A DNA stretch of 64,000 bases from Isoetes taiwanensis. Its lineage: Eukaryota > Streptophyta > Lycopodiopsida > Isoetales > Isoetaceae. Shown here one piece after another: positions 1 through 64,000 of the stretch. The stretch covers positions 11,247,317 through 11,311,316 of the forward strand of contig JAJEKV010000006.1 of the NCBI GenBank assembly GCA_021234155.1, read 5' to 3'. How positions within the stretch are numbered: the first letter of the stretch is position 1; the number at the start of each line of letters is the position of its first letter. A program made the translations under genes and the position numbers. Below the pieces are notes generated by a model that saw only the letters and a list, made by a program, of their open reading frames with translations, was not told the origin of the DNA and made no database searches.

Positions 1-453
1 CAGGTCGATCCATTTGACGCTCCGGCTACCTATGTTGGACCTGCTAAGGATAAACCCAAGAATGCAGTGGAGATATTTGACCCATACCAAGATGTACAGA
101 AAGGTATGTTTCTTCTTGTAAGACCAGCAGATGCATGTCCTACATGGGTAGCGTATGCGGAAGAGGATCCAATACAAGATCCCACTGCCCCTCATTATAA
201 CGAGGTTTTTGTTTCTTGGTGGGAGCCTGTGGCTAGGAAAGGCACCCCGTACGCTCAACAGTATCGGGACTGCTGGCATAAAAAGTGGAGGCCGAATCCT
301 AATGACAGACCACGTTATCAGCCTCTCAAAACGATAGACTATGCTTGGTTTGTGGAACCGAAGCCATTAATGGTTGTGATACCTCCTATTGTAGGAATCC
401 AGCTGCAAGAATTGCTTGCTAAAGAGGCATCTGATGATGGAGATGAAACTTGA
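1..453 (+). CDS. C-terminal part of a DUF7869-like protein (E1), 5' end outside window
   Basis: An open frame runs from base 1 to a TGA at 451-453, giving 150 residues of a protein that starts upstream of the window. It contains a segment GMFLLVRPAD, then PTWVAYAEE, FVSWWEPV and a W-H-K-K-W motif. This is the pattern I associate with the C-terminal tail of DUF7869-type proteins, where a BAH- or tudor-like module follows the RNase-H-like core. The tail ends in acidic residues. Position and orientation agree: the homologous gene in E2 also ends facing the small-gene unit. The E2 copy lacks this tail. The role is unknown; chromatin or DNA reading is an inference from general appearance only. Confidence 0.55.
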   Translation, partial: QVDPFDAPATYVGPAKDKPKNAVEIFDPYQDVQKGMFLLVRPADACPTWVAYAEEDPIQDPTAPHYNEVFVSWWEPVARKGTPYAQQYRDCWHKKWRPNPNDRPRYQPLKTIDYAWFVEPKPLMVVIPPIVGIQLQELLAKEASDDGDET

Positions 454-592
454 GTGTTACAGGTACATTAAAGCATCTCACACTTTTTATTATCCATAAC
501 ATCACTACAATAGACTATTTATTATTCATTACGTCTTGCATTTTTCATCTTAACACAAGAGCTCTTACACTATAACATGTTGAACAGGTGAT
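454..592. other. Convergent intergenic spacer in E1
   Basis: AT-rich spacer between the stop of the large gene and the converging small gene. It should hold both 3' ends. No defined poly(A) signal was identified. Confidence 0.3.
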
Positions 593-833
593 TCATTCAT
601 CTTCGGGATCTGTAGTAGTGATCCCTGATATCTCATAGCTCATGCGCGGGAAGCCAAATCGGATGGATCATCACACTAATTGATTTGAGGCGCGAATCTC
701 GGCCGCCCAAAGCTTTTCTTCGCAGGTAGGGATCAAGAAGAAGATGCCTGTCTAGGCAACCAACAAGATCAGAGTGGCTCATTGAGCACTTGATCGCCTC
801 GATGTGGTTAACTGATGAAGGCGAAAAATCCAT
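593..833 (-). pseudogene. Small-protein gene of E1, diverged paralogue with a frameshift
   Basis: The ATG at 833 opens a frame that stops at 633 after 66 codons. A one-base shift just after the conserved WLP motif restores similarity to the end of the neighbouring small gene (YEISGITTTDPEDE here, YELNGITSFDVDDE there), ending at 593. The shared core has H-I, K-C, S-x2-D-L, C, L-D-P and a W-L-P motif. The upstream region also matches that of the second gene, including a TATA box, so the two arose by tandem duplication. Overall identity is low, so this pair is older than the E1/E2 split. I recognise no family. A sequencing error could also explain the shift. Confidence 0.6.
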
Positions 834-865
834 GAGAGAAGAATGAACTTCAGCCCCGAAGTGAG

Positions 866-876
866 AAGCTTTTATA
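866..876 (-). promoter_or_regulatory. TATA box of first E1 small gene
   Basis: The minus strand reads TATAAAAGCTT, with the ATG at 833 about 33 bp downstream. The sequence upstream of it (877 to about 960) parallels that upstream of the second small gene, including a shared CCATTATTG-like stretch. Confidence 0.6.
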
Positions 877-1208
877 GTGAAGTAGAATTATTGAGGTGAA
901 TTATTGGGGTTGAATTCGGCGCCATTATTGCTCGTGTATAAGACCGTTGTATAAATACAAGTTTAATACATCTTTCGTATGGATATATATATGCTTTTAA
1001 AACGTGTGCTTGAAAACATGTTTGCTTGACGAATTTAGCTATGATTGAATTCAATGACAGCTTGCAGAATAAGTGGAGGTGGGATAGCACATCGTTACAA
1101 TATACTCAGTTAAGGTACTTGATATTACATCCTTAATCATAATGCTATTACATTCTTACTTAGTTATTAGATACCCATGTCATTATTACATTATTAGCAG
1201 GTGCAGAT

Positions 1209-1451
1209 TTACTCGTCATCAACATCAAAGCTCGTGATGCCATTCAGCTCATAGATCTCCTGGTAAGGAAGCCAGTAAATATAGACTTTAACACGAGTGA
1301 GCTTCCTGCAAGCACTAGCAGGTCCGTCAGCTTTAGATAAGAGCCATGGATCAAGCTTAACGCCATTTCTAGCGCATTCGCCCAGATCGTTGTAGCTCAA
1401 GTAACACTTGAAAGAGCGGATGTGCTCTGGACGAGGCATCGAGGAAGCCAT
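1209..1451 (-). CDS. Small 80-residue protein of E1, family unknown
   Basis: An intact 80-codon frame with a good start context, preceded 36 bp upstream by a TATA box. The product starts MASSMPRPEHIRSFKCYLSY and ends in an acidic DVDDE tail. It has three cysteines, a L-D-P-W motif and a W-L-P motif near the C-terminus. The copy at 24525-24767 in E2 differs at only a few residues, which implies recent common descent or selection. I see no signal peptide, membrane segment or known DNA-binding fold. Its fixed place at the element end, converging on the DUF7869-like gene, suggests an accessory function in transposition or silencing control; that is inference. Confidence 0.75.
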   Translation of the reverse strand: MASSMPRPEHIRSFKCYLSYNDLGECARNGVKLDPWLLSKADGPASACRKLTRVKVYIYWLPYQEIYELNGITSFDVDDE

Positions 1452-1480
1452 GGAAGATGAATGGCCTCTACCCCCTCGTC

Positions 1481-1494
1481 AAGCCGTTTTTATA
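1481..1494 (-). promoter_or_regulatory. TATA box of second E1 small gene
   Basis: The minus strand reads TATAAAAACGGCTT, 36 bp before the ATG at 1451. It is conserved base for base at 24482 in E2. Confidence 0.7.
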
Positions 1495-1731
1495 GTGAAG
1501 TAAAATTATTGATGTCAATTATTGGTGTACAATGTAGGGCCATTATTGACCTTATACGAGTGTCATGTACACCTACAAGTATAACACAAAATTTGTATGT
1601 ATATGTGTATGTTAATTACCTCATGTTTGTTGGGCTCGAGAACTAGGTGAAAGTATTCGTGCTTGAGCAAATAAGGTGTGCTGAAAATTCTCAAAATTGT
1701 GTTATTTTATCCAATTAATGAAATCATGCTT

Positions 1732-4700
1732 CACTGTAAGAAAACATGTGTTTCATCCTCAACCCGGCCCGAATCACATGTTCTACAAATTCGATCTTCA
1801 AGTGGTGTCTTTGACCATCGACCTGTCTCGATTTCCAATCTGTGTGAGCTTGTCCTGTAACGGGCAATGATGTGCTTCAGGGATGTCGGCATGTCTTCTG
1901 ATAGGTATGCTTGACTCTTGTATTCATCCATATGATTGATCTGAGTTCTATAATGAAGCAACCTGCTACCTTGATGCTGCCATAACCGTTCTAGTGCCAA
2001 CCGTTGCAGCGAAATTCTCGCATTTGATTTACAATCTGGCCAGTTTCCATCATGCAAACCCCATCTACCTGCCCATTTTGCGATGTCCTGCATCCAACCT
2101 TGCTATTCTGACATCTTCATAGCTTGAAAGGATAGGCGTTCTGGTGATTGACCTCTGATCCTGTTCACAAAATTCACACTCTGAAACAATGCTTCTAATT
2201 CCAAAGGGAACATACCTGCTTCAGCGAGCATGATTGCGTAAGGGGTCTGAACCTTTATGCCTAACACATTTCTCAGAAAGAGTTTCTGAATCGCTTCTAT
2301 CCGGTTCCACAGCTTGGTGGAGAGACTAGGCCCCCATATTGGAGCTCCGTATAAAAGCACTGTTTGAATCAATGTTTTAAATAACATTTTTCTAAGATCC
2401 CAATCATACAGAGCAATCTTAGAGCATTTTGCAAGCATAGCATAGAGTGCCATTTTCCCCCCTGTTGATCTTCTTTTGACACAATCCTTCCAATCATATT
2501 TGGAGAAGAAATCAATCCCGAGGTATTTATAGCTTTCCACCGTCTCAATCTCTTGCCCCTGATATGTAAAACCAGGCCTTTCCCGTGTTCCAAATACCAT
2601 AACTTTCGATTTTTTGAGATTCACTTTCATCTTCCTTTCTTTGCAGAAAGCTTCAAGGCTGTGTAAGTGTGTCTGCATTACATGTTTTTTGGATGCCAAA
2701 AGCACTACATCATCAGCGTATAATAACAATTGGATCATATATGTGCCAAGCTGGACCCCTGCCAGAGACCGTGCATGCAGCCATTCTTCTAGCTCATCTA
2801 TAAAGAGGTCGAATAATGTTGGGGATAAAGGGCATCCACCCCAATGGTGTTCTTGATCACAGAATGGACATCCCATGATATTTTAATTAGTACTTCAGAG
2901 TATAACTGTGCCACTGCTCCTCTCATATCTTCTGGGACACCTAGATTCTCCATTCGATCCCCTAGCTCTTTTCTTTGCACGGTATCATAAGCCTTGGAGA
3001 AATCTATAAACGCAACATACAATGCAGCAAATGGTGCTTTTGCATTCTCTACTAACACACGAAGCGTAAGTGCATGGTCAAGCGTATTAAAATCTTGCCG
3101 GAAACCTGCTTGACATTTAGATCGTTTATTTTTCTCCTCTGCCCATGTGCTCAGCTTGTGCTCCAACAGACTTCCCAGTATTTTGGCAAAGGTACTACCT
3201 ATGAGGATAGTTTTGTAGTTCTGCACTTCTGCCTTATCTCCTGATTTATGAATTGGATGGACCCTATTTAGCTTCCAACCACGTGGCAGGCCCTGTCTAA
3301 TACTCATGTTCAGCAACTCTGTAAGCTTATCCCGAGTATTTTCCCCTCCCCATTTAAAAAGCTCCACACATAACCCATCTAGATCATGCGCTTTATTATT
3401 CTTCATCCCTGATAGCACTTCACTAACCTCTTCTTTATTAAATAGATCTTCTCCAATGGCTAAAATTGGCATGCATTCTAAATCACCCATATCATACATA
3501 CCTTGCACTAATTTTAGCAGGGCGCCTGTCTCCAAAATTGGCTGGCCCGATTTCCTATTCAAGGATGTCCAGAATCCTTTTAGGTCATGCCATATCTGTT
3601 CTTTCAAGGCAGATTGCTTTTGTTTAAGAAAAGCTTGCTTTTTCTTTTGCACAAATCTCTTGTACCAATTTGGCTTCCTGATGCATTTAGGTGGAAGTCT
3701 GGCTCTTGCTGCTCTACATTCTGAGTCCCACCATGAGTTACATGGTCGTCCTGGCATTGGTTTTTTAGTCAGACCAAAGATTTATGTGGCAGCCTACAAA
3801 ACCAAGCTAGCAAACTTATCTGCATCTTCGGCTAGATGTCCCGTCCATTCAGCAGAAGAAATGAGGTGTTCGACCTGCTTCTCATATAGCTCATTGTATT
3901 TATAAGTGATCTCCAGTCTTGGATGGAAAGAGAGACGTTCCTTACGCAAAGGATTAGATGTAAACTCCACATGCAAAGGGGAATGATCTGATTCCGGCGT
4001 TTTATCTCCCACAGTGTATGCTGATACCATATCCAAATCACATGCTAAGAAATAATCCACTATGCTTGATCCCGTATGGCTGAAGCAAGTGGAATTTCCA
4101 GAGTAGGGAAACTTATGGATGCCATTTGCTATCTTCAATCCACAAATGGTGCCTGTTTCTAGCAAAAATTCTCCCATTGCATTTGAGAGTTTGTCTTCAG
4201 AACTCCTGTTAAATAACTCTCCTTGCTCATCCAGGCATGTATCCAAAGGATCTACAAATGTTCGAGACTGATGGCAGCCCGTTCTGGCATTAAAATCACC
4301 AACAAAGAATATTTTTCCCTGCTCACTAAATTCCAATGCATCTGCACACAGGTTTCGTAGAGGATCCTCCATATCGAAATTCCTATTTTTGTATAAAGTA
4401 GCATTGAGTGGAGCAAAATAGCATGCAGCAATGAAAAGATCTACATTTGAAGTCTTTATTTTCAACCACATATACTGTTTATTTACATCTTCTTTCACTA
4501 TTTGGAGAGCAGGCTCCATGTATTTGTTTCCATAGACAGCTATTCCTCCATGACCTCGCCCAGGTCCTTCCTTCTTTTCATTCCATAGATGACCAATTAC
4601 TACATGTCCCAGTATGTCTGGCAAAGAGCGAGATTGATGTTCCCATGTCTCAACAAAGATCAATATATCTTGCTGTTTCCATGTTTCAGTTGTTGCATCC

Positions 4701-4747
4701 ACCTTAACTTGATTCAATCCATGAGCATTCCACATACTCATTCTCAA
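1732..4747 (-). pseudogene. LINE 1 ORF2: endonuclease plus reverse transcriptase, broken
   Basis: From 4747 downwards the frame encodes an APE-like endonuclease (about 4747-3794) with the GDFNAR motif and a C-terminal SDHSPL motif. A frameshift near 3757-3794 leads into the reverse transcriptase, which has NKAHDLDGLC, a Q-A-G-F-R motif, FIDFSKAYD and, after another break near 2800-2876, the catalytic box YADD. The last readable part (2093-1732) has a C-x2-C motif followed by EDETHVF, the start of the C-terminal zinc-finger-like region, and is cut by E1. At least three frame breaks are needed to read it through. Confidence 0.85.
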
Positions 4748-4759
4748 GGCCCTGAATCC

Positions 4760-5458
4760 CTAGTTCTTTTTTCTCTTCGTGATCACTGCTTTTCCACTTT
4801 GATCTAGATATGCCACAAAACCAGCATCCCTTGCTTCTTTCACCCTTGCCCATTCTTTTTTCCGGATTTCCAACTGTGTTGGTGTGAGATCTGAGTCAAG
4901 CCATATCTTTTCTCCTTTTAATGCAACTCGATTTTGCATGATCCTGTCTCTGGCTTCTTTTGAACGAAACCTGACAAGAATTGGGCGAGTATGGAAACCA
5001 GGTTTCCCCAATCTCCTTCCTGATACAAACTGGGGCTCATGAAGATGCATCAATTCCGAGAAAAAATGCTCTAGTACCTCTCGGATATTTTCATTTTCTT
5101 CTTCAGATAGTCCTGAGATTTTCAGGTTTCTAGCTCGAAACTCAAGATCCGCCTGCTCTGTTGTGATATGCTCATGGTGGAGTGACATTTTCTCCTTAGT
5201 TGTTTCAGCAATTAAGGTTGCAAGATTGGTTTCCAAAGTCTGGATCTGCGCAGTATAATCAATTTCCGGGTGCTTATTGGAATCACTGGGTGTTGATTTC
5301 TGCTGTATCAGTTCATCCAAGGATTTTCTGAGCGATGAAACCTCACCCCTAAGATTGTGAATTTCAGATTTCAATTCCTGAACAAGGGCCACCAGATCCG
5401 AGCCCCCCTCATATTCGATCCCCTCACCTTCAGATGAGGATTTCTTCTTCGGAGGCAT
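4760..5458 (-). CDS. LINE 1 ORF1 nucleic-acid-binding protein
   Basis: An intact 232-codon frame starting MPPKKKSSSEGEG. Residues about 20-110 form a coiled coil with regular leucines, and residues 120-225 resemble the RRM plus C-terminal domain of L1-type ORF1 proteins (RARNLKISGLSEEENENI, then a basic R-R-L-G-K-P region). In this family ORF1 trimerises, binds element RNA and acts as a chaperone in the ribonucleoprotein. It ends 12 bp before the ORF2 start, as in LINE 2, which suggests a bicistronic transcript. Closely similar to the broken ORF1 at 45935-46657. Confidence 0.8.
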   Translation of the reverse strand: MPPKKKSSSEGEGIEYEGGSDLVALVQELKSEIHNLRGEVSSLRKSLDELIQQKSTPSDSNKHPEIDYTAQIQTLETNLATLIAETTKEKMSLHHEHITTEQADLEFRARNLKISGLSEEENENIREVLEHFFSELMHLHEPQFVSGRRLGKPGFHTRPILVRFRSKEARDRIMQNRVALKGEKIWLDSDLTPTQLEIRKKEWARVKEARDAGFVAYLDQSGKAVITKRKKN

Positions 5459-5550
5459 ACAAAGATACCCTAATGTCCGTTGAAGCCGAAAAAAGGTTGC
5501 GACCTAAGCCAGAAAGATTCAAATTCCAGATTATCATGAACATTACTATA

Positions 5551-5967
5551 TTACATCCTCAAGGCTCTGTTCCTTGCCACGCATTTGCGTCTCAAATGTT
5601 TTCTTCTCTGACTATGAGTTTCATTTTCAGGTGTCTTGTAGGAGGGATTACTCGCCACTATAGGGGGCATTTTTTGATGGGATCTTCTAGTGGGCCTTGT
5701 TTGAGGTATTGTGCTAAACCCATGCACGTTCATGTCTATAGACTGCGATAACATCATCTGATTACTTAGTTGCTCTATTCCTGCTCCCTCTGTTCTGGAA
5801 AATAATTGGACTCTACTGCCACCAACGTCTGATGCAATGAAATGTGGAACTGCTGCGTCTCTCCTATGTACAACAGATCCATCCACTACCGAGTCACTTA
5901 ATGCATTTGAACCTTCTTCAACCATAGCATTCAAGCGTCGATGTCTTGCTGAATGTCTATCTACATG
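5551..5967 (-). pseudogene. 3' half of an ORF split by the hAT insertion
   Basis: This frame (ending at 5551) is the downstream half of an open reading frame whose upstream half is at 16443-16730. If the 10.5 kb hAT element and one copy of the 8-bp TSD are removed, the two halves join in frame across SPSG and HVDRHSARH. The half here ends with a unit containing MPPIVASNPSY, ENETHSQRRKHLRRK and ARNRALRM, closely similar to a unit at the start of the other half. The protein is therefore a two-unit repeat with basic patches. I cannot name the family; a Helitron-like or other element-encoded protein is possible. Confidence 0.6.
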
Positions 5968-5975
5968 ACCAGAAG
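5968..5975. repeat. hAT target-site duplication, left copy (ACCAGAAG)
   Basis: ACCAGAAG directly precedes CAGGGATAGG and is repeated perfectly at 16443-16450 after CCTATCCCTG. Eight base pairs is the diagnostic TSD length of the hAT superfamily. Confidence 0.9.
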
Positions 5976-5994
5976 CAGGGATAGGTTCTATACG
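5976..5994 (+). repeat. hAT left terminal inverted repeat
   Basis: CAGGGATAGGTTCTATACG, matching the inverted right end at 18 of 19 positions. Confidence 0.9.
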
Positions 5995-6075
5995 TACAAA
6001 ATTAAAATTCGACGATAAAAAAAAAAAAATACATTATTTTTAATAAAACACGATTTAACGATAAAAACCTCCCCG

Positions 6076-6400
6076 CCGGAAAAAAAAAAATCGCGACGCC
6101 GAAAGCTTCGCGGAAAGCGTGACGTGAAAAACTCACAGACGCTGAATACAAAGTTTTGGCGTCGCAAAAGTACAGGTTCGATTTTCGCAGACGCGAAAAT
6201 TTCGGAAAGCGTCACGAAAGTTTTTTCACAGACGCCACAATATTTTCGTCTGACGCTAAACCGGGCGCTTGTTCGCGTCAGACGATTTTTTCAGTTTCAG
6301 CAGTCTGTGAACCGAAGTTTTCCTGCCACAGACGCGAAATGTTTTTATATATTTGCGGCGCGCGGATTCAGTTTTTGCGTCGCAAATTAGGTATTTTCTG
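6076..6400. repeat. hAT left subterminal repeats (GACGC motifs)
   Basis: Many short copies of motifs such as CAGACGC, GCGTCGCAAA and GCGTCAGACG occur in both orientations. The same motif class fills the right subterminal region. Clusters like this are the usual binding sites of hAT transposases. Confidence 0.75.
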
Positions 6401-7382
6401 CGCCCAACCTTGCAATTTGCCACCCAAACCCAATTTTTTTTTTTTGTTTTTCTTAGCTTTTAGGTTTTTTTTTGTTGTTTTTTTGATAGGTAGGCGGGTT
6501 AGGTCATAGGTTAGGCCTCGCCTGTTGCCCCCGTGTAAGGGCGAACGATGGTGAGTGCCTTGTTCTGTGGGCTGAGCTTGGCCTATTTTAGAAAAAAAAA
6601 TAATAATAATAATTTAAGCAAATAATAATTCAAGACTAAAGTAAAAAAAAAAAAAAACCAAAAAAGAAAAGAAATTGGTTGCCTTCCTTAAAGCGATTAA
6701 CCGAGAGGGCTTTTTAGGGTTGCGTGTTGCTAAGAGCATAGGCATGCCCTTGCACGGTATTGCCGCATTTATTTGCGCCATGCCGAGGGTGGGTGGCCTT
6801 CTTTGAAGCTTAAGGCAACTAGGGTCTTCCTTTATTAAGAGTATAACCCCGCCCGGCCGTTGTTGGCCTTGGTCACGCTTGGGTGGTGTCGAAAAGGTGT
6901 GCGTTGTACTTTTATTAAGGGTTAAGAGAATGTTTTATTAATTCACACCCTAGTTCCTGATGGTGTTGTTGATGAAAGTCCGACACTAATATAGGAACTG
7001 GCGTATGTTTTGATAAGCATTCGATTGGTCTCGTCTTTTGAAAAAAGCGTGACCTGGGACAAGTGCAATGCATTTAAAACTTGCTAGCCTTGCATTTTGG
7101 CGATGATTTGGGCTATAGATCATAAATCGTGTTTTGGTCCTTTTATTGGTTACCCTATCCTTGGCCTTGCACATACATACTCATGTTAGGGTCAGTGTAG
7201 GAATAGGAAGCGTAAAATTAGCGTTTTGTTTTGGTTAAAGTGAGTTGATTTACCCTCATGTGCTAAGCACTAAATTGAAAGTTTTATCTTTGCTTGACTT
7301 GTAGGTGTTGCTGTTGTCAGTTGTGTATTATCGCGGAGTCACATTTTGCTAGTCTGCTAGACAATCCCTTAAAACAAGCAGT
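6401..7382. other. Presumed promoter and leader region of the kinase-like gene
   Basis: Noncoding stretch with long A and T runs near 6600-6660. I see no further gene. Confidence 0.3.
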
Positions 7383-9100
7383 ATGACTTCAGAAGAGAGA
7401 GCGGAAGTTAACTTGCAACCAAATGTGGCATTAGTGTCTCAGATAGAGCCGCAAGCGTCTCAAACACGGCTCGAGCTGCAACCCGAGTCATCTTCGCAAA
7501 GACCGCGCGTAGAAAAGAAGTAGACCACAACAAGCATGGTCTACTTTGAGACCAGATTTCATGGTGGGTTGTGTCGGTACGTGTGCAATGCCTCAGCTCA
7601 AGATTTGGAATTGATTACCAGCAGCGAGGAAGGATGGCTAGACTACCATGCAGGGCTGGTAAAAGATGCCGAGAGGGCTTTTAAGCTTCGAATGATGGAG
7701 CTAGAGCCTGGAAAGAGTGAGCAAGAGAGGTATACATGGATAGTGGGTAATATCAGCCGCACTACCGGCAATATGATCACAGAAGTTGCAAATTTGAGTA
7801 GTCATCGCTTGAGGCTAGAGCTGAAAGAAAAAGCCAAAGACATGGAATGCGGCATGGACCAACAGAAAATTGAAGAAAGAAGCCCATCAACCCCCCCATC
7901 TTGTTAAGAAAGTGTTGGCACAAACCATAAAAGCCAAACGTCCTGGTGAGACAGATAGGGAGTGGGAAGCTCGTAGAAGAGCAGATGCCAAGACTACTTG
8001 GTTTGCCATGGTAGACTCATCACAAATAATAAACAGACAACGAATTGGTTCTGGTTCATATGGCGCAGTGTACAAGTGCAATATTTTAGGGTCTAGTTTT
8101 ATTAAGGATGAACCTTATTGTGTAAAACTTCAACATAATAATTTTCAGCCTAGTACAGAACCCAATAAGTTAGTGGAAGCTATGCTGAAGAACATGAGGG
8201 AGTCAGGAATGCAAGTTAGGCATGGGTGTATAATACGCTGCATTGGTAGCACAACCGGCCTAGAAAGACAAGGCTTAATTTTCCCTTTTTGGAATGGAGG
8301 TTCGTTGGCAACCTTCTTCACAAGTCATGGGTCCAATGCCTTTGCAGAGCTTGCATTTAAGAAGTTGGGAGCTGTCCCCAGAGTTGAGACGGACTTGAGG
8401 CTGCTTGAGGAGCGCAGAAAGAAAGAATTATTTGTTGCATCTAGGGTTGGGGACTTAGCAATGTCATTCTGTAGCGGGCTACGAAAGCTCCATCAAGAAA
8501 GATATTTGCATATGGACTTGCATCCGGGCAATATATTGCTCCATTTTGATTATGGAAAGGAGAAGGGATGTATTAATCCTCAGGCTGTATATATTGGCAT
8601 TTGTGATTGGGGTGAATCCAGGTTGATCCACGAGATAGTGGAGGTAAAACGATGGCATTACAAGGGTATGGATGGCGAAGGTAAGAAAAGAATTGAGATG
8701 GAAAGGGCCAGGCATCCATATATGCATGATGATCTTTTTTTTTGGTAGTGGCTCGAAGACAGTGCCTGCAAGGGTTGACTTTGATTTACACGGGGCAGTG
8801 TACATTGTCTACTACTTAGCTGACTTTGCTAGTAAGCACTCCTACATGGAGTCAATAGGAAACTTGGAGCAGCAAGGCAAGCATCGGAGAATGTGCGACT
8901 ATTTGAAACATTGCGTTGAGTCGCCAATGAGGGACAAAACACGAAAATTTGATATGGCCCAGCTACTTGACACAATGCGGAGCAGTTTTCATTGCTCTCC
9001 AATTCCGTGCACGAGGCCACAATTGGAATCAGATTGGATTCTTCAACTTGGCCAGGGTGGCGACGATGCATTAGACCAAGCTGGTCCTAGTCACGCCTAG
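7383..9100 (+). pseudogene. Protein-kinase-like gene carried by the hAT element
   Basis: The ATG at 7383 starts a frame that meets a TAG at 7521, reopens in the same frame (ATG 7536) and must shift frame near 7880 and again at a T-run near 8740, so the copy is broken. The central part is a clear protein kinase: glycine loop GSGSYGAVYKC, a VAIK-like lysine in YCVKLQ, catalytic loop HMDLHPGNILL and a metal-binding DWG in place of DFG (GICDWGESR). The HPxN loop and DWG triplet are unusual for plant receptor kinases. The N-terminal 150 residues are charged and helical. It lies 250 bp upstream of the RING-like gene on the same strand, so the two look like cargo moved together. Confidence 0.75.
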
Positions 9101-9358
9101 CGTGCATATTCACTTACATTCAAACATCCTTGTATTACATAATATTCCAATTAAATTCATTAAACACTTATCTGATGCTATTTGAAAGATTATTGTCCAT
9201 GTGTGTTGTGTAGCTTAGTTTTTCTTTTCGTGTGTTTTTTGTGTTATTTATTCTATGCTTTTTTATATGTCGCAGCTAACGAAAATTATAAAGACAAGAA
9301 GTCAAAGCACACCTATACAAGTCAGTCAGTGCACCTATAGAAGTCAGCACTCCAAATT
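9101..9358. other. Intergenic spacer between cargo genes
   Basis: AT-rich 258-bp spacer with no coding signal; it should hold the 3' end of the kinase-like gene and the promoter of the next gene. Confidence 0.3.
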
Positions 9359-10771
9359 ATGTCCCACGAACAGGACGAAGAATCGAATCCAATTCCACGG
9401 AATGTGGGTGCGTCAGAGCAGCAGGATCAGCATGAATTTTCGGTTCCCTCTAATTTGAGGACCCCCTCTCCTTGGCATCAAGGCATGGAGAACGAGCTTG
9501 AGATGTCAGCTGCTCGGCAAATGGAGAGAGCAGCAGCACATGCAAGGGCGAATGAGTTTCGCACGGCTGAGTTAAGAAGGTTGCGTGCGATGGATGAAGT
9601 TTCAAAGAGGGATAATTGCACCATCACAGAGGTGCATAATGTAGCTGGCGAGGCAGGGCCTGGCTATTGTCCAAGTGGAGCAGACTACGACGATGTAATC
9701 ACAAATTTGGACAAGAATGAGTTTGAAAGTGAGTGGCCTAGTAGGCGGGGTAAGTATAAGGCTCACGAGTGCAAGAATGCTGTGGTTCGAGCAAAAGCAG
9801 TCGAGCGTCATGTCCAAGTGAAGGGACATTTACCCCACAACGGTGAGTTTAGTAAGAGTTTTGCGCAGCAAGTATACTACGAGCTTGTGAAGGAAGTGCC
9901 CGTAAATTATGGGAGTAGGAAATGGAGGCAAGGAAGCGGTAGTGGCAGCACGAAGAGGGTCAAGCTATCGGAAGATAGCGAGAGTGGGCCACATGGTGAG
10001 CCCATCACCATTACATACCTTGTTGCTGACGCTATCCAACTTTTGGAGGTGACAGGGGTAGCCGCGGCTGGAGCCGTGAATGAGCTTGTGGATATTTGGG
10101 CCCAACTGGAGAATGAGAGAAGTCGGAACCTAACACTTTCTGAAGAGAATATTCGCTTGAAGGACCGTGCCGATGGGTATGACAAGATGGCCGCTGAATT
10201 AGAGGACGCTAAACGGCAACTAGCGGCATTAAACAGGGAGGCAACGGTCCTTAGAGAAAACAACGAGCACTTGCGCAATTTGACCAGATCGTTAGACTCT
10301 GACCCTTTTAGGGTGACTTCGGAGCAGTCGATATCCTATCTCCCTCGCGAGTATTTGTATGAGAGTCAGTGGGAAGAGCTAAAGGTTGTTGATTACAGAC
10401 ATTGCCAATTGTGTGGTGACAACCTGACACAGGTGGGCTGGTACACTCTAGGGTGTGGGCATCGTATGCACATGCGATGTGTTCTTGATTGGATGTTGCA
10501 AAGCCGCTTCTGTCCAACAATGCAAGACGGATGGATTTTTCCTGAGTTACAATATGCCATATTTAATATGCAAGGTCGCATGCCAGCGTTGCCACATTTG
10601 ACCGCTCGCAGGAGGGATGGGCAGATGCACACTTTTCAAACCTTTCGCGAGATGGAATTGTGGAGGGGGGTGGAGGAGCCGCGTGAAGGAGAGACAGTGC
10701 CAGACATTAACCAGTTCTTACCACCACCTCCAGGGCCGCAGGGTGATTATATTGATCCAAATGACCAATGA
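9359..10771 (+). CDS. RING-like zinc-finger protein with coiled coil, carried by the hAT element
   Basis: An intact 470-codon frame starting MSHEQDEESNP. Residues about 45-90 are helical and arginine-rich. Residues 250-315 form a coiled coil (LENERSRNLTLSEENIRLK and following heptads). Residues 350-395 hold a RING-like finger: C-x2-C, then a CGH-x3-H-x2-C block and a final C-P, with the last expected cysteine missing (CPTM rather than CPxC). The C-terminus is proline-rich. RING proteins with coiled coils are usually E3 ubiquitin ligases; the missing ligand makes activity uncertain. It is the only cargo gene still open over its full length, which suggests selection or recent acquisition. Confidence 0.7.
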   Translation: MSHEQDEESNPIPRNVGASEQQDQHEFSVPSNLRTPSPWHQGMENELEMSAARQMERAAAHARANEFRTAELRRLRAMDEVSKRDNCTITEVHNVAGEAGPGYCPSGADYDDVITNLDKNEFESEWPSRRGKYKAHECKNAVVRAKAVERHVQVKGHLPHNGEFSKSFAQQVYYELVKEVPVNYGSRKWRQGSGSGSTKRVKLSEDSESGPHGEPITITYLVADAIQLLEVTGVAAAGAVNELVDIWAQLENERSRNLTLSEENIRLKDRADGYDKMAAELEDAKRQLAALNREATVLRENNEHLRNLTRSLDSDPFRVTSEQSISYLPREYLYESQWEELKVVDYRHCQLCGDNLTQVGWYTLGCGHRMHMRCVLDWMLQSRFCPTMQDGWIFPELQYAIFNMQGRMPALPHLTARRRDGQMHTFQTFREMELWRGVEEPREGETVPDINQFLPPPPGPQGDYIDPNDQ

Positions 10772-10917
10772 AAATGAGATATTACATTTTTAGACAAAGA
10801 AAATTTTGACATGTATCATTTTGTGAATGGATAATAAGGTAATGACGGGTATAATGACGTTATTTCAAACAAGGTATAATGATGTTATCAAAGGATCAAG
10901 TAGTGCTCATAGTAAAA
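10772..10917. other. 3' flank of the RING-like gene
   Basis: AT-rich and repetitive (two similar TAATGA(C/T)G stretches); no gene. Confidence 0.25.
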
Positions 10918-11455
10918 GCATCGAGACTTCCAAATCGCTCTTTCGTTTTCTGTTTGACGAGTAAAGGCATTGAGATTTCCCAATCTCTTTTATCCTGGCT
11001 TAGTCTCTTTTGTTTGTCCTCTTTGCTGTAAGCCAAGAGCGCGACCCTCTTGAATGGATGTCAGGTCACCAGGCTTTATATTCTCCATGGCAAACAATAT
11101 AGACAGATGCCAATTAGGGATTAGTGGACTTCCTAACTCGAGACTTCCAACTCGCTCACCCTGGCTTAGTCTCCTTCGTTTTCTGTTTATCGTATCTAAT
11201 TTGCCCCCTAGGATGACATCGCTCACTCAGGTGGCGAATTAGATACGTTAAGCAGGAAACTCGAAAAGGGAGTAAGCCAAGAGCGCGACCCTCTTGGATG
11301 GTTGGATGGTGAGTGAGTCAAAACATCTGCACACGCAACCTATTTGACATCTGGACCTCATGTCAGGCTTAGTCGCTTTTGTTTGTCCTGTTTGATGTAT
11401 CTAAATTGCCCCCTAGGATGAGGTCGCTCACTCATTTATGTGGCGATTTAGATAC
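10918..11455. repeat. Diverged repeat modules with two short hairpins
   Basis: Modules containing GAGCGCGACCCTCTTG followed by TCAGGTCACCAGG occur at 11037-11104 and 11823-11887, with a partial copy near 11280. Two hairpins of the form GTATCTAATTTGCC (inverted GGCGAATTAGATAC), separated by about 30 bp, lie at 11191-11247 and 11398-11455. The block looks like decayed nested repeats; I see no gene. Confidence 0.5.
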
Positions 11456-11776
11456 GGGTAAAAGCATGTTAGGGTGTCCCTTAAAAAGTATTATTTAGTG
11501 ACCAAAAAAGTACCTAAAAAGGTACCCAGGACTGGGTACTGGGTACTTGTGTAATATCCCAATAAAAGGTACATTCTAGAACTTTTATATATATTTTGGT
11601 CTCCGGTAGCATTATCTTTATCTTAACTTTGAATATTAATGCATCCTTGACTTTTATTTTGGATATTTGTACTAGTTTTAATGAAAATAAAAATGAGAAA
11701 GTACCCAGTTCTGAAGTACCTAGTGTATGTACTTTTGCAGGTTCCAAAAGTGGTACACCCTAACATGCTTTTACCC
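11456..11776. mobile_element. 321-bp MITE with 4-bp TSD ATAC
   Basis: The ends read GGGTAAAAGCATGTTAGGGT and its inverted complement, flanked on both sides by ATAC (11452-11455 and 11777-11780). A paralogous empty site nearby (about 11241-11270) reads straight through TTAGATAC into AAGC and GGAAACTCGAAAAGGG, which supports the boundaries. The interior has no coding capacity, only an inner pair of GTACC-rich repeats. The superfamily is not clear. Confidence 0.75.
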
Positions 11777-12174
11777 ATACATCAAGCAAGAAACTCGAAA
11801 AGGGAGTAAGTCTGAATTAGATCGCGACCCTCTTGAATGGTTGTCAGGTCACCAGGTTTTATATTCTCCATGGCAAACAATATAGACTTCTCGAAATTCT
11901 TGTTACCTCCTTTAGAAGGAGCGAGCTTTGCTCTGACTCTCTTTTGCGTGTCTCTGTGTCAATGTATCTTAGATACTTTGCTAGGTTATATTACACAAAG
12001 ACGCGCAAAATGGGGGTCGGAGCAGAAATCGTTCGTTCTAGAGGAGGTTACAAGGTTTTTGAGTACTCTATTTTTATTGTGGCCACGGAGGATATATAAG
12101 GCCTAGTGGTTGCTTGCGATTCTGTGGGTTCATTAGATGTTAGTGATTGAAGCAGACTTTCACTCTTGAATTCA

Positions 12175-12296
12175 AGCATCGAGACTTCCCCGTTTTTCTT
12201 CCCCCCCGGCTCTTTGGGCAATGTAGCTTAGTTTACATGCTAAGTTCCATTGTCCAAAGAGCCGGGGGAAAGCAAAGATTGGGACGTCTCGATGCC
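12175..12296. repeat. Strong hairpin, arms about 57 bp
   Basis: The arm 12175-12231 (CATCGAGACTTCC through GGCTCTTTGGGCAATG) is mirrored by 12240-12296 with few mismatches and a loop of under 10 bp. Confidence 0.75.
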
Positions 12297-12487
12297 TGGA
12301 CCCAGGTCTCGAGGCGTCAGAGGTGAGAGCGCACTCTAATTTCAAGCCAAAGTGGTGCCTGGGCGTTGTCCATCTATATAGTGGCTGTTAGGCACCAAAT
12401 CATGGAACATCCTAACTCCTTCTATTGATGGAGAACCGTGAGCATCACTATGACTTGAAATTGGAGGACGCGTCCCCTTTGGCACGT

Positions 12488-12671
12488 TAACTTTGGTACG
12501 CCAAATCGGCATTTGGATGCCATCAGGACCTATAATTTGTACCTCCATTCCTTTGGGTGGCACATGCCATGCAAACCCATTTGGGTATTCAGAGCATGTG
12601 CCACCCAGAGGAATAGAGTACAGATTATAGGTCCTGATAGCATTCAAAGCCCAATTTGGCATACCGAAGTT
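12488..12671. repeat. Long hairpin, arms about 80 bp
   Basis: The left arm (12488-12568) and right arm (12594-12671) pair along their length, for example GGACCTATAATTTGTAC with its imperfect inverse, around a loop of about 25 bp. It could make a double-stranded RNA or microRNA-like precursor if transcribed. Confidence 0.75.
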
Positions 12672-12710
12672 ATTCCCGACTTGGGTACCGAAGTACCTTG
12701 TGAACCTTCG

Positions 12711-12846
12711 GATGGATCAGATTCGTCCGGGCTGGTCCGAGGCTGTTTAGCCCCTTCGCATGCGTAGATTACTTCTCATCAGCAAGATTCTGGCGCATGC
12801 GAAGAGGCAAGCAACAACGGAAGTCGAGACGGGTCTGATCCGAGGA
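12711..12846. repeat. Hairpin with inner CGCATGCG arms
   Basis: An inner perfect pair CCTTCGCATGCG / CGCATGCGAAGAGG (12750-12764 and 12794-12808) sits within a weaker outer pair around GGATCAGATTCGTC. It is the third foldback in a row. Confidence 0.6.
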
Positions 12847-13427
12847 AGGTTTTCAGGGCACTGCGGTTACACATGAATGAAACATGAAAGAAACATAGAA
12901 AGAACTATCATACATTAACGAAACATTTGTGACAAAAAATTATAACCAAAAACTTCTTTTTTATTAATAGTGCCAGGGACGGTTACAATAGTATGAAAAT
13001 CCTCAAGACCAATTACAACAGACTGAAGATACTCATCACATCATTTTTCTAGGCGCCTTCTTCATCGATTTCATCATTCGCAGGTTCCATCCTCTTCTTC
13101 ACGGGGACCTAGGTTCAACCTCCGATGACCCTTTCCTTTAGTGAAACGCCCTCGAGGCGATGTTTCTTCTAGCCCGTTCTCTCGTTTGTCAAGGTAAAGC
13201 GCGAAGGTGAGTCCATTTGGATTACGTAGGGCGGTCAAGTCATCAACCGCATTGCTCGAACACTCGCCTTTCAGACGAACTCCTTGGTATCCTCGCCGCC
13301 GGCTGATCCAAGATGCGAGAATATGACTTGGTCTATATCATCTTCGCCATCAACGAAGGGTACGCGTTGAATGTCTTCATCAACATGGCTTGCAAAGCAT
13401 TTATTGCAAGCATCTCGCCCCTCACCG
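12847..13427. other. Downstream flank of the hAT transposase gene
   Basis: About 580 bp, partly open on the minus strand (13462-13271, an acidic segment) that could be the frameshifted C-terminal tail of the transposase. No other gene seen. Confidence 0.35.
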
Positions 13428-15569
13428 TCAAGGCGTCCTCTTCCACTTCGAATCTGATCCATGAAAGGAAACCGAGCTTATCGACACGGATGTACCATCG
13501 CGATTCAATTCAATAGCCGCCAGTTTGAGAAGTTGTATACAAGTTTTATGCGCCTTCTTATGTAGCAAGCGATTGCGGGTGGCGTTGTGTATGTACTTAT
13601 AGGCACTCCAATTCCTCTCACTTGCACTATTGGAAGATACCAAAGAGAGGATAGTCATTGCAATTGCCCCGCAAGGTATCAGTAACTTGCCCATGGGCTT
13701 GCCACCATGCATATGATTCCATATTTGGTTCCTTCTTATGACTCTCCAGTGCGTCGTGAAGCTCTTCATCTGCCCACCTTCCACTCAGGTTCTGGTATTC
13801 AGTTAACTCGGCAATAAAAAGCTTGTAGTCCGAGCTGTTGGGATAGAACATTTTTGCAATCTTCTTCAACGAGCCCATCACTTCTTTATCTGTATGCTGG
13901 TCCATATCGTGGTTGTGTGGGTCTAAGGCATGCGCGGCGCCATGAAGATCATTGTATGACTTCTTCCATCGTTCATTGAAGTCTCTGAGTAGTGCTGCGC
14001 GCTTAGCATTGTCAAATGGCGCATTGGGCCCATCACGTTCTAGGAAGGATTGAATGGAGTGCCAACACCTCCAGACCTTTCCAGTGCTTGCCTTCGAAGA
14101 ATCAAGGGTTTTGATGGCATGACAAACAGGTTGCATGCACCTCACAACATTTTTTACACCTTTCCAAAATGTCCCGCCAAGCATTTCTCGAAGGGCGGCA
14201 GCTTCTTTGTCGGTGTTTGGCGGCATTTTTCCCTTTCGCCTTCTTTCCCAATAAAAAAACTCGATGATTAAAGGTTGAGATAATCCAATCACGACACTTC
14301 AGCACTCTTTCAAGCGGATGTAATTGGAACCAAACCGAAGTTTGCCGGGGATTCATGAGTGCTAGGCTCTTCCGACCTTAATGACTTGTAAATGGCATAA
14401 ATTGCCGGCTTCTTTGTGATGAATTTTACAAGGCGGCGCTTTCTGAATGGGATCTTTGAACCACGTGTGCTGTGAGAACCAGTCCTTCAGCAATAGGTTC
14501 AGGCAATGGCATTGGCAACTAGTAGCATGCAACCCTGGAAATTCGGACTCCAATAATTGACCCGCTAGCTTGCAATTAGACGCGTTATCCATTACAACTT
14601 GAAATATTCTCTTCGGTCCAAAACTCTCTATCACGGCCTTTGTTTTCTGAAAAATCCAATCTCCGGTCACTTGGTCAGTTTTGGTTTCTACGGTTTTCAA
14701 AAATACTTCACCCCCTGGATACACGATCATGAAATTAATAAGATGGTCCTTGTTTACATTGCTCCAACCATCAGTCACTAATGAAGCTGGCCGCGCTTCA
14801 GTCACACGACACGACTTCATCTCCACCCTCTCAACCATTTTTCCATGTATTTCATCAACCATTTTATTGTTGGCATGCTTGTATGAAGGCAGTCTAAAAG
14901 CCGATCCTGCTTTGGCAACTTCATGGAAAGCTTCTTTCATTGCTTTGTGCTCCAAAATATGTGGAGACAACCCAGCATATAAAAATGCCTCTACAACCTT
15001 CAGTTGCGTCTTCTTCAATTGCTCTGATGTTAAGCAATGATCAACCCTCTGTTGCTTCGTCTGTCTTTCCACTATTTCAATTGTCTCTATCATTCTCTGT
15101 TCTCCCGTGCTTATACCTATTGACCCTAGTCCACCCTCTGATTGGTATGCTGTCCCAACAGGGGGGGTGGTATAGTTATCTTCGTCTGCTCCTGCCCGGC
15201 CCTGCTCTTGAGTATTCGTAACTCGTCTTTTTCTCATATTATTCTTCGTTTTGCGTATCCCATCCAGTCGAGACAATCTTTCGATGGCATCCTTTCATAA
15301 GTCGGCCAGATGCGCATACAAGTTGCGCGACACCGACGTCTCGTTCACGTAAGATGTGAGCTCAATTCTTGTTGCGCAGAACCATTTACCGATGTGTATC
15401 CACAAAACACACATTCCCACTCATTTGCGCCAAACTCTTTCACAAACTCCCATTCTGGGCCTCTTTTCCGACCCGCAACTCCAGGACCGCGACCATGTGC
15501 ACGAGTTGCAATCCCCGTGGCCCCTGCCACGGACACACGCAGTCCTCGCACCTCTAGAGGTAGATGCAT
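13428..15569 (-). pseudogene. hAT transposase (BED finger, DUF659, hAT C-terminal domain), broken frames
   Basis: Read on the minus strand in order. 15569-15345 gives a BED-type zinc finger (C-V-F-C followed by a histidine SHL). 15276-14362 gives the DUF659-type core with TDGWSN, VMDNASNC and CQCHCLNLLL, the usual motifs around the hAT catalytic aspartates. 14292-13627 gives the helical insertion. 13784-13428 gives the C-terminal dimerisation domain with SASERNWS and the preceding W-W motif (YAWWQ). The segments are in different frames, so there are either introns or, more likely, several frameshifts. It excises and reinserts the element through the CAGGG ends. Together with the 8-bp TSD the assignment is secure. 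Confidence 0.85.
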
Positions 15570-16039
15570 GATCCATTGCGCACCTCCGAGGTAGATGCAT
15601 GACCAGTAGCCACCATTGCTCGGACCCGGCTGACAATGTCTCTTAATCTGACTCCTTGATTACACGAACTAAAGGAAGACGTATATATGCAAAGGAGCAA
15701 GCTCACAAAGCATATGTTACGTCGACGTTCCGTGCGAGAATCAAGGGGGGTTGGACGGGACCCTATAGGATATTCTATGGAAGCGATGCGAACCAAGGTC
15801 GGAAACCAGCGGGACGGAGTAAACTCACGTTCCAAAGATCCAACGTCAGCTCGCGGACTAAAAACGACACCTCAAAGGCAAACCATTTCCCAAGGAGTAT
15901 TTTGACTCAACCGGCGGTCAACGTTCGAGGTGAATTCTAGGGCTAATCACGTTTTCTTATATATACTATTAATGATTGCCACAAAACAGGGCCAAACGAA
16001 GGCGCCAAATATTTTTTGCTTAGTAAATCGGGCAAAAAG
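15570..16039. other. 5' flank of the hAT transposase
   Basis: Promoter side of the transposase gene; I see no further gene and no clear TATA box. Confidence 0.3.
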
Positions 16040-16340
16040 CATTTCGAAAATTTTCGGCGTCGCGAAAACAACTAAATCAGCGTCAGACAAAAAATATTTC
16101 AGCGTCTGCGAAATCTTGATTTAAGCGTCGCCGAAGTTCAAATTTTTCGCGTCTGCCGAAAACAACTAAACGTGTCATAAAAAAATTCCGCGTCTGTTGC
16201 CGTGGCGTTTTTAGCGTCGTGAAAAAAATTGGTTTCAGCGTCTGCGAGCTAAAATCTTCAGCGTCTGCGAAAATATTTTCAGCGTCTGCCGCGGTTTAGT
16301 TGTTTTCGGCGTCGCGAAAATTTTCTCGACGCCGGAATTG
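16040..16340. repeat. hAT right subterminal repeats (GCGTC/GACGC motifs)
   Basis: About ten copies of GCGTCTGCGAAA, GGCGTCGCGAAA and related motifs, mirror image of the left subterminal block. Confidence 0.75.
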
Positions 16341-16423
16341 TTTTTTGCCGTATTTTTTGCGTTTTATACGGCAAATTTGTGCCGTATCATTCAATTCATA
16401 CGTATTCCGTATAAAACGTAAAG

Positions 16424-16442
16424 CGTATTGAACCTATCCCTG
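16424..16442 (-). repeat. hAT right terminal inverted repeat
   Basis: The inverted form reads CAGGGATAGGTTCAATACG. The TSD ACCAGAAG follows at 16443-16450. Confidence 0.9.
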
Positions 16443-16730
16443 ACCAGAAGGAGAATCCATGTGATCTGCAAGTACCACCTGTGGCATAGTTGGTGTAGAA
16501 ACAAAACATGTTTGAGTGGGTTCAATATCCATTAGTGTTGGATTTGATGTTTGGCCAACTTCAACGCTCTCGGTAGCCTTTATACTGTATTCCAACCTCA
16601 GGGCTCTAGTTTTTGCTGCCCGCCTACATGCCAAGCGTCTCTTCCTTGCAGACTTAGTTTCATTAATAGGTGTAATGTATGAGGGATGGTTGGCCACAAT
16701 AGGTGGTGTTCTTTGGTTTGACCTCTCCAT
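16443..16730 (-). pseudogene. 5' half of the ORF split by the hAT insertion
   Basis: The frame starting MERSNQRTPPIVANHPSY contains INETKSARKRRLACRRAAK and RALRL, a basic unit repeated in the other half at 5551-5967. It runs to the hAT junction, where the element adds a premature stop. Removing the element restores one continuous frame of about 235 codons. Family not recognised. Confidence 0.6.
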
Positions 16731-16800
16731 ATGAGCCCTGGCAAGTGCATTGTATGTTCATTTAGACGTTGCAACGAAATACCCACAACATCTTCATAGG

Positions 16801-17530
16801 AGGAATTAGTGTTTTATAAAGTACCCCATAAAGTATTAGCTTTATAATGTACCCCATATAACCCCATGTAGTACCTCCAAGAAAATGGAAAAATATGGTG
16901 GTTCCCAATCATAAAGCATAACTTTACTTAAAATGTACTAAGAGAGTCATATGACTTAAACATTTCAAGATAAGACCTTCACTTTAATAATTCTACATGT
17001 ATGCAAGATTATAAAGATTAACTAAACAAAGGAATATGACTCACCTTCGATGGTTGTCAAAAAATTCTTGTCACCGCAAATATAGAAGCCAAAAGTTCTC
17101 CTGTAAAGAAAGTGGCACACTATTTCAAATGTCAAAATTACAAAAAGTAAAGACTGGTTTAAGAATATGCAAGATAGGTTTCCTTGGCAGCTCCCAGTTA
17201 GTTCCTATAGGGTCATATATTCCTATAGGGTTATATGAGATATAAATAGGCATGGGTCATATTGCAATGCCAAGAGCCACATCTTTATTATTTGACCTTC
17301 TCTTTTATGCCACATAATCTTTGCTATCACATGTCTTATTGCGTAATAGAATTTCAAGCTAAACCTTCAAATTTAATGGTCAAATATGCTTATGCAAGAT
17401 TGAGTGCCAACCAAGATATACATCTTTATTAGTGAAAACGTTTGTGGAAAACAAAGAGTACTATAGATAGGGAGCACTTTTATTACAACAATGTCCAAAG
17501 CTCGCATGGTTCAACAACTACACATCTAAA
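16801..17530. other. AT-rich noncoding stretch
   Basis: No convincing gene. It has short direct repeats such as GTACCCCATA near 16823 and 16857, and CCTATAGGGT near 17206 and 17222. Confidence 0.3.
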
Positions 17531-17917
17531 TCATTTTGTACCATGTACTCCGTGTACAAAATAGCACCCATGGCATTTGTGAACTTTTGAACGTGGATAT
17601 ATGTGTTTACGAAACACACCATCTAAAAGATTGATGAACTTGTCAACATCTAATTGAATTTTAGACGTTTGAGATAGCGGCAACCCAAGTGACTCTTGAA
17701 CTCCATACCATTCTGCAAAAATCCTCGCAGCCCATAGCAAACTGTCAATTTTGGCTAGCTTGGAAACTCTCTCTCGGTTTGATGATGTTGAGGATTCAGC
17801 CTCAATCTCCAATATAATTTCTTCAAGGTCCTCATAGTTATTCAAAGTATTGAACATATTTATCAAGTTCATCATCAAATGGAGGCACATCATGCCCATC
17901 CTCAAAATGTTTGGCAA
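17531..17917 (-). CDS. Hypothetical 128-codon ORF
   Basis: The part after residue 30 looks protein-like: an acidic helical stretch (YEDLEEIILEIEAESS), then LAKIDSLLWAARIFAEWYG and a basic C-terminus. No family recognised. It may be an exon or a transposon fragment. Confidence 0.25.
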   Translation of the reverse strand: MPNILRMGMMCLHLMMNLINMFNTLNNYEDLEEIILEIEAESSTSSNRERVSKLAKIDSLLWAARIFAEWYGVQESLGLPLSQTSKIQLDVDKFINLLDGVFRKHIYPRSKVHKCHGCYFVHGVHGTK

Positions 17918-18032
17918 CCAGTCTTAGGTAGGAATCCCACTCAACATTGATCACTACCATCTGCATTTGTGTTAGATAACATCATTAGTTTATGTTATCT
18001 ACTGGAACGTCTGTGTTATTCTAAATCATCTT

Positions 18033-18060
18033 AAAGAATAGAATAGAATAGAATAGAATA
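18033..18060. repeat. (GAATA)n microsatellite
   Basis: About five tandem copies of AATAG. Confidence 0.8.
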
Positions 18061-18215
18061 GATTTTTTAACGTCCACGGAGACCAATATGTCATGGCACC
18101 CATACAATGGGCTAGTACAATCATTACTACTAGGATTAAAAAACCCCTGCCTCGAAAGGTTTTCAAGGGAAAAACCTTGGCAGTAATGATGATACTAGAC
18201 AAGCGGAGATAATAA

Positions 18216-19072
18216 CTACTGAGGGCTCAGTAATTGCAGATGTTTATCTAGAACCTCAAGTATGTATAATGCCAAGTCATGCACAGATGGTGCTCTGAGA
18301 AGTTGTGGAAGCGTGGAATGGAATGCTAAGGTCCAAAAATGATTCCAGACTATCTCAAAAGCAGGGGAACTCAGAATAGTATGGCTTTCATCTTCAATAA
18401 CACATGGCGGAATCAGGCACATAGTCTTCTTCTCAGCGGCAATTGCGGCGCTCCCATCTATCTGTCTCAATCCGTAGCTTTGTGGGACCCCCGTGCGAAT
18501 TGATGCAATAGCTACAAGCTTGTTCCTGGACAATGAAGCAAGCAAATAAGCTTGGGGCCCTGGTGCCAAGGTGGGATTAATGTGTGCATGATAATGACCA
18601 GTTTTCACTTGGGCCAAAGTAACTGCGTCCCATATCTTTTGAGAAAAACGACCATTGAGATATTGTTGCAAAAGTTCGGGGATCGAATCGGCAAGCATCG
18701 GCGATGCTCCGGTGTAATGACCCAACGGGCAAACCATGTAGTGCAATGCTCTTTCCAACATCGTTTCAAACGCTGAGGAGATTCATCCATGGCAAGTGCA
18801 AGAACAGGATACCTAACATCATCCATGTGGTGCACCTTGCAGATATAGGGGAGATGGCGCTTCATGGCAGAATGTTGAAGAGGCCAAAAACCTGTCTCTT
18901 GTAAAAGAATAGCATAGGGCACCGTTGTTTTAACTCCGAGGCTGTAAGTGAGAAAGGACTTTTGCACCCGCTCCAAGCTCTCCCAAGCAATAGCACTAAT
19001 GATAAGCCCCCACACTTCAGAACCATACAGTAAAACAGGCTCTGGAACCTTATTTCTAATTCTAGAGTACAA
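18216..19072 (-). pseudogene. LINE ORF2 3' remnant (LINE 3)
   Basis: Two overlapping frames give the end of a reverse transcriptase and the C-terminal region: LLYGSEVWG, a segment matching the PYAILLQETGFWPL thumb motif seen in the other LINEs, and a C-terminal C-x4-C stretch followed by EDESHTIL, the counterpart of EDETHVF in LINE 1. One frameshift lies near 18700. It differs clearly from LINEs 1 and 2, so it is a separate lineage. The endonuclease and most of the RT are absent. Confidence 0.7.
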
Positions 19073-20458
19073 ACTTAGGTGCTTGGTGCTTGCAACTGTT
19101 CATCTATAGCATGCAATATAGTGTAGTTTGTGTAGTTTTTTTTTTTTTTTTTTGCATTGTTGTCTATCTAACATAGCAATACTTGTGTTTATTATATGTG
19201 CATGCTTAGGCTTTATAGAATGAAATGTGATATGATATGTATAGGTAATCGTAGCTGATTATGTATAGGTATCTACTTGCTCAAAAACGTGTATTTGTGA
19301 GGTAAAAAATTGTTCAAAAGCAATGTCTTTTGGGTTTTGTTAGCATGCACCAAATTTTAGTGTTATCACTACTTTTCTTTTCTTCCTTTTACCTTGTATT
19401 TGTTCTTATAAATGCAAAGCCGCCTCAATTCTAACTCTAAAAAATGCCTGCAATAATATAAGAAAGAACATATTAGTTGAAGATATGAGTAAGAACATAT
19501 CACTAAAAGCATCATAAGTAAAAGTGCACAAAAATTAAATAAAGAATATCAAAGAAATAACATGATGAATCAAAGAACCGCTTGTTTTATCAACATCTAC
19601 CAATAGCTTACCTGTTTAATGGATAACACATATGTAACCATTTTATTTGTGGCCCAAAGAGCTCCATCCATAGAGCTGCGCTCTTCATATTCTTTAAACT
19701 ATGGTGGCTCCAAAAATAATACAGACAATCAACTTATCAACCTAAGATCTGACCCTTAGATTATTTACATATCTAGAGATGCAACTCACAAATTTGATAA
19801 TGAAAAATTGCGACTCTCATTCTGCTTTGTTCAGTCAAGAAACAGGAAGAGCAGTATCTGGGAAGGCTCAAATTTATCAGAACGTTCTTCAATCTGTTCA
19901 AACGTCCAAGCATACATATGGCTTCAATTATGCCCTCCTTATTACTTTAGATGCTGGGTGCACTAACTGGAAAAAAGTAGAAGCCTCAAAAAATTAAAAA
20001 GAAAAAGAGATCATTGTTTAAAGTTAGAAGGATCGTTAAAAAACAAAAAGTTAGCAAGACTGTTCTCTCATGGAGTACACTTATAGCAGGAATGTTGTTT
20101 CATGGAATGAACTTATAGCCCACGGCCGAGAGGATCCTTTAAAAGGTCTCCCAAGCTTTGCATTATGCTAGCATTTGGAAACAACTCAACAAAACAGTTA
20201 AAAAAAAGTTTATCAACTCAACAGCTTGGATATTTAAAAGCTTAAGTGCACCACAAGCTTCTGCTGATCAGAATATGGCAAAGAAAATATTGTCAAACGA
20301 AAGGCTTGTACACAATCTAACTGAAGATTGAGTTGATAAAGCTAAATGAATATTGCAAACGGCCTAGAAAGGAGTACTACCTCTGGAACAAATGAAGTTT
20401 ACATATCAAAAAAGTTTACTTACTTGATGTGTAAAAACTGGAATAAATCAGGCTTATG
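19073..20458. other. Noncoding stretch
   Basis: AT-rich with an 18-base T run at 19136-19153. I see no coding exon, RNA gene or structured repeat. Confidence 0.3.
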
Positions 20459-20836
20459 TGTTGTAGCACCCTAAAAAGCTGGGAGATTTTTACCTGTGTT
20501 CAACAGTATGTGTTCAACTGCACAGCTACCTGTGTTCAACCGCAAACTCTCTGCATCAGATACAAATAATGAGAGATGCCAGAGACTATTGGAACATGTT
20601 GTAAAGGCTATAACAAACAGACGTAACAAAAATAGTCCGTGACGTTATCTGCCTATTAGTGTTCCAGAACCCTAAAGTTCAGCAGCCAAATTTGGCATGC
20701 CTTTAGGATAAGAGGACACCTCAAGATATCTCGGTTGCCGCTTTGCCGCCTCCTTGGTTCTGGGATGGCCCTTATTTCTTTATGCTTTGTTATTTCTGTC
20801 GTCACTACTTTTCAATATCAAGCTCTCTTATTTTCA
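20459..20836 (+). repeat. Probable copia 5' LTR (start uncertain)
   Basis: It would begin TGTTGTAGCACCC and end TTTTCA directly before the primer-binding site, about 378 bp. The 3' end is firm because of the PBS; the 5' end rests only on the TG start, since no second LTR is in the window. Confidence 0.45.
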
Positions 20837-20848
20837 TGGTATCAGAGC
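20837..20848 (+). promoter_or_regulatory. Primer-binding site (initiator tRNA-Met)
   Basis: TGGTATCAGAGC is the standard plant Ty1/copia PBS, complementary to the 3' end of initiator tRNA-Met. Confidence 0.9.
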
Positions 20849-20903
20849 GGCCACGATCCAGGGCCCGAGGAAGTTGAAAGGCAGGCTAAGCTGAGCTCTA
20901 ATC

Positions 20904-21746
20904 ATGAGGATTGAGCCACTAAATCACACCAATTCCTATAACTGGTTTCTTAAGGTGCAGACGAAGCTCTGTGAAAAGGGATTATGGGGGATTATATCAG
21001 GAGATGAGCCCAGACCTCCTATGCGTGCAAAAGGCACAACCACGGTGCCAACGACAGCCCAAGTGGTTAAGGGAGAAGCTGCAGCTGAAGGTTCTGTAAA
21101 GACAGAAGCTGAAAGGCAAGCTTTAGCCAAGTGGTTGCAGAAAGACTGGACAGCTAAGAGTAGAATCCTCAAGTATCTTGATGATACTCTTATGCCACAG
21201 GTTGCAGAAGCTGCATCTACAAGAGAAGCATGGGAACAACTCAAGAAATCATACAGTAAAGGGCATTTTTCTGTCCAAGCAAATCTGTATAGTGTAGTTT
21301 GTGACTCCATGGAAGAGTACATGGGTATCATATGCCAAGCAACCAAGCAGTTACAGGGCATGAAGAAAGCTCTTGATGAAGATGTTATTATAGGAGCATT
21401 GCTGCTAGGTCTTCCCCCAACCTACAATAATGTGGAAAACATTATTGGCTCAGCTAAAAAGGTTGAATTAGAGTGGGCATGTCAACAACTCATTCTTGAA
21501 GAAAGAAATCAGGGAGGCAACAAGAAATCTGGGCACAAGGAAAACCAGGCATTTATGGGGAATCGTGAGGATTCTCGAAAATGCTTTAATTGCAACAAAG
21601 TTGGGCATATAGGAAGGAATTGTCCTGGCCAGATAGGAGAAAGAGGAAGCATGAACCTAAAGCATCACGAGACAAAGGAAAAGAACACAGCCATGAGAAA
21701 GAAAGGGACTATCCAAGAAGAAAAAGGAAGATCCGAGGGCACATAA
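20904..21746 (+). CDS. Copia Gag polyprotein
   Basis: An open frame of 280 codons starting MRIEPLNHTNSYNWF, with the W-F/W-L patterns of the UBN2-type gag domain across residues 10-190 (LDDTLMPQVAEAASTREAWE, LLLGLPPTYNN). A CCHC zinc knuckle is at residues about 228-241 (CFNCNKVGHIGRNC), followed by a basic tail. It packages element RNA. Still open, although the downstream pol is broken. Confidence 0.85.
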   Translation: MRIEPLNHTNSYNWFLKVQTKLCEKGLWGIISGDEPRPPMRAKGTTTVPTTAQVVKGEAAAEGSVKTEAERQALAKWLQKDWTAKSRILKYLDDTLMPQVAEAASTREAWEQLKKSYSKGHFSVQANLYSVVCDSMEEYMGIICQATKQLQGMKKALDEDVIIGALLLGLPPTYNNVENIIGSAKKVELEWACQQLILEERNQGGNKKSGHKENQAFMGNREDSRKCFNCNKVGHIGRNCPGQIGERGSMNLKHHETKEKNTAMRKKGTIQEEKGRSEGT

Positions 21747-21979
21747 GGCAAGCAAGAGCAGCTCCTCAGAAGAAGAGAATTCAGAATCATCAGATGATGA
21801 TTCAATTATTTCGGCTGGAAGGGCATTTTTTGCAACAACAGAACCTACAGTTAGCAAACTTGGCAAGTTCACGTCCATATTTCCATATTTGTTTAGTATG
21901 TTGCAAGTCATAGTGACATATGTTGTGTGGAGATGCACAAGTGCCACAGCATCATGTTTTATTGCATGTGACATAGTTC

Positions 21980-24244
21980 AGGGAGTCTGGTATCTAGACT
22001 CAGGTGCAAGCGACCATATGACCCTGACAAAAGGAGTTGTTTCTGGATTACCAGCCCAATAAGACAGGGAGAAAAGTGAGAATAGGCAAGGTTAAACTGA
22101 ACATTGCAGGAGTTGGGAGTGTAAAGCTCAGTTTGCCACAGGGGTCGTTGCACCTAAAGAATGTCCTTCACGTGTCGGACCTTGAGGCGAACTTGCTTTC
22201 CATATCAAAAATGGATGATGCGGGATTTTATATCAATTTTGGCAATGGCAGATGCATTGTGAAGGACAGGAAGGAGATCATTGCCACAGGGACAAGGGCT
22301 GGCAACATATACCAGCTTAGTTGGACTGCCAACTCTAGCACAACACTGACAGCAGTAGAACTGCAAAAGGCCAAGACATGGCATGAACGATTAAGGCATG
22401 CTAACTACCCTCTCATCAAACAGATGAAGGCACAGGAATTAGTCACTGGTCTGCCAAAGATTTCCAAGCCTCATGCCATTTGTGAAGGGTGTGTATTGGG
22501 TAAGCTCAAACGGAAACCATATAAGAAGGAGAAGACAAAAAGGGCAGCCAAACAGTTGGAACTGTCACACATCGATTTGTGGGGACCAGCCAGTGTAAAA
22601 TCACTTGGAGGATCCAAGTACTTCATGTTGGTGATCGATGACTTTAGTAGGAAGAACTGGGTGTTCTTCCTTAAACACAAATCAGAGGCTTTCGATACTT
22701 TCACCAAATGGAAGAGGGAGGTGGAAAAGCAAATTGAACAGGCGGTCAAAACCATAAGAACTGATCAGGGCAGGGAATTTCTCAATACCAAGTTCAGAAA
22801 TTTCCTACAAGATGCTGGAATCCACCACCAAAAGTCAGTAGTTTCTTCTTGGTATCAGAGCATCAACAAAACGGTGTGGTTGAAAGAAAAAACTGCACCA
22901 TATTGGAATGTGCTCGTGCAATGATCCATGGAAGAGGAATTGATCCAATTTTTTAAGCTGAAGCGGTACACACAGCATGCTACCTGCTAAATCGCATACC
23001 CACTAAAGCCAATCCAAATGTGGGTCCCAAAGAAATGTGGTCAGGCCACAAACCGGATGTGCATGAACTGAAAATCTTCGGCTGCAGGGCGTATGCACAC
23101 TTGAGCCAGCAAGAACGTCCTCGAGGTAAACTCTCTATGAGGGCAGTAGAATGCATGTTTGTCGGCTATAACGAGCACACAAAAAGATATCGTTTGTATG
23201 TTCCACTCACGAAGAAAATCATTGTGAGACGAAGTGTTGAGTTTGATGAACACACGTTCTTCTTTGGGAAAAGGGAGAAATCAAGCAGGCTTGAATGGTA
23301 TGAGGTAAATGCAGATGATGAAGCTAAGGAAGGTGCAGACCAATAGCATGATGTCCCACTAGAAGAAGCTGCTGCTAATGACATGGAAGATATCCCTTCT
23401 GAACCAGAGGAGACTGACCTTGAAGACAATGAGGAGCTCTCTGCTATGCCATTGAGGAGGTCCACAAGGAAGGCAGATCACAGATCGAATGCAAGCTTAT
23501 ATCGAATCTCGATCAGGTAAAACTGCCTCTTACATTGCCTTTCATAGTAATGCACCAGTAGATGAGCCTGCCCACTTTCAAGAGGCAATGGCCAGCATGC
23601 ATCATAAAGAATGGCACAATGCCATGACTGAAGAATATCAGTCCTTATTGGACAATGATACTTGGGACTTGTGCCATCTTCCTGCCAATAGAAAGGCTGT
23701 CGCTTGCAAATGGGTTTACAAGGTAAAATATGATGAACAAGGGAACATTGATAGATTCAAGGCACACTTGGTAGCCAAAGGATACTCATAAGTGCCAGGC
23801 ATAGACTTTCACGAAACTTTTGCTCCGGTTGCACGCCTCACCCCTGTTAGATTGGTCATCGCCTTAGCTGTAGTCCATGGCCTAGACTTATAACAAATGA
23901 ACGTCAAGACTGCCTTCCTTAATGGCAAACTTAAGGAAGCAGTCTACATGAAGCAAGCAGCAGGGTTTGTTCAAAAGGGACAAGAACAGTTAGTGTACAA
24001 GCTTAAAAGGGCCATTTATGGGCTCAGGCAATCATCATGACAGTGGTACCACACGATTGATCAATTCTTTACTCAAATGGGCTTTTCTCGCAGTTAAGCA
24101 GACTGGAACATATACTTTAAGTTTGATGGATCTAAAATGTTGCTTATAGTTCTTTACGTGGATGATCTGATCCTGGCCAGCAACTGTAAGACATTGATGC
24201 AGGACACCAAAGATGCTCTCAACCAACGCTTTCACATGACAGAC
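21980..24244 (+). pseudogene. Copia Pol (protease, integrase, reverse transcriptase), 5' part
   Basis: In order: aspartic protease with WYLDSGASDHMT near 21990; GAG-pre-integrase with TWHERLRHANY and a C-x2-C pair; integrase core with HIDLWGP, VIDDFSRKNWVF and RTDQGREF; a YLLNRIPTK motif; then reverse transcriptase from about 23600 with WVYKVKYDEQG, FAPVAR, KTAFLNG and the catalytic YVDDLILA. Internal stops are at 23789, 23891 and 24038, and there are several frameshifts. The last codons before E2 read RFHMTD. Confidence 0.9.
24241..24244. repeat. E2 target-site duplication, left copy (AGAC)
   Basis: AGAC precedes the E2 left end and is repeated at 33655-33658. Removing E2 plus one AGAC restores the copia codons ATG-ACA-GAC-CTT-GGG (M-T-D-L-G), so the 4-bp duplication is proved by the reading frame. 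Confidence 0.95.
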
Positions 24245-24270
24245 AAGCATGATTTCATTAATTGGATAAA
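24245..24270 (+). repeat. E2 left terminal inverted repeat
   Basis: Starts AAGCATGATTTCATTAATTG. The inverted right end starts AAGCATGAATTCATTAATTA; mismatches fall at positions 9, 20 and 23 of 26. Confidence 0.9.
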
Positions 24271-24481
24271 ATAACGCAATTTTGAGAATTTTCAGCACAC
24301 CTTATTTGCTCAAGCACGAATACTTTCACCTAGTTCTCGAGCCCAACAAACATGAGGTAATTAACATACACATATACATACAAATTTTGTGTTATACTTG
24401 TACGTGTACATGACACTCGTATAAGCTCAATAATGGCCCTACATTGTACACCAATAATTCACATCAATAATTTTACTTCAC

Positions 24482-24489
24482 TATAAAAA
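24482..24489 (+). promoter_or_regulatory. TATA box of the E2 small gene
   Basis: TATAAAAA lies 43 bp before the ATG at 24525, conserved with both E1 small genes. Confidence 0.7.
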
Positions 24490-24524
24490 CGGCTTCACGA
24501 GGGGGTAGAGGCCATTCATCTTCC

Positions 24525-24767
24525 ATGGCTTCCTCGATGCCTCGTCCAGAGCACATCCGCTCTTTCAAGTGTTACTTGAGCTACAACGATCTGGGCGAAT
24601 GCGCTAGAAATGGCGTTAAGCTTGATCCATGGCTCTTATCTAAAGCTGATGGACCTGCTAGTGCTTGCTGGAAGCTCACTCGCGTTAAAGTCCATATTTA
24701 CTGGCTTCCTGATCAGGAGATCTATGAGCTGAATGGCATCACGAGCTTTGATGTTGATGACGAGTGA
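24525..24767 (+). CDS. Small 80-residue protein of E2, family unknown
   Basis: An intact frame nearly identical to 1209-1451 (differences include R to W and Y to H or D). The Met lies at the same distance from a conserved TATA box, and the stop is followed by a shared AT-rich 3' flank that reaches the converging large gene. Conserved features are a K-C-Y core, L-D-P-W, the W-L-P motif and an acidic DVDDE end. It is one of only two intact E-element genes in the window, while the large E2 genes have decayed. Function unknown; no recognised domain. Confidence 0.75.
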   Translation: MASSMPRPEHIRSFKCYLSYNDLGECARNGVKLDPWLLSKADGPASACWKLTRVKVHIYWLPDQEIYELNGITSFDVDDE

Positions 24768-24996
24768 ATCTGCACCTGCTAATAATGTAATAATGACATG
24801 GATACCTAATAACTAAGTAAGGATGTAATAGCATTCTGATTAAGGATGTAATATCACGTACCTTAACTGAGTATATTGTAACGATGTGCTATCCCACCTC
24901 CACTTATTCTGCAAGCCCAACGTAATGAGATGCTTCAATGTGCTCATCCACAAACACTCTTTCGGGTTCTTCCAATGCACTTTGCCTGGTGCTGGG

Positions 24997-27633
24997 CTAG
25001 AAATCCTGAATGACAGCTCTACCGGGCTGCACGTCACCAAGCACTCGCAGCAAGGTGGACCAGTAGTCAATAACTTCATTCTTATATGTGTTGGACCATG
25101 ACTTATCGCCAGCTCTAGAAATAGCTGCCCAGTGCATCATGTACTTGGCAATAGAAGCTCTTAATGCACCTATATCTTTCAAGCTCCCATATGGCTGCAG
25201 GACCTTAGATGACCCTCTCGGAATCATAGGTAAACCTTGGGCATCCTCCTTCCACATTCTCGATTTCCCTTTCAGGGGGAGCCACTCCCTATGCCCCGCC
25301 TCATCTTGTAGAACATTAGTGGCCATCCATCCTTCATGCAAAACTTGAAGAGTAGAGGTTCCAAGTGACCACATAAACGGTCCTTCTTATCAGGGATAAA
25401 ACCTTTCACGAATTCCTTCCAATCAGGAACCTCTATCACAAGGTAAGGTGAAGGAGCCTTTGAACTACACTGCCTGAAGAGTTGCATAAGCTCCGGAATA
25501 GTCAATGCATCTGATCTTCTCATTAGAGTAGAGTAGTTTCCAAATAGGGCATCTATGTCATCGTGGGTGTGTCCAACCATCATGAATCCCAGCTGCACTT
25601 GATCAAAGACACCTAACCAAACCAAGTATGACAAGTAAGAGAAAAGATATCTATTCTTATTCTGACCTGAGCAATTATCTAGCTGCAAGTAAAGCCTCCT
25701 AGGCAACTTGTTTGCTACCATGGGGCCTTTGATAGGAGGCATAAAATCATTTCTACTGCCATTCATCATTTTTGTCCTAAGGTTATCTGTGTTTAAAATT
25801 CTTTGCACACCGGTTTGCTTTCAGGACGATCTGTATCTCTCAAATGGCCCCAATTATCCTCAGATTTATTCTCCAGTGTCTTCAAGGTATGATTCAAGGA
25901 TCCCACATGAAAATTAGAATCATCAGGCCAGAGGTCCAGTGAGAAGTGGCCCAAGGCACCTATACCATGGCCGTGCATGAAAGCACCTGTAACACTGACC
26001 TTCAGTCGTTCACCCCTCCATACAGACTTTGCTAGCTTCTCTAGGCGAGGGACCATGGTCTTATTCTGATCCATCTTATCATGTATAATGGTTAAAGCGT
26101 GCTTTCGGGGAGATCTATGCGACAAAGCTCTCGGGACCGATAAAGGCTCTCGCATGAAATCTGGGCGTCATATGCGATTTTTTCTCTATTGCAAGTACCC
26201 TTCTTTCGTTTGGATCTCTGGTCTTATCAAGCTTTTCCTTTATGACAATACAGGTGTTACACTTGGAAAATGCTATCCTCTTAGCTATTGCTACCTCTGA
26301 ATGATTCTCTTTCCAAGCAGACAGAAATGACGAAGGAGAAATATGCTTGCCTGTCATCTCTGTAACGGTAATATCTACTTCTTGGTGTATATCCTTCTTA
26401 GTCAAGACTGAAGGAAGCCTCTTAACATTTTGTCTGCTACCCTCGCTCGTAATTTTCGAGCGGTGTGGCATCGTCTCTGCGTTTTCATCTATGAACATGG
26501 ATATAATAAAGCATTGCCGACCAAAGTATGAGATCTTGGCTTCTTAGACCCAGTATTTCCGTGCTCAGCAATTCTGTGGCCGTCATTGAAGAGCTTCTTC
26601 CACTTGTAAAAAGTGGAAATGGGAATGCCATAGGCTTTATGCCATGCTTTCACGCACACCTGTTTGTTATTCAACATCAGTTTGCGGACTACACCATTTT
26701 CAGAGCAAAGATCTAGCATGTTATATGCAAAAGTTGTGTGCTCAGGGACTTCATGTTCAAAGAAAAGGTTCTCATGCAAGCTATCTCACGGGATGTAAAA
26801 TTTGCCTGGCATCGTTTCATGCAAAGACGGTGATGACTGAAGTCTAGAATAGCCTCAGCACTAGTTTTCTTTCACATTTAGTGCGTGTTGGGCGTGTTCG
26901 GGTCTCCGATTGACCATCTTTGTAAGGTCTCTTTTTGGTGATGCCAATTTCGGGTCTAATGGAGTAAGGTTCATTCTCCACATCCTTCTCCTTCACCGCA
27001 ACCACAAGAGTAGAAACTGGAATGTTATCAACGAGCACGAGGGCTATGGGCCATCTCACAAGGTCATGCAGTTGGGGCATTTTACGCACACGGGCCTGGC
27101 GGTAAGATAGAGATCTTTTCGGGCATTGGAAAAATGCTCATGATAGTAGCGACTATCGAGCCTTCCCCTAACTTCACGTCGGACCACGACATGGTTTGGA
27201 TCGGCAAAACGATAACACCATAGGCATAAGCCATGTGGCAAAGCATTCATGCATGAGTGCACGCCTTCTCAACTAACTCATCTCTAGAAAGCCCTTGCAC
27301 ATGATTCGTCTCATTACTGGCTAACCCCTCATTCCCCTCGTCCTGCCAGTCTATGCGTTTTATCTGACCTGGTGGGGTGCAAGCTTCCTCCTGTCTATCA
27401 AGTTGAGCAGCAATGTCCTTCTTGTACCACAACACAAAAGTCCCCACAGCTTCACCCATTTTTTCTATTTCCATTTCGGGAATTGGTAGCGATGAATTGT
27501 CCATCCGGAACATTCACAATTGAAACAACAACCATACCCTCGGGACGATCGAATTGTGATGGCGCCGAAATTGTGGACTCTTCCTTCGCCACCTTTTTCC
27601 CCCCCAGATAATCTGGTGAATTACATCAGCCAT
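24997..27633 (-). pseudogene. DUF7869-like protein, candidate transposase of E2
   Basis: On the minus strand a probable ATG at 27633 (MADVIHQIIW) is followed by frames that need several shifts. Order of recognisable parts: a helix-turn-helix-like segment (KQVCVKAWHKAYGIPISTFY, about 26680-26620) and HGNTGSKKPRSHT; a C-x2-C segment (KCNTCIVIKEKLDK) near 26240; IIHDKMDQNKT near 26090; HGIGALGHFSLD near 25950; and the core LDNCSGQNKNRY near 25660 plus GHTHDDIDALFG near 25560. This is the motif series of DUF7869 proteins, which I believe have an RNase-H-like core; a role as transposase is inference from its place in a mobile element. The frame stops at 24997, and the tail present in E1 is missing, apparently through a deletion ending at about 24916. 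Confidence 0.65.
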
Positions 27634-27658
27634 CCTGCAAACAAGAGGTCGTGAATAG

Positions 27659-27668
27659 CGCGGCCGCG
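27659..27668. repeat. Palindromic site 1 (CGCGGCCGCG core)
   Basis: AGCGCGGCCGCGAT: perfect 10-bp core, left flank degenerate. Confidence 0.7.
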
Positions 27669-27747
27669 ATCCTCGTAAGCAAAAAGCACTGTGATCATAA
27701 ACCACTACAAAAAATAGCAACTGAAAAATAAAAAATGGTCAGGACTT

Positions 27748-27761
27748 TCGCCACCGCGATC
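27748..27761. repeat. Palindromic site 2 (variant)
   Basis: TTCGCCACCGCGAT followed by C, a diverged copy with an intact right half-site. Confidence 0.5.
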
Positions 27762-27934
27762 TTATCGAGCATGGGTAAGAACGCAGCGGTCGGCGCTTTT
27801 GCAAGCATTCACACTAGTTTGTTTTCGATAAGAACTCGTGCAAATCACATTTCGAGGCTAGCTAGTGGTTTCAACTCAAAGTTATCGATAGCTGGGAGTT
27901 CTTTGGTCAATAGCAAGTGTAGATGGTTGAAGGT

Positions 27935-27948
27935 ATCGCGACCGCGAT
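27935..27948. repeat. Palindromic site 3
   Basis: ATCGCGACCGCGAT, one central change from the consensus ATCGCGGCCGCGAT. Confidence 0.75.
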
Positions 27949-28865
27949 CTCGTAGAGCATCAAAGTTAAACGATTGACTTACAGAATAAAGCATTACTCA
28001 TACCTCACAGAATACGGTGGCGTCAACGTCAACTTGTAGCCGAGGACCCGTCAGAAGCTGCAGTGTCATAAAAACAGTGTTTTGTTTCATCCACATGGAG
28101 AAAGAAAGCATATACTTGAAACACGTTTACATTGTATAATAAACACACCAGAGTGCACAGGTTTGCTTAGAACATCTATTTTTGCATAGTTGCAACAAAG
28201 TATCAGGAGGTATCTTATCAATCCATGCAATACATAGTGAAGTTAGTGCAGAGACTCGGAGGTTGTAGTTATAATTGAAATTCAGTGCAACATAAACGTT
28301 GAGTTCACTTCAGTGAGGGATATGCATCAGAATAGGCCTTTTACCTTGCCCGAAACCCTGAATTCGATGCAGTTGAAGAATTCCGAATGTGTAGTGGCGG
28401 ATTGCAAGCGGATTATCAGCGCCCTCGTCAGTGCCTTCAATGGATGCGAATTCGCGGCAAATCCTTGCCGAACTTGGCCCGGCTTAATTTTAGACTCGGC
28501 GCCTCGAAGATCTTGCAAAACAATGAAATTTGAATTGGCTTTTCCCGCTTTCTCGAATTGGTTTGTTCTCGAATTCAAATTTTACAGTCACTGTCCGTTC
28601 GTAAACCGGTTTTTTGTGGGGCATTTATGGCTGCATACTGTGTCAGGTCCGAAATTACGGCCCAAAATTGAACGCGGACGTCCAAGTTGATAAAGACCTT
28701 TTGTACGGATTACTTGCCTTTTTGGACGGGTATATTCGCACGACCGCATTTATGTCAGGGAATAAATACGGCCGGCCGGCCGGTAATTATTACTTCCGGC
28801 GTACGACGCCATTATGGCTGGCACGTTTTTTCACGCGCCATTATGATGGGCGGGCAATTAATTTC

Positions 28866-28875
28866 CGCGGCCGCG
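28866..28875. repeat. Palindromic site 4
   Basis: Perfect CGCGGCCGCG core, just upstream of the TATA box of the rightward gene. Confidence 0.7.
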
Positions 28876-29076
28876 TTCTATAAATTGAAACTCAGAACAT
28901 TTAAAAACAAATTTCAACTCCGCGATTTCTTTCAGCGCCTAGCGCCTTCGCCCTCCGAGCGCCTTCTCGAGCCTCTCCAAAAGGACTCGAATTTCGTACT
29001 CAGCCAGCGCCCGCGATCCCATGGCACCTAAGGACTCCCTCAGAGAAGGTATTTTCTAACATTTCAGCTCAGCAAC

Positions 29077-29417
29077 ATCGCGGCCGCGATCTTGCCTACT
29101 AGAACTTCTATTGTTTTCATAAGTATAGCTGCTCAGCAAGATCGCGGCCGCGGTCTTGCTTGCTAGGTTTTGTAATTTCTTGATAGCGGTCTTCATAAGT
29201 GTAGCTGCTCAACAAGATCGCGGCCGCGGTCTTGCTGAGCATAGATTTTCTTTCTTGCGATGTTCATGAGTACTAGTGTAGTATGTCATTAGGATCGCGA
29301 CCGCGATGTTCATGAGCAGTGAAATTGTTTTCTTGCCGTGCTTAAGTGCTACACAACATCGCGGCCGCGATAGTGTGGAGTGCTATTTTAGCTGCTTGGC
29401 AGGATCGCGGTCGCGTT
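29077..29417. repeat. Cluster of six palindromic sites in intron 1
   Basis: Sites at 29077, 29141, 29217, 29294, 29358 and 29404, each 14 bp and matching ATCGCGGCCGCGAT with 0-2 changes, spaced 46-77 bp. Around 29141 and 29217 the symmetry extends outward (AGCAAG before, CTTGCT after), giving near-perfect palindromes of 26 and 34 bp. These two also share about 43 bp and look tandemly duplicated with a 76-bp period. The whole cluster lies inside the inferred first intron (29049-29496). Confidence 0.85.
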
Positions 29418-31073
29418 TCTCTACAGTAGTTTATACCTTTTCGTTGCACCACATTATGCAGCCTACCAGGCACTCACCACAGGCTTTTGTTTACAGCACT
29501 TGCTCTCTTCCGAGGACCGGATGTCGAGCCCGTCCGTATTATAACCCCTTCCAATGAAAGGAAATGGTGTATTGAGATTGCACAGGCTATACCGCACATT
29601 AAGGGTGATCGCAGAAAGGACCTGTGCTTGTTTCTGCGGACTGGAAAAAAACCTGAGGACGTTGAACAAGTTGGCATAGTGGTGGCAATGTGGGAAGGCA
29701 CGAAGAACAATGTGCAAGATGCTATCATATGCAGCATTGAGGACACACAAGCATTGCAGTTCCTGGAGTACATTTTGAAATGGCGCAATTATGACCCGTC
29801 TCTGATGACAGCCAGCAAAATGAACAAGCCAGCCACAGGGAAAAACGTCCCCACGTCAGCTAAGGGTTATGGCTGGTTGTTGCCATCCTATGAATCTCTC
29901 TCTTTGTCAGGAATAAAGGGAAACAGAGACATATTGCTCGGGTTCTCGGCATGCAGAAATGGTTTGTCTACAGACAAGAAGCCTCCGAGCTGTGCCTTGA
30001 AAGCAGTTCGGGACGAGAAGATGCCCTCCGTGATGGACACCAATTGTCTAAGAGCCGTGGCCAAGAAAAAGAGTGTGAAGCCTATTGCTACTTTGGGAGA
30101 GACATCAGCACCAAAAGAGGTTGTTCAAGAACCACAATCCACGATAAACCCCTCCGGTATTGTTAACCCTACTCTTCCTCTTGCTATGAAGGCCCCAGAT
30201 AGCACTACATCTGGTGGATTTATTCCAAAAAAACTCCCTCCTTTCAGAATTAGCCTTAGGAATCTGACACCTACTGAAGATAGCCCGCAGCCCAGCAGTT
30301 CTCAAACCCCCCCCTCAGTTACGGATGCCTCCTCTAGACTAGCATTGACATGGCCCCACGCACCTGCCATTCCAGTCGAGTTGAAGTTCAATCCCGAAGA
30401 GGAACGCAAGATGGCAGAGCAAACCACCCAGAAGCTTGAACAGTTCAAAAGGTTCTACCCCTTAGGGGTTAATTGGTTTACAAAGATTTCTATTTTTGAT
30501 TGTGAACCTGCACCAGCAAACTTGACACGGGAGAATGCGATCAAATGACCATGTTCAAACTCGGTTAAAAGCTTCAAGACATACAGAAGTGAGAGGTCCA
30601 CACACCCGACGCGTCGTTCCGTTTGACCCTATTACTAAGTAACTAATTCTTTATCTTTTGGACACTCGTTATGTAGATTTGTACTGACGGTTGTCTATCT
30701 TTCAGGAGGAGGATGACATGGAGCAATCCAGAAGATTTGAAGGGCAAGAAATTTTATATTATTTCTGGCAACCACAGTATTTGCGCTGCACAACTTCTTT
30801 GTTCGGTCGTCGGCGAGTTGGAGCAGCAACGAGAATTTGCCAAAGTATATGCTAGAAAAAGATCGAGGGTGCTCAACGGAAATCTTACAGACAAGGAATA
30901 TATAGAGTTGATGCAACGAAGTAATTGCAAACACCGTGTACAGAGAGCCACTGATTGAAAAACTGCAACAACTTCGTCATCAGCACAAGGCTTATGGCTG
31001 CCCTCCACAAGGACCTATAGGGACAGCTAAAACTTCAGCTTGGAAGGTATTTATTTGTTTTCTACTCGCCAAC

Positions 31074-31087
31074 TTCGCGGCCGCGAT
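31074..31087. repeat. Palindromic site inside intron 3
   Basis: TTCGCGGCCGCGAT lies in the 69-bp intron 31047-31115. Because that intron is a multiple of three with no stop, it could also be retained and translated. Confidence 0.7.
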
Positions 31088-33261
31088 CTTGATGACCTTG
31101 AAATTGCTTCTGCAGGATTTCCATGAAATTGCAACGACCACCTTGAAAGTGCAGGAGCTTAAGGATGAAAAACAATTCATTTTTATGGATGAGAAGGTTT
31201 TCAAGAAGTTAATGGAAGTTGCCGGTATGTGGGTGAGTCGTAAACTCAGTGACGACCATGGTGACTTTCCAGACAAGCCATCGAAAGACTTCTTTAACAA
31301 GACCTGGCTCCGGTTGCTACGAGGTATGTCGAATGCAGAGGTGTCACAGCTGCTCGATGAGATTATAGAAGGCAAGACCTATTTGAAGGTGCAGTCAGGT
31401 TATAGCGGGAGATTTGATTGCAAACAATGGGCAACTGACATCAGAACCCTCACTTTTATGAGGCGAGAAATTTTATCTTATGCCACAAATTTGCTGCAAA
31501 GGGATTTCTATAGCTGGGACGAATTGCTTCAGGCTTTTCCTGATTTGGTGAGCGAGAGAATCTTGGATATATCGGATCTCGATCTGAGAATACGTGAAGG
31601 CTAACTATAACAAGGATCATACACTTGGTAACCTACCTGTAGCCTTTCTGGAGCCAGTCAGGAATATTCTAAAGCCAGAGGAGGCTAGAAAAAGAAAGGA
31701 AAAGAGAAATATTGTCATAGCAGTGACAAAGGATGGCATCCCTACTTCCTCCCAAGTGTCAGAGAATGCGACATTGATATTTATTGACATCCGAGGGATA
31801 AACAAGGTATGGGATTGCAAGAAATACACAGATCTATTTACAAGGATATCTACCATGACGAATGCCAAAGTTTATCACTTGGTCATTATCATGCGCTCAG
31901 TGAATTTGCCCAATTGCTTGTACAGTCAGAAGCAAATTCAGGGCGGTGGCTACCTATCTTTAGGTTCTTATGAAGAAATGGGATGGGAGAGCAAACGAAG
32001 GGTGAAAGAACATCAGTACTTTATTAGTCATATGTGCATTAACAGAGTGATGTTAGGTGTAGCACCTTTGTGCAACCAGAGCTGGAGCTTCACCTATCTC
32101 CACTGCGGCAAGGCTCCTAAGTCAACACCATTGCCTCCAATGCCACCGGCGGTGTAATGAGGATGCCGGCGAGAAGATAAAAAGAAATATCGGACTCTTT
32201 TACAGGCAAACCAAGATTCAAATGGGCGGCAATGGAAGGAGATCTTGTATTGAAATGCCCATTTGAAAACCTCGTATGCCTACCATATTGTTGAGCGGTG
32301 GTGCCGATCGATGGTTGCGTTCGGATTTCTTTTCTATTTGGGGCCGGCTTCGTGTTGCTCTTATGCAAGGCAAAAAGAGCGTGGCTTTCGAAAGTTCAGG
32401 TAAAGTGTGCCGTTTCCTGAGGGCGTTCTTTGAAACGCTTGATAAAATGGCCAATCCAAGTGCGGATGGGTTTGAAGAAGAGGAGAAAGCAGAGAATGTT
32501 GAGCCTGATCCAGGGATGCCCAACATCAGTATCACCCAAAACACAGATCTATCAAAGTTGGATTCCATTTTGGAAAACCTCGATGCTAAGTCCTACGAAG
32601 AGAGAATGCAAGAAACAAAACGCTTGCTTGAAGAGACGGAAAAAGGTATAGAAGCCCTGGAGCCCACTTTTCAAAAATTGAGTGCACTTAATGAGAAGCT
32701 TGATGGGTACATGCCTTTCTTGACAGGCGAACATAAGTTTGAATACGTGGGCGTAGAACACATGGAAACAGACCACCAGCACATGGAAGCAGACCAACAA
32801 AGACATGGAGGCCCGACCAAGATGAGGTTCTTGGGACACGGGGAGCATCGGTACACAAAGAAGAAGCGAAGCTCTCTCATCCACGAGAATGCTCTTGAAT
32901 CGGAGAAGGAACTTATAGGCGGGAGGCTGATCACGGTGGACAAAGTGAAAAATGGGAGCCCGATTCACATCTGCGGCAAGATCATAAACGCCATGGGTGT
33001 TGAGATTCCGAGGAGGTCACGTGTTATTCGAGGAGATGGACACAACACAAGCTATGGAATTGGGTAGAGAGCATGTCACCCGCATGGCCAATGAAATGGG
33101 TGTGATACCTGATCAAGTATCTGAAACACAATCAGAATAATTATTGCCTTCAATCAGAATAATTATGTTGTATATTACTTCCTTCAATGGAAATTTTGGT
33201 TTCGGGAATTTTGGTTTTGTCTTTACCCATATCTTTTACCATATGTTTAATGCTAAAAATA

Positions 33262-33275
33262 ATCGCGACCGCGAT
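33262..33275. repeat. Palindromic site near E2 right end (a)
   Basis: ATCGCGACCGCGAT, identical to site 3. Confidence 0.75.
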
Positions 33276-33410
33276 CCTCTGTAGCAATTATATGGCTTTA
33301 AATACTAAATTTTTGTGATATGCTTGCTCCTCGGTACCTTCTTTTAACACAATGCTCTCATATGGTTTTAATAAAAGGCTCATTATTTTGTCACCTTTCA
33401 GCTGCGAAAC

Positions 33411-33424
33411 ATCGCGTTCGCGCT
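33411..33424. repeat. Palindromic site near E2 right end (b)
   Basis: ATCGCGTTCGCGCT, a variant copy 230 bp from the element end. Confidence 0.55.
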
Positions 33425-33628
33425 TCTTGCGAGAAGTTTGAACACTCCCTCCTACTACGTTCTATTCGCGGTGAACCTTTGCATTAGCTGTAAAAATTAT
33501 ATTTCCGAATAACACTGAAGCATTTGCAGAATTTGTGCAAAAAAACGCCAACTTTTACTCAATTGGTAGTAGTTTTTGCACTATATGGCTACCCGCTAAC
33601 CTATTTCATGCTAAACGAGAATTCCAAA

Positions 33629-33654
33629 TTTCTCTAATTAATGAATTCATGCTT
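33629..33654 (-). repeat. E2 right terminal inverted repeat
   Basis: The inverted form begins AAGCATGAATTCATTAATTA. The TSD AGAC follows at 33655-33658. Confidence 0.9.
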
Positions 33655-33851
33655 AGACCTTGGGACACTAAGGTACCTTCTTGGAATATAGGTATGCAGG
33701 GATCCAACCACTTGTAGCATCACGTTGCATCAAACCAGTCCCTACTCCACAAATGTAACATGGACTCAAGTAAGTCTGTTACAACCCCTGCTACCATTCA
33801 ATGTGTGAACTCTTTAAAAGGCATAAATTCTGAAATGCAAGCCATCCATCC
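33655..33851 (+). pseudogene. Copia reverse transcriptase, continuation after E2
   Basis: The frame continues directly from the part before E2: L-G-T-L-R-Y-L-L-G-I, then a stop at 33689 where copia proteins normally have Q (LGIQV), then VCRDPTTCSITLHQT. A later frame gives MDSSKSVTTPATIQ, the usual K-x-V-x-T-P region before RNase H. It breaks off at 33852, where the duplicated segment begins. Confidence 0.85.
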
Positions 33852-34249
33852 ACTTACAATGATAATATTTCTTCGTGTCCATCCACTTTGTAACAAAGAT
33901 TAAAGTCAAAGTATCCAAAGGGGTCCAGTATATTATTTGCATAAGCAACAGAATAGTAAATATTTCAGACCTTTCCATAGAATAAGAAATAATCATTTTT
34001 ATCCCATGTCTTTTGCTATAGTAGTCAATCTTCCTTATCTTTGGTTTACTCAACCAGGCAGAACTCGTAAGGTGTCTTGTTCTGCAATTTCAACTTAAAA
34101 AGTATAAGCGTTGTGCTCAAATATATTCATTTTAAGAAAGAGAAGTAGACAATACTTATCTCGATATTTAGAACCATATTTTAGCATGGTCTTGATCTGA
34201 AAAATAACATCGTACCATCCTACAACACTATAACCCCAAAATCTGCCAT

Positions 34250-34730
34250 ATGTGTAGTTTTTTGCCATTGTTTTAGCAAGAAAACAACACTAAAAAACCA
34301 CCCATACTTTTGTTCCGAAAATGCTAGAAACAATAGTAGTTTTTTACTGTAGTTTTTCACACACAAAAGACACGTAGTTTTCATGCGTGGTTTTTAGACA
34401 AAAAACAATGCGTACTTTTTATGTGTAGTTTTTACCCGTGGTTTTTAGACAAAAACAATGTGTAAATTTATGTGTGGTTTTCACCCAAAATAAAAAACAA
34501 TGCATGGTTTTTAGATGTGGTCTTCACCTAGAAACAATGCATATGTCAATTCTTTAGCATGGTTTTCCTTCAATTATCCATGTGTTATTTTCATTGTTTG
34601 TAGTGAAACCACGTGTTGGTTTCTTACTAATACACATGTTGGTTTCTTACTAATACACATCGTTCTTTCTAGTGTAGGTTTAAGGACACAACAAAACTTA
34701 AGAATTGCGGTTGTTTTTGTTGACACAAGT
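34250..34730. repeat. CACTA left subterminal repeats
   Basis: Repeated short motifs of the type GTAGTTTTT, GTGGTTTTTAG and ACAAAAAACAATGC, as in the binding regions of CACTA transposases. Confidence 0.65.
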
Positions 34731-35340
34731 TAAGAAATTGCGACGAAATGAACTTTGGCATTATCTAATGAGCATAAATTTAAGGGTGCCCTTATATCTA
34801 ATTGCTTGTTTCTAAGTTTTGTTATTACTGAACCATTGGAAAATAATAAAATACATGCCCATAAAACTATTGAATAACACGAATAGGTATTTTCAATGTA
34901 TCTCGTATTAGCTAAAAACATCTAGGATCCCAGAATAAATCTGTTTCACATAAAATTGTAAGCTGACTTACAAACTGGTCATTTGGGCTTCTCCTGATAT
35001 CCCAAACCTTTGGAACAGTTTTATGCAGCTCTTTTTGCAAAGTTTTATTGCAAGTCTTTTTGCAAAAGAAGAAAAGGCTGCATATAAGGGTCGTGTTCAC
35101 ATTTACCATTCAGATGCACTGCTGTGATGCAGAAAAAAGAAGCACTAAAAAAATCTTGCATATTCGTGCTGCTTACCCTGTCTGACTAGGGCCAAATTTG
35201 GCATGAATCCATCCCATTTTCCTCCTAGTTGAAATGCCACTGCATTTTGATTTTATAAACATACAGACTTCGCATTCTCAAAGATGGCCTGGACTTGGCT
35301 GCCGGACTTGGTCATCAAGAGCAAGAATGCTTCCAGCCGG

Positions 35341-35830
35341 CCTACAAAATATCTGAAACAAGAATTAGCAAGTGATGCATCTAAAGAAAGATACATCAGA
35401 TTCAAACAATGCCAAAATAGACTCTAGCTCCTGCCTTACCAGAAACTTCAGGATTCGAACCTCCTCAACTCATAGAAGATAGATCTGGCTCCAAGGTGCT
35501 GCCGCAAGGCTGTTAAATCCGGCTCCAAACTGCTCCAAGCTATTAAATCCGGCTCCAAGTTCTTTGCACCTCATCACTTTTCGGACTTGATAAGCCCTAA
35601 ATGATAGAACCTAGCTCACGCCTTCGGCCTACAAAATATCTGAAACAAGAATTAGCAAGTGAGGCATCTGAAGAAAGATACATCGGATTCAAACTATGCC
35701 AAAATAGAACCTAGCTCACGCTTTTAAACTTAAGCATTCTAACCTCCTCAACTCAAATAAGATGGATCCGACTCCAAAGGCTGCTGCCGCAAGGCTCCAA
35801 AGTTTGTTAAATCCGGCTCCAAGGCTGCTG
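35341..35830. repeat. Direct repeat pair of about 200 bp inside CACTA
   Basis: CCTACAAAATATCTGAAACA and the following 180 bp at 35341-35540 recur at 35631-35830 with about 10 percent change. No coding signal. Confidence 0.7.
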
Positions 35831-36974
35831 CACCTCGTCACTTTCGGAGGATTATTTCATTTGCAGTTAGAGAGGAGAAAGTACCGGGCTATGGCTATGG
35901 TCGCCGGAATGGGAGCAGAAGGGTTAGGGCAAATGTACAGGTCCCGGAATAGAGTTCTCCTGCCCATACTTGTGTTTCTTAATTGTGTATAATTGTGTTT
36001 CTTTAACAAAGTAGTTAGGTCAGGTTAGATCTCAATCGTTGGATCAAGTCCTATAAGATTAGATCTCAACCGTTGGATAAGCTGTGTTACCAGCCAATAA
36101 CAAAGTGTTGTCAAATTTTCTTTCTAAAAAAAAAAAAGCACAATAGAAATTGAAAACAAACTAGGATGTATAGGGGAATGCCCACCGGGAGCACTTTCTG
36201 GTGTGGTTCGGCGGAGTCGGGAGCGGGTAGCCACACCGCAAAAAACTACTCGTTGAGCTTAGAAGGTTGTTAACTACAAAACTCATAGTCATCGCCGCAA
36301 TCAAAGAACAAAATGCTCTATTTTTTACCTTTGGAAGCTGTGGCTATGGTGGCTTTATCTTCTGCGGCGCCGAATATAGATCCCCATAAGCCCCTTCCCA
36401 TCCTCTTTTTCGTCAGATTTTTACCTGCAATAGGCGGTTCTATCAGGTTCAATTCTATAAGCATGTTTCCTATCCTCCTTCCACTCTTCCTAATTCTTGC
36501 ACAAGCTAAGCTATAGATATGGCCATCAGACAAAAGAACCATCAATGTGCATACGTGGTTAGTCATAAGTTAAGTTAAGTGATACCTTTTGAAATTTTAA
36601 AGTTTAACTATTGGATTATAAACCATTGAATTGTCAAATATAAACAATAAATACCTGAAAATGTACAAATACATCCCGGACTCACTGGTTTGCAAAACCG
36701 AGGCTTCACTGATGAGCTCCAGTCAAACCAATGCAAGCAAAAAGACTTCACGAATCACTTGTACAGAAAGCCATGACTTTTATTCAAAAAGTAAAGACTT
36801 GCTTCAAGTTGACATGGAATATGATGATGTGGCACTCCAATTAGGTGACATGTCATGCCAAGTAAGGAAGGCCGACCAACAATGAAGTACAACCCTGATT
36901 TTTCATGGGGTGGTGTGGCAATGTTTGGCGACATGGCCAGCAGCCCGGGGTCACCTCAGCAGCCTGGGGAAAGC
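35831..36974. other. CACTA interior without a firm gene
   Basis: One minus-strand frame (36495-36318) follows an acceptor-like TCTATAG and encodes a basic peptide containing SGRRIGNMLIELNLIE and GLWGSIFGAAEDKATIA. It might be a captured host exon, but no family is recognised and no second exon was found. Confidence 0.25.
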
Positions 36975-38495
36975 TCAAACATGCCAAGGTGGCTCAAACA
37001 TGCCACCTAGGCTCCAACATGCCAAGGTGGCCCCAACATGCCACCTAGGCTTTAACATGCCAAGGCGGCTCAAACATGCCACCTAAGCTCCAACATGCCA
37101 AGGTGGCCCCAACATGCCACCTAGGCTCCAACATGCCACCTAGGCTCAAACATGCCAAGGTGGCTCAAACATTCCACCTAGGCTCCAACATGCCACCTAG
37201 GCTCCAACATGCCAAGGTGGCCCCAACATGCCACCTAGGCTCCAACATGCCAAGGTGGCCCCAACATGCCACCTAGGCTCCAACATGCCAAGGTGACTCA
37301 AACATGCCACCTAAGCTCCAACATGCCAAGGTGGCCCCAACATGCCACCTAGGCTCCAACATGCCAAGGTGGCTCAAACATGCCACCTAGGCTCCAACAT
37401 GCCACCTAGGCTCCAACATGCCAAGGTGGCTCAAACATTCCACCTAGGCTCCAACATGCCAAGGTGGCCCCAACATGCCACCTAGGCTCCAACATGCCAA
37501 GGTGGTTCGAACATGCCACCTAGGCTCCAACATGCCAAGGTGGCTCAAACATGCCACCTAGGCTCCAACATGCCACCTAGGCTCAAACATGCCAAGGTGC
37601 CTCCAACATGCCACCTAGGCTCCAACATGACAAGGTGGCTCAAACATGCCACCTAGGCTCCAACATTCTCAAACATGCCAAGGTGGCTCAAACATGCCAC
37701 CTAGGCTCCAACATGCCACTATAGGCTCAAACATGCCAAGGTGGCTCCAACATGCCACCTAGGCTCCAACATGCCACCTAGGCTCAAACATGTTTGAGCC
37801 TAGGTGGCATGTTGAAGGTTCGTGGCAACGCTTTGAGCCACCTTGGCATGTTGGAGCCCCGTGGTGGCATGTTTGAGCCACCTGGCATGTTTAATCCTAA
37901 GTGGGAGTCTTGGTGGCATCTTGGAGCGGCGTGGCATGTTTGAGCCACCTTGGCATGTTTGAGCCTAGGTGGCATGTTGGAGCGTGTGTGGCATGTTTGA
38001 GCCACCTTGGCATGTTGGAGCCACCATGGCATGTTTGATCCTAGGTGGCATGTTGGAGCCTAGGTGGCATGTTGGAGCCTAGGTGGCATCTTGGTGTGCG
38101 CGTGGCATGTTTGAGCCACCTTGGCATGTTCGAGCCTAGGTGGCATGTTGGTGCCGAGGTGGCATGTTTGAGCCACCTTGGCACGTTGGAGCCTAGGTGG
38201 CATGTTGGAGCGCGCGTGGCATGTTGGAGCCTAGGTGGCATGTTTGAGCCACCTTGGAATGATGGAGCCTAGGGGTGGCATATTGGAGCCCACGTGGCAT
38301 GTTTGAGCCGCCTTGGCATGTTGGAGCCCGCGTGGCATGTTTGAGCCACTTTGGCATGTTTGAGCCACCTTGGCATTTTGGAGCCCACGTGGCATGTTTG
38401 ATCCACCTTGGCATGTTGGAGCCTAGGTGGCATGTTGGAGCTTTCGCATGGCATGTTTGAACCACCTTGGCATGTTTGAGATACCTTGGCATGTT
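36975..38495. repeat. Satellite array, first block with central palindrome
   Basis: Units alternate CATGCCACCTAGGCTC and CATGCCAAGGTGGCTC with 3-6 bp spacers (AACAT, AAACAT). Up to 37790 the array runs in one direction, after that in the reverse direction. The switch is a perfect 48-bp palindrome at 37767-37814. Open frames of 60-110 codons here only reflect the stop-free unit. Confidence 0.9.
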
Positions 38496-39907
38496 GAAAA
38501 ACTCGAGATAACATCATTTGAGTGTGCAGATCTTGTTTTGTCTCAGGGAAGTGCACTAACCAATTTTTCTTCCAACTTTGAACCCGATTTACTCAGACAT
38601 CCCAGATCCAAATTGAGCCAAGTTTTCTTCCACATGTCACCACAATGTTTCTCTTGTTGTTCCTCCAAAAATCATTTGAAAAAGATAAGCACAACTCGAG
38701 ATATTCAGATCTAAGTGCAACTACCTCATTTTGCTTTAGGGATCCTAATGTAGTTGATGCCTTTTTGCATAATTTTGCATAAAGATTGGTTGCCTTAAGC
38801 AACCTGGAGGTTCTAACACACCATATCCATATCACAGCATGTGTCCTAAGTGCAAAAGACCAAAATTCGACCTCCAAAATGTAAACTCTTCAACAACCTA
38901 GCAACTCATAGGGTTTACGTTTTGGAGGCCGAAACGTGGTTCTTTTCATGGATAACTTGGTGGACCATCTCTAAACATGAATGCAGAGTCATGCCAACTG
39001 AAGAAATGGGGTTCGGATCTATCAGTCATCCAGAATATCCCAAACAATGTCTTCCTAATGCAAAAGTGGCTCTTGACTTCTAATTGCCATAGGGGGAGAA
39101 GAATAGATGCAAACCCCATTTCTTCAGTTCATATTGCTTCGCGTCTTCAACTGCAACCTCCCGACCATGTCCCAAGTGCAAACCACCAGAACTCGACCTC
39201 CAGAACGTAAACCCTTCAATAACCTAGCATCACACAGGGTTTACGTTTCGGAGGCCATATCCTAGTCAGATTCGACCAGGATCTTACACAATGTCATCGC
39301 GTAGAGGGAGGGTGTTGACGCCAGAAGACGGACCCTTAAAACCTTCTGAAAGCAGCTCGACCTAAAAGTCAATTGGCCTAGGAGGTGGCTGCGGAATACT
39401 GCCATGTAGAGGGTTCGTGTTTCTTTCGTTGCAAAAATGACCGTGTAACTTGGTCCCTAGGGTAATTTCACCATTCCGAACGACATGGCGAAGTCGAATC
39501 TCCATTCCGGAGCCTTTGTACTGCCCGAACGACAAAACACTTGGGTTTCTACACGGTCAACCGCAGGACGCTTCGTGGTTTGGTAAGTTCTCCCGGACCG
39601 ATCTTGGATTTTTTTGAACCCGCCGGCGGGTTACTTTGAAATGGGATTCAACGGTTGGATAGCGAAACCGAGGTCTGGGAGGGGGGGCATTGGCATTTTC
39701 CCTCCCGGAGGAGCGCTGGCAAAAAAGGCTGCCTCGACAACCTTTCTGATGTTCGTCTCATGGGGTCTGGCCTCTCCCCTCTGGTGAGGAAGCCGCGCAA
39801 AGTCCTGGTCCGGGTTTCGACTTGGGAAGGATGTCGGGCTTTTAAGTTCTTCAAGATCCCTCTATTCTATCCCTTGCCAAACTCGTCTACCAAAAATTCC
39901 ACTTGGA
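38496..39907. other. Unique spacer inside the satellite
   Basis: About 1.4 kb of non-satellite sequence with an internal duplication of about 100 bp (38830-38930 and 39165-39262, containing GGGTTTACGTTT). It may be an insertion in the array or the original CACTA interior. No gene. Confidence 0.45.
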
Positions 39908-41750
39908 GTGCCTAGGTGGCATGGTTGAGCTGTTTGAGCCACCTTGGCATGTTTGAGCCTAGGTGGCATGTTGAAGCCTAGTGGCATGTTGCAGCCACCT
40001 TGGCATGTTTGTGGCATGTTGGAGCCTAGGTGGCATGTTGGAGCCACCTTGGCATGTTTGAGCCACCTTGGAGCCTAGGTGGCATGTTTGAGCCACCTTG
40101 TCATGTGGGAGCCTAGGTGGCATGTTGGAGCCCACGTGGCATGTTTGAGCCACCTTGGCATGTTTGAGCCTAGGTGGCATGTTGGAGCCTCGGTGGCATG
40201 TTTGAGCCTATAGCGGCATGTTTGTGGCATGTTGGAGCCTAGGGTGACATGTTGGAGCCACTTTGGCATGTTTCATGCCCACCTTGGAGCCCTAGGTGGC
40301 ATGTTTGAGCCACCTTGTCATGTTGGAGCCTAGGTGGCATGTTGGAGCCACCTTGTCATGTTGGAGCCTAGGTGGCATGTTGGAGCCACCTTGGCATGTT
40401 GGAGCCTAGGGTGGCATGTTGGAGCCCATGTGGCATGTTTGAGCCACCTTGGCATGTTTGAGCCTAGGGTGGCATGTTGGAGCCTAGGTGGCATGTTTGA
40501 GCCACCTTGGCATGTTTGAGCCCATTGGAGCCTAGGTGGTATGTTTGAGCCACCTTGGCATGTTTGAGAATGTTGGAGCCTAGGTGGCATGTTTGAGCCA
40601 CCTTGTCATGTTGGAGCCTAGGTGGCATGTATGAGCCCAGGGTGGCATGTTTGAGCCACCTTGGCATGTTTGAGCCTATATGTGGCATGTTGGAACCTAG
40701 GTGGCATGTTTGAGCCACCTTGGCATGTTGGAGCCTAGGTGGCATGTTGGAGCCCTAGGGGCGTGGCATGTTTGAGCCACCTTGGCATGTTTGAGCCACC
40801 TTGGCATGTTGGAGCCACCTTGGCATGTTGGAGCCTAGGGTGGCATGTTGGAGCCTAGGTGGCATGTTGAAGCACACGTGGCATGTTTGAGCCACCTTGG
40901 CATGTTTGAGCCTAGGTGGCATGTATGATTGGAGCCTAGAAGGCATGTTGGAGCCCACGTGCCATGTTTGAGCCACCTTGGCATGTTGGAGCCTAGGTGG
41001 CCTTGGAGCCCGTGGCATGTTTGAGCCACCTTGGCATGTTGGAGCCTAGGTGGCATGTTTGAGTCACCTTGGCATGTTGGAGCCTTGATGGTGGCATGTT
41101 TTGAGCCACCTTGGCATGTTTGAGCCTAGGTGGCATGTTGGAGCCTAGGTGGCATGTTTGAGCCACCTTGGTACGTTGGAGCCTAGGTGGCATGTTGGAG
41201 CCCATTGGCATGTTTGAGCCACCTTGGCATGTTGGAGCCTAGGTGGCATGTTGGAGCCCGTGTACCTTTGCTGCCTAGGTGGCATATTGGAGCCGTGGAG
41301 ATGTTTGAGCCACCTTGGCATGTTAGAGCCTAGGGTGGCATTTTTGAGCCCCGCCTTTGGCATGTTGGAGCCAGGTGGCATGTTGTGAGCCACCTTGGCA
41401 TGTTGGAGCCCGTGTGGCATGTTTGAGATACCTTGGCATGTTTGAGCCCGGGTGGCATGTTGGAGCCTAGGTGACATGTTTGAGCCACCTTGGCATGTTG
41501 GAGCCTAGGTGGCATGTTGGAGCCCACGTGGCATGTTTGAGCCACCTTGGCATGTTGGAGCCCACATGGCATGTTTGAGCCACCTTGTATTGGAGCCTAG
41601 TTGGCATGTTGGAGCCCACGTGGCGTGATTGAGCCACCTTGGCATGTTGGAGCCTAGGTGGCATATTGGAGTCCACGTGGCATGTTTGAGCCACCTTGGC
41701 ATGTTAGAGCCACCTTGGCATGTTATAGTAGGTGTGGCATGTTTGAGTCC
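39908..41750. repeat. Satellite array, second block
   Basis: The same two half-units as in the first block, all in the orientation of its right arm (CCTAGGTGGCATG / CCACCTTGGCATG), with more indels. Confidence 0.9.
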
Positions 41751-41949
41751 TTCAAGAAATGCCTATATGATGCCAACCCAGTGTCCATCTCTGGTTCTTC
41801 ATATCAATGTGTCTTCTACAAGTTGCCAAGTGACGGATGTCTTCAAGTTTCACGCTCTAGAAGCTCACACACACACATGTATGAAGCTAAATGCCAGTGA
41901 AGTGTGTCAATTTGTAATGGCATGCAGACAACTTGGTCATACATGGATT

Positions 41950-42264
41950 CTTAGAAAACTATAAAAAACCACATCTAAAAAAAACACTACCTTAAAAAAC
42001 AACACCTTAAAAAAACCATCGCTTCAAAAAACCATACCGCCTGAGAAAACAACACATCCTTAAAAAAGAAACTACGCCTCCTTAAGAAACCACACATTCT
42101 TAAAAAAAAAAACTACGGCTCCCTAAGAAAAACTATACAGCATATCCTTGAAAAACCACACCTCCGTATAACTACGTAGGTTTTTTTCAAATCTTCAAAA
42201 AAACAACCCGTAGTGTGTTTTTACTGTTGTTTTCAACTGTGGAACAAATTTTGGGGTTGTAGTG
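41950..42264. repeat. CACTA right subterminal repeats and end
   Basis: AAAAAAC-rich motifs (AAACCACA, AAAACTACG), the inverse of the left subterminal motifs, ending in the TIR at 42245-42264. Confidence 0.65.
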
Positions 42265-42652
42265 CAAAAATCAAAGGAGGTGAAGTTCTGGTTACCTGCA
42301 GTCAACCAGTCAAATGTTAGCCTTAGAAGGGTAACAATGAAAGGACCGACACAGGTAAGCTATTGAACTTCACGGCTTATCGCCCTTCACCTTATGTGTT
42401 AGAATACATTATTTGAAACATAAGAGCATCAAATAACAAATAGAAAATGCAATCTTCTAGACTTTGGATTTTATCAGACATACTAAAGCATTAATGGTCA
42501 AATTTATGCTCAGATTTTATGCCGACCACCACCTCCAACGTGCCTCAGCCATAATAGTCCATAGATGGCAACATTTTATGATTGATATTTACATGCTCTT
42601 AAAGCTTCGATGTGAAACTCACATGTTTAAAGCAATAAAGCTAAAGTTTAAA

Positions 42653-42654
<2 letters not shown>

Positions 42655-42712
<58 letters not shown>

Positions 42713-42714
42713 TT
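42655..42714. repeat. (ATT)n tail of LINE 2
   Basis: About twenty tandem ATT units (AAT on the LINE strand) at the 3' terminus of the element. Confidence 0.9.
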
Positions 42715-42766
42715 TGTCCGATGCTCTCTTGGGCCTCGAAGACCATGGAGCACATGAACAAGCTAT

Positions 42767-45700
42767 TTACAACTTTAAACAAAAAGAGCGGTGAGTATCA
42801 AAAGCTCTAATATAGGGTCCTAAAGCCATTGGTGGCATCTCAGAATAAAGATAGAAAATCAAGAGCTTGAATCCCAAAGCTATCTCTCGATGTGGGCGAT
42901 TTCGCAAAGATGTGAAAACATGGTCTTCGTCTTCAACTGCCTCTGCCTCACATATTTTACATAAGCGTTCTTCTACCTCGTATCTTGGCCCATCTCCCGG
43001 CCTCAATTTCCAGCTTATGAGACCCCTGTTTCGCACCTAGCCGCCAGGCATCTCCCGAGACTTAGGTATATTCGCTATCAAATAGAGTTGGCTTTCACCG
43101 TTATCATGGGATTGACATTTTTCGGTAATCAGATCATTCTCTTTCCTGGTTTGCCCACATGCGTTGCATTGCTTGCTTCTCTAGCATGGCTCTGATTTCA
43201 TCTTTCTCGAAAGTGGGCTGCTGTTACCCCCATCTAGCAGCCCAAGCTAATAACTTGTTCTTCCATTCTCGAAGTTCTCCAAAGCATGGTGAGATAATCG
43301 GGTTGTATCTTGAGCATTCACCCTGTTAAAGAAGTTTATTGCCTGGTATAAACCTTCTAACTCCAGTGGTAGCAGGCCTACTTCAGCAAGCATAATTGGA
43401 TAAGGGATTTGAGATCTAATGCCGAGTTCTTCTTTTATGAAGGATTTTTGAATCGCTTCAATCTGCTTCCACAGCTTGGCCGAAATCTCTGGACCCCAGA
43501 TTGGAGCACCGTACAGCACCACCGTCTGTACTAGTGTTTTGAAGAGAAGCTTCTTCAAATTCCAGTCCGTGAGTGATGCCTTATTGCATTTAGCTAGCAT
43601 GCTATATAGTGCCGCTTTCCCGCCTGAAACTCTTCTATTAATGCAGATTTTCCAACTTTAGTTGGATGCCATGTCAATCCCCAAATATTTATATGACTCA
43701 ACTATTTCCAGCAGCTCTCCCCTGTAGGTGAAATCTGGCCTTTCTCTTGAGCCAAAGACCATAATTTTAGACTTTGACAGATTAATGGTCATCTTCTTTG
43801 CTGCACAGAAGTCTGCTAAGTGATTGAGATGCTCTTGCAATGCTTTTTTCTTGCTGGCAATTAGAACTACATCGTCCGGATAGAGGAGGAGCTGAAGGAT
43901 GTAGCTGCCCAGTTTTGTCCCTGCTAGTGATCTCTGGCGTAGCCAATCATCTAGTTCATCAATATAAATGCCGAATAGAGTGGGGGATAAAGGGCATCCC
44001 TGCCTTACTCCTATCGTGCTCTTCAAAACTGAATTGCTCTCTCTGGAGATTGTTATCAGAACTTCGGCATATAGTTGAGATACCGCCTCTCTAATTTCTT
44101 TGGGGACTCCGAGTTGAAACAATCTATCACCAAGATCTTTACGGGGAACTGTATCAAACGCCTTAGAAAAGTCAATGAATGCTAGATACAGGGAAGAGTT
44201 TGGTGTTTTAGCTTTCTCAATCACAGCCCGGAGTGTGAGGACATGATCAAGGGTGTTATGATCACATCGGAACCCTACCTGATATTGTGAGCGAGCCTCT
44301 GCTTGCTCTGCCCAGCTGCTAAGCTTGTTCTCAAGAAGACTGCCCAGAATTTTTGAGAAAATGCTGCCAATAAGAATGGTTCTATAATTTGCTGCCACCT
44401 TGTGATTTCCTCCTTTATGGATTGGGTGTACTCGGTTTAGTTTCCAACTGTGAGGCAGTCCCTGGGTGAGGCTTAAGTTCAGCAATTCTGTTAAGATTTC
44501 ATGAGTCTTCTCTCCGCCCCACTTTAAGAGCTCTATGCATAAACCGTCAGCATCTGGAGCCTTATTATTTGCTAACTTGGATAGGCATAGTTCTACCTCT
44601 GCAACAGTAAAAAGTGTTTCAGATGGAGCCATAATAGGCATGCTGGTAGCGCCTTCCCTTTCATAAATATCCTTGACTAATTTTAGCAGAGCATCATTAT
44701 CAAGGCTATTATGTGTATGGCTATCTTTAAGCATGTTCCAGAACCGTTTAGGTTTCTTTAGGAGCTGATCAGATAATGTCTGCTGCCTTGCAGCAAAATA
44801 GGTGCGCTTTTTGTGCCTTATGAGGCGTTTATACCATGCAGGCTTGTACACACAGTTATGATGCAGTTTACTTCGGGCATCTTGGCATTCAGCATCCCAC
44901 CAAGAGTTGCAAGGACTGCCTCTCCTGTGCATTTTCGTGAGACCAAAAGTTCCAGTTGCAGCATTCAATATGTGTTCTTGGAGTAGCTTTGCATCTTTTT
45001 CTATTTCTCCTGACCATATTGCATCTGTAAGCAGTCCCTCCAGATGCTCTCTATACTTGACATGATGCTCATAGTCTACCCTGATCCTTGGGTGGAATTT
45101 CTGGGCCTGCTTCAATGTTTTAGCATGCGCTTCGAATATCATGTGCAAGGGCGCATGGTCAGATTCTGGCATAAGATCTCCTTTAGAGAAATCCCTGATT
45201 TGGTCTTTGTTTCCGGCTAATAGATAGTCAATAGTACTTGCACCTGTGTGGTTCTGGTAGGTGAATTTGCCCGATAGATTGAAGGGCTGAACTCCATTTA
45301 GTATTTTGAGTTGGCAGGTGATGCATAACTCCAAGAGTTTTTGTCCCCTATCATTTGAAATTTGATCTGCTGAAATTCTGTTGTACAATGGGTCTTCGAG
45401 CTCATCTAAATGCAGATTTGTGAGGTTTTCAAAAACATTTGCTTGTTGGTTGCTTGTGCGACCGTTAAAGTCTCCTATAACAAAGATTTTACCTTGAGAT
45501 GAATAATCCAGAATATCCATGCATAGGCTCTCAAACGGATTTTCCTTGTCATGATCTGGTTGTTTGTAAATCTGGGAGGATTCGGGAGCAAAATAGCATA
45601 TGGCAAAGAATGCTTGCTGTCCATTCTCGCAGAGTTTAACCCATATGTATTGTTTTTTGGGATCCTTCTTCCAGATTTCCATATCAAATGCAGAGTTAGA

Positions 45701-45922
45701 TCTTTTGTATAAAGCAATACCTCCATGGCCACAACCTGCGCCTGGTTTCTTATCATTTTCAACATGTCCTAACAGCTCAAAACCAAGAATGTCTGGAAGA
45801 GAGCGTGTTTTGTGGTGCCAGGTTTCTGTAAAGCATACTAGATCTTGATGTTCCCAAACAGCAAAAGTAGCATTCAGCTTAGCTTGAGATAGTCCATGTG
45901 TGTTCCACAGACTGACCCTCAA
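42767..45922 (-). pseudogene. LINE 2 ORF2: endonuclease plus reverse transcriptase
   Basis: The first 754 codons (45922-43658) are open: APE endonuclease with GDFNGRT and SDHAPL, then RT with NKAPDADGLC, Y-Q-V-G-F-R, FIDFSKAFD and GCPLSPTLF. The catalytic box reads YPDD instead of YADD, which should reduce or abolish activity. A stop and shift near 43650, then another near 43240, precede the C-terminal segment with C-x2-C and EDEDHVF. Better preserved than LINE 1 and includes the 3' portion that LINE 1 has lost. Confidence 0.85.
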
Positions 45923-45934
45923 GGCCCCTATTTC

Positions 45935-46657
45935 CTATTTGTGCTTCTTACTTGTGATTATGGCTTTACCTCCCTTATCAAGATACGCCACCAATCCTTC
46001 TTCCCTTGCAGTTTTCACCTTTGCCCATTCCGCTTTCCTTATCTCCTGTTGTCCTGGGGTAAGATCTATATCTAACCAAACATTTTTGCCCTTGAGAGCA
46101 GCTCTGTTATGCATGACTCTATCTCTGGCTTCCTTGCTCTAAAATCTGACCAAAATTGGCCGGGTATATGGTCCTGGTTTCCCTAGCCTGCGTGCTGTTG
46201 TGTATAGAGGATCATGTAACCTCATTGTGGTAGCAAAGAAATTCCTAACTGTGTCATTGATGTCTTCTCCATCAATCTCATGGAGGCCAGAGATTTTCAA
46301 GTTTCTTGCCCGTGCTTCTTGGTCTAGTTGCTCCGAAGAGATCTCTGCGTGATGATTTTTCATCTGTTCTTTGACCTCAGCATGATGAATTTTCATCTGT
46401 TCTTTAGTAGACTCCGCTACTAGGGAAGCAAGCTTGATTTCTAAAGCTGTGATCTGCGCTCAGAAATCGTAGGTCTGTTTATCAGATGATAATTCCGATT
46501 TCGGGTTCTCGGAATTTTGGGCCATTAGATTGAGCGTTTCATTGATGCCCTTAACTTCTGATCTCAACGTTAATACCTCGTTCTTCAATTCCAGCATCAC
46601 AGATAGAAGATGAGCCGTGTCTCCCTCATACTCCATAGCTTTCTTCTTGGGCGGCAT
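45935..46657 (-). pseudogene. LINE 2 ORF1, broken
   Basis: Starts MPPKKKAMEYEGD and continues as a coiled coil, a L1-type RRM region (RARNLKISGLHEIDGEDIND) and a C-terminal domain ending KKHK. Internal stops lie near 46457 (TGA) and 46139 (TAG). It ends 12 bp before ORF2, the same spacing as in LINE 1. Confidence 0.75.
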
Positions 46658-46971
46658 ACGAAAAGCTCGGAGGCGCCAAAATGGCACACCCGAACATGTG
46701 TTGAAAATACTTACTATAAATTTAGACAATTAAAGCAGATGTAATATCTCAGATCTGTGTATCTAAGTATATGATACTACAGCAGCACAATACATATAGA
46801 CGAGCTGACCTTTTTGAAGCATGTCGTAATGCATAAATTGTAATCAAGCTTCGCATCTTCATAGCTTCTCAGCTTAGGATATTTTGTGCTATACATGCCC
46901 GTTGAGATCCAAATGCACGAGAATGGAACTAAGACATGTCTGCACTGTCTACAGTGGTGGAGATCAGCAAT

Positions 46972-47211
46972 CTAGGAAGAGCTTAGCTCGTGTACGAGTG
47001 CAGTATTGACCCAAAATCTTGGAAGTAAAGGAATAGCATATTTGAAGACTTGTATAATAGAATGAATAACTGGATCTACAGCCCAGAAATGGTGCTTGCA
47101 TAATGGTGAACTTTCCACAACAAATAAAGCTAGATCATGAAGAAATACGTGGCCAAATGATGTAAAAGAATAGCTATCACTCTTATTCAGATCTAATGGA
47201 ACATGCCTCAC
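46972..47211 (-). other. Duplicated 79-residue frame (copy A)
   Basis: The frame reads MRHVPLDLNKSDSYSFTSFG and continues hydrophobic. It is identical in protein to 52315-52554. Preservation may only reflect a recent duplication. An acceptor-like TTTTTTCAG lies upstream on the minus strand near 47312. Function unknown. Confidence 0.3.
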
Positions 47212-47661
47212 TAAGCTCTTGAAAGAGAATCGTGGCCAAGCTCATGAAAAAGAATCGTGGCCATGCTATATGGAACAGAAAAATGCTGCCGCTCAAACGA
47301 GAAGGCTCTGAAAAAATAATTTAGGTTACGGTTACAGATATTTACCTTCCAATGTGATAATAACCCCCGTGATCAGCCAAGTGAAGTAGATGCACATCAT
47401 GTTTAAGCATTCCGAAGGCATACGTTTAGTTGTCCTTGAAAATGAGAATGCTCCCCTTTCGTATTTGCAATGTTAGAAATAAAAGTGTGCATGCATCATA
47501 AAGTAAATACCAACAAGTGGCATGCATGCAAACAAAGGGCTATGCCATTTAAATACATACTAAGCACAAAGCCTCCCTTACACAAGTGCTAAGCAAGAGA
47601 TAAAAAACATCCCTTACGTAGATGTTGGCTAATACTTCATCAAATTTGTATACTTCACCCC

Positions 47662-48898
47662 TTATTCCTTAATCTACACCGTACACAAAATTCCTCGTTT
47701 GTGGGGTATGGATGTATAGACATTATGATACTGTATAACAAGATTTGAAAATTACTATAAGATTTCAGGTAACATACTATATGGTGTTGATTTTGTACGT
47801 GCAAAACATAATTATAGGGGCTCTCGCTGCCCTACGTCACCCCCCGTGTGAATATGCACCCAAACAAAAGGGGGTTTAAGGGGGAATTTAATTTTAAGGT
47901 GTGTAATGTAATGGTTTGTGTTTAACTTTAAAAAAATTTTGCCCCTTCGGGGCAAAAAACAAACAACATTACATGACACTTGGAAACATTGGATGTAATG
48001 GTTTGTGTTAGATTAAAAAATTTTTGGCCCCTTCAAGGCCTTGCCTAAAACAATATAGTCGTGAAGAGCACAAACCATGTCCTTTGCCATGGCACCTATG
48101 TTGTCGTATATTTAAAGAATGCCATCTTGGTCATATGTTGTGGGGACTGGGCACTTCAACTTGAAAATAAGCACAACTTTTACAAGAACTCACAAGAAAT
48201 AGACATGGGAGTATTCTTGTCCAAGAGTAGAGGGCCTCCCAAAATGTACACTAAATTTTTAAGGAGTAAAAAAAAAAAGGTACCCAAAACTCACCTTCAA
48301 GATTAACGGGGGGCCCACCCCTAAAACTTGGAAAAGGGGGAGGGGGTACCTAGAAAGAGGTCATGTGGCCGCCGTGTAAAACTTGGAAAAGGGGAGGGGT
48401 ACCTAGAAAGAGGTCATGTGGTCAGCCATGTTTGCCTCCCGTGATAACCCAAAAATTTAAAACCTAGACCTAGGGCCTAAATTTCGAGTCATCACCCCAA
48501 AATTTAGACCTAGTCCTGGGGCCTAAATTTCAAGGTGTCACCACTGCCTTGGCAACCCCCAAAATTAATTTAGACTTGAGTGCGGGAGGGACAGTGTCTA
48601 TCTCTTAAATGTCAAATGTTTGCATTTCGGGCAATCCAAAAGAAAAAAAAAAGCTCAGTCATTTTACTTTTCTAATTACACTATCTTAAACTGAAGAGAA
48701 TTCAAAGGAGAGTGTTGTTCCTCTTGTTTCACGTGCCATTTTGATATTGTAAGAATGCTTTCATATGTCTGCTAATTCAAGGTTTCCTTTCTATAAAGCT
48801 TCATATATATGCCACTGAAACTAAAAGGGAAAACGGTACTCTAAACAATGCAAACTTTTACTTTGCCCTATATTACTATCTACAGAGATGCACATTTG
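47662..48898. other. Noncoding stretch with small repeats
   Basis: It holds a perfect hairpin (TTTTGCCCC / GGGGCAAAA at 47937-47957), an imperfect tandem duplication of about 55 bp at 48321-48431, and runs of related ATTTAGACCTAG motifs near 48460-48530. No gene. Confidence 0.4.
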
Positions 48899-49780
48899 CT
48901 AAAAAAGAAGAGAATGCTTCCACAAGTTAATTCGTTCTGTTCGGTTTCCATGATACTTATACTTTACAGAACTGGCTCGTTTTCCCCATTTCCAGAAAAC
49001 GTTGGATCCACACTTGTATTTATCTTTGCCTTCGCATTCCACCTTCAAATCTTCTGTTAAGAACTTAACATCCTGCAACAAAGACAAGAATCAAGCAAGG
49101 AAGATGATATGCTTCTATGAATCTACTCGATTTTGCCATATATTACCGTTTTTCTTGGCAAGATCTTGACAACCGGTTGAAGTTCTCTTGAAATTTGCAT
49201 GTTCCAAATGTAACAGTATAAGCCCTGGCCAAATTCGCACCACTCGTTGCCAATCTTTTTTTATCATTGAGGTCCTGGATAAACCTAATGACTTAGCGAA
49301 GCTAAAGCACAAAACCCCTCACAAAATTATCTAAGAAACTACAATTTCACGAATACGATCTTCAATTCTATAAAACTAATGAACCATTCTTCAATACTTG
49401 ATGAATGTGTCGCCACTGCGCAAAATCTTCTACAGCTGCATTTTATATAAACTAGCTCGTAGATCTAGATCAAAATATTGAACCTGTAAATCAATTTGAT
49501 GGAGCAAATGCATCAAATTAAAAAGAACATACTGAAAAACGTAACAATCCAATAGAGAAAAGGATCTTATGGCAAACACGTGAGCATAATGTTTACTAGA
49601 TCCACCGGAGAAGAAGTCAGAGAACCGACAAAGAACGATTATTGAAATGAGCAGATCGTCATGCAGGGCATCGAACCCACAAGCATTTTTCTTCATGGCA
49701 ACATTTCTTGCAACTTTCCGAGGCCTTTTTGAGGCATCTTTAGTCCATCGATGCTTTCTCTTCTGATTGATGAGTCCGAT
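48899..49780 (-). other. Possible host-gene exons, one with an F-box-like start
   Basis: A minus-strand frame near 49700-49600 reads CGFDALHDDLLISIIVLCRF, which resembles the start of a plant F-box (L-P-D-D-L-L-type motif). A second stretch at 49079-48899 follows an acceptor-like TTTGTTGCAG and reads DVKFLTEDLKVECEGKDKYK. No complete gene model could be made, so this is only a pointer. Confidence 0.25.
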
Positions 49781-51268
49781 AGAGGATCGTGGGCAGCCCG
49801 AGACAATATCCGCTTAGGTCGAACAGATCTCGGTTTGCCTCCATTGATAGAGATAGAGAGGAGCACGCCAAAAAAGGACTTACGAAAAAATGCTTCAAAA
49901 TTTTACCCTAGAAACTAAGACCTCGATTATGGTTATGGCCCTAATCCACACAACCCTAAAAAAACCCTAAAAATAATGGGAGGATATTCGCACCCACCAC
50001 AAAAGAAGCCTCCACCACAGGATTTGCCCCCTTTTCTAAAATCAACGGCTAACAAAAGGGTGCACTCTAGAAATACTATTTAGTACACCTGGATGAATAC
50101 GACCACCAAATCATATGAAAACCTTAGAGAAAACAGTACAAAAACAGGAAAAAAACCCCCTGTTATAATGCTAGATATTGTATATAAAAAAAACCCTACC
50201 TCCTTCCGCAGGATGATAGAGAACCCCAGTTCTTTTGTACTGTATTAGTAGGATGGGCAGGCCCCTACTATTACAGTAGGGGTCCTGTTTCATCCCATTT
50301 TTTGTTTATGTACCCATTAGTCGAACAACCGTCTTCCATTTAACCCTTTAAATGAATGGAAATACCATTAAAAGCATAAGACTATTTCTAGTCATATTTG
50401 AGCTGCCTGGCTCTATAGAAATAACATGCCGATTGGCATCATAAAGATAAAATGCCTAGTGGCATAGATGGGCATAACCCCTTTTCATGATAATCATGTT
50501 CAAAAAATGCTTTTGAAGCATTGGGCAATTTCTGAAAACCTTGCAAATGCATAAAGGTTTTAATTTTGAAATAAAAGAGCTCATACCTTTTAATATGACA
50601 CTTCTTTATCCCATAGTGGACATGCCTCTTGCAACATACTGCTTTCCTTCTCCATAAATAATAAACATATTCTTTATACAACACATCAATGTTTGTACAA
50701 CATTGTTGGGACATCCAACTTTCAGCTTGTCATACCCGATTTCCACTAGTTCCTTATTCCAAACTGGTGGTACATAATCCGTATTATAGTCCTCTTGGGC
50801 TTCATATTTTTCCTGCCCACATCAGCAACCAGTCAGTCATTCTATATTTTCAGAATACTATAATCATATTTTTCATGGCTCATTCCAAGGGAAGATGTTT
50901 CACCAGTAAAACCAGTGAGATGAAGTATCTAAAAAACCCGCACAAAGACTAGCCTTGACATAAGCCTTACTAGCCGCCTCTACATACCTCAGTCAATCCC
51001 TTGGTACTGTTATCATCCCAACCTAAGCCGAGCTAACTTAGACTGGCACATTTGTTTCCCTGGATTTCTATTTTATAATTTTAATGTTTGCATAATGCAT
51101 ATTTTAAGTCTGAAAGTCATTTCCCATACTCATGGACAATTATCGGTCAACTATAAGCACACAGGATAATTAACAAGATAAACTTTTATACAGATCACGA
51201 AAGACATGGAACATCCAAATGACTGTCCAATGACCAAATGATACCTTAGAATTGAACCTCAAGTAAAA
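49781..51268. other. Noncoding stretch
   Basis: AT-rich, with scattered short frames that show no family resemblance. Confidence 0.3.
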
Positions 51269-53008
51269 ACTTACAATGATAATATTTCTTCGTGTCCATC
51301 CACTTTGTAACAAAGATTAAAGTCAAAGTATCCAAAGGGGACCAGTATATTATTTGCATAAGCAACAGAATAGTAAATATTTCAGACCTTTCCATAGAAT
51401 AAGAAATAATCATTTTTATCCCATGTCTTTTGCTATAGTAGTCAATCTTCCTTATCTTTGGTTTACTCAACCAGGCAGAACTCGTAAGGTGTCTTGTTCT
51501 GCAATTTCAACTTAAAAAGTATAAGCGTTGTGCTCAAATATATTCATTTTAAGAAAGAGAAGTAGACAATACTTATCTCGATATTTAGAACCATATTTTA
51601 GCATGGTCTTGATCTGAAAAATAACATCGTACCATCCTACAAAAATCAAAGGAGGTGAAGTTCTGGTTACCTACAGTCAACCAGTCAAATGTTAGCCTTA
51701 GAAGGGTAACAATGAAAGGACCGACAGGTAAGCTATTGAACTTCACGGCTTATCGCCCTTCACCTTATGTGTTAGAATACATTATTTGAAACATAAGAGC
51801 ATCAAATAACAAATAGAAAATGCAATCTTCTAGACTTTGGATTTTATCAGACATACTAAAGCATTAATGGTCAAATTTATGCTCAGATTTATGCTGACCA
51901 GCTGTTCTAACGTGCTCAGCCATAATAGTCCATAGATGGCAACATTTTATGATTGATATTTACATGCTCTTAAAGCTTAGATGTGAAACTCACATGTTTA
52001 AAGCAATAAAGCTAAAGTTTAAAATGGCATACCCGAACATGTGTTGAAAATACTTACTATAAATTTAGACAATTAAAGCAGATGTAATATCTCAGATCTG
52101 TGTATCTAAGTATATGATACTACAGCAGCACAATACATATAGACGAGCTGACCTTTTTGAAGCATGTCGTAATGCATAAATTGTAATCAAGCTTCGCATC
52201 TTCATAGCTTCTCAGCTTAGGATATTTTGTGCTATACATGCCCGTTGAGATCCAAATGCACGAGAATGGAACTAAGACATGTCTGCACTGTCTATAGTGG
52301 TGGAGATCATCAATCTAGGAAGAGCTTAGCTCGTGTACGAGTGCAGTATTGACCCAAAATCTTGGAAGTAAAGGAATAGCATATTTGAAGACTTGTATAA
52401 TAGAATGAATAACCGGATCTACAGCCCAGAAATGGTGCTTGCATAATGGTGAACTTTCCACAACAAATAAAGCTAGATCATGAAGAAATACGTGGCCAAA
52501 TGATGTAAAAGAATAGCTATCACTCTTATTCAGATCTAATGGAACATGCCTCACTAAGCTCTTGAAAGAGAATCGTGGCCAAGCTCATGAAAAAGAATCG
52601 TGGCCATGCTATATGGAACAGAAAAATGCTGCCGCTCAAACGAGAAGGCTCTGAAAAAATAATTTAGGTTACGGTTACAGATATTTACCTTTCAATGTGA
52701 TAATAACCCCCGTGATCAGCCAAGTGAAGTAGATGCACATCATGTTTAAGCATTCCGAAGGCGTTTAGTTGTCCTTGAAAATGAGAATGCTCCCCTTTCG
52801 TATTTGCAATGTTAGAAATAAAAGTGTGCATGCAATCATAAAGTAAATACCAACAAGTGGCATGCATGCAAACAAAGGGCTATGCCATTTAAATACATAC
52901 TAAGCACAAGATAAAAAGCCTCCCTTACACAAGTGCTAAGCAAGAGATAAAAAACATCCCTTACGTAGATGTTGGCTAATACTTCATCAAATTTGTATAC
53001 TTCATCCC
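51269..53008. repeat. Copy B of the 1.74 kb duplicated segment (uninterrupted)
   Basis: Matches the three pieces of copy A and contains single copies of the CACTA target CAA (near 51641) and the LINE 2 target AAAAT (near 52024), so it is the empty-site allele of both insertions. Splice-like borders on the minus strand at 53008 and 51269 (GTAAGT) suggest part of a transcribed region, but I could not assemble a continuous protein. Confidence 0.85.
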
Positions 53009-54526
53009 TGTATAAGCAATTGGACATTTACATTTATTGATGTATATATAAAAAAAAAAAATTATAAAAAAAAAATAAAAATAAAAAATTGCTTGTTAGG
53101 TTTTTTCCTGCCTTAATAGGCTTTTCCTTGCTGCTGAACTACTGAAATCAATTTCCATGCTGCCAAATTGGCCTTCCCTGCTACTACATTTGGTTGTTCT
53201 GCTTCTGGTGACTTCCCTTGCTATCGAAATAGCTATCTGGAAAGAGGATTAGAGAACAGGGATTCAAGGGAGCTCTCAAGGAGTTCAAAGTTGCCAAGTA
53301 CATTGCTTTGCAGATATTTTTTATTCCATTCATGAGCATTTTGCATCTAAACAGCATTTAGTGGTTGAAAACAAAGGATCAGCAGTTATAGTTATATAGT
53401 TATTAACAGAACAGTTACAATTAACATCTATTATAGCTCTATATCTGTTATTCTTTGTCGAATTTATTATTCAAAATTTTATGTGCCGCATCTAACGCAT
53501 CTTAAAAATCGATAGATTCTTTAGATGCTTAGATGCTTTAGATTCTCGCATCTCCCGCATCTATCTTTAGATGCTTTTGAACTATGTTTAACATGAGGTC
53601 CCATAACGTGCCACTAACCTCTTTAATATTTCAAACCTTATCTTACCATTCATTATAACTTGAATTTTATTTTCTAATGACCCATAAAAGAAGGAAAAAG
53701 TACAGCAGTAACTGCATGATTTTAGAAAGAAGGTGCATTTATCGTCTATCCCCAGACCTTGGCATTTCCTATCACCATAGCCCCACTTTTGGGCTGCCAT
53801 AACCAGAAATACCTCCACGCATGCATGCTGCATATACATGTCAAATCGCTTGGCATGGTCAATATCTAAGCGTTGCAAGGTAGTGCATCTTGTTTGTCTG
53901 ATTAAATCCATCACATGAACTTCAGAGACACGATGTAGACAAAGGCTACATTTGTCTATATAAAATGTTTCTTGCTTGTGCAGCCTCAAACATATCACCA
54001 TTTGCAAGGTCTAGTCATCAAAGTATTGTCTCGGAATTGCATACAGTATACTTTTTTAAAGACATATAACAGCAACCTCAACTTACATATATAAATGCAT
54101 GCTCAAAATGGTTGTCAATGACCTATGCATTATCACCAACAACTCTTTACATATTTTGCTTTATCAAAATGCAAACTCCAAGTGGGCGCAAGCATGATAT
54201 GGCCCAACTAAGATGGGATATTTTAAGAATTGGATATATGAAAGGACAAGTCCAACAGATATTCTGATATGGGACTTCTGTTTGGGGCCTGAACGGCGCT
54301 GCAAGAAATCTGCCCTGATAGACTAATGTTAGAAGCACGAAACTATTAATGTATAGACTGAAAAAATAACAGCAGCTGAACTCTCATGGCATAAGGTCAG
54401 AAGCCCGAACTATATATGCATAGAACTGGATACAGCACTATAGACCAGTGAGCCATGCAATTAGAAACTCACCCTTTGGGACACTTCCTTTCATATTTGT
54501 GCTAGAGGCATGCTCAGCTTACTTGC
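53009..54526. other. Stretch without a firm gene
   Basis: One minus-strand frame of 139 codons (54007-53588) is cysteine-rich and shows no recognised domain. Short repeats of GATGCTT and GATTCT lie around 53510-53575. Confidence 0.3.
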
Positions 54527-56472
54527 CTACAAAAAGTACTTCATGCGGTCGTCCCTTCTCATTGCATCATATACAGCACGAACCTACCAAATGTACAGAA
54601 AAGAAAAAATATTTAATGAAGAGAAACAAGATCAATGATCTTCTTCTCTTTTTTCCAATTTAACATATTTCTGATCCATTTGCAGGAGGTGTTACAAACC
54701 TGCTCGCCGGATTCCACCTTAACGGGCCCAATGTTTACAGATACATACTTCCCTTTTGAAGACAACTTCTGTCTCACTTTTCCCTGCATATGACACACCA
54801 TATTCCTCTTAAGTTTACATTGCTTACTACATATAGGGCAATGATTTGCATACAAAAGATACAAATGGGAACGTGAATGTATGTGGGTCATTTATACAGA
54901 ACTTACAATTGAGAAGCCAAAGAACAAGATAGTTTACCAGGCAACAGTTGTCCATTACATTACAAAAAATTCACTTGCATTCATCGGGATGAGCTAAAAA
55001 ATTTCTATTAATATTCTAATCAATCACCAACAAACGTTTAATCTTATCCTATAGTGGTCCAGGCTCTGGCTGGAATGAAATAACTAGTAATTTTAAGAAC
55101 ATATCTTCTAACATCTTTTGTCTTTACTTTGCTATGCCCAAGAAGCGGCATGGTGCTGGAATAGAATGCTTGACCCCATGGTGATCTTTATCCACAAAAC
55201 TCTTCTGCTAGACAAAGCCCATGACAAATTTTGCTCCAGCGGGCAGTATTAGTAGAGGCAAACTGAAATACAATATCGGGGAAAACAGGGAACCTGGAAG
55301 TATGACAAAATCTAGACATGGCATAGGAAGGCCACTATTACTACACTATAGAAAAGCTCAAGTGTTGTGGATTGGCAGGACGTAATGAAATTTAGACAAT
55401 GCATGATGCAAAGTTTGCAAGGTGGCTGTGGCTATGCAATATCCTTGGGATGGGGAATACTGAAGAAAATTATGCATTAGTAACCATCCATGAAAAATAA
55501 ACTATTTCAGTTTCGCTGTTGAACACCTTAGAGAGGAATTGAGCCATTCCATTGAAAACTTGCCAAAAATAACTATAGCTGTAAACCTTACTTCAGGTAC
55601 AGAACATTGAAGAACAGACTCGACTGCTAGAACCATTGCTTGAACAAAATCATCCCCCCCAATTCCAATTGCAGTAAATGCTCTAACCATTGGATACATG
55701 TTGACCTACAGAAAATCATAAGATAAGTCTTTCAAGTCAGTATTCAGAAACTCACGGCCTCGAAACTAAGTAGCAATGTAATAAATCAGTAGCAAGAAAA
55801 CTTCAAAGCAAAAATTCGTGAAGAAGATACCTTGTTATTGGTCTTAAGCAGCATAATTGCTGAAAATGAATTGCCCTAAAATATTATCTTGTTCTTTGAA
55901 TAATCCAGTTATTAAAATTCATGGTCCTCTTTGAATAATGGCATGCTTTGAAGAGGTGTTCTATTTAAACTGCCAGCGCTATTGAAGCATTTTAATTTTA
56001 CATTTCTTGGAAAGTTCAACTAGGATGAAACCTGAATAAAGACTCGAGGAAACTTTACCTTCTCATCTATTACTTTCCAATCATCATCAGAGGTATTCGT
56101 TAAAGTTCCCCCTATTACAACATTTGTTGTCTGTGCAATCCTTCCTTCCGATTTCGACACCTCTGCAAGCTAACATGTAAGTTTGTGTTAACAAATACGG
56201 ACTACGTGCATGTCAATGTCTGACCAACCTGAGATTGCCTTCAATACTGCTTCTTGGGGTGCACTCTTGCCAGCTGAAGACTCCCCTTCTTCCCCGCTCT
56301 TGAAGTTCCCATTGTGGCTGCTACATGCCCGCACAGCAATTGGACAAGACCGCCAGACGGCACCAAGCCCAACGCCTATACAGTAAACTGACCTCTCCCT
56401 GGTGTGTTTTGCATGAATTCGCATACTCCGAATATCAGCTCCAAGCGTCCCGGTACAGGAGAACGCCTCCAT
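54527..56472 (-). CDS. DUF493 (YbeD-like) domain protein, five exons, host gene
   Basis: Exons on the minus strand: 56472-56229, 56162-56059, 55705-55592, 54783-54700 and 54583-54527. All introns are GT-AG, and the phases join to exactly 603 nt (200 residues plus stop). The first 80 residues are basic and serine-rich with no domain, consistent with a plastid transit peptide. Residues about 100-200 are the DUF493 domain: DDDWKVIDEKV, YPMVRAFTAIGIGGDDFV, then SKGKYVSVNIGPV and the end VRAVYDAMRRDDRMKYFL. The bacterial relative YbeD is a small ferredoxin-fold protein, and plant members are poorly characterised. The frame is undamaged, which sets it apart from everything else in the window. The start is the first Met after an acceptor-like TTTCAG, so an upstream noncoding exon is possible. 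Confidence 0.85.
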
Positions 56473-56568
56473 AGCCAGCTGAAATTTAGAAATGTCATTT
56501 TGTGTTGTGTTTTCTTTTACTAACTTATTCCTCACATATAATAATGACGCGCAGTTTTGACATCAAAA

Positions 56569-56640
56569 GTGGCTGTAGTTTAGTGGTGAGAATTCCACGT
56601 TGTGGCCGTGGAGACCTGGGCTCGAATCCCAGCAGCCACA
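56569..56640 (+). tRNA. tRNA-His (GTG anticodon)
   Basis: A complete cloverleaf: acceptor GTGGCTG pairs with CAGCCAC, the anticodon stem is CCACG/CGTGG around the loop TTGTGGC with anticodon GTG at 56602-56604, and the T arm is CTGGG-CTCGAAT-CCCAG. The discriminator is A. The genomic 5' end is G, and the extra G-1 of tRNA-His is added after transcription. A T run at about 56649-56653 can serve as the Pol III terminator. No intron and no CCA. Confidence 0.95.
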
Positions 56641-57320
56641 TTATGATATTTTTGTTTAGGTCTTGTCTTACTTCGAAAGTGCTTGGAAATCGAATTCAAT
56701 CGAATCAGGTGGGAATAATTCATTTTATCATGAGAGAATTTTTATGTTTGAAGATAGAGAATCGCTCGAATTCAACTTTGGGTTGTCATTTTTCTTTCTC
56801 ATAAATCACGAGTACCCTATGATTTCCGCTTTCTTTCCTGTACTTTTATTTCTGGGTAATTTTTGGTTTCCCTATTCTAAGCGGGCCTGCCAGACCTACT
56901 CTAATGGATGTTTCTTGAAGCATTCCAGCCATGGCTCATTCCGGCATTGTCTGCCTTTGCATCGTCATTACTGTTGCTGCATCTGATAAGAAAACTTCTG
57001 GCTGCTCATCACGCCCCTGGTGGAATCCCCAGTGGCATTCCAGATTAGACATTGTTTTTGGAATGCAGCATGCCGAAGCATCGAGATTTTTCTGTCCTTG
57101 GCTATGGCTATGGCGTTGCCCACCTCCTGTCTGTCGAAATCCTTCTCACGTAATTGCTCAACTCGCCATAAGCTTCAAAACGAGCTCCTGATCGCCATTT
57201 CTGGCACAGTATTATAGCTAGAGGCGAAAATCTTCTTTGCTTCTATTTCTAAAGATGGCCGTCGCTGCAGACAAACAGAAGGAAAATTTCTGCCAGGGCC
57301 ATCGCTGAAGGCGTTTTGCA

Positions 57321-57395
57321 ACGTGCCATCAATCGGTAGTTTCCAGCTGGAAACCGGCTGGCGACGGACCTGGAAACCACCGATTGGTGGCACGT
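57321..57395. repeat. Short hairpin, arms about 27-29 bp
   Basis: AACGTGCCATCAATCGGTAG (57321 on) pairs with the segment 57369-57395 containing CACCGATTGGTGGCACGTT, with two or three mismatches and a loop of about 20 bp. Confidence 0.65.
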
Positions 57396-58181
57396 TTCCA
57401 AATACATACATTTACATGATAGATGAGAGAGTACTCATTTCGCCATGAAAGAACACTTGCTTGAAGATGGAGACTTGGTCAGCATCTAAAAGTCATAATT
57501 GTTGAGTTGCCATAGGGGGTTTTTATAGGCAAGATTGCTAGAAAGAAATTTCCACTGTGTGGAAATTAGAAGCTTTTTCAACAGCTTATTTCAACATGGA
57601 ATTTCCTCTTGAATTCCTGTTGGCGATTAACGAAACTATGTCTTTGTAGGGCCGTTATAGATGGCAAAAAGCAAAATTAGCTACCTTTTCTATGAAAAAT
57701 CCTCTTGCCACCCACTCTCACATTCGCCTAGTCCTCTGTGTGGCGAAGCCATAGGGTTTCCCGACCCTTGACTTCTTGAAGAAATATCTTGTTACCCCCT
57801 AGTTTACTTCTTCAATTGATCAATTCTTTAAATCCATCCAAATATATAAAGACTCAACAATTCAAATACCTTCTGGGCTTCAAGTTAAGTTATTGCTATG
57901 CATATCAGTTAGTCCAATATGTTGTGTGCATATGCCTAGCTTGAAATTTACAATGAAAATTTATAAATATGCCCCCATATTTATGCAAAATTATAAATGC
58001 CCATGTTTTAGGGGTAGTTTTGATGGAATGACCATATCGTTTTCGTGATGATCCAAATGGGAATGTGTCCTTCAGATGCATTATAGATGAAGATGATATC
58101 TTCCTACTAAACTAAAATCACCCGAGTTCGAGTCCAAAATCTTAAGTCATGGTCTTCTAAATTCGTATAAAATCTTAAGTT
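57396..58181. other. Noncoding stretch
   Basis: No gene, RNA or repeat recognised. Confidence 0.3.
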
Positions 58182-59751
58182 GCTTTCTTTTATGAGGATT
58201 CACTACTCTGGGGTAGAATGCAGTATACAGGCCCCCCCTCCACGTCATCTGAAAGTTCCACGCTGGCTGAGAAATGTTGTCGGTCGTTTTCAACGGATTA
58301 GTTGAACGAACAAATTAGGTGAAGTCGTGCAATGGATACTGCTATTGTTAAACCAGAACTGAACATATAAAACAAAAAATGAACGAATCTACTTCATTAA
58401 AGGCAGAGTTTCCCATTCATCTTATTCGCAGCCCCTTCAAAATGACTTTGGATTTAGTCCGGGAGTACCAAAAGCAATTCTTCAGTGGGATCAGTTCTTG
58501 TGGTTTCTTGTCAGATATGGAATACAGGAATGCTGAAATTGAGATCAACAACATTCGAGATTTTCTTGATAAAACCAGAGATCAAGAGGAGACTGTTGCA
58601 ATGTATATCCAGGTTGGATTCTTGCCAGAGCATAGAAAGTGTATAAAATGTGAAAAGGATATAAAATTGAGAGGTGATACCAAGGGAACACGTGATGGAA
58701 TTAAATGGAAGTGTAAAGGCAAACATTGCAATTACAGTTGTTCTATTCGTAGCAGCACCTGGTTTGCTGGTAGTAAGCTTACTTTGTCTCAGATGCTCAT
58801 GGTAATGTATTGTTGGAGCATCAAGTTGCCTCAAGATCAAGCACAGACAGAATGCAAGATACAGAGTCTATATACTACGTACGATTGGTATAATTATTGT
58901 CGTGACATTTGCTGTATCGCTATTCAAAAGCAGATCAGGTTTTTGGTGGTCTGGGGACGACCACGACAATCTTCCACAATCTTTCCCGGACCACCAATAA
59001 CCTGATTCTGCTTTTGAATTGCGATACAGCAAACGTCACGACAATAATTATACCAATCGCACATAGTATTGGACTCTGTATCTTGCATTCTGTCCATGCT
59101 TGATCTTGAGGCAACTTCTTGATGCTCCAAAAATACATTACCATGAGCATCTGAGACAAAGTAAGCTTACTACCAGCAAACCAGGTGCTGCTACGAATAG
59201 AACAACTGTAATTGCAATGTTTGCCTTTACACTTCCATTTAATTCCATCACGTGTTCCCTTGGTATCACCTCTCAATTTCATATCCTTTTCACATTTTAT
59301 ACACTTTCTATGCTCGGGCAAGAATCCCCCTGGATATACAATGCAACATTCTCCTCTTGATCTCTGGTTTTATCAAGCAAATCTCGGACGTTGTTGATCC
59401 CAATGTTAGCATTCCTATATTCCATATCTGATAAGAAACCACGAGAACTAATCCCACAGAAGAAAAGAACTGCCTTTGGTACTCCCGGATTGAATCCGAA
59501 GTCATTTTGAAGGGGCTGCGAATAAGATGAACGGGAAACTCTGCTTTTAATGAAGTAGATTTGTTCGTTTTTGGTTTTATATGTTCGGTTTCTGGTTTAA
59601 TAGTAGCAGTATCCGTTGCTCGACTTCACCTAATTTGTTCGTTCAACTAATCCGTTAAAAAAGACGGATGACATTTCTCAGCCAGCGTGGAACTTTCCGA
59701 TGACATGGAAGGAGAGGGGGGAGGGGTCTCTATCTTGCATTCTACCCATCA
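58182..59751. mobile_element. Palindromic element 1 built from an ISXO2/Merlin-like transposase 5' half
   Basis: The left arm (58182-58955) and right arm (58985-59751) are inverted copies around a loop of about 29 bp. Each arm carries the N-terminal half of the same transposase, reading inward. The outer ends share GGGTAGAATGCA, and both arms hold the shared CAGCCAGCGTGGAA-type block. No catalytic domain is present, so movement would need help from another element. Confidence 0.75.
58379..59005 (+). pseudogene. ISXO2/Merlin-like transposase, N-terminal half (left arm)
   Basis: A 208-codon frame. Residues about 85-115 are a zinc ribbon (C-I-K-C, later W-K-C-x4-C), followed by SIRSSTWFAGSKLTLSQ and a helical segment ending DWYNYCRDICC. 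This is the N-terminal layout of IS1016/Merlin-type (ISXO2-like) transposases; the DDE domain that should follow is absent because the frame runs into the inverted arm. The opposite arm repeats it (59505-58985, minus strand) with frameshifts. Confidence 0.7.
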
Positions 59752-60320
59752 TCTGCATCATGTTCATTCTCTTCATGTTCCCGTCATGCTCTTTATCTGC
59801 ACCCTGGGTAATCTAATGAGGTTGTTCTTTATCCTAAATCAAGTTTATCTATTTTGTACCTTCAAGAACATGCAATTTTTTAGCTTCATGTTGCACAAAA
59901 TATGTTGCGTGGTCTATGTTTAGTTGCATTTGCCTTGGCCAAATAACAAAAGATTTCGATAGCATCTTCTATGATCTCCGCCTCCATAGAAGGAAATGGC
60001 AATCTGCATGGGCCATCTACTGCATGATCCAGAACTACTACTATATAGTCTAGTCCAACCTCTTTGAACGTACTTTCTAATACAACGACCCCAAAGCTAA
60101 CAAAGGACATAGTTACTGATCGTTCATGATTGTAAATAACATGAATGGAAGCATCCACACAATTCCTTATATTAATTGCATTTACTATCTGTACGATGGA
60201 GAATATTGGCACTCTAAATGCTTTTGAGTGGAAGCTTATTCCCCGCTTCATGGGAAGAACTTCATGCTATGGAAGCGGAGAATTCAAATGCTCCTAGAGA
60301 ATAAAGGATTTTGAAGCACT
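59752..60320. other. Spacer between element 1 and the copia remnant
   Basis: One minus-strand frame of 121 codons (60251-59886) has no recognised domain. Possibly a gag or host remnant. Confidence 0.25.
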
Positions 60321-61302
60321 ATGAATTCAATAGGACACATAGACAAAGCTGCTACTGAAGGCACAACTATGTCTACTGATGGAACTATCGAAGTTGTTTT
60401 AGGTGAATCTGCATCTAATCTTGCTGAGAAAGATAGAAAAACCAGATCGATTATCTGTTCTAGTCTAGATGACTCGTCCCCAAGGTTGGTTAGAAGAGCA
60501 TCATCTCTAAAGGAGAATTCTTCTCTAACTATCATAAGAAGCAATTGGAACAAGTACAGATTGTCTTTGGCAATTTTAGGCAACGTAGTCAAAGATATTT
60601 TGCATGTACCCCATTTGCAAAAACCCTCTTGTTTATTAGCAGGATGACTGATGCAGGACATGAGATTAAGTTTTTCAACTTCCAGTTCTTAAGTATTGAG
60701 TAGTAAGTGGCAAGTCTTGATGCAAGCCGACAGAAATGGAAATTTATATGAGATTCTTGGAAAACATAAGTTGGTTGAGGAAGTGCGCTATGCAGGAAAA
60801 GCATCTTCCGAAAAAACCCTGTGGCACTACAGACTGGGGCATGTAGCTCCTTTTAGAATGGACTCCTTGGTCAAACAATGATTTGTTAAAGCTGGTAAAA
60901 CAGACCTTGCAATGTTTATCTCCAATGTACAATAACTAGGAAGAGATTTCCAGTCTCCAATACTCATGCAGATAAGAGACTTGCTTTGCTGCATACTGAC
61001 CTTTGTGGGTCCATTACCTCAGCCGGTTCATGATACATTCTTGTGTTTCTGGATGACTTTTCTCAAAAGGTATTTGTATACTTGCTATAAAACAAGAGTC
61101 AGTGCTTTGAATTTTTTGTGTTTTCAAATAATTAATTGAAAAGGGGACTGGTGATCAAATCTTATCTTTAAGATCTGACAATAGTGGTGAGTTTTTCTAA
61201 GGCGTTTGAAGAGTTTTCCTTGATACATGTGATTGAACATCAGCTTACTGCCCCCTATACAAGTGAACAAAATGAGAGCAGAAAGGGTTAACAGAACCCT
61301 TA
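60321..61302 (+). pseudogene. Ty1/copia remnant 2 (protease end, GAG-pre-integrase, integrase)
   Basis: Frames read VVKDILHVPHLQK, MQADRNGNLYEI, LWHYRLGHV, an integrase stretch with FLDDFSQKVFV, and finally HQLTAPYTSEQNE and ERVNRTLIE, the standard end of the copia integrase core. There are many stops. The sequence changes abruptly to Merlin-like at about 61303, so palindromic element 2 interrupts it. It differs from the copia at 20.5 kb. Confidence 0.8.
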
Positions 61303-62531
61303 TTGAAACTGAAATTGGGATCAACAACATCCGAGATTTGCTTGATAAAACCAGAGATCAAGAGGAGACTATTGCATTGTATATCCAGGTTAGATTCTTG
61401 CCAGAGCATAGAAAGTGTATAAAATGTGAAAGGGATATGAAATTGAGAGGTGATAACAAAGGAACACGTAATGGAATTAAGCGGAAGTGTAAGGGCAAAC
61501 ATTGCAATTACAGTTGTTCTATTCGTAGCAGCACCTGGTTTACTGGTAGTAAGCTTACTTTGTCTCAGATGCTCATGGTAATGTATTGTTGGAGCATCAA
61601 GTTGCCTCAAGATCAAGCGCGGACAGAATGCAAGATACAGAGTCTGCATACTACGTGCGATTGGTATAATTATTGTCGTGACATTTGTTGTATCGCTATT
61701 CAGAAGCAGATCAGGTTATTGGTGGTCCGGAGACGACTACGGCAATCTTTCACAATCTTCCCCAGACCACCAATAACCTAATTATGCTTTTGAATTGCGA
61801 TACAGCAAATGTCACGACAATAATTATACCAATCGCACGTAGTATGTGGACTCTGTATCTTGCATTCTGTCCGTGCTTGATCTTGAGGCAACTTCTTGAT
61901 GCTCCAACAGTACATTACCATGAGCATCTGAGACAAAGTAAGCTTACTACCAGCAAACCAGATGCTGCTACAAATAGAACAACTGTAATTGCAACGTTTG
62001 CCCTTACACTTCCACTTAATTCCATCACGTGTTCCCTTGGTATCACCTCTCAATACACTTTCTATGCTCTGGCAAGAATCTAACTGGATATACATTGCAA
62101 CAGTCTCCTCTTGATCTCTGCTTTTATCAAGTTAATCTCGAATGTTGTTGATACCAATTTCAGCATTCCTGTATTCCATATCTGACAAGAAACCAGAAGA
62201 ACTGATCCCACTGAAGAAAAGAATTACTTTTGGTACTCCCGGACTGAATCCGAAGTCATTTTGAAGGCGCTGCGAATAAGATGAACGGGAAACTCTGCCT
62301 TTAATGAAGTAAATTCGTTCATTTTTTGTTTTATATGTTCGGTTCTGGTTTAACAGTAGCAGTATCCATTGCACGACTTCGCCTAATTTGTTCGTTCAAC
62401 TAATCCGTTAAAAACGACCGACGTCATTTCTCAGCCAGCGTGGAACTTTCAGATGACGTGGAGGGGGGAGGGGGGAGGAGGGCTGTATACTGCATTCTAC
62501 CCCAGAGTAGTGAGTCCTCATAAAAGAAAGC
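61303..62531. mobile_element. Palindromic element 2, same structure as element 1
   Basis: The left arm (61303-61730) is shorter because its outer part is missing; the right arm (61761-62531) is full length and ends with the same outer sequence as the left end of element 1 (GCTTTCTTTTATGAGGA, inverted). The palindrome centre lies at the same transposase codon as in element 1. The interior is the same 5' half of the ISXO2/Merlin-like transposase (SIRSSTWFTGSKLTLSQ in the left arm). Confidence 0.75.
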
Positions 62532-62879
62532 ATTCGATGACTAGTGACTGTGGCTTTGAAGAGGAGCCGTGGCAGAAAAGGCCCCAACTGTATGCCAACT
62601 ACAGAGGAAGCTGAGGTGAATGCAGCGGCAGAGACAATTAAGCATGATAATCCAAGGAAGCAGACAAATCCAAGGAGATTCAAAGGGCTAGCAAAAAGGG
62701 ATGAAAAGGACAGACTATATCAAAAATGTTATGGCCTTAAGGGAGACAGAAAATGGTAGGCTTGCATATAAAGCTTTATTTCGATACTAGCTTTTGGCAA
62801 TTTAATGACCCTTTTTATGACAAGGTAACTAAAATCTAGGCCACAGCCTTTGCAAGAAGCAACATCTGATCTTAATTGA
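62532..62879. other. Short spacer with a 71-codon frame
   Basis: The frame 62544-62759 (+) is lysine- and arginine-rich with no recognised domain. No other signal. Confidence 0.25.
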
Positions 62880-64000
62880 TCACGCTCCTTTCTTGGGAAA
62901 GTCAATTATTATGCTACCTTCATTCCTGGCCTATCTGGCATTGCTGATCCCATCCACAAATACGGGTGATGAATCCACTTGGGCTTAGAATCCCCAGGCA
63001 GATGAGGCTTTTCAAAAATTGAAGGTTTTGCTTACTCAAGCCCGTCTACTTGTTCCACATCAATGGGACAAGTTCTTTCATGTTTATGTCGATATTTCAA
63101 CTTTTGCTATTGGTGTTGTTCTTTCCCAAGAATATGACTCTCACCTGAACAAACCCATTCCTTAGGCAAGCAGAAAACTCAACCCTGCTGAGAAAAATTA
63201 TTCTGCCACGGAATGAGAAGCATTTGGACTTATTTTTTGCATGAACGATTTCGCCATTATCTGCTGGGAAGCAAATTCAAGTTCTTTGTGGATCATCAAG
63301 CTCTGCTTAATCTGATCAATAAGACCATGCCCACGGGCCGTATTGCTCGTTGAGTACCGCTTCTAGGAGTTTACTCCCTTTGAAACAATTCATAACGCAG
63401 GAAAGTCTTATGTGGTGCCTGATTATCTTTCATGATCCACACCGATGACCCATCCTCAGGAGTTTTAGACACTTTTCAGGACGCCCAACACTTCTTGGTC
63501 ACGGCCACGCCACACTGGTTCCATGACTACCAACAATATCTTCTCTCTAGTGCCTTATCATCTGAAGATCTCACACTTTCTCCAGAAACTCTACACTTAT
63601 GCCGTCAGCAATTCCTTCGTGAAGTCTTTGACTATAACATGGTTGCTGGACATCTCTACAAGCGTGGCAAGGATATGATTTTGCGCCGATGTATTCTTCC
63701 TCATGAAGTCCCGGAGACGGTTTGCCACACACATGAAGGACTTGGTGGAGGCCATTCTAATGGTGATAACGTGGCACGAAAAATTCTTTTGGTCAGCTAT
63801 TTTTGGCCCACGTTGTTCAAGGACGCTCACGCTCATGCACGCCAATGTGATGTCTGCCAGCGCGTGGGAAGGCCCACGGCCCGTGACGCTCTATCCTTAA
63901 CTCTAGTAGCCATGGCATTGCCCTTCAGCAAATGGGGTGTGGATTTTATTGGGCCAATTAATCCACCTGCTCGAAACTATTGTGCTAGATACATCCTTGT
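62880..64000 (+). pseudogene. Ty3/gypsy pol remnant (RT end, RNase H, integrase start), continues past window
   Basis: In order: end of the reverse transcriptase (VNYYATFIPGLSGIADPIHK, a Y-R-F-I-x-x-F-S-x-I-A-x-P-L-type region); RNase H (PHQWDKFFHVYVDISTFAIG, VLSQEYDSHL, ASRKLNPAEKNYSATE, then a D-H-Q-A-L-like segment); an integrase H2C2 zinc finger (THEGLGGGHS and CDVCQRVG); and the beginning of the integrase core (FSKWGVDFIGPI). Stops and frameshifts occur throughout. The gypsy order (RT before integrase) separates it from the two copia elements. Confidence 0.85.

Follow-up and report, generated by a model that had tools for sequence, protein, structure and literature searches.

Among transposon-encoded proteins that bind the element's own DNA, VANC acts as an anti-silencing factor of VANDAL elements, which are MULEs with target-site duplications (TSDs) of about 9 bp; VANC is not ParB- or methylase-like. 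Sola1 transposons themselves generate 4-bp TSDs. The closest described arrangement is that of Sola1-1_Ec32, a Sola-1 transposon of 21.5 kb from Ectocarpus, for which the accessible parts of a 2025 report describe ParB-like and N4/N6 DNA methyltransferase domains encoded on the strand opposite the transposase, and whose authors suggest that the element's own sequence is bound and marked (PMC12477816). A literature search for algal transposons with ParB-like and methyltransferase domains found only this study. Other sources, in their accessible parts, describe AT-rich 4-bp TSDs for Sola2 (PMC3627910) and list Sola1 among the elements of Physcomitrella (PMC9033089), and a review of giant transposons mentions neither Sola nor ParB (PMC6431247).

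We analyzed a stretch of 64 kb of Isoetes taiwanensis DNA (referred to as the window) in which an insertion interrupts a copia copy. The limits given in the original prediction, 24245 and 33654, proved exact, and the predicted 26-bp terminal inverted repeats (TIRs) and 4-bp TSD were both observed (Table 1). Removal of the element together with one AGAC and joining of the flanks restored the reverse-transcriptase frame of the copia copy, which has additional stops of its own. The insertion is a real mobile element.

Table 1. Coordinates of the features of the element in the window.
Feature	Position	Strand	Remarks
TSD, left copy (AGAC)	24241..24244		
TSD, right copy (AGAC)	33655..33658		
Left TIR, 26 bp	24245..24270	+	88% complementary to right TIR
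Right TIR, 26 bp	33629..33654	-	Right ends also present in 10 other copies
Internal deletion junction	24912..24916		1.0-1.6 kb missing relative to eight full-length copies
Gene 1, broken putative transposase gene (DUF7869)	24916..27640	-	PF25273, E 3.4e-38 and 7.3e-5
Gene 1 frames	24997-25386, 25272-25820, 25793-26167, 26115-26543	-	
Gene 1 N-terminal exon candidate	about 27200-27620	-	Combined reading of nine copies
Candidate catalytic Asp 1 (IIHDKMDQ)	26078..26080	-	
Candidate catalytic Asp 2 (LQLDN)	25677..25679	-	Invariant column in an alignment of 26
Candidate catalytic Asp 3 (GHTHDDID)	25551..25553	-	Invariant column in an alignment of 26
Gene 2, broken ParB-like/methyltransferase-like gene	29480..33070	+	
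Gene 2 frames	29430-30548, 30912-31604, 31588-32157, 32267-33067	+	
TCGCGRYCGCGA-type palindromes at 27658, 27748, 27936	27658..27947		Immediately upstream of gene 1
Palindrome array at 29078, 29142, 29218, 29295, 29359, 29405	29078..29416		Upstream of gene 2
Palindrome within gene 2	31075..31086		Probable intron
Palindrome downstream of gene 2	33263..33274		

The 1.66-Gb assembly (1110 contigs) was searched with the left 501 bases of the element, which revealed at least 40 left ends with 96-100% identity; this is a lower bound, because only the best 40 of 1708 candidates were scored. As the copies were picked by similarity over these 501 bp, high identity there is no evidence of conservation. 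Regions around 20 left ends were fetched, together with the right ends for eight of them; these eight, the copies L009 and L020, whose right end already lay inside the region, and the window copy made up a set of 11 copies with both ends. The left end was the same across the copies compared, with one or two positions differing in L015, L016 and L028. An identical 4-bp TSD was found in 10 of the 11 copies having both ends, the window copy included, L015 being the one without a matching TSD, and in a control, mismatched left and right pairings between copies agreed in 0 of 110 cases. The duplicated sites (AATA, CTCA, TTTT, TAAT, CTTC, AGTT, ATTT, ATAA, TTAA and AGAC) were AT-leaning and not restricted.

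The eight other full-length copies measured 10,401-10,935 bp, with pairwise identities, including those with the window copy, of 90.8-95.5%. The window copy had been predicted to be complete. It is in fact only 9410 bp long, because it lacks 1.0-1.6 kb near 24915 as well as 85 alignment columns near 29236, and both of its genes are frameshifted. The deletion near 24915 probably coincides with the part that codes for the C-terminus of the transposase in the other copies. L009 and L020 are shorter as well, yet flanked by TSDs, as might be expected of mobilization in trans. The element in the window is best explained as a decayed copy, no longer autonomous, of a cut-and-paste transposon with two genes that is most likely of the Sola-1 type.

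The predicted DUF7869-like gene was recovered on the minus strand (gene 1), and 25 homologues were found, with identities of 27-49%. In a sister family of loci (L045-L048), the transposase core was 34-37% identical to that of the window family. The predicted structure of the sister-family DUF7869 core was RNase H-like (pLDDT 77), and all 50 matches listed in its comparison with the PDB were retroviral integrases or DDE transposases. Three aspartates occupied the usual positions in the modelled sister core, and all three are also present in the window copy. The structural check proposed along with the original prediction, for an RNase H fold with three acidic residues, gave an RNase H-like model in which these residues are three aspartates. 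This model, the three aspartates and the location within a mobile element that has TIRs and 4-bp TSDs support the predicted role of DUF7869, which is very probably the transposase, giving this uncharacterized and highly multicopy family a probable function. An earlier DUF7869 model (pLDDT 64), in which the first catalytic strand was missing, gave no RNase H match among 50 listed, all of which fell on the C-terminal barrel or on a helical part. A DUF7869 profile searched against PDB sequences gave one match only, with an E value of 0.7; a search of viral contigs for DUF7869 turned up three stretches that fitted a pattern, none of which was confirmed. No paper using the name DUF7869 was found in a literature search. 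Kyakuja-Dileera-Zisupton (KDZ) was considered and rejected, as only DUF7869 was matched in three DUF7869 proteins (Pfam, E up to 1). As for the small-protein genes of the original prediction, an examination of all but the very short frames showed two long gene regions together with a candidate N-terminal exon, and no separate gene for a small protein.

The AAGCATGA end of the window family was absent from 12 of 12 sister DUF7869 loci (L029-L036 and L045-L048), of which only the 10-kb loci L045-L047 are informative on ends, since the 3.6-kb pieces L029-L036 may stop short of one. L045-L047 have a different sequence at the left start of similarity, the left side being the only one compared. DUF7869 homologues regularly lacking these ends, a finding named in advance as damaging to the prediction, were therefore probably encountered in the literal sense; the sister loci point to a superfamily with family-specific ends rather than to an error in the transposase idea. 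A likely sister left end was noted at about 3412-3460 of L045 and at the equivalent places of L046 and L047, with GAAACGGGAGCAAA once or twice. The segment L045:2746-3401, which adjoins the left limit of the sister element, is a foldback of 650 bp whose self-alignment as an inverted repeat reaches 81%. L014 and L022 have the left end AAGCATGA as in the window family with a transposase only 55-74% identical, and they constitute a second, probably older subfamily that shares this left end.

The predicted ParB/methyltransferase-like coding regions were confirmed on the plus strand (gene 2); they begin at a distance of about 1.8 kb from gene 1 and point away from it. The gene-2 frames of the window gave no good match in Pfam, PHROGs or NCBIfam (weak matches only), and protein searches with gene 2 returned nothing at E 0.001. 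The L022 subfamily has a gene-2 homologue whose main pieces are 45-59% identical to the window family, and the differences at codon positions 1, 2 and 3 in this comparison were 0.39, 0.34 and 0.63 (434 codons), comparable to those of the C-terminal part of gene 1 (0.35, 0.30 and 0.59; 431 codons). No gene-2 match was found in the 10 kb of L014 examined. The codon structure of the L022 homologue, together with a homologous divergent neighbour in the sister family, indicates that the gene-2 frames represent a real gene. This neighbour carries a ParB-like motif, VLGGNHSFKARRQL; the model TIGR03764 gave E values of 0.002 in L046 and 0.041 in L047, short of the cut-off, with no match in the window frames, and DUF6551 was matched at E 0.0019 in a test for a ParB-like domain. 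The corresponding place in the window family, located by eye, reads YIISGNHSICAAQ. No ParA was found in the frames examined.

Further downstream, L048 encodes a methylase with ADLPYG and DAFSGSGTT. The sister-family methylase matched Pfam N6_N4_Mtase (E 2.1e-17), and its best solved relative by sequence was CcrM (E 3.4e-9); the sister DUF7869 family has an intact N6/N4 methylase with both motifs kept. Active DNA amino-methyltransferases have a catalytic motif IV of the [DNS]PP[YFW] type. Neither a motif IV of this type nor a Pfam match was found in the window family, where the place aligned by eye to the sister ADLPYG reads FIDIRG in both the window frame and the nine-copy reading. In L022, motif I reads LDFFSGGSAS and N6_N4_Mtase was matched weakly (E 0.069); its motif IV, FVDIVVFPPRG followed by a stop in a broken copy, is ambiguous. 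The catalytic motif appears to have been lost in the window family while gene 2 stayed constrained. On the sequence evidence, the gene-2 product is a putative divergent ParB-like/DNA-methyltransferase protein.

Within 15 kb of each other, DUF7869 and the sister ParB region formed 32 pairs among the matches listed, 31 of them divergent, with 0.41 pairs expected from uniform placement. Since the two sides were the best 150 of 9902 DUF7869 candidates and the best 150 of 3387 sister-ParB-region candidates, this count tests arrangement and not frequency; the other 118 listed DUF7869 matches had no partner among the ParB-region matches listed. Gene 2 of the window family also lies on the strand opposite the transposase, as in the sister family.

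The palindrome TCGCGRYCGCGA, with up to one mismatch, occurred 11 times in the window against 0.06 expected from shuffles, and all 11 sites fell inside the element. In the array upstream of gene 2, the spacing was 46-77 bp. The nine copies (the eight full-length copies and the window copy) had 7-11 sites each at like positions, while L022 had six, located in the intergenic part and within gene 2, and L014 had two. A different palindrome, TATTCCGGAATA, characterizes the sister family. It is embedded in longer palindromes of up to 34 bp and was counted 8 times in L045, 9 times in L046 and 11 times in L047 (0.00-0.02 expected); it occurred between the genes in all three loci, also within gene 2 in L046 and L047, and nowhere in the window. 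Palindromes that are family-specific, lie at like places and adjoin the ParB-like gene would be expected of a reader with its own candidate sites, which suggests that the arrays resemble self-recognition sites of the gene-2 protein.

The original prediction held that the gene set corresponds to no known DNA transposon superfamily. This is contradicted by the published Sola-1 transposon with a ParB-like and DNA-methyltransferase gene opposite its transposase, as described in the accessible parts of the report (PMC12477816). The 26-bp TIRs, the 4-bp TSD in 10 of 11 copies and the RNase H-like catalytic domain predicted for the sister core are all features of Sola, although the TSDs are AT-leaning rather than restricted as in the AT-rich duplications described for Sola2 in the accessible part of PMC3627910. 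The published Ectocarpus pair and the 4-bp TSDs of Sola therefore indicate that the element is most likely of a known kind, and by the gene-pair description, TIRs and TSDs, it most likely belongs to Sola-1. The likeness to Sola1-1_Ec32 as a large DNA transposon with such a gene opposite the transposase is one of description; the Ectocarpus element is 21.5 kb long (PMC12477816, accessible parts) and the Isoetes family 10.4-10.9 kb, and a further difference is the apparently degenerate methylase motif of the window family. A ParB-like motif (GNHS..AA) next to palindromic sites recalls bacterial ParB-parS, and the closest solved structure by sequence of the sister methylase recalls bacterial CcrM-type methylases; unlike in these bacterial systems, both are found in one gene of a eukaryotic transposon, and the sites lie inside the mobile element.

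These features can be combined in a model that we consider somewhat more likely than not. Gene 1 would encode a transposase (DUF7869) of the RNase H-like DDD kind, comprising an N-terminal region and, at the C-terminus, a chromo/Tudor-like domain, and this enzyme would cut at the AAGCATGA ends and give rise to the 4-bp duplications. The product of the divergent gene 2 would be a fusion of a ParB-like protein with a DNA methyltransferase of the beta class (CcrM-like). It would bind the palindromes that lie within gene 2 and in the promoter region shared by the two genes and, where a family retains an intact catalytic motif, methylate the element's own DNA. The element might thereby recognize, mark and regulate its own copies. 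The element, its ends and TSDs, the gene pair and the palindromes were observed directly and the transposase role is a strong inference, whereas the palindrome binding, the self-marking and their consequence, be it anti-silencing or transposition control, are proposals. A bolder reading, to which we give less than even odds, is that of a superfamily with its own self/non-self recognition system, in which each family has a ParB-like reader and matching parS-like arrays in its promoter region and within the reader gene, some families write marks and at least one lineage has seemingly been reduced to the reader. If it is correct, the writing families use the fused methylase to mark their own copies in the manner of bacterial DNA, and the lineage without writing retains the reader, which may act, for instance, in anti-silencing.

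The apparent loss of motif IV in the window family could also mean that methylation is dispensable and that gene 2 is an anti-silencing factor binding the element's own DNA. By analogy with VANC, an element-encoded protein would be combined with an element-specific short motif repeated in non-coding DNA, the differences being the nature of VANC and the VANDAL TSD length noted above. Dispensable methylation would explain the loss, and both the constraint on gene 2 between subfamilies despite the degenerate-looking motif and the density of the short motif in the non-coding parts agree with it; however, both methylase motifs are kept in the sister family and the L022 reading is ambiguous, and we consider this explanation rather unlikely. 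Somewhat less likely still is an ordinary transposon with gene 2 as cargo without a role and with palindromes that are promoter elements or chromatin-boundary sites for host proteins. CpG-rich palindromes can indeed serve as sites of host factors, motif IV looks degenerate in the window family, and gene 2 was not matched in the 10 kb of L014 examined. Against this stand the divergent pair in two families whose transposase cores are only about 35% identical, the codon-position differences between subfamilies, and palindromes at like places with sequences that differ by family, as expected of a co-evolving reader. It is very improbable that DUF7869 is an accessory nuclease of an element moved in trans by another enzyme: fold similarity does not show activity, but the integrase-like fold was found for DUF7869 only (the protein covered by structure prediction), its three aspartates are in the expected order, and it is present in both families examined.

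The published suggestion that ParB-methylase genes may mark their own transposon (PMC12477816, accessible parts) is now tied to concrete candidate binding sites; those parts make no mention of family-specific palindrome arrays. To the literature covered here, the analysis adds these arrays, a methylase motif that one family has apparently lost, and a model of self-recognition that can be tested. Because the two families differ in their palindromes at like places, two proteins and two DNA sequences would suffice for a direct test of specificity.

Further left ends of the window family were also observed. The left end of a second copy lies in the window at 1060-1731 on the minus strand (672 bp, 97.5% identical). 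On contig C1041, three left ends at 10233855, 10240333 and 10246793 (L026 and L027), about 6.48 kb apart, have identical 12-bp flanks, indicating a tandem duplication that included an element fragment.
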